Assembly (NCBI GenBank): GCA_016927935.1
Contig: JAFGLS010000051.1
Span: 1-37,991, forward strand
From: Syntrophaceae bacterium
GTDB taxonomy: Bacteria; Desulfobacterota; Syntrophia; Syntrophales; Smithellaceae
Direction of reading: 5' to 3'
DNA: 37,991 nt
The position numbers and the translations under genes were made by a program. The notes under the pieces were generated by a model, which did not search any database, was not told where the DNA came from, and saw only the letters and a list, made by a program, of their open reading frames with translations. This document shows positions 1-37,991 of this stretch, piece after piece (positions within the stretch are counted from its first letter, which is position 1; each line of letters opens with the position of its first letter).

Positions 1-5
1 GGCCA

Positions 6-1196
6 TTGAAGCGCTGGGAGAAAGAAGTGAGCGCAAATAAAAACATCTTTTTCAACAGGCTAATCTGGGAAAAGATACCCTTCATTATCCTGACGATTAT
101 TTCCGGTATTATAACATTCTGGGCTCAATATAAAACCGGTGCAATTATATCCATTAATTATTTACATTTCTCTGCACGTATTGATAACGCAATCACTTCT
201 TATGTTTATTATTTAAAGAAAATGTTCTGGCCTGTCGATCTCATAGTATTTTACCCCTATATATATCCTCTTTTTTTATGGCACATATTATTTTCCTGTT
301 TAATTTTAATTGGAATTACTGCAACTATTATTTACTTTTTAAAGAAAAAGCCTTTTCTATTTACAGGCTGGTTTTGGTATTTAGGAACATTATTCCCAGT
401 TATTGGTTTGGTACAAATTGGGACACAATCAATGGCTGATCGTTATACATATCTATCCTCTATAGGAATTGCTATTATATTAGCCTGGGGCATTCCGTCT
501 TTGATTGAAAGTGAAAAAATCAGAAAAATAATTTTATTCCCGATGGCGATTTTCGTTCTTACGATCCTAATCTTTATAACATGGAAACAATGTGGCTATT
601 GGAAAAACGGGGTTGAACTTTGGAATCATGCTTTAAAGGTAACAAAAAATAGCGTTGAGACTCGAAATAACTTGGGATTTGTTATGTTTACTGAAAAAAA
701 TATTGAAGAGACATTTCATAATAAGGAAGCACTGAACATAAAACAGGATAGTTTTTTATATTATAACAGAGGCAATGCTTACGCTGAAAAGGGCCAATAC
801 CAGACGGCGGTTGAGGACTATGATGAGGCTATTCGATTGCAACCAAATTTTGCTTCAGCTTATTTTAATAGAGGTAATACTTACAAAAATCTTGGCCAAT
901 ACAGATTGGCTATTACAGATTATAACAATACTATACATCTAAGTCCTGATTATTTCGTAGCCTATAACTACAGGGGGTTTGCTTATGGTAAGCTTGGCCA
1001 GTATGAGTTAGCTCTTGAAAACTTCAACAAAGCAATTAGTCTTAAACCGGATTATGCATCTGCCTACAACAACAGAGGATTTACTTATTTACTACAGGAT
1101 AAAATAACAAGGGGCTGTCATGATGCGCAAAAAGCGTGTGCATTGGGGAAATGCCATGCGCTGGAATGGGGTAAAAATAAGGGACTGTGCCGTTAA
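6..1196 (+). CDS. TPR membrane protein (O-GlcNAc-transferase-like / TMTC-like), 5' end outside window
   Basis: The reading frame is open to the left edge, so the N-terminus lies outside the window; the TTG at position 6 is only the first possible start. The visible 396 residues hold about five hydrophobic helices (roughly residues 24-42, 92-110, 120-140, 148-165, 175-192), with the segment FWPVDLIVFYPY and the motif QSMADRYTY that recur in membrane-bound TPR proteins of deltaproteobacteria. From about residue 248 come three clear tetratricopeptide repeats (pattern YYNRGNAYAEKGQYQTAVED), a partial fourth, and a short Cys-containing tail. The family resembles eukaryotic TMTC proteins and the membrane half of bacterial glycosyltransferase-like proteins; TPRs bind other proteins. 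The actual activity is unknown. A decayed N-terminal piece of the same family lies at 13596-13766. The gene ends at a T-rich hairpin shared with the convergent HD-GYP gene. Confidence 0.8.
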   Translation: MKRWEKEVSANKNIFFNRLIWEKIPFIILTIISGIITFWAQYKTGAIISINYLHFSARIDNAITSYVYYLKKMFWPVDLIVFYPYIYPLFLWHILFSCLILIGITATIIYFLKKKPFLFTGWFWYLGTLFPVIGLVQIGTQSMADRYTYLSSIGIAIILAWGIPSLIESEKIRKIILFPMAIFVLTILIFITWKQCGYWKNGVELWNHALKVTKNSVETRNNLGFVMFTEKNIEETFHNKEALNIKQDSFLYYNRGNAYAEKGQYQTAVEDYDEAIRLQPNFASAYFNRGNTYKNLGQYRLAITDYNNTIHLSPDYFVAYNYRGFAYGKLGQYELALENFNKAISLKPDYASAYNNRGFTYLLQDKITRGCHDAQKACALGKCHALEWGKNKGLCR

Positions 1197-1208
1197 ATTA
1201 AATAATTT

Positions 1209-1232
1209 CCTTAATTTAAGGTAAATTTTTTT
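1209..1232 (+). terminator. Putative intrinsic terminator after the TPR gene
   Basis: CCTTA (1209-1213), loop ATT, TAAGG (1217-1221), then a T-rich run to 1232. The stem is short and AT-rich and overlaps the stop codon of the convergent HD-GYP gene, so it is only a weak candidate. Confidence 0.35.
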
Positions 1233-2617
1233 GTTTGAAATAATTTTAGGCAGGCATCCACAACATTTGCGTCATAGAGGATACCTCTATTCTTGAAAAT
1301 TTCATCCAGCGCAAAATTAATTCCCAATGTTGGCCGATATGGGCGGTGAGAAGCGATTGCATCAACAACATCGGCAACAGCCAGGATGCGAGCCTCCAGT
1401 GAAATTTCTTCTCCTCTAAGTTTTTGTGGATAGCCTGACCCATCTATTCGCTCATGGTGCTCGATGACCATTCTAGCAATGGGCCAGGGGAATTCGATGT
1501 CATTAAGAATGTCATAGCCGGACTGAGCATGAGCTTTTATTATATTTAATTCAATATTTGTCAATTTTCTCGACTTGCTCAGAAGTTCCGCTGGAACAGA
1601 TATCTTTCCTATATCGTGAATGATGCCGGCAACACGAATACCCTCGATCTGATCTTTAGAAAGACCCATTTCTCCGGCAATAGCACGGGCAAGGTTGGCC
1701 ACATTGCGTTGATGGCCAGCCGTGTAGGGATCTCTTGTTTCCACTATGGAAGCTATCGCACGAACGGTACCACCAAGAGCATTTCTCAGTCGTGCTACGC
1801 TCTCTTTTCTTTCTGTGATATCTTCAATAATTCCCTCATAATAAAGAACTTGACCTTTCTCATTACGAACTGCACGCATAGTCCGGGAAACCCAAATAAT
1901 GCGGCCATCTTTCCTGTAGAACTGAACTTCGCGGTTTCTGGCAAATCCTTGTTGTTCTATCATTTGGAGAAGTTTTTTGCGTTCCTCAGGATCGACATAT
2001 AGTTGATGAGTGATATCAGTTATGCGGGTGATAAGGTCTCCGGGTGAATCATATCCGAGTATTCGTGCCATGGACTGATTAGCCATGATGAATTTTCCCT
2101 CGGGCGTTGACTGGTAAATGCCTTCCTGGGCATTTTCAAAGATGTTTTTGTATTTTTCTTCAACCTGTTTTCGTTCGGTGATGTCGCGTATAATACCTCT
2201 AAAACCTGTTGGTTTACCTGATAGGTCTTTTTGTAACGATACTGAGGCTTCAATATATCTTTTAGTGCTATCCTTTCTTATAATCTGCCAATCAAATTCT
2301 TTGATGGGCTCTCCAGTTTTGAAAATTTGATTAAACGCCTTAAAAACTTTTTCTGAACTCTCTTTATCCGAAAATTTACTGTAATTCGCGCCGATCAATT
2401 CATCTTTGGAGCATCCTGTCATTCGGCATAATGAATCGTTGAAAAAGGTAAAGTTGCCGGCAAGATCAACTTCAAAACATCCGTCATTAATATTTTCAAT
2501 AAAGGTTCTGTATCTTTCAGCGTTTTGGCGATGTGATTCTTTCGCCCGCTTACTCATGTCGTCAGATTTCTTAGATAATTTTTTGTTTTTACGCACTTTA
2601 TCACTTTTCTTTTTCAT
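1211..2617 (-). CDS. PAS-PAS-HD-GYP cyclic-di-GMP phosphodiesterase
   Basis: 468 residues, with no membrane segment. A lysine-rich N-terminus (1-35) is followed by PAS domain 1 (about 36-150, ending in the PAC-type GIIRDITERK), PAS domain 2 (about 155-272, ending GIIEDITERK) and an HD-GYP domain (about 280-460). The HD-GYP signature is complete: HDIGK at 334-338, HHE at 387-389 and DGSGYP at 392-397. HD-GYP proteins hydrolyse cyclic di-GMP to GMP or pGpG using a metal centre, so this should be a soluble phosphodiesterase whose activity is tuned by signals or partners bound at the PAS domains. The ligand cannot be read from the sequence. It is transcribed alone. Its HD-GYP domain is closely similar to that of the membrane protein at 24375-25736, which suggests duplication with exchange of the sensor part. 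Confidence 0.93.
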   Translation of the reverse strand: MKKKSDKVRKNKKLSKKSDDMSKRAKESHRQNAERYRTFIENINDGCFEVDLAGNFTFFNDSLCRMTGCSKDELIGANYSKFSDKESSEKVFKAFNQIFKTGEPIKEFDWQIIRKDSTKRYIEASVSLQKDLSGKPTGFRGIIRDITERKQVEEKYKNIFENAQEGIYQSTPEGKFIMANQSMARILGYDSPGDLITRITDITHQLYVDPEERKKLLQMIEQQGFARNREVQFYRKDGRIIWVSRTMRAVRNEKGQVLYYEGIIEDITERKESVARLRNALGGTVRAIASIVETRDPYTAGHQRNVANLARAIAGEMGLSKDQIEGIRVAGIIHDIGKISVPAELLSKSRKLTNIELNIIKAHAQSGYDILNDIEFPWPIARMVIEHHERIDGSGYPQKLRGEEISLEARILAVADVVDAIASHRPYRPTLGINFALDEIFKNRGILYDANVVDACLKLFQTKKFTLN

Positions 2618-2715
2618 AATCGTTTTCCTTATATAACGCCGCTTACATAGTGAACGGTTCTGGCTTGAGTCTTCGTTGGGGTATGATTACGTCCAATAAA
2701 AATATAAAAAGAATG

Positions 2716-2749
2716 ATTTTGTGCGTCGATCTGATTTTGATCACAAAAT
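2716..2749. repeat. Inverted repeat upstream of the HD-GYP gene
   Basis: ATTTTGTG (2716-2723) and its exact reverse complement CACAAAAT (2742-2749) lie 18 bases apart, about 100-130 bases upstream of the HD-GYP start, with two GATC sites between them. It could be an operator or a weak hairpin. No regulator can be named. Confidence 0.3.
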
Positions 2750-2798
2750 GTACGATGCGGAATATGTTTAGTACAAATTGAAATGCGGATAGATATTC

Positions 2799-2996
2799 CT
2801 ACTTCTTTCTTTTATTTTTAATTTCTGTAATAGTATCCCTTATTTGTTTAATATCCTTTTTTATTTCCTGTAAAAGCTTTCTTGCACGGGTTCCGGCTGC
2901 ATTCACTGCTTTTTCTCCTTCAAACTTAATTGCTTCAACTGTTACTTGATCTAATTTTTCTTTAAGAGCATTGACCATTTCTGTTACTGTATTCAT
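2799..2996 (-). CDS. Small histone H1-like (Hc1-type) basic protein
   Basis: 65 residues, helical and lysine-rich, with a basic C-terminus (KNKRKK). The segment NAAGTRARKLLQEIKK matches the core of the small Hc1/histone H1-like proteins common in Bacteroidetes and some other bacteria, where the motif is roughly NKAAGTRARK. These proteins are thought to bind DNA and help organise the nucleoid. A strong ribosome site (AAAGGAGG, eight bases before the ATG) supports translation. A paralogue with the same layout is at 16723-16920. A perfect 20-base inverted repeat lies upstream (3041-3060). The gene stands alone between the HD-GYP gene and a coiled-coil protein. The family call rests on the motif by eye; a generic coiled-coil protein is the alternative. 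Confidence 0.65.
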   Translation of the reverse strand: MNTVTEMVNALKEKLDQVTVEAIKFEGEKAVNAAGTRARKLLQEIKKDIKQIRDTITEIKNKRKK

Positions 2997-3040
2997 TCTT
3001 ACTTCCTCCTTTTAAAAAATTGTTTTTATTTGCTGTTGAA

Positions 3041-3060
3041 CCAATATTTCATAATATTGG
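3041..3060. promoter_or_regulatory. Perfect inverted repeat in the leader of the Hc1-like gene
   Basis: CCAATATT (3041-3048), loop TCAT, AATATTGG (3053-3060). It lies about 45 bases upstream of the start codon of the minus-strand Hc1-like gene. It may be a repressor operator or an mRNA hairpin that affects translation. Confidence 0.4.
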
Positions 3061-3291
3061 TAAATTATTTAATTAGTATTTCAGCATTTGTAAAGGATTC
3101 TTTTATTCGTTATTCGGAGATGTATTTATTTTATATTTTCTCCCTTCTGTTTAGACTTAGGGTTTCTTTTGCATAAAAAAATCTAATCTATTTTGCATTA
3201 TAATACGAACATTTGTTTTTTAAAATAAAAAATACAGATTGTATTTATCATTGTTTTCCAAAGACATCGTTTGTCACATTTTGCTTCCCAA

Positions 3292-3576
3292 TTAATTTTT
3301 TTTCTTTTTCCCGTAACTTTTGTTGTATTCTCTTTGTAGTTCGACAAGGTGTTCTCTTCCCCTTTTCAATCCCTCTTTCATTTCTGTTAATTCTTTCTTG
3401 TTAATTTTTAATGAATTTTTGGAATAGAGTAGCAAATTTGTTTTTTGAAATTCCTTATACTTTTTGATTGATTCTTCATAATGATTTATTGCTTTTTCAA
3501 AATTTTTGATTATCTTTTTAGTACTTTTAATAGAACTTTCTAAAAGTTTTTTTCTGTCTTCCTCATAATTAAACAT
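3292..3576 (-). CDS. Small coiled-coil protein of unknown function
   Basis: 94 residues starting MFNYEEDRKK, almost entirely charged helix rich in Lys and Glu, probably a coiled coil, ending in a basic KKKKN tail. It has no membrane segment, cysteine pair or catalytic motif. I place the start at the ATG at 3576 because GGAGG lies six bases upstream; the in-frame TTG two codons earlier overlaps that ribosome site and is unlikely. I do not recognise the family. Length and composition are like small phasin- or nucleoid-type proteins, but no motif supports either. It is preceded by the DUF4845 gene on the same strand with a gap of about 150 bases. Confidence 0.6.
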   Translation of the reverse strand: MFNYEEDRKKLLESSIKSTKKIIKNFEKAINHYEESIKKYKEFQKTNLLLYSKNSLKINKKELTEMKEGLKRGREHLVELQREYNKSYGKKKKN

Positions 3577-3727
3577 TATCAACCTCCCTATTGATTTTAA
3601 CAGTAACTTTTTCTACATTACAACGAAACATGAACGTGACCTTTAAATTTGTTTTTGGCTAAAACCCATTGTTTTTTAAGTTTATCGCTTGCCCGGCTTT
3701 ATATTATTTGCCGTTATAGTAACTGAT

Positions 3728-4123
3728 TTAAAAAGTAGTGTTATGGATTATTGGTATATCAACTGATTCATCAACATTTAAGGTGTAATCCCGATAGTTC
3801 AATATCCGCTCTTTGTACTGATGTTGTACCCTTACAGTAAAAGCGATGTCAGTTCGTGTAACAATGATTTCATTAGCGGTTATTCCTGATATTTTTTTGA
3901 CCTCAAAGCGTTCTAATAAATTTTTTTTTATATTTTCTGGAGTTGAGTTTTTTCCTTGTGCGATTAAATCGGATGCGAGGTTATTCAATGAATTAGTAAT
4001 CTTTAAAGAATTGATATACATTGGTATTATTTTCATTGACGGAATTGCAATAATGATAATAAATATCAATAATAATATCCACCCCATTGCTGTCATCCCG
4101 TTTTGTTTTTTGAGCATGCACAT
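3728..4123 (-). CDS. DUF4845 family membrane protein
   Basis: 131 residues. The N-terminus, KKQNGMTAMGWILLLIFIIIIAIPSMKIIPMYI, is a single membrane helix preceded by a pilin-like RGMT/NGMT motif. The rest is a small soluble domain with the pattern IKKNLLERFEVKKISGITANEI. This matches DUF4845, small inner-membrane proteins often encoded near lepB or type II secretion genes; their function is not established. Here it sits instead between a MORN lipoprotein and a coiled-coil protein. The start may be the M at residue 3 (MLKKQNG) rather than MCML. Confidence 0.75.
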   Translation of the reverse strand: MCMLKKQNGMTAMGWILLLIFIIIIAIPSMKIIPMYINSLKITNSLNNLASDLIAQGKNSTPENIKKNLLERFEVKKISGITANEIIVTRTDIAFTVRVQHQYKERILNYRDYTLNVDESVDIPIIHNTTF

Positions 4124-4169
4124 GATTCCTTCCCCTATTTTTAGGAGTTAGAAAGCCTTTTAACCAAAA

Positions 4170-5018
4170 TCAGTTGCATTTTACAGTGAACCCTACCGGT
4201 TTATTATTCTTAAAATTACCCGTGAACTGTTTGCCATTACTACAAGTGTAAGTTCCCCAACCATTAATTTTGCCGTCAACAAAATCTCCTTCATACTTAT
4301 TGCCGCTGGGAGAGGTAAGAGTTCCTTTCCCATGTAATTTGCCGTTAACAATATTGCCTTCATATTTATTACCATTGGCATCGGTGTAGGATCCTTGTCT
4401 TTGGTATTCACTCATAGTCCTTCGAGGAATGGAAATATTTCCGGAATTCTGTAAAACACAATTTATAGTAAATCCAACTGGTTTATTATTTTCGAAATCA
4501 CCAGTGAACTGCTTACCATTACTACAAGTGTAAGTTCCCATGCCACTCATTTTCCCATCAGCCCAATCACCTTCATATTTATTGCCATTTGCCCAAGTGT
4601 AAGTACCTCTACCATGCGGTTGGCCGTTCACAATATTGCCTTCATATTTAGTGCCATCTGCAAAGGTGAGAATTTCTCTATTATTCGAGTTTTCAGAAAT
4701 TGATTTTACTTCTTTTAAACTCCAACCACGTGCTTCCATACAAAGATTATATATTTCCACATTTATTAAAGCTTCGTCTTCGACATGTCTAAGCTCAGCG
4801 GAGCTATTTGTTCCCTTTGCTTTTGATATCGTTGGCTGTGCTTGTTTCATGCAGTCATATCTATCTTTTGTGAACTGATTCTGTGTAGCATTGGGCTTAG
4901 ACCACACTTTATTTACAGGTTCCGTAGCACAAGCGCCGATAAGTGTAATTATGAACAAGGTGACAATCATAATTATCATCGAAGAATTTTTTTCTTTAAG
5001 CACAACACTTTTTTTCAT
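4170..5018 (-). CDS. Lipoprotein with duplicated MORN-repeat unit
   Basis: 282 residues. The N-terminus is a lipoprotein signal with hydrophobic stretch 14-28 and lipobox IGAC, so Cys30 should be lipidated. Residues 31-115 are a soluble region with paired cysteines. Two copies of a roughly 63-residue block follow (125-187 and 219-281), each made of MORN repeats (KYEGNIVNG, KYEGDWADG, FTGDFENNK) and ending in KPVGFT plus Cys. MORN repeats form beta hairpins that bind lipids, proteins or glycans; in bacterial lipoproteins the role is unknown. A good ribosome site (AGGGGGAAAT) precedes the ATG. Transcription diverges from the ribbon-helix-helix gene at 5389. Confidence 0.85.
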   Translation of the reverse strand: MKKSVVLKEKNSSMIIMIVTLFIITLIGACATEPVNKVWSKPNATQNQFTKDRYDCMKQAQPTISKAKGTNSSAELRHVEDEALINVEIYNLCMEARGWSLKEVKSISENSNNREILTFADGTKYEGNIVNGQPHGRGTYTWANGNKYEGDWADGKMSGMGTYTCSNGKQFTGDFENNKPVGFTINCVLQNSGNISIPRRTMSEYQRQGSYTDANGNKYEGNIVNGKLHGKGTLTSPSGNKYEGDFVDGKINGWGTYTCSNGKQFTGNFKNNKPVGFTVKCN

Positions 5019-5388
5019 ATTTCCCCCTAAAAAATCACATTTTTTGAATAGGTAAAATTTATTATTGAATAATAGAAACTATCGTTTGATAAGATAATCC
5101 TTATGTTAAGGATAATTTTTTTATTTTTTAATGTCAACCTAATATAAAGCATAATATGAAGCATAAAATTTAAGTGTTGGCTGTATGTTTATACATTTAT
5201 TCATATATATTGAATTTAATTAGTATCATTGAATACATATAGCAAAAGCTAAATGCGTCTTTTTCGACAAATATTAAGAGTATATTATTTGGGGAATCTA
5301 TGATATATTTATGACATCAATATGATATACTATCTTATTACATAATTGTAATTACAAGATATCTATGTTATAAAAAAAGAGGTGAATA
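5019..5388. other. Divergent AT-rich intergenic region
   Basis: 370 bases between the MORN lipoprotein (minus) and the RHH/zinc-finger gene (plus). It must hold both promoters. The one clear structure is ATCCTTA (5097-5103), loop TGT, TAAGGAT (5107-5113), followed by a T-rich stretch. It could be an operator for the adjacent DNA-binding protein or a weak terminator. A TATACT box near 5326 is a possible -10 for the plus-strand gene, without a good -35. Confidence 0.4.
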
Positions 5389-5631
5389 ATGGATAAAATA
5401 ACAATGTCAATTAGAGTAACCGCCAATGAGAAAAAGATGCTTATGAAACGGGCGGAAAGGTTGGGTTTGTCGGTTAATAGTCTCATTAGATTTTGGATAA
5501 ATACTGAACCCAATTCTCCAAGGGCATTCGCTAAGAGAACCTGTGGCACCTGTAATGGAACTGGAAAGATTGACGACGTAAATATATGCAAAAAATGTCA
5601 AGGTGCAGGATTTGCGTATATTGAAATATAA
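5389..5631 (+). CDS. Ribbon-helix-helix domain fused to a DnaJ-type zinc finger
   Basis: 80 residues in two parts. Residues 3-37 (ITMSIRVTANEKKMLMKRAE and following) look like a ribbon-helix-helix DNA-binding domain: a beta strand with alternating polar residues, then two helices. Residues 52-74 contain two CxxCxGxG motifs, CGTCNGTG (52-59) and CKKCQGAG (67-74), the pattern of the DnaJ/Hsp40 central zinc finger; the four cysteines would bind one zinc. RHH proteins act as dimers that repress promoters, often their own; the DnaJ finger binds unfolded or partner protein. The fusion suggests a zinc- or protein-responsive regulator. The ribosome site AGAGGTGAATA precedes the ATG. It is a single gene with about 490 bases of mostly empty sequence downstream. 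Confidence 0.8.
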   Translation: MDKITMSIRVTANEKKMLMKRAERLGLSVNSLIRFWINTEPNSPRAFAKRTCGTCNGTGKIDDVNICKKCQGAGFAYIEI

Positions 5632-6119
5632 GTGGTAATTCGTAGCTTTCATGCGCGATGTATCACAGACAAAAAACCAGTGCATAGGTGATTTTAGACA
5701 GCAGACATTGGTAGGACGTAAATCAAAGAACTTAAAAATTTTATGAGAAATTTAAAAAACATTTTAGATGGATATTGTTACAGCATTGCTTATAGACACA
5801 AAAGATTTTCCATCTGGCGAAAAGGCGAGTGCGTGTACACATCCATAATAAAAATTTCTTTCAATGAGAGTAAATTTTTTTGCGCACTGCAGCTTGATGT
5901 TTTTACCTCAACGTTCATAAAAATCATTAGTAGTATTGCTACTGTTATTATAAATTGCTTGATTTTAATGTATTCTTCCATTAAAGAATGTAGTGTTTTT
6001 AAAACGATTAATTTTTTAAACAAACATCAAAAAATAATTGACATGCAAACGCCATTTTCTTTCTTATATGTCCATTAAAATATGTTAATGTTTTATTAAG
6101 AAAAAGCGGAGAAACGATT
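5632..6119. other. Intergenic region with no convincing gene
   Basis: 488 bases between the RHH/zinc-finger gene and paralogue A1. Overlapping reading frames of 111 codons (plus) and 77 codons (minus) exist, but neither has a ribosome site or recognisable domain, and composition is AT-rich throughout. I see no strong hairpin, tRNA or repeat. Confidence 0.4.
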
Positions 6120-6359
6120 ATGATTAAAGTCATTCTTGAAATAAGGGTTAATAACCATGAGGATATACTGAATCAGCGTAACCGCTTTTTTGGACCGATT
6201 ATAACAAAATTTGTTTCTATTGAAGAAAAAGTTGAAGAAGCAATATGCAAAGACCTTGCCGAGAGAATTGTTCCGGAAGTCAAACAAGGTCTCAGAACTG
6301 AAGGTGTTCTTGCTGATGTGTATGTCAGAGCTTTTATAGAGAGACGTGAAAGAGGTTAA
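6120..6359 (+). CDS. Small conserved protein A1 (paralogue of 7880-8116)
   Basis: 79 residues, alpha/beta, no membrane segment. I do not recognise the family. It aligns along its whole length with the protein at 7880-8116: both begin MI[KR][VI] then a strand, share NHE[DE]IL..R..FF, then KVEE.I.KDL.E...P.VK and end in a strand plus a basic RRE/KRE tail. The predicted fold is strand-helix-helix-strand. Conservation of this layout between two copies flanking a lipase gene argues that both are real genes. A ribosome site (GCGGAG, eight bases upstream) supports the ATG. Its function is unknown; a small partner or regulatory subunit of the neighbouring patatin-like protein is a guess from position. 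Confidence 0.75.
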   Translation: MIKVILEIRVNNHEDILNQRNRFFGPIITKFVSIEEKVEEAICKDLAERIVPEVKQGLRTEGVLADVYVRAFIERRERG

Positions 6360-6721
6360 AGATAAAAATATAACCTGTTAAATCGGAACTCTCCATAGTA
6401 TAGAATAAATCAGCCTGTTCATGAGAATTAAGTTTTTTAACCGATAACATATTGCCGTAATTGGAACACTGGTATAATAAAAAATATAACATATGAATTT
6501 GACCCCCGACGTAACATCTCCAAGTCTTGGGCAGGAAATATTTTAAATGTTTTTCTATTAAATTATTTGATTGACTATTTTTTTATTTATTTATAATAAC
6601 TTAAATCAATATTTATAAATAGTGGGCACATGTAAATTTGATTAATAAAAGACTCAAAACGATAATGTAAAATAGTCAAAAAGGAAACAGCTCCAAAATT
6701 TATAAATGGTGGAAGAAGAAA
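6360..6721. other. Intergenic region with a candidate promoter
   Basis: 362 bases before the patatin-like gene. A possible sigma70-type promoter is TTGACT (6571-6576) with TATAAT (6592-6597), but the 15-base spacing is short. The rest is AT-rich without visible genes. Confidence 0.35.
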
Positions 6722-7849
6722 ATGTGGGGAGATAAGAAAAAAGAAGAAAAGAAAGAAGATAAAAAAGAGACAACTGAAGATAATCAGGATATAGAAAAAG
6801 AAGAGGAAGAAAAGAAAAAGAAGAAGAAGTTTACTGTCGGAGTAGCGATGGGGACAGGCGGATTTAGAATGTCGTTTCATGCTGGCTTCATCGATGGACT
6901 GACTAAAATGGGAATTGAGGTTGACCAGTTTGTGGGGACATCTACAGGGGCGCTTTCCGCATTTTTGGGGTCAGTGGGTGTTCCGGGGTATGAATGGCTT
7001 GATGATGTGCCGCCGGTGTGGCATTTTAATATGATAAAACCCGGATTTATCGAGGATTTTATTAAAAATGAGGTAAAGAAAAGGTTGAGCCTAAATAGGC
7101 AATCTGATGAGCCGAGAAAAAAGCAAATATATGAGAGTATGAACTCAAAAATGAGACTCATTGCCGCCGACTTTCCCGGTTTGGATGCAAAAGTTTTCGA
7201 TAGTTATAAGAGCATGAGTGATGTGGCAATGAAGATTATAGCGGCTACATCAATACCTTATCAGACAAAGTTTCCAGTGAAAGTAAATGCCGATTATTAT
7301 ATAGATGGTTTTTTTGCCACGTTATTTCCATATGAATTGCCTATGAGGTTTCTCGAAACGGATATAAAAATATCCCTGAGGGTTGTACCGCCATATTTGA
7401 AGCTAAATATACCTAATATTAGAATAATGGAATTTGTTCCCAAAGTTTATAAATACAATTTATTACAAGGTGTATTACCTCTCGCGTGGATGATAGAAGA
7501 TATGTATCGTGACGGGTACAGACAGGCTCTGCATTCGAGGATAGAAAGGATGCTGGGCATGAAATGGGTGGAGAAAAGGTCAGACGAAACGAGAAGGCGC
7601 GAAGATGAAGATGAAGATGTAGATGTAGATGTAGGTATGAAGAGGCGTGAAAGACGTGATAGACGTGAAGAGGATTATGACAGAGGGGATGGCCGATACG
7701 CAGACGAAAGAAGGGAAAGAAGCACGAGGCGAAAGATAAAATTAGGCCTTATTGATGAGGGTGACGAGGACGGAGGAGGCGTTTTCAATTTTCTGAAGAG
7801 AAAAGGCAGATCCTTTTTAGATGAAGAAGATGAGATGGATGAATTATAA
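6722..7849 (+). CDS. Patatin-like phospholipase/acyl hydrolase with charged tails
   Basis: 375 residues. Residues 1-36 are an almost pure Lys/Glu/Asp tail. The patatin domain spans about 37-290. It has the oxyanion-hole glycine loop GTGGFR (44-49), the nucleophile elbow GTSTG with Ser74, and the catalytic Asp195 in DGF (usually DGG or DGA). The Ser-Asp dyad should hydrolyse acyl esters in phospholipids or neutral lipids. Residues 290-375 are a disordered Arg/Glu/Asp tail containing a DED/DVD run coded by a hexamer DNA repeat. No signal peptide or membrane helix is visible, so it should act in the cytoplasm, perhaps at a membrane or granule surface. It is 30 bases upstream of A2 and in an apparent operon with the phasin-like gene. 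Intracellular polyester or lipid mobilisation is possible but unproven. Confidence 0.87.
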   Translation: MWGDKKKEEKKEDKKETTEDNQDIEKEEEEKKKKKKFTVGVAMGTGGFRMSFHAGFIDGLTKMGIEVDQFVGTSTGALSAFLGSVGVPGYEWLDDVPPVWHFNMIKPGFIEDFIKNEVKKRLSLNRQSDEPRKKQIYESMNSKMRLIAADFPGLDAKVFDSYKSMSDVAMKIIAATSIPYQTKFPVKVNADYYIDGFFATLFPYELPMRFLETDIKISLRVVPPYLKLNIPNIRIMEFVPKVYKYNLLQGVLPLAWMIEDMYRDGYRQALHSRIERMLGMKWVEKRSDETRRREDEDEDVDVDVGMKRRERRDRREEDYDRGDGRYADERRERSTRRKIKLGLIDEGDEDGGGVFNFLKRKGRSFLDEEDEMDEL

Positions 7850-7879
7850 ACATAATGACTGATTTAAGTGGTAAAAATA

Positions 7880-8116
7880 ATGATTAGAATTGCTGTGGAA
7901 GTAAAAGTACAAAATCATGAGGAAATACTTAAAGATCGAGATGGTTTTTTTCCGACATTATTTGCGAAAATAGTAACGGGAGATATGGAAGTAAAGGTTG
8001 AAGAAGAAATCGGCAAGGATTTAGTGGAAAAGCTACTGCCAACAGTTAAGAAAATTCTGCAATCTCAAAAAGTAAAAGCTAAAGCTATCGTGTATGTTGA
8101 AAAACGTGAAGAATGA
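7880..8116 (+). CDS. Small conserved protein A2 (paralogue of 6120-6359)
   Basis: 78 residues starting MIRIAVEVKV. I chose the ATG at 7880 rather than the GTG four codons upstream because it aligns exactly with the start of A1 at 6120. Shared positions include NHEEIL, the FF pair, KVEEEIGKDL and the terminal KRE. No known domain is recognised. It lies 30 bases after the patatin-like gene and 60 bases before the phasin-like gene, so it is very likely cotranscribed with both. The two A proteins bracket the lipase gene, which suggests duplication and a functional link to it. Confidence 0.78.
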   Translation: MIRIAVEVKVQNHEEILKDRDGFFPTLFAKIVTGDMEVKVEEEIGKDLVEKLLPTVKKILQSQKVKAKAIVYVEKREE

Positions 8117-8176
8117 GGATTACAACAACGCGGAGAGTGAAGTTTAAAAAATATTATTAAAAGGAGGAGGTTCAAA

Positions 8177-8509
8177 ATGTCTGGGAAAAAAAAGAGTAAG
8201 AAGAAGGTGGAGAAAAAGACTGAAGGAATTATCGAAAACATAACGAAACTTGTAAGGACTTCTGTCTTTGCAGGCCTCGGACTGGCCTTCCTGGGGGAAG
8301 AGACGGTTGAAGGATGGGCAAGAAAAATTGCCAAAGAAAACAAACTGTCAACTAAGGACATACAAAGTTTTGTCAGGGACGTGAGAAGACAGAGTCGAGA
8401 AGCGAGAAAGGATGTTGAGAAAAGTGTAAAGTCCCTGGTTAATGAGATTATTCCGGGTGGTAAAAAATCATCGGGCAAAAGCAAAAAAAAATCATCTCGC
8501 AAAAGATAA
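8177..8509 (+). CDS. Phasin-like protein B1 with basic C-terminal tail
   Basis: 110 residues. A Lys-rich N-terminus (1-14) is followed by an amphipathic helical domain with VRTSVFAGLGLAFLGEE (about 30-46), which resembles the start of phasin / poly-granule-associated proteins (pattern RKVWLAGLGA), then a charged coiled-coil region, and a tail of Lys, Arg and Ser (about 95-110). Phasins coat polyhydroxyalkanoate granules; PhaF-type phasins carry a histone-like basic tail that ties granules to the nucleoid, and the layout here is similar though shorter. The ribosome site AAGGAGGAGG is very strong, so high expression is likely. A paralogue, B2, is at 12131-12496. No PHA synthase is in the window, so granule binding is an inference. 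Confidence 0.7.
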   Translation: MSGKKKSKKKVEKKTEGIIENITKLVRTSVFAGLGLAFLGEETVEGWARKIAKENKLSTKDIQSFVRDVRRQSREARKDVEKSVKSLVNEIIPGGKKSSGKSKKKSSRKR

Positions 8510-8598
8510 AAAAAGACCATTAAGTGGAAGTAATGCTTAAAGAACAAGGCAAGTAACTTTGGGAGTTATTAGAAGGATAGTTTATTTTTTTTATGTTT

Positions 8599-8640
8599 GT
8601 ATGGCCCAATATAAAAAGTTGATTTTATATTGGGCCATAT
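8599..8640. repeat. Long perfect inverted repeat / hairpin
   Basis: ATGGCCCAATATAAAA (8601-8616) and its exact reverse complement (8623-8638) are separated by AGTTGA. The flanking T8600-A8639 pair and a G-T wobble extend the stem to about 18 pairs. It lies between phasin-like B1 and the UbiB kinase. There is no T-run after the stem on either strand, so it is not a standard intrinsic terminator. It may be an mRNA processing or stability element, or the relic of a palindromic mobile repeat. Confidence 0.8.
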
Positions 8641-8706
8641 GGTTTCAGCATCAGGAATAAATGCTTTTTCCCCCGTTAAATCTCGATTATCAAGAGGTAT
8701 CACAAT

Positions 8707-10446
8707 GTGTGGGAAAAGCAATTTTTTGCCTCCGCAATGAGAAGGTTTTTTTTGAATACCAAATCTTTTGTCACTAAATTCAGCAATTTAAAAAGATTCA
8801 GGCAGATAATATCCGTTCTGATCAAGTATGGTTTTAGTAATGTCTTGCATGATATAAAGCTGGACAGATATATTAATTCCGCCAGAAAGCTCATAACCGG
8901 GTATAATCCTGAAATAGAGTCTATTTCCCGATGGCAAAAAATGAGAATGGTCTTGGAGGATCTAGGACCTAATTTTGTCAAAATAGGACAGATCCTGAGC
9001 AACAGACCAGATCTTCTTCCCGCCGACCTTATTATCGAACTCTCAAAGCTACAGGATTCAGCAGAGCCCTTTGCGGGAGATGAAGCAAAAGATGTCATCG
9101 CTGAAGAACTGGGCCGTTCCGTTGAGCTTATATTCAAAGAGTTTGACGATGTTCCAGTAGCCAGTGCTTCCGTCGCCCAGGTGCACAGGGCGGTATTGCA
9201 TGATGGAACAGTAGTGGCCGTCAAGGTGCAGAGACCGGATATAGAAAAGATAATAAAAACTGACATTGAGATACTTTTTAATTTGGCAATGCTTCTTGAA
9301 AAATTTGTTAAGGGGATGGATATTTTAAATCCTATAAGCATCATAGAGGAATACAACAAAGCGATAAATATGGAGCTGGATTTCATTCTTGAAGCATCTC
9401 ACATAGAGCAGTTTGGCGAGAACTTTGTATATGATGATTCGATTTATGTTCCGATTGTGTACCGTGAATACACTACCAGCAAGGTACTCACTATGGAATT
9501 TGTTGATGGCATTAGGTTTTCTGATTTCGTACAAAATGCTTCTGAAGAAAGACTCAAGAAAATTGCCAGAAGAATAACGCGTCTTATAATAAAGCAAGTA
9601 TTTGAGTATGGTTATTTTCACGCCGATCCACATCCGGGTAATATATTTATTTTAGACAATGATAGAGTTTGTTTTCTCGATTATGGTTTGATGGGCAATC
9701 TTGCCTTTAAGCAGAGGGAACAGGTTACGGAAATACTCATGGGTATAGCGGACAGGGAGGCCGGTAAAATTGTCAATGTGCTGCAGAGAATGACTGAGAT
9801 CGGATATATCGAAAACAAGGACAAATTGGAAAAAAAGATAAATGAATTTTTGAAGAAATATGCCGGCGTGTCTCTCGGAAAAATCGATTTGTCTGATCTT
9901 TTTTATGATGTAATAAATACGATTATGTCTTTCCGGTTGAAAATTCTGCCCGACTTTTTTTTACTTATTAAATCTGTTGTAACCATGAAAGGAGTTATAA
10001 GTAAACTCGACCCCGATTACAAAATAGATGATTATCTTAAGCCCATGCTTTATAACTTTTATTACAACAAACACGTTAATCCCAGAAAGATTGCGGAAGA
10101 TATCTACACTTCGGCATCGGGATTAATAAGTCTCCTTCGTACGGCTTCTGATGACATGCGGGAACTGTTCGAGCAGCTTAAAAGAGGCAGATTAACTATA
10201 TCTTTAGATCATAAGGGTTTTGACGGGGCGGTCAGCAGGTTTGAGAAAACAGGCAACAGAATTGTCCTGTCTGTCATAGTAGCTTCGCTTTTAATCAGTT
10301 CTTCACTGACCATAGCGGCTCTCATCATGATGTCGAAAATCAACATTCCTGAAGTTAATGGGATTAATTTCGGTTTTGTGGGAATGATGGTGGCTACAGG
10401 GCTCGGAATATTTTTATTGCTATCAATTATTTTCAGAAAATCTTAG
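8707..10446 (+). CDS. ABC1/AarF/UbiB-family protein kinase-like ATPase
   Basis: 579 residues. The UbiB signatures are all present: KIGQ (92-95) of the N-terminal extension, the Ala-rich loop ASASVAQ (152-158) in place of a glycine loop, Lys173 in VAVKVQRP, ELDF (223-226), HADPHPGN (305-312) and the DYG metal site (325-327). Two membrane helices at the C-terminus (about 525-548 and 555-577) anchor it in the inner membrane. UbiB proteins are atypical kinases with ATPase activity needed for ubiquinone synthesis or lipid handling; the true substrate is open. No ubi or men gene is nearby; the neighbours are a patatin-like lipase and phasin-like proteins. The start is the GTG at 8707 with GAGG nine bases upstream; the next in-frame ATG lacks a ribosome site. 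Confidence 0.92.
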   Translation: MWEKQFFASAMRRFFLNTKSFVTKFSNLKRFRQIISVLIKYGFSNVLHDIKLDRYINSARKLITGYNPEIESISRWQKMRMVLEDLGPNFVKIGQILSNRPDLLPADLIIELSKLQDSAEPFAGDEAKDVIAEELGRSVELIFKEFDDVPVASASVAQVHRAVLHDGTVVAVKVQRPDIEKIIKTDIEILFNLAMLLEKFVKGMDILNPISIIEEYNKAINMELDFILEASHIEQFGENFVYDDSIYVPIVYREYTTSKVLTMEFVDGIRFSDFVQNASEERLKKIARRITRLIIKQVFEYGYFHADPHPGNIFILDNDRVCFLDYGLMGNLAFKQREQVTEILMGIADREAGKIVNVLQRMTEIGYIENKDKLEKKINEFLKKYAGVSLGKIDLSDLFYDVINTIMSFRLKILPDFFLLIKSVVTMKGVISKLDPDYKIDDYLKPMLYNFYYNKHVNPRKIAEDIYTSASGLISLLRTASDDMRELFEQLKRGRLTISLDHKGFDGAVSRFEKTGNRIVLSVIVASLLISSSLTIAALIMMSKINIPEVNGINFGFVGMMVATGLGIFLLLSIIFRKS

Positions 10447-10579
10447 AAGTCACTATGTTTGAAATGGGTTTAAAAACTCTATTAGGATAAGAAACGGCGA
10501 AAAGATCAAACCAGAATTGTAATAATCGCTTTAATTCAATGCGTAATTTATACAAATGCTTACCCCCGAGTTTTATTGA

Positions 10580-11854
10580 TTATAAATAAAGCATCATGAG
10601 AAGCTGAGCAACTCCCACAGAGGCGCCTAAAAGAGCTCCCACGAAAATCAGTATCCATTCGTCCTCATGGAAAATCGGTCGTAAAAGATCCGAGTATTGT
10701 TCGGGGGTAAGTTCTGCAAATCTCTCAATCATGATTTGTTTCACGTTAAGAGCTTGCTGAACATAATTTTCAATTAGTTTCATGGCTTCGGGGTGGGTTA
10801 ATTCCATGGAAATTTCATGCTTGATTAAGTCAATCACGTCTGGCTGAAGCGATGATGTTATTAGCGGTTTAACCGGTGATGACAGTCTGTCAATGGCTTG
10901 AGAGACGCCCATCCTTATGATGAGATTTATTCTGGATCTTTCTTTGCCGGTCAATATTTTTCTAATGATATTTCTGGAATTTAGAACGTCTTTTTCTATC
11001 AGTTCGGAAAATCCTTTGGCAACATCGAGCCTTCTCTTAAGGAAAAGACCCTGCCATTTAAAAAATCCCAAATACCTCTTCTCTTGTGTAGGCTTGAAAA
11101 TCATATAAATAGCCAGCCAGTTGGTAAGATAACCGACAATGGCACCTTGAACAGGAATAGTCCATAATAAAGGATAAGTAAGCCATATTACCACCTGACA
11201 AAGCCCGAGAAGAAAGCCGAAGAAAAAACCGGAGTTTATTATGAAGTCGAACTCTTTTATGCCAAGCGTCTTAACTAGATTTATCATTTTGTCAACATTT
11301 TCGCCTGTCATGCTCTCAATAGCCAGTTCCATGAGGTCAAATATCTTGAATATATTTTGCTGAATATCCTCAATAACCAGTCTACAGCCTTTGGGCAGTT
11401 GACGTCTTGAGGCTTTGATTATTTCATCTCTTACCATATCCGGCATCAACTTCCACGTTAAAGGGTTTGATTTTTCAAAAACTTCATTGACGATGTCATT
11501 GATTAGATCATCAGCTACAGGTTCCAATTTTTTGGAGATTACTCTGGGATCCAGCCTGTTAAATATCTCGTCTAAATGAACAAGTCTTGAGGAAAGATAA
11601 TCTGTTGTCCTGGTCGCAAATTTAACAGCCTTCTTGGGAACGATTCCCTGCCAGCCAAGATATGGCGGGATGCCCCAGAAACTTTTTGGCCAAAATATCA
11701 TTTTTACGGCCTGCCAGTTGGTCAGCCAGCCGACAAAACCATACATAAAAGGCATCGCAACTACATTTATGACTGACTTATGAAGTGCATAGTATATCCC
11801 TATTTGATGCCAGTAACTAACTATTTGGTGTAAAAAATCAATCAAGAAACTCAT
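10580..11854 (-). CDS. DUF445 family membrane protein
   Basis: 424 residues. Two copies of the DUF445 signature are visible: GFVGWLTNWQAVKMIFWP near the N-terminus and GAIVGYLTNWLAIYMIFKP in the middle, each followed by a WQG segment (GWQGIVP, KWQGLFLKRR). A C-terminal helix (EDEWILIFVGALLGASVGVA) closes the protein. About four membrane helices enclose long helical soluble regions. DUF445 proteins (for example Bacillus YheB) have no firm function. It converges with the UbiB kinase gene 133 bases away. A paralogue with the same layout is at 22838-24085. The ribosome site CAGGAAATAA precedes the ATG. Its link to the neighbouring phasin-like and kinase genes is positional only. Confidence 0.88.
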   Translation of the reverse strand: MSFLIDFLHQIVSYWHQIGIYYALHKSVINVVAMPFMYGFVGWLTNWQAVKMIFWPKSFWGIPPYLGWQGIVPKKAVKFATRTTDYLSSRLVHLDEIFNRLDPRVISKKLEPVADDLINDIVNEVFEKSNPLTWKLMPDMVRDEIIKASRRQLPKGCRLVIEDIQQNIFKIFDLMELAIESMTGENVDKMINLVKTLGIKEFDFIINSGFFFGFLLGLCQVVIWLTYPLLWTIPVQGAIVGYLTNWLAIYMIFKPTQEKRYLGFFKWQGLFLKRRLDVAKGFSELIEKDVLNSRNIIRKILTGKERSRINLIIRMGVSQAIDRLSSPVKPLITSSLQPDVIDLIKHEISMELTHPEAMKLIENYVQQALNVKQIMIERFAELTPEQYSDLLRPIFHEDEWILIFVGALLGASVGVAQLLMMLYL

Positions 11855-12130
11855 TATTTATTTCCTGTATAAGATCATTATCCGCAGTTTGTAAATACTG
11901 CAATTATTTAATGATTTTATATAGTATTTTTTAATAACTTTAATCAAGATTTTTTTACGTATTTGTTTGTTTTAAAAATAATGGTAATAGGAAGCCGATG
12001 CTGCTCCTTCCATTTTGCTTTTTATTACAAGCTTTCTATGAGGGAACGTATAGCATTAATTATTCTTAGTTAATTACCTTTCAATAATATTTTTATAATT
12101 TTCCCCTGTTTTCTTCTGTTTTATTGATAC

Positions 12131-12496
12131 TTACCTTACTGACACTGTGCGTTTTTTTCTTACTCTTTTTCTTACTTTACTCTTACTAGTTCCCTCAGTT
12201 TTTTTCTTGGTTGATGGAAGAATATCATTAAGCAATGATTTAACGCGTTTCTCAATATCCTTTCGTGTCTCCACGCTCTGTTGTCTAATGTCATTGATAA
12301 AACTCTTTACATCAGTCGTGGACAGGTCGTTATCTTTGGCAACTTTCTTTGCCCATTTCTCAATCGTTTCCTGCCCGAGAAATGCTACACCGAGGCTTGC
12401 AAAAACAGAAGTTTTTACCATATTTGTCACATCTTCGATAATTTCAGTGACAACATTTTTCTTCCCCGACTCATTCTTTGATTTACTTGTAGGCAT
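12131..12496 (-). CDS. Phasin-like protein B2 with basic C-terminal tail
   Basis: 121 residues. I start at the ATG at 12496 (MPTSKSKNESGKK) because GAGGAGG lies just upstream; the reading frame continues further but without a ribosome site. It aligns with B1 (8177-8509) through the whole core: [KR]TSVFA.LG.AFLG.ET.E.WA.K.AK.N.LST.D..SF, then R.DIEK/DVEK..KSL.N.I.P, and ends in a Lys/Arg tail (about 100-121). The same reading applies: a phasin-like amphipathic helix protein with a histone-like tail. It lies about 275 bases upstream of the DUF445 gene on the same strand. The pair B1/B2 brackets the UbiB and DUF445 genes. Confidence 0.7.
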   Translation of the reverse strand: MPTSKSKNESGKKNVVTEIIEDVTNMVKTSVFASLGVAFLGQETIEKWAKKVAKDNDLSTTDVKSFINDIRQQSVETRKDIEKRVKSLLNDILPSTKKKTEGTSKSKVRKRVRKKRTVSVR

Positions 12497-12836
12497 TTTT
12501 AATCCTCCTCTAAAATTGTTATTTAGATTAACGAAAATTGGAAAAGTTTTTCCGTTTGGGCATATAGATATCAAATCGCCAGGAAACTATAGTGGCATAC
12601 TAGATTAGAATTATATCATTTTCAACTGTTTCTTTTAATTTTTCAAATGTTGCTTGATTTTTTTGGAATATTTAATTAAAAAATGACATAAAAAATAAAT
12701 ACTGTAATTATGTTTAAAGGGTTCAGAAACTTCCGTGTTTTTGGAGGATTTTTGGTGGTCGGGCCGCCATCTGATGAGTAAATGTCAGTTTGGGGCTTTT
12801 TTTATGTAATATTTTTAAATAGGGAGATATTTTTAT
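12497..12836. other. Intergenic region with possible attenuator-like structure
   Basis: 340 bases between phasin-like B2 (minus) and the ankyrin gene (plus). AT-rich to about 12720, then a GC-richer block (12755-12803) with GGTGG/CCGCC able to pair, CTGA (12771-12774) with TCAG (12785-12788), and GGGGC followed by seven T at 12797-12803. This resembles a weak terminator or leader just before the ankyrin gene. I could not match it to a known riboswitch. Confidence 0.35.
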
Positions 12837-13304
12837 ATGCACTTGAGCAGTTATTGGCTTACCATTATATTTGTATTTATAGGTTTTGTAATTTTTGCAG
12901 TGTATAAAATATATAGTGAAAACCGTCGGAATTTCTTATTGGAAGCCGTGGAATCTGGTGATTGCAATCGTGTTAAGAAAGCTCTTGATAAAAAGATAAA
13001 CATAAATACTAAATATGACTATGGTAATACAGTGCTGATGTCGGCAGCTTTAAAAAATCATGTGGAAGTTGTTAAGTTTTTGATAGAGAAAGGAGCGTAT
13101 ATCAATGCTAAAAGTAATGATGGTCATACGGCGCTGATGTCGGCAGCCTTACAACGGAGTACAGAATCTGTTGAGTTGCTGATAGAGAAAGGAGCGGATA
13201 TAAATGCTAAAAATAATGAAGGTAGAACCGCGATGATGCTGGCCGAAGGAAAAGGCCATACAAAGATCGTTAAGATACTGATGAATGCAGGGGCTGATTA
13301 TTGA
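12837..13304 (+). CDS. Membrane-anchored ankyrin-repeat protein
   Basis: 155 residues. An N-terminal membrane helix (about 7-26) is followed by four ankyrin repeats (32-155) with clear signatures: GNTVLMSAALKNHVEVVKFL, GHTALMSAALQRSTESVELL and GRTAMMLAEGKGHTKIVKIL, each ending in GA..NAK or GADY. Ankyrin repeats bind proteins; the anchor would place them at the inner membrane, facing either side. The ribosome site AGGGAGAT lies upstream of the ATG, and a candidate terminator follows at 13386-13411. It is a single gene. Ankyrin proteins of this size are common in free-living bacteria and need not imply a host-associated life. Confidence 0.88.
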   Translation: MHLSSYWLTIIFVFIGFVIFAVYKIYSENRRNFLLEAVESGDCNRVKKALDKKININTKYDYGNTVLMSAALKNHVEVVKFLIEKGAYINAKSNDGHTALMSAALQRSTESVELLIEKGADINAKNNEGRTAMMLAEGKGHTKIVKILMNAGADY

Positions 13305-13343
13305 AGAGAAGCTGTTTTTTCAATTTTCCCAAACCCCTATGGT

Positions 13344-13363
13344 CGTTCAAAGGGTTTTGAACG
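13344..13363. repeat. Small hairpin downstream of the ankyrin gene
   Basis: CGTTCAAA (13344-13351), loop GGGT, TTTGAACG (13356-13363). A perfect eight-base stem without a T-run. Possible 3' mRNA stabiliser. Confidence 0.5.
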
Positions 13364-13385
13364 CACGTTGGCAAATTTATTGATC

Positions 13386-13411
13386 TGCCGCCGGAATATG
13401 GCGGTATTTTT
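13386..13411 (+). terminator. Intrinsic terminator candidate after the ankyrin gene
   Basis: CCGCC (13388-13392), loop GGAATAT, GGCGG (13400-13404), extended by a G-T and a T-A pair, then TATTTTT to 13411. It is suitable for ending transcription of the ankyrin gene. Confidence 0.6.
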
Positions 13412-13595
13412 CAGCATTCATAAAGGATAGCTTATGATTTTGATTATCAGTTTAAGTTGCTCTCCAAATATTTTACCCAATTCGAACTAACTTTCTATAA
13501 TATTTTTTATTTCAAACAACACTTCAACCAAAAGTAATCAAAAAATGGCTGGACTCTGACATGACATGTGATACAAACATTGCCAGTAGGTCGCC

Positions 13596-13766
13596 ATGCT
13601 AAATAAAATAAGTATCAGTCTTGGCAAACAGAAACTTATCATCTATATATTTCTGACAGTTGCGACGCTCGTTGTTTTCTGGCAGGTGAATCAATATAAC
13701 TTTGTTAATATAGATGATAATATATATGTAACAGAAATTAGTATTTTAAAGTGCAAAAGTGGATAA
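13596..13766 (+). pseudogene. N-terminal remnant of a TPR membrane protein (O-GlcNAc-transferase-like)
   Basis: A 56-codon frame starting ATG at 13596. It has a basic N-terminus, a hydrophobic helix (LIIYIFLTVATLVVFWQV), then NQYNFVNIDDNIYVTE. The stretch from FWQVNQY to YVTE is the typical N-terminus of large TPR membrane proteins in deltaproteobacteria (usual form close to NQYDFVNFDDPVYVTEN). The frame ends shortly after at TAA, where intact proteins continue for hundreds of residues with more membrane helices and TPRs. It is therefore read as a truncated relic of the same family whose C-terminal part fills 6-1196. It ends 15 bases from the convergent PilZ gene. Confidence 0.65.
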
Positions 13767-13781
13767 ATTAACCAAGATAAT

Positions 13782-14267
13782 TTATACGTTGCGCATATAG
13801 GATTCCAATTCCGGATCGCCCCCCCCGGGTTGTTCTATAAACTTGCAGCTCACATAGTTTTTATACACAAAATGAACAAGAGCCCTTTTTCTTATCGGAG
13901 AACTTTTATTATCGTCTAATTTAAATTCAATTCTTATTTCTTCGTTTGCATTTAACCAGTTTGGATTCAGCATTTCATAACCGCATCCCTGCGTTGATAA
14001 GTTTTTTACAATCATTTTTTCCCACTTTTCGGGATTTGACGTCGTGGAGTACGTACCGTCAAGTCGTGTTTCCTTTCGGGGGAATTTTCTTTTTTCAACA
14101 ATTACGTTATAGTTATTTCCGCATTCACAGTGAATTTTTACCGGCCATTTAGCATTTTGATCCTTATATATTTGTGCCTGTCCTTTTTGCACTTCACCAC
14201 ATTTTGGGCAGACGAATAGCACTAAGCCGTTTTCATCAGCGTAAATCTTTTTAATTGTTTTGTTCAT
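13782..14267 (-). CDS. Zinc-ribbon plus PilZ domain protein
   Basis: 161 residues. Residues 18-52 hold a CxxC...CxC zinc-binding ribbon (C20, C23, C47, C49). Residues 58-145 look like a PilZ domain: RKFPR (60-64) matches the RxxxR cyclic-di-GMP switch, and NLSTQG (89-94) matches [DN]xSxxG. PilZ domains bind cyclic di-GMP, so this is a likely effector for the signal degraded by the two HD-GYP proteins in the window. No membrane segment is present; its target is unknown, and the zinc ribbon may contact nucleic acid or protein. The next gene upstream on the same strand, 118 bases away, is another zinc-ribbon fusion. Confidence 0.8.
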   Translation of the reverse strand: MNKTIKKIYADENGLVLFVCPKCGEVQKGQAQIYKDQNAKWPVKIHCECGNNYNVIVEKRKFPRKETRLDGTYSTTSNPEKWEKMIVKNLSTQGCGYEMLNPNWLNANEEIRIEFKLDDNKSSPIRKRALVHFVYKNYVSCKFIEQPGGGDPELESYMRNV

Positions 14268-14385
14268 ATTTTATAGCCTCTTTTTTATAAGATGCAAGTT
14301 TAAGATTACCGTAATCAATGAAACATTATGAATTAAACAATCTATGTAATTCGTCTTTTTAACATGCCGCTTGTTTATTATCCAC

Positions 14386-14835
14386 TCAACGATTTCTTTG
14401 AATTGAATGAATAGTATCTCTAATTTCCGCCGTTTCCTCCGCTGTCAGACCGCTTAATATAATCGGCTCATTTCCATTGGAAATGTTTATTTGAACGTTT
14501 GAAAATATGATGCCCTTGTTAACTGTTACTGATTCCACCGCACGATATTTTATATGTTTTGTCTCGGAATCAGACCGCGAACCTTTTGGGAATGATATGC
14601 CTTTTTCAGACAAAATCAGTTTACCGGGAGAAAAAAGATTACTAAGCCTTAATCTGCTTGACCGAAATGTTTTTTCAAATTTACGTAAAGACTCGTTATC
14701 CTCGTCATAATCATCATTTCTTTTTATATTTAATTTTGACCTGACGCGTTTGCCGGAACTTAAATCAGAATAGCAGTATCGGCACTTAATAGCTTCATCC
14801 TTAATTTCTTCAGCACAATAAGGACATTTCTTCAA
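14386..14835 (-). CDS. Zinc-ribbon protein with C-terminal PH-like domain
   Basis: 149 residues. The N-terminus, [21 protein letters not shown], is a CPYC/CRYC zinc ribbon typical of the UPF0547-like group. After a charged linker (27-55), residues 60-147 form a compact beta-rich domain ([38 protein letters not shown]) and a final helix, resembling bacterial PH-like domains. Such proteins are usually cytoplasmic and unassigned. The start is TTG at 14835, supported by AGGAG eight bases upstream and by the normal position of the ribbon at the extreme N-terminus. It probably shares a transcript with the PilZ gene downstream. Confidence 0.7.
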
Positions 14836-14993
14836 AAGGATATCTCCTGTTTACTGATTTATATACGAAATAGAAATTCAAATGTCTATTTTCTTTATCT
14901 CGTACTAATCAAGTAAATTCTTCAAGCTTTTAAAACTTCTTCTGCTACAGCATCACCTGTTAACTGCTTAATAGGCAAGTCAAGCAGAGGACA

Positions 14994-15308
14994 TTACAAG
15001 TTCAGATAGCGGGGGGCAGCCCAGAGGATAATAGTCGCAGTAATCCAAAAAACACAACCAATGCAAATGCTCATTAATGGAAGAAGTTTTTTATTTTGCG
15101 AAATTCGAATTCCTTTTCCGCCTAAAATGACACCTGTCAAAGCCAATATATTGGCAACAATAAAAATATAAAATGCCTCTTTGGGAGTGTCTGTTGTCAT
15201 AGGCCTAACTATAGGTACAATAAACAGAGAAAGTAACGCTGTTACCGAAATAATAGCTGAAAAAATATCTCGTACGCGGTTCTGAACATGTTCAGGTAAA
15301 AAAGACAT
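14994..15308 (-). CDS. Small three-helix membrane protein, unknown function
   Basis: 104 residues with three hydrophobic helices, about 17-34, 45-64 and 74-97, and a short polar N-terminus (MSFLPEHVQNRVRD). The loop between helices 1 and 2 is RPMTTDTPKEAF. No charged residues occur inside the helices and no family motif is recognised. The ribosome site AGGAGAATCC precedes the ATG, supporting a real gene. The neighbours are unrelated small genes on the same strand with gaps over 100 bases, so it is probably transcribed alone. Confidence 0.65.
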   Translation of the reverse strand: MSFLPEHVQNRVRDIFSAIISVTALLSLFIVPIVRPMTTDTPKEAFYIFIVANILALTGVILGGKGIRISQNKKLLPLMSICIGCVFWITATIILWAAPRYLNL

Positions 15309-15423
15309 TGGATTCTCCTGTGAATGTTTATTGGTTCTATTTATAGCTGATAATTATGTATAAAGCCTGTATAAATCGGTAAACACAAACCGTTGTTTTT
15401 TTATTATAATCTAGTATAAACGA

Positions 15424-15738
15424 TTACACATCATCATCTTTATCTTCAAAATATATATCATCCCATTGTAGTTGATTATTGTTGTTTATCAGCCTTCTTC
15501 GCCCCTTGCGAAAAAAATCATTAAGTATGGCATGCCTGTCTAAGTATTCTTTATCTGCTATCTTTAAAAGATTGCGCATTATATAAAAGCACTCTCTATA
15601 ACAATTACATTGATGTGTGGATAGTTTTACATCCTTCATTTTTTCTATCATTTCTTTTGTTGTGTAGGCCAATTTAACAATATCTTGATTGGTAAGTTTC
15701 ACTTCTTTTTTACTAAATTTCAATTCCTTCGCTTCCAT
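15424..15738 (-). CDS. Small protein with a CNCYREC motif, unknown function
   Basis: 104 residues, helical, lysine-rich at the N-terminus and acidic at the C-terminus (FEDKDDDV). The middle carries CNCYREC (about 44-50), a close-set trio of cysteines after a His, which could bind metal. No known domain is recognised. The ribosome site AAGGAGAGAAAAAG precedes the ATG. It stands alone, divergent from the DUF1796 gene. Confidence 0.6.
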   Translation of the reverse strand: MEAKELKFSKKEVKLTNQDIVKLAYTTKEMIEKMKDVKLSTHQCNCYRECFYIMRNLLKIADKEYLDRHAILNDFFRKGRRRLINNNNQLQWDDIYFEDKDDDV

Positions 15739-15846
15739 CTTTTTCTCTCCTTTTTAAGGATCATTCAATAGCTTGAATGTCCAATGCCTGTATACAGTTA
15801 ATAGGCCGAATTTTCAACTATTACTAATTTTGTATTCATGATTGCC

Positions 15847-15876
15847 TTGACAACACGACAGCATTTCTTATATTTT
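15847..15876 (+). promoter_or_regulatory. Candidate sigma70-type promoter for the DUF1796 gene
   Basis: TTGACA (15847-15852) and TATTTT (15871-15876), 18 bases apart, about 100 bases upstream of the start at 15977. The -35 is perfect, the -10 is four of six. Confidence 0.45.
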
Positions 15877-15976
15877 CCATAACAAAAGGGGAAGCTCTTA
15901 TCTGTTCAATTGATAAGTGCTTATATGGCATATCTGTTAATTTATGTTTTGATTCTTAGTTTAAATAAGGTGGGTT

Positions 15977-16690
15977 ATGCAGAACATGTCAAATCTATTC
16001 GAGCCTCAAACCAAAGCTAATGAATTTGATAGAATAATAAGTCTTGGATGTAACTGTGAGTTAACTCTGAACATTCGTGCCTATTTTGGTATTGAATATG
16101 CCTATCCGTTTGATTGGTGGATAACACCATTTCAGGCCTTATGGAAGCTGCTCGAGAACAGGTTTCATGATCTTTTTAATATAAACAACTTGGAAGTATC
16201 TCCGGATTTGCTTACAGTCAGGGATAAATACTATAATTTGTTGTACCATCATGATTTTAAAAGGACAGATGATGATAAAATTATTGCTGATGATATAGTT
16301 CAACAATTACCTTTGGTGAAACAAAAGTATGAAATGCTCATTGGCAGATTTTTTAATGATCCACAAAACAAAAAGGTTTTATTTATAAGAAATCGCGACG
16401 GTAATATCCCACATCTTGATCACGACACAACTCCGATGGATGAAAATACCTTTGTGCAATTATACGACTTATTGGAAAAACTGTTTCCTAATTCTGCAAT
16501 AAGTTTATTGGTAACAAATTGTCCTTTGTTTTCCAGCATTCGGCGCAGAAATGGCTGCATAACATGGGACGAGACTGCTAATTATGAAGATTATTTGTTC
16601 TTTTCCGGCTCGCGGCGGGGATGGCAAGAGATGTTCTGCAGAAACAATATATCCTATAAAGGCGTTCGCGTATTGGATTCAGTTAAATAA
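15977..16690 (+). CDS. DUF1796 putative cysteine peptidase
   Basis: 237 residues. The N-terminus matches DUF1796: FDRIISLGCNCEL (C25, C27) followed by YPFDWW (43-48) and a region ending in a FIRNRDGN strand (about 136-143). The family is described as putative papain-like cysteine peptidases and is often found beside surface-polysaccharide or glycosyltransferase genes, but activity has not been firmly shown. One of the cysteines in GCNC would be the nucleophile. No signal peptide is present, so it should be cytoplasmic. The ribosome site AAGGTGG precedes the ATG; a second ATG three codons on is possible. The Hc1-like gene begins 32 bases downstream, suggesting cotranscription. Confidence 0.75.
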   Translation: MQNMSNLFEPQTKANEFDRIISLGCNCELTLNIRAYFGIEYAYPFDWWITPFQALWKLLENRFHDLFNINNLEVSPDLLTVRDKYYNLLYHHDFKRTDDDKIIADDIVQQLPLVKQKYEMLIGRFFNDPQNKKVLFIRNRDGNIPHLDHDTTPMDENTFVQLYDLLEKLFPNSAISLLVTNCPLFSSIRRRNGCITWDETANYEDYLFFSGSRRGWQEMFCRNNISYKGVRVLDSVK

Positions 16691-16722
16691 TTTTAAGGGG
16701 ATAAGTAGTTAAGGAAATAATT

Positions 16723-16920
16723 ATGAAAAAAATAACAGAAATGGTAAATGCGCTTAAAGAAAAATTGGAGAGAATAAATGTTGAAGTAATTGAGCTTGAA
16801 GAAGAAAAGGCGGCAAAAGCAGCGGGGAATCATGCGAGAAAACTTTTACAAGGTATAAAAAATGATATTGATAAAGTAAAGAAGACTATTACGAAAATTA
16901 AGAGTCCGAGACAGAAATAA
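16723..16920 (+). CDS. Small histone H1-like (Hc1-type) basic protein, second copy
   Basis: 65 residues, the same length as the protein at 2799-2996 and alignable without gaps: TEMVNALKEKL, then V.VE.I..E.EKA..AAG..ARKLLQ.IK.DI and a basic end. The core AAGNHARKLLQGIKND is the Hc1-like motif with HA for TR. These small proteins are thought to bind DNA and compact the nucleoid. It follows the DUF1796 gene by 32 bases with its own AAGGAAAT ribosome site. A bidirectional terminator lies 140 bases downstream. The two copies differ in acidity of the middle segment, so they may not be equivalent. Confidence 0.65.
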   Translation: MKKITEMVNALKEKLERINVEVIELEEEKAAKAAGNHARKLLQGIKNDIDKVKKTITKIKSPRQK

Positions 16921-17053
16921 GAACGTCATAATTTATTAAATAATACAAAATCTGAAGGCCGATACTTTAAGTGAAGCTAGTTCAGGCTATATTCACTCGT
17001 GATGGAATTTGCGCGTTATATATGGTGATAAATCCAACAATATGTGTATAAAT

Positions 17054-17091
17054 AAAAAAGTGTCTAGCAGAGATAAGCCAGACACTTTTTT
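17054..17091. terminator. Bidirectional intrinsic terminator
   Basis: GTGTCTAGC (17060-17068) and GCCAGACAC (17077-17085) form a nine-base stem with one A-C mismatch. It is flanked by six A on the left and six T on the right, so it can end transcription of the Hc1-like gene (plus) and of serA (minus). Confidence 0.8.
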
Positions 17092-17120
17092 GATAAATGT
17101 AAAACATGCGGGAGGTTTTC

Positions 17121-18281
17121 TTAAAGCACTCTGACGGTCCTGATTCCATCGATAGACTGAATTTTCTTTATTAAGTCAGTATTGATATCACTTTCCGAGT
17201 CTATAATGTTGTAGGCTATGTTTCCTTTGCTTTTGTTAATCATGTCCACTATATTGATTTTGCTGTCGGCGAGGAGGTGCGTGATCTTTTCAATCATGCC
17301 CGGCGTGTTTTGGTTGGTGACGGTAAGCCTCTGCTTGCCCGACCTTTCGAGGAAGCATTCGGGGAAGTTTACAGAGTTCTTGATGTTCCCGTTTTCCAGG
17401 AAGTCCATGAGCTGCATGGCAGCCATGATGGCGCAGTTTTCCTCGGACTCCTCGGTGGAAGCGCCCAAGTGTGGGATGGCGATGACCTTGTCTGTCTTGA
17501 TGACTTCTTCGTCAGGGAAGTCAGTTACGTAGCAGTTAACAATCCCGTCGGCTATAGCCTTTTTTAAGGAGGGGGTGTCCACGAGTCCCCCCCTCGCAAA
17601 GTTGAGTATTACAACTCCTTTTTTCATGATCGCAAACTTATCGGTGTTGATGAAGCCCTTAGTATCCTTGTTCTGGGGAACGTGCAGCGTGATGAAGTCG
17701 GATTCTGCGAGGAGCTTTTCCAGGCTTGATGCCTTCTTGATGTTCCGAGACAGTTTCCAGGCCGCCTCAATAGACAGGAAAGGATCGTATCCCATTACTT
17801 CCATGCCTAGGGATTCGGCGGCGTTAGCCACCAGCGTGCCGATGGCACCAAGGCCAACAACACCTAAGGTCTTACCTAGGATTTCGGTGCCACCAAATTT
17901 GGACTTCCCCTTTTCGATGAGATCGGGCACCTTGTCTCCTTCGCCTACTAGCCCTTTGGCCCAGATGATTCCTTCCGTCACCTTCCGCGAAGCGAGCAGC
18001 ATGCCCAAAACAACCAGTTCCTTAACGCCGTTTGCGTTTGCTCCCGGTGTATTAAAAACAACGATGCCTTTGTCCGAGCACTTGTCAATGGGAATGTTGT
18101 TGACTCCTGCCCCTGCACGAGCAATTGCTTTCACACTCGACTGCAGGGTCATATCTTTCATTTCCTTGCTTCTTACCAGAATACCGTCAGGCTTAGGAAT
18201 ATCTGCGCGATACTCATACTTATCGGTAAAATGTCTGAGTCCTTTTTCCGAAATTTTGTTTAACAAATCAATACGATACAT
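17121..18281 (-). CDS. serA: D-3-phosphoglycerate dehydrogenase, short form with ACT domain
   Basis: 386 residues. It oxidises 3-phosphoglycerate to 3-phosphohydroxypyruvate with NAD, the first step of serine synthesis. Visible features are the Rossmann motif VVGLGAIGTLV (GLGAIG 143-148), catalytic Arg230 in NFARGG, the acidic residue in PDEE (257-259) and His271 in PHLGAST. A C-terminal ACT domain (about 318-386) is where serine often gives feedback control. It belongs to the short SerA group and lacks the extra ASB domain of forms of about 525 residues. The ribosome site ATAGGAGG precedes the ATG. serC lies about 1.6 kb upstream on the same strand, beyond purA and the tRNA. Its base composition is visibly richer in G+C than the accessory genes to the left. 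Confidence 0.93.
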   Translation of the reverse strand: MYRIDLLNKISEKGLRHFTDKYEYRADIPKPDGILVRSKEMKDMTLQSSVKAIARAGAGVNNIPIDKCSDKGIVVFNTPGANANGVKELVVLGMLLASRKVTEGIIWAKGLVGEGDKVPDLIEKGKSKFGGTEILGKTLGVVGLGAIGTLVANAAESLGMEVMGYDPFLSIEAAWKLSRNIKKASSLEKLLAESDFITLHVPQNKDTKGFINTDKFAIMKKGVVILNFARGGLVDTPSLKKAIADGIVNCYVTDFPDEEVIKTDKVIAIPHLGASTEESEENCAIMAAMQLMDFLENGNIKNSVNFPECFLERSGKQRLTVTNQNTPGMIEKITHLLADSKINIVDMINKSKGNIAYNIIDSESDINTDLIKKIQSIDGIRTVRVL

Positions 18282-18405
18282 AAAATACCTCCTATTTCTC
18301 TCTAATGATAATATAGTATCCGTGATTAGAGGCCCTCTGATAAAATAGAATACCTAAAGCCACTTTTTGTCCAAAACAATTGATCCTTATGTAACACCCT
18401 GAATC

Positions 18406-18480
18406 TGGTGGGCCGTGGGGGGCTTGAACCCCCGGCCAACGGATTAAAAGTCCGCTGCTCTACCACTGAGCTAACGGCCC
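18406..18480 (-). tRNA. tRNA-Lys(UUU)
   Basis: 75 bases with CCA encoded. Acceptor stem GGGCCGT/ACGGCCC, D arm GCTC/GAGC, anticodon stem GCGGA/TCCGT around loop CTTTTAA (anticodon TTT), T arm GGGGG/CCCCC around TTCAAGC. All stems pair. It lies between purA and serA on the same strand. Confidence 0.97.
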
Positions 18481-18500
18481 TCCGATTTTTAAGGCGAGAC

Positions 18501-18529
18501 CTATTAACAACAAGTTTTAAGTGTGTCAA
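18501..18529 (-). promoter_or_regulatory. Promoter of tRNA-Lys
   Basis: On the minus strand, TTGACA (18529-18524) and TAATAG (18506-18501) are 17 bases apart. The tRNA begins 20 bases after the -10, and the stretch between is GC-rich, as in stringently controlled stable-RNA promoters. The -35 is only seven bases past the purA stop codon. Confidence 0.65.
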
Positions 18530-18536
18530 GTGGAAA

Positions 18537-19847
<1,311 letters not shown>

Positions 19848-19865
19848 TTATTTCTCTTCAACAAA

Positions 19866-20993
19866 TTAAAGGGTTTTAACTTTTTCATTAAAGACTTTTT
19901 CCAGTTCAGCAAGCGCGATTTTTATATCGGACTCCTCGATTGTCGGACCGCACCAGAAACGATAGCCGGCCGGAGCATCCCTATAGGAGTTTATATCATG
20001 AGCGGTATTTTTCTTGCTCAATTCCGAAGCTATGCTTTTAAGAAACTTGCTCTTTTCATCTGTGCCCAAAGCCTTAACTTTGGGATGAGTAACCGTTAGA
20101 CATACTGAAGTATTGGAGCGTATTTTTGGATCATCGGCCAGAAACTCAATCCAGTCGTTTTTAGCTACCCAGTCGGCTACTATCTTGAGATTAGACTCGC
20201 TTCTTTTGATCAAACCATTGAGGCCAATCTTACCAGCCCAATCCAGGGCGTCCAGATAATCCTCCACGCAAAGCATAGAAGGTGTATTGATAACGTCACC
20301 GTCAAAAATCGCCTTATTAATTTTGCCTCCTTTCTTGAGACGGAAGATTTTTGGCAGTGGCCAGGGCGGATCGTAAGATTCCAGACGGGCGATGGCTTTG
20401 GGGCTTAAGATTAACACGCCATGTGCTGCTTCACCACCAAGACATTTTTGCCAGGAAAAAGTTAGAACATCTACCTTGCTCCAGTCTATTTCCATTGCAA
20501 ATGCGGCGCTGGTAGCGTCACACAGGGACAAACCTTCGCGGTTGGCCGGAATCCAATTCCAATCGGGAATCTTGACGCCGCTGGTTGTCCCGTTGGCTAC
20601 AAAAACTACATCGTTTGACCAATCCACTTTGCTCAAATCAGGAATCTTGCCGTAATCGGCTTTGATAATAGTAGGGTTGAGTTTAAGCTGTTTGGCGACA
20701 TCTGTTGCCCAACCATCGGAAAAACTTTCCCAAACCAAAACAGTAACCGGCTGGGAACCTAAAAGTGACCACATGGCGCACTCAAAAGCGCCTGTATCGG
20801 AAGCTGGCAGAATGCCCACGAGGTAATCTGCCGGAATATTTAAGATTTTTCGTGTATCATTAATAGATTTGACGATTCTTTCTTTTCCCAACGCAGAACG
20901 GTGTGAGCGGCCGACCGCCGCGCTCTTTAGCGCGTCAATACTCCACGCTGGCCTCTTGCTACATGGACCGGAACCAAAATTAGGGTTTTGCAT
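19866..20993 (-). CDS. serC: Phosphoserine aminotransferase
   Basis: 375 residues. It transaminates 3-phosphohydroxypyruvate to phosphoserine, the second step of serine synthesis, with PLP held on Lys183 (TFSWQKCLGGEAAHG). The N-terminus NPNFGSGPCSKRPAWS and the GRSHRSALGKER block place it in the roughly 375-residue SerC type seen in alphaproteobacteria and methanogens rather than the 360-residue E. coli type. The C-terminus RFWCGPTIEESDI is also typical of that type. The ribosome site AAGGATG lies upstream of the ATG. It is first in the serC-purA operon, upstream of serA. Confidence 0.93.
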   Translation of the reverse strand: MQNPNFGSGPCSKRPAWSIDALKSAAVGRSHRSALGKERIVKSINDTRKILNIPADYLVGILPASDTGAFECAMWSLLGSQPVTVLVWESFSDGWATDVAKQLKLNPTIIKADYGKIPDLSKVDWSNDVVFVANGTTSGVKIPDWNWIPANREGLSLCDATSAAFAMEIDWSKVDVLTFSWQKCLGGEAAHGVLILSPKAIARLESYDPPWPLPKIFRLKKGGKINKAIFDGDVINTPSMLCVEDYLDALDWAGKIGLNGLIKRSESNLKIVADWVAKNDWIEFLADDPKIRSNTSVCLTVTHPKVKALGTDEKSKFLKSIASELSKKNTAHDINSYRDAPAGYRFWCGPTIEESDIKIALAELEKVFNEKVKTL

Positions 20994-21165
20994 AATTTAC
21001 ATCCTTTTAAAAAAATTTTGGTTATTCATATCAGCATTGAAATCTTTACTCAAGAAAATTTAGTTTGTTTTTTATCGGACAAAAAATTCCCGTATTTGTT
21101 GCCGTATTATGTAAGATATTAGAATAAAAAGTTAAATTACAGGAAACTAATTTATTGTGAGACTC

Positions 21166-21300
21166 AAATTTCAAAAACGAAGTGTATTGAAATTTGCAAG
21201 TCGAACAATCCCGCCATAAGCGGAGGGTATAGCACCCCGCCCCTTGGGGCGGAATTAGTGTCTAGGGCTTGCCCTGGGATTCATACCCGTGATTGATAAG
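21166..21300. repeat. GC-rich structured element between DEAD-box gene and serC
   Basis: It stands out from AT-rich flanks. AAATTTCAA (21166-21174) pairs with TTGAAATTT (21187-21195). GGGTAT (21225-21230) pairs with ATACCC (21283-21288), and inside that stem lie CCGCCCC/GGGGCGG (21237-21252, loop TT) and AGGGC/GCCCT (21264-21275, loop TT). The whole can fold as a branched structure. It may be a REP- or MITE-like repeat, or a structured leader for serC on the minus strand. No known RNA family was recognised. Confidence 0.55.
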
Positions 21301-21340
21301 TAATTAATGATTTTCTAAAAAGACTTTAATGGTAAATTTT

Positions 21341-22807
21341 CTATTTCTTTAAGTTATTTTTTTCTGACTTTTGATGTCTTTTTTTGTCTCTTAATCGTGG
21401 TTTTTTACCTTTTTTCTTTTGAGCCGGAATTTGATCCTCATCAATGCCGGCTGTTGGAGTGGGTGATGCGTGCAAAGATTGTTGGTAATAATCATCCAAT
21501 AACATTGTAATTAACGAAAGCTCATCTTCCGATTGTGCCAAATTACGCGCCAGAGGCACAAAACGTTGCATCCTTTCAATTTGCAGATTATCTCGTGCGC
21601 GCAGCCGTGCTTCCAGAAGCGCTGTTATCCTTTGGGCTACTATTCTTTCCAGTTCCTCTTTATCGGGTAAGGGGCGTTCTTCCATTTTGATATTATAATA
21701 GCGGGCAATGCTCTGCAGTTTAAATTTCTCCATTTCCGCGACTAAGGAAATGACTGCACCGCTTGCTCCCATTCGTCCGGTGCGTCCGGCTCGATGAATA
21801 TACGCTTCCTGGTCCTCCGGCGTTTCATACTGAATAACGTGTGACAAATCAGGAATATCAATACCGCGGGCGGCAACATCGGTCGCTACTAAGAAACGTA
21901 AAGCACCACGCCGCACCCTAGACATTACTTTTTCCCTCATGCTCTGGGTCAGATCGGAACTCAACTCGTCGGCGTCATAACCAAAACGCTTGAGTACGAT
22001 CGAAAGATAATGCACAGAGTCCTTTGTGTTGCAGAAAATGATGGCTGATGAGGGATTTTCAATTTCGATAATGCGCACGAGAGACCTTTCTTTGCGCATT
22101 CCCGGCACGATATAATAAATATGCTCTGTTTCGGCAATATGAACCTGATTACCGCTTAAGCTCAATAACTTTGATTTATGCAGAAACTGATCTGATAATC
22201 TGATTACCTGTGGCGGAAAAGTAGCGGAAAACATACTGCTGATTATTTTACTTGAAGGTATATATTTGCGGATTTTTACCATGTCGGGATAAAAGCCCAT
22301 GGACAACATGCGGTCGGCTTCATCAAAAATTAAGATTTTCAGATGATCGAGAGAAAGAGTGTCTTTCAGCAGATGATCTAAAATGCGTCCCGGTGTGCCG
22401 ATTACAATTTGAGCACCGTTCCGAAAAGCCTCTAGCTGCGCCTTGTATCCCACACCACCATAAACCACCACTGTTTTTATATTTTTTTCTTCAGTCAACA
22501 TCTGTGCTTCTTTGTGTACCTGAAGAGCAAGTTCACGGGTGGGAACAAGGACGAGAGCCTGAACGGTATTTTGCTGCGTGTTGATTTTTTTTATAATGGG
22601 CAATATGAAGGCGCCGGTTTTGCCGCTGCCGGTGCGGGACTGTACCATCATGTCACGGCCCGCCAAAAAATAAGGAATTGATTTGGCCTGTACGGGAGTA
22701 AGAGTTTTCCAGCCTGCACGATTGCAGGCATCCTGCATTTCCGGGTCAAGTTCGCCTATGGAAATATCCGGAAGAACATCATCATGGCCAATATTTTTTC
22801 CTTCCAT
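21341..22807 (-). CDS. DEAD-box ATP-dependent RNA helicase
   Basis: 488 residues. All core motifs are visible: the Q motif with TPVQAKSIP (37-45), motif I SRTGSGKT (57-64), Ia PTRELA (89-94), Ib TPGR (138-141), II DEAD (162-165), III SAT (194-196), IV IIFCNTK, V TDVAARGID and VI HRAGRTGRMG. After the two RecA-like domains (to about 370) comes a helical extension with RQ/RM-rich segments and a strongly basic C-terminus (KKKGKKPRLRDKKRHQKSEKN) that probably binds RNA. Likely roles are ribosome assembly or mRNA turnover, as for RhlE/DeaD types; the tail alone does not decide which. It begins 30 bases after the DUF445 paralogue and is probably cotranscribed. Confidence 0.94.
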   Translation of the reverse strand: MEGKNIGHDDVLPDISIGELDPEMQDACNRAGWKTLTPVQAKSIPYFLAGRDMMVQSRTGSGKTGAFILPIIKKINTQQNTVQALVLVPTRELALQVHKEAQMLTEEKNIKTVVVYGGVGYKAQLEAFRNGAQIVIGTPGRILDHLLKDTLSLDHLKILIFDEADRMLSMGFYPDMVKIRKYIPSSKIISSMFSATFPPQVIRLSDQFLHKSKLLSLSGNQVHIAETEHIYYIVPGMRKERSLVRIIEIENPSSAIIFCNTKDSVHYLSIVLKRFGYDADELSSDLTQSMREKVMSRVRRGALRFLVATDVAARGIDIPDLSHVIQYETPEDQEAYIHRAGRTGRMGASGAVISLVAEMEKFKLQSIARYYNIKMEERPLPDKEELERIVAQRITALLEARLRARDNLQIERMQRFVPLARNLAQSEDELSLITMLLDDYYQQSLHASPTPTAGIDEDQIPAQKKKGKKPRLRDKKRHQKSEKNNLKK

Positions 22808-22837
22808 ATTTTAATTTCTTCCATATTTGTTATTGAA

Positions 22838-24085
22838 TTAAATAACGCCGGTATAAGCATGAATAAAACCCACGACGAGACCAAGAGCAACTCCTACCGC
22901 TATCAGAATCCATTCATCTTCTTTGAAAATAGATCTTAAAATGTCTTCAAATTGAGCATTGGTAAGCCGTCTCATATTTTCAATCATGGTGTTTTCAATA
23001 TCAAGAGCCTTTCCGACATAATCTTCTAAACGTTGCATTGTTTCAGGGGAGGTTACTTCCATGCTGATTTCATGCTGAACCCTGTCCAGAACCTCCGATT
23101 TGAGCGCGGCCAGCACTACAGGTTTAACCATTTTTGTCAATCTGTCGATGACCTGAGATATGGATATTCTTATGATAAGATGTATCCTGTCTTTTTCTCT
23201 TCCCTCTAGTACTTTTTTTATGATGTTTCTCGGATTAAGAACCTCTTGTGTTACCAGCTTGGAAAATTCCTTCGTTACTTCCTCTCTTCTCCGGAGAAAT
23301 AGCCCCTGGTAAGTCCAAAATAAAAATTTTTTTGGATCCAGCGGCCTGAAAACCATCTGGAGTGCAATCCAATTGACGAGTCCGCCAACAATGGCGCTCT
23401 GAATAGGCACCGTCCACAATGCCGGAAAAATATACCAGAGAAGCGTCTGGACACACCCGAGAAGAAATCCGATGTAAAATCCCAACTTTTCGAGAAATTT
23501 GAATTCTTTGCCCCCTATTGTTTTAAACATGTATCTCATGCGATCGACATTTGGACCGACCATGCATTCTGTTGCCAGTTCCGGCAGATCAAATATCTTA
23601 AAAATGTTTTTCTTTATATCCTTGATAACCAGTCTGACGGCCTTGGGAACTTCGTTGTGCGTGGTTCTGATTATTTCTTCTCTGGCCATGTCCGGAACCA
23701 TTTTCCACACGAGAGGGTTTGAGCTTTCAAAAATTTCATTTATTAAATCGGATACAAGTTCATTAATTATGATTTCCAGTTTTTTGGCGATTACACGCGA
23801 GTCGAGCCTGCTAAATATCTCATCAATATTAATAAGTTTTTCTGTAAGAAGCCTTGCAGTATTGCCTGCGAATTTACCGGCGTTACGGGGTATTAAACCC
23901 TGCCAGCCGAGATACGGAGGGATGCCCCAGAAAACTATCGGGTGAAACATCATTTTTATGCACTTCCAGTTACTGAACCAGCCGAGAAAACCGAAGACAA
24001 GCGGCATAGTCAGTATTTCTAAATAATGGCTGTATTTGCTGAAGAGACTCGTAATCTGGTGCCAGAAATCCATAAAAAATCTCAA
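22838..24085 (-). CDS. DUF445 family membrane protein, second copy
   Basis: 415 residues, aligning end to end with the protein at 10580-11854. It has GFLGWFSNWKCIKMMFHP near the N-terminus, SAIVGGLVNWIALQMVFRP in the middle, WQGLIP and YQGLFLRRREE, and the final helix EDEWILIAVGVALGLVVG. Membrane-embedded, function unknown. The start is uncertain: TTG at 24085 gives MRFFMDFWHQ, matching the MSFLIDFLHQ start of the paralogue, but the ATG four codons later is also possible; neither has a clear ribosome site. It is followed after 30 bases by the DEAD-box helicase gene. Confidence 0.88.
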   Translation of the reverse strand: MRFFMDFWHQITSLFSKYSHYLEILTMPLVFGFLGWFSNWKCIKMMFHPIVFWGIPPYLGWQGLIPRNAGKFAGNTARLLTEKLINIDEIFSRLDSRVIAKKLEIIINELVSDLINEIFESSNPLVWKMVPDMAREEIIRTTHNEVPKAVRLVIKDIKKNIFKIFDLPELATECMVGPNVDRMRYMFKTIGGKEFKFLEKLGFYIGFLLGCVQTLLWYIFPALWTVPIQSAIVGGLVNWIALQMVFRPLDPKKFLFWTYQGLFLRRREEVTKEFSKLVTQEVLNPRNIIKKVLEGREKDRIHLIIRISISQVIDRLTKMVKPVVLAALKSEVLDRVQHEISMEVTSPETMQRLEDYVGKALDIENTMIENMRRLTNAQFEDILRSIFKEDEWILIAVGVALGLVVGFIHAYTGVI

Positions 24086-24374
24086 TACAAAAATTTTTAT
24101 TTTAAAATCGTTTCATTATGGTAATTAATATTTTAAGTATATTGGATAAAAACACATCAAATAGTTTGGTAACGGAAAAATTTATAAACAAAAGACGGGT
24201 TCCTGTCAATTTTTAAGTTGATGACGGAAAGAAAAGTATCCCCGTGCAAATTGCATTGGAATTTGGCAGAACTATAAATCCGGCATTTCAACATTTTACA
24301 TGTTGGATAGTAATAGCAAAACTGGAATTTATACCTGTCAAACAATGAATTCCATATGACTTGATATTAATATC

Positions 24375-25736
24375 TCACGGAAGATGATAGTTTCTCTTTC
24401 GGAATAACCTCAGGCAGGCGTCCACCACGTTTTTATCATAAAGAATTCCTTTGTTCTTCTCGATTTCTTCCAAGGCTGCTTCAATACCTAGTGCCGGACG
24501 GTAGGGACGGTGAGAAGCCATTGCTTCCACTACGTCAGCCACTGCCATAATTCGGGCTTCAATTATAATTTCGTCTCCCTTAAGATTCCGGGGATAGCCT
24601 GAACCATCAATCCGTTCATGATGCTGGTAAACAATTTGTGCCAGCGGCCAGGGAGATTCCACATCTTTCAATATCTCATAGCCGCTTCGGGAATGTTCTT
24701 TAATCAGGGTAAATTCAATATCTGTCAGCTTGGTTGGCTTGGACAATATTTCCGATGGTACAGATAATTTCCCGATGTCATGGATTGAAGCCGCCATACG
24801 GATTCCGTCAATGTTATGTTTCAACAATCCCATTTCCGACGCAATGGCTCGGGCGAGGTCTGCAGAGCGGTGCTGGTGTCCGGCTGTGTAAGGATCTCTG
24901 GCTTCCACAGCAGATACCATGACACGGATGGTTGTGCCGATTGATTTCCTGAGGCTATTTAGTATTTGCTGAAGTTCCTCCTCCGCTTTCTTATGTTTGG
25001 CAATTTCCTGTTCCAGTTCCAGATTGATAATTTTATAGTCATCAGTCCGCTTTTTGACCCGATCTTCCAATTCTTGATTTATCTTGTTGATATTTTTCCG
25101 CTCAAGCTCCAGCTGTTGTGTTATGAAAAAATCACGCCGGGTGTTGAATTCAATCATATAGCAAGCCATCATTCCTATCAGGTTAGCGCCAATAAAGAAA
25201 AAAATGTTGTTGATATAAATAGTCATGGGTGGGTGAGTTATCATGGGATCGAAGATTGCGTATAGTAATACTAGTATCCATCCGGCGACCGAAGCCCAGA
25301 TGAAAAAGAGACGAAGAACAGTATAACTCCACATGAAAATAAGCATCAAACCGGCATAATAGAAATAACTTACCGATTCTGATGAAGTGGCTATCATGGA
25401 AAGAGCACCCGATCCGGCGAACATAGAAAGAAAGGCCAGAATAGGCTGCATATGCTTTTTGAAAAATTCTGTAGAGGATATCAGGAAAAACGCAGTAAAA
25501 ACAACAGAGGGAGCAATAATGCCGATGCTTATAAAAAATATATTGAACGTTTGTTCCGGAATCAGCAGAACATCCATAACACCGAAAATTGTGTACATAA
25601 AACATGCCAGAAAAACTAATATACGTATTTGAGGGAAATATACCTTGTGATAATAATTGAGAAATGGTTCTTCAAGATGAGACGATTCGCCGGAAAATTC
25701 CAGCGTCAGCCGATTCAGTTTCATTTGATTACTCAT
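24375..25736 (-). CDS. Membrane-sensor HD-GYP cyclic-di-GMP phosphodiesterase
   Basis: 453 residues. The N-terminal half has about six membrane helices (36-58, 65-86, 98-117, 124-143, 147-162, 174-196), resembling MASE-type sensory domains. A coiled coil (205-262) leads to an HD-GYP domain (265-453). The catalytic motifs are intact: HDIGK (319-323), HHE (372-374), DGSGYP (377-382). It should degrade cyclic di-GMP at the inner membrane in response to a signal sensed by the membrane part. The HD-GYP domain is very close to that of the cytoplasmic protein at 1211-2617 (shared blocks such as ARDPYTAGHQ/TRDPYTAGHQ and ASHRPYRP.LGI). Single gene with about 400 bases upstream. Confidence 0.93.
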   Translation of the reverse strand: MSNQMKLNRLTLEFSGESSHLEEPFLNYYHKVYFPQIRILVFLACFMYTIFGVMDVLLIPEQTFNIFFISIGIIAPSVVFTAFFLISSTEFFKKHMQPILAFLSMFAGSGALSMIATSSESVSYFYYAGLMLIFMWSYTVLRLFFIWASVAGWILVLLYAIFDPMITHPPMTIYINNIFFFIGANLIGMMACYMIEFNTRRDFFITQQLELERKNINKINQELEDRVKKRTDDYKIINLELEQEIAKHKKAEEELQQILNSLRKSIGTTIRVMVSAVEARDPYTAGHQHRSADLARAIASEMGLLKHNIDGIRMAASIHDIGKLSVPSEILSKPTKLTDIEFTLIKEHSRSGYEILKDVESPWPLAQIVYQHHERIDGSGYPRNLKGDEIIIEARIMAVADVVEAMASHRPYRPALGIEAALEEIEKNKGILYDKNVVDACLRLFRKRNYHLP

Positions 25737-26141
25737 GCTATATCCGTATGTGAATAAATATTATAATAAGTTACTTTCGGATATTGACATATGAATTAAT
25801 AAAATCTCTTTTAATCTTATATCAGATAAATTAACTTATTAACACCTGATATTAAACTGATTGACTTATAGAAATTTTTTACGGATATTTCTTTGCAGCG
25901 ACACTTACGTGTATTTAATTTTTAGTGTAGATTTAAGAAGTTAATAGTGGTATTTAAACAAAGAAAATTATCAAAAGACTTTGCAGAATGCTTCGTGGTT
26001 TACCACGGGGGTTTTCACTTATAATTTTATTGATTTTATAAAAGGTTGGTGTAATAATTCACCATGCTATTGATAATTACAACATATATAAAATAATGGG
26101 CGATTTTTTGTAATCCAACCATACCTTGCAAGGGAGAGAAT
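25737..26141. other. Divergent intergenic region with a small hairpin
   Basis: 405 bases, AT-rich, between the HD-GYP gene (minus) and the FN3 lipoprotein (plus). CGTGG (25994-25998), loop TTTA, CCACG (26003-26007), then GGGGTTTT form a repeat-like hairpin. A TATAAT box just upstream of the HD-GYP gene (near 25760) may be its -10. No gene seen. Confidence 0.4.
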
Positions 26142-26813
26142 ATGAACGGACAAAAATTTTCAACCAAAATTTTGTTAAGTTTTCTGCTGTTGATTTTTTT
26201 TACACTGATTGGTTGTGACTCAATAGAAGGCTTGACTGATGATATTCTTCCCCATCATGATGATCCAGATAAAGCAACTATTTCCGGAATGGTTAAGGGG
26301 GATGTTAAGGAAGGGGTGACGATTACATTAAGCGGTGATGATTCCGACACAACAGTAACAGAGCAAGATGGGAATTACAGTTTTCGTTTGAAGAGCGGCA
26401 ATTATTATTTGACGCCATCCCTTACAGGCTATACGTTCTATCCCATATCTTTAAATATAATTGTAGATGCCGATGCCTGGAGTTTTCACTACGGCTACGA
26501 TTTTACAGCGACGCTTGTTCAGGGTGGAATCAGAGATGATGTAGATGCACCAACAGCACCGACTAATCTCAATGCAACCTCAATATCTTCAAGTCAGATA
26601 AATCTTTCCTGGGATGAGTCCACTGATAATAAAGGTGTGGTGGGGTATAAGATTTATCGGAATGGATTTTACCTTAAGTCCGTCACAGGGGTTACAACAA
26701 GCGACACGGGACTAAGTTCAGGTACTGCCTATTGCTATATAGTATTTGCCTATGATGCAGCAGATAATGAATCTCAGCAAAGCACACAGGTGTGCGCCAC
26801 GACGAATGAGTAA
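26142..26813 (+). CDS. Lipoprotein with regulatory-like beta domain and FN3 domain
   Basis: 223 residues. Lipoprotein signal with lipobox LIGC, so Cys25 is lipidated. Residues 45-128 form a carboxypeptidase-regulatory-like beta sandwich (ATISGMVKGDVKEGVTITLS, DGNYSFRLKSGNYYLTPS). Residues 137-222 are a fibronectin type III domain (APTNLNATSISSSQINLSWD, YKIYRNG, Y.V.AYDAA). Such FN3-bearing lipoproteins act at the cell surface, often binding polysaccharide or protein; no catalytic domain is present. The ribosome site AGGGAGAG precedes the ATG. The gene is transcribed alone, convergent with waaG. Confidence 0.88.
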   Translation: MNGQKFSTKILLSFLLLIFFTLIGCDSIEGLTDDILPHHDDPDKATISGMVKGDVKEGVTITLSGDDSDTTVTEQDGNYSFRLKSGNYYLTPSLTGYTFYPISLNIIVDADAWSFHYGYDFTATLVQGGIRDDVDAPTAPTNLNATSISSSQINLSWDESTDNKGVVGYKIYRNGFYLKSVTGVTTSDTGLSSGTAYCYIVFAYDAADNESQQSTQVCATTNE

Positions 26814-26950
26814 CAAAGACTACTGAAATAATGGGCAGAGCCGGAAACAGATTTGCTCTTTTCTTTTCGTTTTTCCACACCAAATCTCTGCGATATCTTC
26901 GCGCGAAAAGATAGAGTTGCGGGTGAAGTTTTTTATGCGCTTAAACTTGC

Positions 26951-28078
26951 TTAATCAGTATGGTTACGAGCCGCAACCTGTTCAATCAGGTCAGCAGCAT
27001 GATGGGGCATTGAAAAAATATCGGCCTTGGCGGTAAATAATCGGCTGCGCTCGTGCCATACAGAGTTTTTTTCTGAAAGAACATGAGCCATTGCTTGCGC
27101 CACTTGATTCGGTGTGACGGTGCCGCCCAGCACACTGCCCATTTTATTATCTAAAATATAATGCGCATAGCCGCAGACATCGGTGGCGATAACAGGCAGT
27201 CCGGCCACCATACCTTCAAGCAGCACCGTCCCGGTATTTTCACTGTACGCCAGATGCACGAGCGCATCGGCAGCCCAAAGCAGTTGCGCAATATCGTCAC
27301 GTGCACCGAGAAAACTCACTTGTGCATCAATATCAAGTGTGCGAGCCAATGAGCGAAAGGGCTTGTCTTTGTCCTGTCCTGCCACCCACAATTTAACGCG
27401 ACTGCGTAGCGGCTCAGGCAAGGCAGCAATGCCGCGCAACGCGCGATCAAGACCTTTGCGTTGGAAATCTGAACCGACGCAGAGCATCAGTAAATCAGTG
27501 TCCTTCAGCCCGTAGCTCGCGCGTAACTTTGATCGCAGCTCATTGTAATTTGAGGGCAATATACGTTCGCGATTGATGCCGGGCGGCAGCAGGTGTAGGC
27601 GCTCGCTGGGGGTCTGGTAATAGCGTTGATAGAGTTCAATTTGCACTTTTGAAATCATCAGAATTTGAGTTTTGCTGTTACATCCAAACACGGCTTTTTC
27701 AAGAGCCAGGTATGTACGGTAGCGCGGTGTCATACGATAGAAAAAATTGCGCTCTTCAAACGCCTTTGCAGCGAAACAAACGTCAGCCGCGTAATAGACA
27801 TCGAGCCCCGGCATTTTGTTGAAGCCGATCATGGCATCGTGTTTAGAATTGCGTTTCTGCTGTAATCTGGCAGCAAATTCGTTTGCGCGTGCATGATTGC
27901 TGTATGTGTGCAGTGTGAGCTCAACAATATGTATGTCTTCAGGTTTGTCACCTTGCCAGCCGCCTGTGTAAATGGTGATGTCGTGACCGCGTTCATGGCA
28001 TACACGTGCGAACGTGAGCATGTCGCGCTCCAGGCCGCCATAGGGGAAATAATTAAAAAGAGCGAAACCTAGGTTCAT
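26951..28078 (-). CDS. waaG: Lipopolysaccharide core glycosyltransferase WaaG (RfaG), GT4 family
   Basis: 375 residues, the length of E. coli WaaG, which adds the first glucose to the outer part of the LPS core on the cytoplasmic face of the inner membrane. Shared blocks are FNYFPYGGLERD at the start, VGFNKMPGLDVYYAADVCF-like residues near 105, LPPGI, VGSDFQRKGLDR, GQDK, and the donor-site EX7E motif (ENTGTVLLE) followed by GLPVIATDVCGYAHYI. It overlaps the preceding glycosyltransferase by four bases (ATGA), so translation is coupled. Its base composition is much richer in G+C than that neighbour, and its closest look is to gammaproteobacterial WaaG, suggesting acquisition by transfer. No other core genes are in the window. 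Confidence 0.9.
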   Translation of the reverse strand: MNLGFALFNYFPYGGLERDMLTFARVCHERGHDITIYTGGWQGDKPEDIHIVELTLHTYSNHARANEFAARLQQKRNSKHDAMIGFNKMPGLDVYYAADVCFAAKAFEERNFFYRMTPRYRTYLALEKAVFGCNSKTQILMISKVQIELYQRYYQTPSERLHLLPPGINRERILPSNYNELRSKLRASYGLKDTDLLMLCVGSDFQRKGLDRALRGIAALPEPLRSRVKLWVAGQDKDKPFRSLARTLDIDAQVSFLGARDDIAQLLWAADALVHLAYSENTGTVLLEGMVAGLPVIATDVCGYAHYILDNKMGSVLGGTVTPNQVAQAMAHVLSEKNSVWHERSRLFTAKADIFSMPHHAADLIEQVAARNHTD

Positions 28079-29241
28079 AGTTGATTCTCATTAGATTTAC
28101 TGAATGTGCTTTCATATACTTTTAAAAATTTATCACTCAAAGCATCCCATGTATAATTTTCTTTTATTAATCTGGAAGAATTAACTGAAATTTCATCTCT
28201 TAACTTTTGATTATTAAGAAGATTAATTATAGCTTCACACCATGAATTCAAATTATTTAAATCGCAGATTATTCCGGTGTTTTTATCTTTTATGAGAGTG
28301 CTGGAACCACCATTCATTGTAGTTATAGTAGGAAGTCCGAAATACATCGCTTCCAATAACACCATTCCGAATATTTCATACTTTGATGGAAATAAAAAGA
28401 TATCACAGCACCTGTACACATTTGCCAATTCTTCCTGCTTCATTGGATCATGATAAATTACATTTTCATGAACGTTTAATGACCTTGCGTAATTAAGGCA
28501 TTTTTTTAAATATTTTTCCCCTTTTCCTATTAAAACCAATCTGATATTTTTATCCTCTAAAGATAGTTTGGACAAAATATCAATCATAAATAATATGTTA
28601 CGCCTGTCTTCGATCTTTCCAATATACAATAAGTATTTATATCTTTTTTCATTTTTCTCGTTTAATAATTTTTTTACTGTTTCGTTGGGTTCGTGAATTT
28701 TTTCAAAACGGACAGTATCCAGACCTACACCGATGGTTTCAACTTTTTTAAAACCTTTTTTATTTAAAAATTTTTCTGCCATAGTGCTCTTGGCTATCAA
28801 TTGAACATTTTTGAACTGCGGAAAAAATGAATGTAAAAAATCTGTCATTAAACATTTTCTCTTATAGGTTTTGGGGTAATATGATTGATAGGGTCCATGA
28901 TATATCACCATGTGATTATCAGTAACTTTCTGCAACTTTAAATTGCCTACCTGGTCGTATTCCGTAGACTGAATCACATCGTATTTTTTTGCCAATTCAT
29001 ATAATCTTTTATCATAGATACAGTTCTTTAATATTTTTTTGCCAGGCATCCAATAAATTGTTATTGTTTTGCCGTTCTCCATGTTGATTTTCTGAATACT
29101 GACTTCTTTTTTATCCGTATACAAAACGATATCACAATGATGACCTTTTCTTATTAACGCTTTAGCCAGTCCTATCTCCTGAGAATTGTAATTACTGATT
29201 TTTAAAACATCCTGATACATTCTGACGATTAAAATTTTCAT
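28075..29241 (-). CDS. GT4-family glycosyltransferase
   Basis: 388 residues, two Rossmann-like halves of the GT-B fold. The C-terminal half has GVGLDTVRF, YIGKIEDRRN, LVLIGKG and the donor-site EX7E motif in SKYEIFGMVLLEA, followed by GLPTITT, all typical of retaining GT4 enzymes. It should move a sugar from a nucleotide donor to a cell-surface glycan such as LPS core or O-antigen; donor and acceptor cannot be read. The gene is very AT-rich and uses AT-ending codons, unlike waaG, which overlaps its stop by four bases. A near-consensus promoter lies about 110 bases upstream. Confidence 0.87.
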   Translation of the reverse strand: MKILIVRMYQDVLKISNYNSQEIGLAKALIRKGHHCDIVLYTDKKEVSIQKINMENGKTITIYWMPGKKILKNCIYDKRLYELAKKYDVIQSTEYDQVGNLKLQKVTDNHMVIYHGPYQSYYPKTYKRKCLMTDFLHSFFPQFKNVQLIAKSTMAEKFLNKKGFKKVETIGVGLDTVRFEKIHEPNETVKKLLNEKNEKRYKYLLYIGKIEDRRNILFMIDILSKLSLEDKNIRLVLIGKGEKYLKKCLNYARSLNVHENVIYHDPMKQEELANVYRCCDIFLFPSKYEIFGMVLLEAMYFGLPTITTMNGGSSTLIKDKNTGIICDLNNLNSWCEAIINLLNNQKLRDEISVNSSRLIKENYTWDALSDKFLKVYESTFSKSNENQL

Positions 29242-29646
29242 ATAATCAACTTCAATTTTTATTTATCTTGCTATATCTGCGGCGATAATTTTTTTACTGG
29301 TTTTATCAACTAATGCTTTCTTAGATTTTTCAGATTTTGGGCATGAAGTATAGGAAACGGGAGCTTGTGTGTCAAGGGTGTTTTGGCTATCCCCATAATT
29401 GATTGAAATGTCTGAACGGCAATGACGGCGCGTGAAAGCGATTTCTTCTCCTCATGGTCTGCTGCACGAAAACTTTGAAATATTCCAAGGCGCGACGGCT
29501 GAGATTGGTTAAAGGCTTTCTATCCCCGTATCAAGTACGGGACAGGCTCCAAAGAAATACCGGTGCAGAATCTTCGAAATACCGAAGATGAACTGCCGAG
29601 GAGTTTTAGCGGTGAAGTAATCCCCAAAGCTGAAACTGAGATTGAT
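29242..29646. other. Intergenic region with promoter and REP-like hairpins
   Basis: 405 bases between the methyltransferase stop and the glycosyltransferase start. The left part carries the glycosyltransferase promoter. The right part (29400-29646) is GC-richer, with CCCGTA (29525-29530), loop TCAAG, TACGGG (29536-29541), a common intergenic repeat type, and a second small hairpin TCTTCG/CGAAGA near 29570. No gene larger than about 37 codons was found. Confidence 0.45.
29347..29375 (-). promoter_or_regulatory. Promoter of the glycosyltransferase operon
   Basis: On the minus strand, TTGACA (29375-29370) and TATACT (29352-29347) are 17 bases apart. The -35 and the bases on both sides of it (29364-29386) repeat at 30442-30464 with one mismatch in 23. 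The predicted transcript start is about 100 bases before the ATG at 29241. Confidence 0.75.
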
Positions 29647-30294
29647 TTATCCCGCGCTTTTCACGAAGTGCAACTGATAGGTAAACCAATTTCCGAATTG
29701 CTGCTGCAGATTCAGCCCCGCTTCCCTGCCCCATGAAATTTCGGTGCGGCGCATGGGGTAGTCGGGATCCGGGAATAGCTCGCATAGACAGACCAGACCG
29801 CCAGGCTTCAGGATTCGCTTGCACTCCCGCAGCACCCGCACAGGGTCGGGGATTTCCGGCAGGCAGGCGTTGGCGAATACGCGGTCGATGCCGCTGTCAG
29901 CGAAGGAGAAATTATAGGCGTCGTCGATCTGCGCCACGATATTGGGAATGCCTTCCCTTTCGATTCGGTGCTGCAGGTTTGCGATTACGGTTTCTTGGAT
30001 GTCGACCGCGTAAACCTTCCCGCCGGGAACGAGGCGCGCGGCGATGGCTTTGGTGTAACTGCCTTTACCCGGACCAATCTCCACCACTACCATTCCCGGT
30101 TTAAGCTGCATCCTATCCGCAATCGTCTCCGGATTTTGCACGAACCTACGTCGGAAGGGGTTGTCGATCAGGCGGGTTGCGAAGGCCGGTGCAGGGAACT
30201 TGACCAGATGTCTGATTATTCGAAATATCACCAGATGCAGGAAGGCCAGCATTAGAAAAACGATTAAGATCCACTTTAATATTATAATCGCCAT
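29647..30294 (-). CDS. Membrane-anchored class I SAM-dependent methyltransferase
   Basis: 215 residues. An N-terminal membrane helix (about 4-24) precedes a class I methyltransferase domain. Motif I is VVEIGPGKGSYT (70-81), then an acidic residue in VYAVDIQ for the SAM ribose, IDRVFANACLPEIPDP as motif II and LKPGGLVCLCE as post-II. The pattern is close to UbiE/Methyltransf_11 enzymes. The substrate is unknown; the anchor suggests a lipid or membrane-bound acceptor. The gene is clearly GC-rich compared with its flanks, which points to recent transfer. It has its own consensus promoter at 30426-30453 and is not in an operon. Confidence 0.88.
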   Translation of the reverse strand: MAIIILKWILIVFLMLAFLHLVIFRIIRHLVKFPAPAFATRLIDNPFRRRFVQNPETIADRMQLKPGMVVVEIGPGKGSYTKAIAARLVPGGKVYAVDIQETVIANLQHRIEREGIPNIVAQIDDAYNFSFADSGIDRVFANACLPEIPDPVRVLRECKRILKPGGLVCLCELFPDPDYPMRRTEISWGREAGLNLQQQFGNWFTYQLHFVKSAG

Positions 30295-30425
30295 GGAATC
30301 CCCACAATATTGGTTGTCGTCTTAGACTAAAGTTAACATATTAGTGTGGCGATTGCAAAATTTTAATTGAGGTAATTGATTGATATTGATTGAATTATTT
30401 ATAAGAACTTCCTTTAACGGGTTGG

Positions 30426-30453
30426 ATTATAGAAGAAGAGTCTTGTATGTCAA
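30426..30453 (-). promoter_or_regulatory. Promoter of the methyltransferase gene
   Basis: On the minus strand, TTGACA (30453-30448) and TATAAT (30431-30426), both perfect, are 16 bases apart. The segment 30442-30464 around the -35 is the second copy of the repeat found in the glycosyltransferase promoter. Confidence 0.78.
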
Positions 30454-30627
30454 GGGTGTTTTGGTCTCAAAATGCGGGCTATACTGTCACGAAACGCTTT
30501 TAATGTCTGGTTTTGCATCTGCCCTTACAGAATACTTATTAATATTGACATTGTCAAAACAAATATGCTTTCGTTTGCATAGCGACACTTGGTGGGATAT
30601 CAATAATTCCAATACAGGAGATTAAAT

Positions 30628-30753
30628 CCTAAAAAAAGTAAGCCCGGTTTCTTTTGTCAGCATTGCGGTTACATGTCACCGAAGTGGCTGGGAAAGAGTC
30701 CTTCCTGTTACGGATGAAATTGTTTCACGAATGGCCTGCTGATCTTCGATTAA
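30628..30753 (+). pseudogene. radA: Remnant of the start of radA (DNA repair protein RadA/Sms)
   Basis: The frame reads KKSKPGFFCQHCGYMSPKWL then GKSPSC, matching the N-terminal zinc finger of RadA (usual form close to FVCQxCGYxSPKWLGKCPxCxxWN). The third cysteine is Ser, and the conserved Trp before Asn is a TGA stop (30715-30717); a TAA follows at 30751-30753. AGGAG upstream (30616-30620) may be the old ribosome site, but the start codon is gone. The ATPase and Lon-like domains of RadA are absent. Same frame as the recD relic that follows. Confidence 0.75.
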
Positions 30754-30768
30754 ACTGATGATCCGCAT

Positions 30769-30972
30769 GATAAAAAAGTAACTTTTTTACTTTCCGAAGA
30801 TTCTCCTGTGTTGACACGAGAACTGATCTACACGGTAGTTAGCCACTTAAAACAAAGACTGTTTATCTACGACAATATGAAGGTCCTGCGGAAGGCTGTC
30901 AAATGACCTACGTTAAGACGTATTGGCTTGGCTGAGAAAATTTATTTGTTGGAAAATGGGAAAAGAGATTAA
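30769..30972 (+). pseudogene. recD: Remnant of the end of recD (exonuclease V alpha chain)
   Basis: In the same frame as the radA relic, residues SEDSPVLTRELIYTVVSHLK and then RLFIYDNMKVLRKAVK, a TGA stop (30904-30906), PTLRRIGLAEKIY match the C-terminus of RecD-type helicases (usual form close to SPVLTRELIYTAVTRA, then a lone helix and R..GLA). The motif VI arginine segment TAVTRA has become TVVSHL. All earlier helicase motifs are absent. This is a non-functional relic. Confidence 0.72.
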
Positions 30973-31003
30973 TGGAGAAATTAAAAAAACAATAATTCAT
31001 CCG

Positions 31004-32107
31004 TTAATTTTCGACCGTAAAATTGTAACGCGCGGTCACCCTGTATCGCCCGGGACTGTATTTGTAAAAGGCTCGTACCTCATATTGCCCCGGTGGGGGG
31101 GAGTTAAAAGTTAAGACACCCAGTCCGCGTCTGGGGATGTATTTATAATCTCCCGCGTCCGTGTTGCGTGAACCTGCCGGCACGATGCATATCCAGTCTC
31201 TGGAATAGCCGGGCGCATTATAATACCTTACAACAATTTTTTCTCCATAATCATATGAATCTTTTTCGGTTTCCACTAAATTTTTGTTCCCCGCATTTTC
31301 ATCATCTCTTTGAAAGATACTTCGCTCCCGGAAGGCACTTTTATCATTGTTTAATTCATCCACATTTCTCGACGTGGAATGATGTGAAAAATACAGATAA
31401 CCAATTGATCCAAGAACTGCTATAAAAAATAAAGCAAGTACCGGTATAAGGATTTTTTTGTCGAGTATGCTTTCTATAAGATTCTTATATGCCAACTCGA
31501 TATTCTTCTTCGGTTTGAAGATGGCGGTTTTAAATTCCCAACCATGTTCGTTGGTGATAGCCTTGACCACCTCGCGTAATTTGCCATATTCAAAACCGTA
31601 TTTGCCTCCGAATAAAATTTGCCCGTGGATTTTTTTACCGACCTCAATCCCTTTTTGCGCGGTCTTTTCGGCGAAAAATCCGGTGTCCGTGCCCGCTGAC
31701 GTTTCCACTATCTTTTCCCAGAATGCCAAAAGTTTCTTTTCAGGTTCAAGCTGAACCACGGCTTCGTACTTTATCTTAATATTCTGAACGGCTGATTGAG
31801 CTCCCGTTTGTGAAGAAAATTCAAATTGTCCCGGATTTACTTCTCGCACCACAAGAAATTCATTGGCCAACTCCAAAAGTTTTGTTCCGATAAGCGATCT
31901 TTCCCCAATATTCTGTGTTTTCTTTTCATCTAACCGGTTCCCGCAATTTGTACAAAAGGCGGAGTAGCGTTCATTGGTTTCTCCACAGGAAGGACATTTT
32001 TTTACATCAGCGGTTTCCTCAAAGCGTCTCCCGCAATTGGTGCAAAAGGCGGCATCGGCCTCATTTGCTTCTCCACAGGCGGGACATTTTTTTTGAACAT
32101 TCACCAT
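31004..32107 (-). CDS. Double zinc-ribbon membrane protein with C-terminal beta domain
   Basis: 367 residues. Two zinc ribbons at the N-terminus (C8, C11, C22, C25 and C38, C41, C52, C55) are followed by a soluble domain (about 70-215, with GTKLLELANEFLVVREVNPG and LFGGKYGFEYGKLREVVKAI), a membrane helix (about 232-253) and a C-terminal beta-sandwich domain (about 288-366; DYGEKIVVRYYNAPGYSRDWICIVP, PGQYEVRAFY). The topology suggests ribbons in the cytoplasm and the beta domain outside. The zinc ribbons probably bind protein. It is the last gene of the minus-strand operon, 53 bases after the next zinc-ribbon gene. Function unknown. Confidence 0.82.
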   Translation of the reverse strand: MVNVQKKCPACGEANEADAAFCTNCGRRFEETADVKKCPSCGETNERYSAFCTNCGNRLDEKKTQNIGERSLIGTKLLELANEFLVVREVNPGQFEFSSQTGAQSAVQNIKIKYEAVVQLEPEKKLLAFWEKIVETSAGTDTGFFAEKTAQKGIEVGKKIHGQILFGGKYGFEYGKLREVVKAITNEHGWEFKTAIFKPKKNIELAYKNLIESILDKKILIPVLALFFIAVLGSIGYLYFSHHSTSRNVDELNNDKSAFRERSIFQRDDENAGNKNLVETEKDSYDYGEKIVVRYYNAPGYSRDWICIVPAGSRNTDAGDYKYIPRRGLGVLTFNSPPPGQYEVRAFYKYSPGRYRVTARYNFTVEN

Positions 32108-32160
32108 AAAGATCTCATTTTTCGTTGAAAAAAGAATTTTTCATCTTTACTATTTTTTTA

Positions 32161-32760
32161 TTACTCAACTTTGAAGTTCAATGTTTCTTTGACCTTGTCA
32201 TTGATGAGGATTTCAACCTTATAATCGCCGACTACAAACCCTCGCGGATTCGTAAGGCTGAAATTCACCCACCTATCCCTATCGAGGAGGAGATCGTTCT
32301 CCGATTTAAGACTGGATCCCGAAGAGATATGATACCAGATTGCTGAAAACTTGGTTTTACCAGGAATATTTTTGGCAAGAGCAGTGACATAAATTCTGGT
32401 CGTTGATCTTTTCGGAAACACATTCGTTTTAATTAGCGGTTCCGATGTTTCCGGATTTATTTTAGATGCCATATAGGCTTCTGAAATGTTAGCGGTGGAA
32501 AAGCTAAATTCTCCGCCATTCATTATTGCCAGGACAATCAACGTCAAAAAGAGAAAGGCGACAACACCGACAGCTATCAGACATCCCTTGCGTTTTTTCA
32601 GAAAAGTATATTGCTGTTGATTGGTAATGGTCGGCTGCTGAAGGGGTGGCGAAACCTGTTGATTTTCAAATCCGGCTGATGGTCTTGCCAATGCTGCTCC
32701 GCAAGCTGAACAGAATTTTGCCCCGGGTTCGACTTTTGTTCCACAATTCGAACAAAACAT
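32161..32760 (-). CDS. Zinc-ribbon single-pass membrane protein
   Basis: 199 residues. I start at the ATG at 32760 (MFCSNCG) because GGAGG lies seven bases upstream; earlier in-frame starts overlap or precede that site. A zinc ribbon (C3, C6, C17, C20) is followed by a Gln/Pro-rich linker, a membrane helix (about 60-80) and a beta-rich extracytoplasmic domain (about 85-199, with VFPKRSTTRIYVTALAKNIPG and FVVGDYKVEILINDK). The layout is the same as the 367-residue neighbour: ribbon inside, single helix, beta domain outside. No enzyme motif is visible. Central gene of the zinc-ribbon operon. Confidence 0.82.
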   Translation of the reverse strand: MFCSNCGTKVEPGAKFCSACGAALARPSAGFENQQVSPPLQQPTITNQQQYTFLKKRKGCLIAVGVVAFLFLTLIVLAIMNGGEFSFSTANISEAYMASKINPETSEPLIKTNVFPKRSTTRIYVTALAKNIPGKTKFSAIWYHISSGSSLKSENDLLLDRDRWVNFSLTNPRGFVVGDYKVEILINDKVKETLNFKVE

Positions 32761-32821
32761 AACCATCCCTCCTTTTGTCTGTACGAGCATTATGCCCGTT
32801 TAAAAATGTTAAGAATCGATA

Positions 32822-33907
32822 TTATATTTTCGTTCCGCATCCGGCGCAGAACTTTGCGCCCGGTTTCAGCGGCTTGCCGCATTCCGAACAAAATTTCTTT
32901 ACAGGTTCATGATCTTTTGTCTTCACAAATTCGGGAGCTGCTGCAACTGTTTGCGCCGAAGCCTCAATATGTTTTTGCGCCCCGAATTCCTTGCTTGCCT
33001 TCAGGGCTTCTGTCAGTTTGGAATGAATATAGAGTTCTATCATTGGAGCGGAGGAGTTCTTTAATGTGATTTTGTGATTGTCTTCTCCGGCAGACTCCAC
33101 GGTGCAGTAAATTCCCATTCCCCTCAGACCAATAATATTTTCTTCGAATATCGCGCCGTTTTTTATTCCATAAATAGTCAGTTTGATGGCCGCCAACGGT
33201 GCTCCCAGCGTTGCACATAATTCTTCACCAAGCGGTGAAAGTTTAATTCCCTGCGCGCTTGATTCCGCAAATTTGGAAGTTATATTCTGAAAGCCTTCCT
33301 TAAATACAGACGGAGATACATCAAGATTTCCCGAATAAAGTTCTTTAATTAGAGGCGTCAGCCAGCGCAAATCGAAACTGCTGATGCTCCGGCGAAATGC
33401 CGTATAAAGATCGTCCACTGTAAATAAAAATTTTCCACCGGGTTTTCGATCAATCAGGGATATAAGAATTTTTTCCCTCCAGCCGTCAATCAGACCAAGC
33501 AGCGCGCAAAACGACGCCTCGGTCATTTCCGTATCGAAGCTCAGCCCGGACGGAGATATGTCCAGCATCAAGCGTAGGGCGGCTTCGTTGGCAATTTCAT
33601 TTTCCTGTACCTGTCTGAAATTATGCAGACCATCCTTGTCGAGCCAGTGCCTGACCAACATCTCATCGCTTTTGTCCGCATAAATGCGGGTCACGACCAC
33701 GCCTTCCGGGGAAATAACTCTCGCATTTACTAATGCTAACGGTTCACACACCACATTCACCAATGGTATTGACGCGGGATCCAGCTTTGATCCCTTATTT
33801 GTCGCGGGTTCTTCCGCGTAAAATGGTGATAAGACAGATGGTGTTATTCTCTCATCCGCAATAAATTGCATGATCTGCTTGAGATCGATTTTTAATGCTT
33901 CCTGCAT
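32822..33907 (-). CDS. Protein with C-terminal zinc ribbon, unknown function
   Basis: 361 residues, soluble. The zinc ribbon is at the extreme C-terminus (KKFCSECGKPLKPGAKFCAGCG). The main body (1-330) is mixed alpha/beta with no recognised family; segments such as DLYTAFRRSISSFDLRWLTPLI and EDNHKITLKNSSAPMIELYI are well formed and not low-complexity, so the protein is folded. It begins 15 bases after the 893-residue protein, a tight operon spacing. In the operon the ribbon is N-terminal in two proteins and C-terminal in this one and in the partial gene at the right edge. It may be a cytoplasmic partner of the membrane proteins. Confidence 0.75.
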   Translation of the reverse strand: MQEALKIDLKQIMQFIADERITPSVLSPFYAEEPATNKGSKLDPASIPLVNVVCEPLALVNARVISPEGVVVTRIYADKSDEMLVRHWLDKDGLHNFRQVQENEIANEAALRLMLDISPSGLSFDTEMTEASFCALLGLIDGWREKILISLIDRKPGGKFLFTVDDLYTAFRRSISSFDLRWLTPLIKELYSGNLDVSPSVFKEGFQNITSKFAESSAQGIKLSPLGEELCATLGAPLAAIKLTIYGIKNGAIFEENIIGLRGMGIYCTVESAGEDNHKITLKNSSAPMIELYIHSKLTEALKASKEFGAQKHIEASAQTVAAAPEFVKTKDHEPVKKFCSECGKPLKPGAKFCAGCGTKI

Positions 33908-33922
33908 ATTGCCTCCTTGAAC

Positions 33923-36604
33923 CTATTCCTTTATCGCGTCTTTGAGCATGTCCACATTTTCGGCGATGATTCTGTCGATTTCTTTTACCGGAGGCAGCTG
34001 GTTACTCGATAAATCGCCATCCTTGACCAGAGTAAGTTTCTGCATCAAATCCCGGTATTCCGCGGTCGGTTTCACGCCTGACTTCTCCGCCATTGGCAAA
34101 AAGGTCCTGTTGTTGGTTTTGGTCAGTTCACGCGCCATATCGCGCATATCCGATTCGCCTACGGCGCCTTTATTGTGGGCGATTTCATCAAGATGTCCGG
34201 TTTTCGTTTTCATGACATCCCCGAGCGATTCGACATTTTCCCTGGTCATCGCGGCATCGGATATACGATTCTTGGGCGCGGTGAGCGCTGCTTCCCTTGG
34301 ATCGGATTTCCAGTGGTCTCCTGTTTTTTCATGGTCCTCAAACAGAAGTTTGCCGTCTTCCAGTCGGGCGTCTCTTGATTTTATGCCGAGATCGTTAGGA
34401 TCTGCCGAAAACTTTTCGGGGCTATCGTTCATGATTTTATGCCCCATCTGTTCGGCATCCGTACCCAGCGGTTTCAGCACATCATCCGATGCCCGTTTCA
34501 GCGCGCCTTCGGCGACTTTTTTCGCTTCACCGTCGGGAAGAATATTGCCGTCTTTATCTTTTATCGTCCAGTAACCGTCGGTATCCGCGCCACCTGCCTT
34601 GCCTGTGAGACGCACACTGGGATCATATCCCTGTTCTTTCATGATCTGCGCCTGACGGGTAACGACTTTGTCGCTGAGATCCGCATTGGTACCCGTAATC
34701 ACTTCTGCTGTTTCGGGATGCAACTGTTTCTGAACGACGTTGAAGGTTGAAGGATCGGAATTCCTGACCCTGACCAGTTCCGCCGCCCGCTGGTCGGCAT
34801 CGGAAATATCTGCTATTCGGTTGAGTTCCTTCATCATCTTTGTTTCGTTTTCGAAAGAAACACGGGTTTTCTCGAATGATTCTCTGCGCATCGTTCCCAG
34901 AGATTTATCGCCTGAATCGGGTGTTGTATCAGGAACGGTGTCAGCCTGCGGGACAGAAGGTTTGTCAGGAGTATCCGCTAGAGCGGCTGTTGCTAAATCT
35001 TTGGTCTTGCCGTAATGATCCTTTAAAGCATCTTTGGCATCGAGCGCGTCCATTGTGGAATCGAAAGCGGCGCCGTATTCCCCGTCCATAATATTACTGG
35101 TTGCCCTGCCGATGTGGTCAAGGACATTGTATTTGTTATTTGCGGTTTCAAAATTGGCTTTGGCCAGCCTTTCGATAACAGATTCATCGGATATACCCTG
35201 CTCGGCATAGGCTTCTTTGAGCGCATTGTAATTTCCACTGGCATAACCCTGAGTATAATTATCGGCAACACTCAACATGGCCGATTCAGCTGCGCCAGCC
35301 AATCCTCCCCTTTCGTAGCCGTCTATAGCACCATAGACACCCTGTTGAAAATCCACGATCTTTCCACCAACCCCTGTCGGATCAAGTTTTGCCAAAACCC
35401 GGTTGACCCGCGCCGCGTTGTCACGGATCTGCTTTACAACCTCTGTCTTCTTTCCTATCTCTTCTGCGACAGATGTCTGATATTCCGCTTCCGCCTCGTT
35501 TAATATCTGCCCGGATTCGTACATCTGCTTTTTAAGCCCGGAATACATTTGCCGCGCCGTCTCCGGATCAATCTCATAACCGTCAGGACCGAGTTTGGCG
35601 TGCCGTTCAATGAAATCACGGCACCATGCCTGTTCTTCGGCCGTTCCGAAATTTTCAGCCAATCGGTTGCTCAAGTCCACATATCTTATTGTTTCGTTTA
35701 AATCTTCAAGTTTATGCCTAGCTTCCGCCACAGCAATACCCAGATCCTCACGGGTGTAATCAAAATGACGCTGTCCCATCTTAACATGTTCCAATGGTTT
35801 GTGGCCCAACTCGGCAAGGTTCTTATCATAGACGCTGATCTGGCGGGATAGCCTTCCAATCGCCTCCTGGGCATCACGGACAACATCATCAGCTCCCTGC
35901 GCTCTTGCCGCTTCTAAACGTTGTTTCTGATAATCTATTTCCGACATATCCTGATCGCGGTAGGATTTAATAAGATCGATTTGATAATCGAAATCGGAGA
36001 TCATCTCCGTATCCGGCTGTAAAGTGTTGGTTCCGCCGCTTATCAGTCCGGCAATATCGCTTACGACTTCACGTGGTCTTACTCCCTGAGCCATTCCGCT
36101 GAGAAACGCTCCAGCGGCTGCTGTAGCCGCAGCAGCACCAGCAGCCGCAGCACCGGCCGCGTCGGGAATGGAGCCTGTGCTGTCTTGAGCCGCTTGGGAG
36201 CCTACAGGCGCCTCACGAGAAGGATCGGTGGAAAGACTTTTGCGTAAATTGATTCGCCTGTGGCCCATCTTGATGGGAAGACCGATTCCGACTCGCTGCG
36301 TTGCCACCCCACGCGGCGGGTCAAACGCGCTTCCATAGGGATCGATAGATAAAGGTCGGTTGCTTGAGTTTTCTATTTCCATCATAAACCGGGAATAGCC
36401 GCCTGCGCTTCTCGATTGCAGAATCCTGATAAGTCCGTCGTCAACCGCATCGTTGAGGCTGATAGGCTCATTGCCGTCGGCAAATGCGTAAACAAAAATA
36501 CCGAGAACACCGATGAAAAGAATAAACAGGTTAAGAGCGTTCGCCGCGCAACGCTCAAATATAAAGTCTATGATGTTTTTCTTACGGTTTTTCATATTTT
36601 TCAT
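33923..36604 (-). CDS. Large exported or membrane-anchored helical protein, unknown function
   Basis: 893 residues from the ATG at 36604, which overlaps the upstream stop as ATGA (translational coupling); a longer frame exists but has no support. A basic N-terminus and hydrophobic helix (about 17-38) ending AFA/DG look like a signal peptide or anchor. Next come a short Ig-like segment (about 45-115, GYSRFMMEIENSSNRPLSID), an Ala-rich stretch (about 140-165), a long charged helical and coiled-coil region (about 190-420), a Gly/Ala-rich region (about 430-500), a Pro/Thr/Asp linker (about 555-580) and a hydrophilic C-terminal region. No catalytic motif is recognised. Size, modular layout and export resemble surface or secreted effector-type proteins, but no toxin domain is identifiable. 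Confidence 0.75.
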   Translation of the reverse strand: MKNMKNRKKNIIDFIFERCAANALNLFILFIGVLGIFVYAFADGNEPISLNDAVDDGLIRILQSRSAGGYSRFMMEIENSSNRPLSIDPYGSAFDPPRGVATQRVGIGLPIKMGHRRINLRKSLSTDPSREAPVGSQAAQDSTGSIPDAAGAAAAGAAAATAAAGAFLSGMAQGVRPREVVSDIAGLISGGTNTLQPDTEMISDFDYQIDLIKSYRDQDMSEIDYQKQRLEAARAQGADDVVRDAQEAIGRLSRQISVYDKNLAELGHKPLEHVKMGQRHFDYTREDLGIAVAEARHKLEDLNETIRYVDLSNRLAENFGTAEEQAWCRDFIERHAKLGPDGYEIDPETARQMYSGLKKQMYESGQILNEAEAEYQTSVAEEIGKKTEVVKQIRDNAARVNRVLAKLDPTGVGGKIVDFQQGVYGAIDGYERGGLAGAAESAMLSVADNYTQGYASGNYNALKEAYAEQGISDESVIERLAKANFETANNKYNVLDHIGRATSNIMDGEYGAAFDSTMDALDAKDALKDHYGKTKDLATAALADTPDKPSVPQADTVPDTTPDSGDKSLGTMRRESFEKTRVSFENETKMMKELNRIADISDADQRAAELVRVRNSDPSTFNVVQKQLHPETAEVITGTNADLSDKVVTRQAQIMKEQGYDPSVRLTGKAGGADTDGYWTIKDKDGNILPDGEAKKVAEGALKRASDDVLKPLGTDAEQMGHKIMNDSPEKFSADPNDLGIKSRDARLEDGKLLFEDHEKTGDHWKSDPREAALTAPKNRISDAAMTRENVESLGDVMKTKTGHLDEIAHNKGAVGESDMRDMARELTKTNNRTFLPMAEKSGVKPTAEYRDLMQKLTLVKDGDLSSNQLPPVKEIDRIIAENVDMLKDAIKE

Positions 36605-37134
36605 TTTACTACTGTTGCCTCGGCTGATTTGGAGATTTTCTGTTTTGCTGTTTGAGCAACCGTGATTCCCATTATGCCACCGCAAAGAATGCCGGTGACA
36701 ATCATAAACGGATACAGAATAAAGGCCTGATGAGGTGTTCCTGATACAAGGAGGGCTTCACTGAAAATGAGCAGAGTCCACCATACACTGGAAATCAATG
36801 CAATGCCACGGTCCCTCTGACGATTGAGTCTCACAATGCCCAGCCTGAGCACAGGCACGATAAAACCAATTATAAAGGATAGCCAAAAAGTGATTTTCCA
36901 CCATCCTCCGATTTCGTAAAAATACGGTGCGCGTAGATAAGAAAATGAAATGTACATGACAGCGAGCATCACAAAAATCCGCCTGAAGACCACAGCCCCT
37001 TTATTAAAGGACACGGAGGTGAAAAGCCAGTAACAGGCAGGAATAATCAAACAGATGGAAAGTAGGATTCCGATACCCAGAAAGCCTATTCCGAAAAAGG
37101 AAAGAATGTATTTGTAAACTTCAGAAAAACCCAT
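36601..37134 (-). CDS. Multi-pass membrane protein, unknown function
   Basis: 177 residues with about five membrane helices (14-37, 49-66, 80-100, 110-130, 137-160) and a short basic tail (AKQKISKSAEATVVK). No transporter or enzyme motif is seen. The start codon at 37134 overlaps the stop of the preceding gene by one base, and its stop overlaps the start of the 893-residue protein by four bases, so all three are translationally coupled. A role in anchoring or exporting the large protein is possible from position only. Confidence 0.75.
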   Translation of the reverse strand: MGFSEVYKYILSFFGIGFLGIGILLSICLIIPACYWLFTSVSFNKGAVVFRRIFVMLAVMYISFSYLRAPYFYEIGGWWKITFWLSFIIGFIVPVLRLGIVRLNRQRDRGIALISSVWWTLLIFSEALLVSGTPHQAFILYPFMIVTGILCGGIMGITVAQTAKQKISKSAEATVVK

Positions 37135-37889
37135 CAGCCTTTCCTCGAAAATATCCGAAAAACCAAACGTGTAAACAAAACATCAACATGGATGCGCAGC
37201 CTGTTCAGTTCCTTATTTTGTGCCAAAGTGTTGATGCTTTGACCGACGCGACTTTGAGCAATTTTCTGTAAAAGACGCGGACTGATCATCCAGGAAATGC
37301 CACGTTCAATGACAGTCCAAGGTGATGACATCGTTAACACAACCAGACAAAAGATTAATAAGGCGAGGGTCAGATTGGTTTTTACCACGACGCCAAAAGC
37401 AGAAGCCATACGACCCAGAAAGATGACAGGATGACCGGAAACAGGGTCTTCCTTTCCGGTGGCGGATTTAATCAACATACGTTGTTCGGGGGTAAGAGCT
37501 TCCCATTTCATGTCCCCTTCGGCGTACCATATGGCCTGCTGGACATCTCCTTGTTTCCAGCGAGACGGGTGCGAGAGGTATTCGTCAAATATTTCTCTGA
37601 GGTAAGGTCTGAGCTTGATTGCCGGAGTGCTCATGAGACTGTAGGAATCGGCTGAACGAGGACCGCCTCTATGGTGATCAAGACAGAAAGATTCAAATTC
37701 AAAAACCTTTCTTTCTCCCGGACTCAGGCGGATATCGGGTACGACGTTTTGATATTGCATGGGTTTTGAAAGGACACCCCATGAAACAACGAGTGATACA
37801 ATGGCAATGACGCCGAAAAAGGATACCGCGGAAATAGCTATCCACAAGATTACCTTCCTCGCCTTGCTGATAAAAGAAATGTCAATCAT
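37134..37889 (-). CDS. Two-helix membrane protein with extracytoplasmic domain
   Basis: 251 residues from the ATG at 37889 (MIDISFISKARK). The frame is open further upstream, but that stretch overlaps, in another frame, the end of a zinc-ribbon gene, so I reject the longer form. Membrane helices are at about 13-37 and 172-194. The 130-residue loop between them, with DHHRGGPRSADSY and LTPEQRMLIKSATGKEDPVSG, is probably outside the cytoplasm; the C-terminal 55 residues are basic and inside. No family is recognised. Confidence 0.72.
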   Translation of the reverse strand: MIDISFISKARKVILWIAISAVSFFGVIAIVSLVVSWGVLSKPMQYQNVVPDIRLSPGERKVFEFESFCLDHHRGGPRSADSYSLMSTPAIKLRPYLREIFDEYLSHPSRWKQGDVQQAIWYAEGDMKWEALTPEQRMLIKSATGKEDPVSGHPVIFLGRMASAFGVVVKTNLTLALLIFCLVVLTMSSPWTVIERGISWMISPRLLQKIAQSRVGQSINTLAQNKELNRLRIHVDVLFTRLVFRIFSRKG

Positions 37890-37908
37890 TGCTCGTGAAC
37901 CTTTTACT

Positions 37909-37991
37909 CTATTGCAGTTTGTTTCCGCATTTATTGCAGAAGGCACTTTCACGCCCAACGGTTGCGCCGCAGTGATTGCAGGTTTGTGAAG
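37909..37991 (-). CDS. Zinc-ribbon protein, C-terminal end only (runs off the right edge)
   Basis: The last 26 codons before TAG read CNHCGATVGRESAFCNKCGN and then KLQ, a complete CxxC...CxxC zinc ribbon at the C-terminus. The stop is 20 bases before the ATG of the two-helix membrane protein. It is therefore the next operon member upstream and the fourth zinc-ribbon protein of this operon. The rest of the gene is outside the window. Confidence 0.8.
   Translation of the reverse strand, partial: SQTCNHCGATVGRESAFCNKCGNKLQ

Follow-up and report, generated by a model that had tools for sequence, protein, structure and literature searches.

A second, divergent copy of a conserved B-UbiB gene pair lies beside a lineage-specific patatin gene and two orphan paralogues in a Syntrophaceae genome

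The window analyzed here is a 37,991-nucleotide stretch of DNA from a Syntrophaceae bacterium, and all seven genes of the cluster that a first-pass annotation had described between positions 6120 and 12496 are located as ORFs. Four of them are consecutive on the forward strand: A1 (6120..6359), which encodes an orphan small protein of 79 aa; a gene for a divergent patatin-like hydrolase of 375 aa (6722..7849); A2 (7880..8116), which encodes a 78 aa paralogue of A1; and B1 (8177..8509), which is preceded by an AGGAGG motif and encodes a phasin-related protein of 110 aa. The start of A2 is set at the ATG at 7880, which aligns with the A1 start (the listed ORF opens at a GTG at 7868), leaving 30 bp between the patatin gene and A2 and 60 bp between A2 and B1. 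The gene for an atypical kinase-like ATPase of the UbiB/ABC1 type (8707..10446, forward strand, 579 aa) follows after 197 bp, and is convergent with a gene for a DUF445 membrane protein (10580..11854, reverse strand; Pfam DUF445, 4.6e-21, over the cut-off). B2 (12131..12496), a paralogue of B1, lies 276 bp upstream of the DUF445 gene, also on the reverse strand. Another DUF445 protein, which shares 52% identity with this one, is encoded in the window outside the cluster (22838..24085, reverse strand).

That A1/A2 and B1/B2 are true paralogue pairs, as had been proposed, is borne out by identities of 45% (mutual match E 5.5e-13) and 51-52%, respectively. At codon positions 1/2/3 the members of the pairs differ at 31/18/45 sites over 76 codons (A1/A2) and at 42/26/53 sites over 110 codons (B1/B2), and this excess at position 3 is the pattern expected of coding genes under selection. 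The interval between B1 and UbiB contains a perfect 17-bp inverted repeat (8600..8639, no strand) that would form a hairpin. The region from 8510 to 8710 folds with a z of -3.35, no T-run follows the repeat and the hairpin is absent from the terminator scan. Given the length of the interval and the strong hairpin, B1 and UbiB may not share one message.

The A family is restricted to the source genome among the sets searched: A was found in none of 148 genomes of relatives and in none of 394 others in a sample of the phylum, the Pfam and NCBIfam profile searches gave no family above cut-off, and neither PHROGs nor viral_contigs contained a match. A sequence search of the PDB returned eight rows, all at chance level (best E 0.19). 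The fold predicted for A1 is, at low confidence, strand-helix-helix-strand, and Foldseek with the A model (mean pLDDT 59.6) gave no match at E ≤ 0.001.

The patatin-like protein passes the Pfam Patatin cut-off (E 1.4e-8, 35.6 bits vs 27.7) and its N- and C-terminal arms are charged and of low complexity. Its Ser (in GTSTG) and Asp (in DGF) align with the GTSxG and DGG motifs of 13 other patatins, and the oxyanion stretch is altered, reading GTGGFRM vs GGGGx(R/K)G in 12 of these 13 relatives and GSGSARG in one. The sets searched contained no close relative; the best match among relatives, G026 L004, is a generic patatin on reading. PHROGs, viral_contigs and the plasmids gave no match, and in the PDB sequence search the only rows were PlpD (E 0.069) and one other, both at chance level (the single-sequence structure model has a mean pLDDT of 34.1). 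The patatin is lineage-specific, with its predicted Ser/Asp dyad in place. A viral or plasmid origin of the cluster is unsupported, as A and the patatin match nothing in PHROGs or viral_contigs, the patatin matches no plasmid, and the PHROGs matches of B1 and B2 are weak (best 9.5e-5, unknown function).

B1 and B2 both end in Lys-rich tails and had been called phasin-like, a description that is upheld indirectly, by way of their homologues. Neither matches Phasin (Pfam PF05597) at E ≤ 1 and neither lies above any phasin cut-off; in NCBIfam they match (E 0.067 and 0.072) only a phasin-related model, whose cut-off they do not reach. Both match a profile of 29 homologues (E 2e-13 to 5e-13), hhalign joins the B profile to the homologue profile with a probability of 97.9, and PF05597 is found at E ≤ 0.001 in 13 of the 14 B homologues scanned (13 picked from the 29 plus the source genome's own on contig C185), two of the four with scores exceeding the PF05597 cut-off. 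These profile comparisons support placing B1 and B2 in a phasin-related helical family. Compared with the PF05597/TIGR01837 phasins (PhaF-like), the Lys-rich tail and the PF05597 matches of homologues upstream of UbiB are shared, whereas B1 and B2 remain under every phasin cut-off and the family tracks UbiB, not PHA synthase. BMFP, which we take to be the UbiK family, is matched at E ≤ 0.001 by 8 of the 14 homologues; in the three of the four scored homologues that match, it lies at 21.4-25.4 bits, under the Pfam cut-off of 37.2. UbiK and UbiJ are small accessory partners of ubiquinone proteins and enzymes, and B resembles them in size class and in these BMFP matches, although the scores given are sub-cut-off. 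No relative was found with a B alignment in genome_contigs, by a method that relies on short exact patterns, or with a B homologue among plasmids.

The cluster UbiB passes the Pfam ABC1 cut-off by far (2e-77, 260.1 bits vs 22.9) but does not reach that of the UbiB equivalog TIGR01982 (422.8 bits vs 487.55), and we therefore regard it as a UbiB-family protein that is at most a candidate for the ubiquinone UbiB. It shares with the UbiB/COQ8/ABC1K kinases the ABC1 domain, a hydrophobic C-terminus and motifs that we take to be KxGQ, the alanine-rich loop and DPHPGN of that family, and differs from them in being a divergent second copy. The other full-length UbiB of the genome, on contig C185, is 36% identical to it and belongs to an ordinary B-UbiB pair; 15 long UbiBs of the order are 32-38% identical to the cluster protein and a shorter one is 22% identical.

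At 25 of 29 loci from other genomes, the ORF that follows B downstream on the same strand is UbiB (23 with gaps of 3-71 bp and two overlapping through the choice of the longest ORF), and some UbiB match was obtained by tblastn in 27 of the 29. Among 20 wider loci from other genomes, covering 8 families of the order, 19 have the pair. In 60 genomes, B and UbiB occur together in 14, B only in one, UbiB only in three and neither in 42 (Fisher p 5.5e-10, with genomes treated as independent of kinship and a 100-bit UbiB threshold chosen after the table was seen). UbiB is present and B was undetected in genomes G026, G019 and G063. B-UbiB is a conserved pair: across 8 families of a single order the gene for B immediately precedes UbiB, and the cluster holds a second, divergent copy of it. 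A search by title, in a literature mostly without subscription journals, found no paper on a pairing of phasin with UbiB (AarF, ABC1 family).

The first-pass annotation had further suggested that all of these genes form one system, and of this suggestion the B-UbiB pair is the part that stands; a link with the remaining parts is unsupported. The flanks retrieved for the 20 wider B loci of other genomes contain neither A nor a patatin nor DUF445, and in the sets searched A is not found elsewhere and the patatin has no close relative, so that the homologues are largely scattered and share no neighborhood beyond UbiB. We reject a conserved A/patatin/B/UbiB/DUF445 system on these grounds.

Combining these data we suggest, tentatively and with slightly less than even confidence, that B works with UbiB at a lipid surface and that in this lineage a cassette of A1, patatin and A2 has been placed ahead of the second copy of the pair and acts together with it. 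The functional steps of this scheme, including the cooperation of cassette and pair, are ones that we infer as follows: UbiB would use ATP to draw a lipophilic molecule (a quinone, another isoprenoid or an acyl lipid) from the membrane; B would coat or hold the lipid surface where this extraction happens, in the manner of UbiJ/UbiK for the ubiquinone enzymes or of plastoglobule coat proteins; hydrolysis of acyl esters or polyester at this surface would probably fall to the patatin; and A1 and A2 probably bind or regulate the patatin. UbiB-family ATPases have been tied to lipid extraction and to plastoglobules (PMC8346625), and in Synechocystis a phasin-like protein shares an operon with a patatin protein (PMC7203880). 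The short gaps from the patatin gene to A2 and from A2 to B1 also fit the scheme. Against this model stand the 197-bp interval with its hairpin between B1 and UbiB, the three genomes with UbiB and no detected B, the TIGR01982 score of the cluster UbiB, a weak link between B and PHA synthase, and the other copies of B: the genome has eight of the B1/B2 type, six of them outside the cluster, and 6 of the 8 lack UbiB in the fetched flanks, two of these six lying ~1.3 kb or less from a contig end.

Alternatively, an AT-rich, fast-changing stretch may have gathered unrelated lineage-specific genes (A, the patatin, the copies of B, MORN and ankyrin genes) that have no joint function beyond that of B-UbiB, an explanation that we consider doubtful while taking it seriously. 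The GC content of 0.352 in the left 16.7 kb vs 0.433 in the rest of the window is consistent with it, as are the relatively AT-rich kilobases in which the six other copies of B also sit and the lack of any shared neighborhood beyond B-UbiB in the 20 loci. Chance gathering accounts less readily for the succession of A1, patatin, A2 and B1 on one strand, the last three closely spaced, and for the preservation of both paralogue pairs as coding genes.

A slightly less likely explanation still is that the cluster is a PHA granule set, in which the B proteins would be granule-coating phasins with DNA-binding tails of the PhaF type, the patatin an intracellular PHA depolymerase, and UbiB and DUF445 bystanders. 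Contig C133 of the genome carries a gene for a class III PHA synthase (TIGR01836, 423.5 bits vs a cut-off of 365.3) with a PhaE-like neighbor (41.6 bits, under its cut-off), and a storage-granule role of B, as raised in the first-pass annotation, is therefore possible; the Lys-rich tails of B1 and B2 would fit it. B follows UbiB far more closely than PHA synthase, however. Across 149 genomes PhaC_N is found in 28 of 44 with B vs 44 of 105 without B (p = 0.02), a weak association, and in the 60-genome set, where B tracks UbiB strongly, there is none (9/15 vs 22/45, p = 0.56). Moreover, A, B, patatin and DUF445 are all absent from the 15 kb around phaC, and PhaC_N is present in 12 of the 17 genomes from the genus, of which 11 lack A. 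Precedents can be cited on both sides. The patatin-like PhaZh1 of Haloferax mediterranei, with a polyester as substrate, is reported to act on PHA granules (PMC4823750) and Slr0058 and Slr0060 of Synechocystis are connected with PHB (PMC7203880), yet knock-outs of phaZh1 (PMC4823750) and slr0060 (PMC7203880) left PHA mobilization or granules little changed. The slr0058-slr0061 operon resembles the cluster, by description, in combining a phasin-like protein with a patatin-domain protein that was isolated with PHB granules; it is unlike it in that the main text describes no UbiB partner, and Slr0058 is without the prolonged C-terminal coil of PhaF (PMC7203880).

Returning to B as a UbiB partner, the use of ATP by UbiB/COQ8/ABC1K proteins is a long-standing question, and the small phasin-related protein whose gene immediately precedes UbiB in 8 families offers a partner that can be tested. 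If true, this partnership would connect the coat proteins of lipid particles with the UbiB family, as in plant plastoglobules. In a speculative and rather improbable extension, B-UbiB would be a bacterial plastoglobule counterpart, in which a phasin-type coat and an ABC1 ATPase load and unload quinones or neutral lipids at the surface of a lipid particle, and the second copy with its lipolytic cassette of patatin, A1 and A2 would form a dedicated lipid-store module. The pairing, counted here within one order, may well be visible in public neighborhood databases. Some copies of B have an HD-GYP neighborhood.

The genes at 6120-12496 were confirmed at the positions where the first-pass annotation had placed them, and sequence comparison showed the paralogy of the small proteins A1 and A2 and of the phasin-related proteins B1 and B2 to be real. 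A1, the patatin, A2, B1 and UbiB follow one another on the + strand with successive gaps of 362, 30, 60 and 197 bp. DUF445 and B2 lie on the - strand, with B2 276 bp upstream of DUF445, and UbiB and DUF445 are convergent; because the strands differ, the set comprises at least two transcription units. A perfect 17-bp hairpin without a T-run lies between B1 and UbiB (8600-8639), and a 15-base arm of it matches eight other genomic stretches only inexactly. In total, the cluster consists of real genes, mostly of ordinary families, with one orphan pair and one conserved B-UbiB pairing.

B matches were found in 44 of 149 relatives, the window's own genome among them, which has eight strong B1/B2-type copies; each of the others has one or two matches, which are weaker. 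Absences of B are not firm, since the search model missed the genome's own copy on contig C185, found later. In 25 of 29 loci of other genomes, the same-strand ORF downstream of B is UbiB, with gaps of 3-71 bp in 23 of the 25. Of the remaining four loci, L053 stops 27 bp past B, L047 and L051 carry short UbiB fragments at the locus end, and L059 has no UbiB beside B. In wider stretches (5.9-18 kb each) from 20 of the 43 other genomes with B, the pair is present in 19, spanning eight families, and A, patatin and DUF445 are present in none (E <= 1e-4, models built from few sequences). The proposal that all these genes form one system, possibly for carbon storage or membrane lipids, therefore fails at the level of gene neighbourhood. 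Among 60 genomes, 17 have an ABC1 match of more than 100 bits and 14 of these have B (p = 5.5e-10, relatedness ignored); UbiB without detected B occurs in G019, G026 and G063 and B without UbiB in G055. No paper on the B-UbiB pairing was found in the literature searched.

The UbiB on C185 shares 70-74% identity with seven UbiBs of the genus, whereas that of the window shares 32-38% with 15 long UbiBs of the order and 22% with a shorter one (L104). In the tree, the window's UbiB and the UbiB of G026 form a long-branched group (support 0.997). The window thus carries an extra, divergent B-UbiB pair.

B1 and B2 reached no phasin model above cut-off, but in profile comparison their alignment with the homologues linked to UbiB has a probability of 97.9%. 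Among 14 homologues scanned, 13 matched Phasin PF05597, eight BMFP and seven PHA_synth_III_E at E <= 0.001. Six further copies are dispersed in relatively AT-rich kilobases of contigs C77, C20, C12, C215, C14 and C36 (L064-L069). Those in L068 and L069 share an extra C-terminal part, which is SpoIIAA-like in L069 (3.2e-4, below cut-off) and has no such match in L068. A second, weak phasin-like ORF lies at 7603-7869 of L067.

These dispersed copies could be granule phasins. The genome encodes a class III PhaC above cut-off, neighboured by PhaE-like and enoyl-CoA-hydratase-like proteins, each below its model's cut-off. Adjoining phaC/phaE on contig C133 is a divergent PHA-synthase-like protein of 627 aa (L077, 8862-10745) with three NCBIfam matches, all below cut-off. 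PhaC_N occurs in 72 of the 149 relatives, in 28 of 44 genomes with B and 44 of 105 without (p = 0.02); in the 60-genome set the counts are 9 of 15 and 22 of 45 (p = 0.56), relatedness being ignored in both. Because B follows UbiB (p = 5.5e-10) more than PhaC_N, we suggest that B-UbiB is chiefly a matter of B as a UbiB partner. The idea of a lipid surface still stands for B-UbiB and, with less support, for the patatin, not as one system of all parts.

The patatin passes the Pfam Patatin cut-off, and matches at E <= 0.001 occur in 78 of the 149 relatives, its own genome counted. The best score outside its own gene is 30.5 bits among these relatives, and the best others in the phylum sample are 36.7 and 36.2 bits. 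Aligned with 13 patatins, it retains the Ser nucleophile of GTSTG and the Asp of DGF (DGG in the others), with GTGGFRM as the oxyanion stretch; judged from its sequence, it is likely to be active as a hydrolase, though specialised. PMC7203880 places slr0058 (PhaF-like) and slr0060 (patatin domain) in one operon, the slr0060 product being isolated with PHB granules and its loss having only minor effects. PMC4823750 describes the PHA depolymerase PhaZh1 and cites a paper naming it patatin-like.

On present evidence, A is an orphan family of two. Its only matches among the 149 relatives and among 395 phylum genomes (overlapping sets, both containing the window's genome) are in this genome. The A pattern fitted 536 stretches in genome_contigs and 571 in viral_contigs, none confirmed, in scans that distant relatives can escape. 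A reached no curated family above cut-off and no PHROGs match; the order strand-helix-helix-strand is predicted for it with low confidence, and the predicted structure has no match among solved structures.

The window is contig C85 of an assembly of 239 contigs (3.38 Mb, 90.9% complete, 5.0% contamination). PurA, encoded in its right half, shares 82-85% identity with full-length same-genus copies, with one further copy at 73%, and is matched in 13 of the 16 other genus genomes; its closeness to the same-genus copies shows this half to be native. AT-richness marks the left 16.7 kb (GC 0.352 versus 0.433), whose junction with the right half may be an assembly join, against which stand the B copies present on six further contigs of this bin; these argue that the gene stock is that of the bin's organism, or of one contaminant. 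The AT-rich half is bordered by two small histone H1-like (Hc1) genes in inverted orientation, at 2799-2996 (- strand, above the Pfam Hc1 cut-off) and 16723-16920 (+ strand, below it), with 212-nt arms 75% complementary.

Seven contigs hold B1-type copies, and on four of them HD-GYP type genes lie about 10 kb or less from a B copy (window 1211-2617; also in L066, L068 and L069); the whole genome has 25 HD_5 matches. A short protein at 5389-5631 resembles NikA at its start (26.8 bits against a cut-off of 27) and contains a stretch similar to the DnaJ zinc finger (23.7 bits against a cut-off of 32.7). The cluster is flanked by a MORN-repeat protein that begins like a lipoprotein (4170-5018) and an ankyrin-repeat-like protein (12837-13304).
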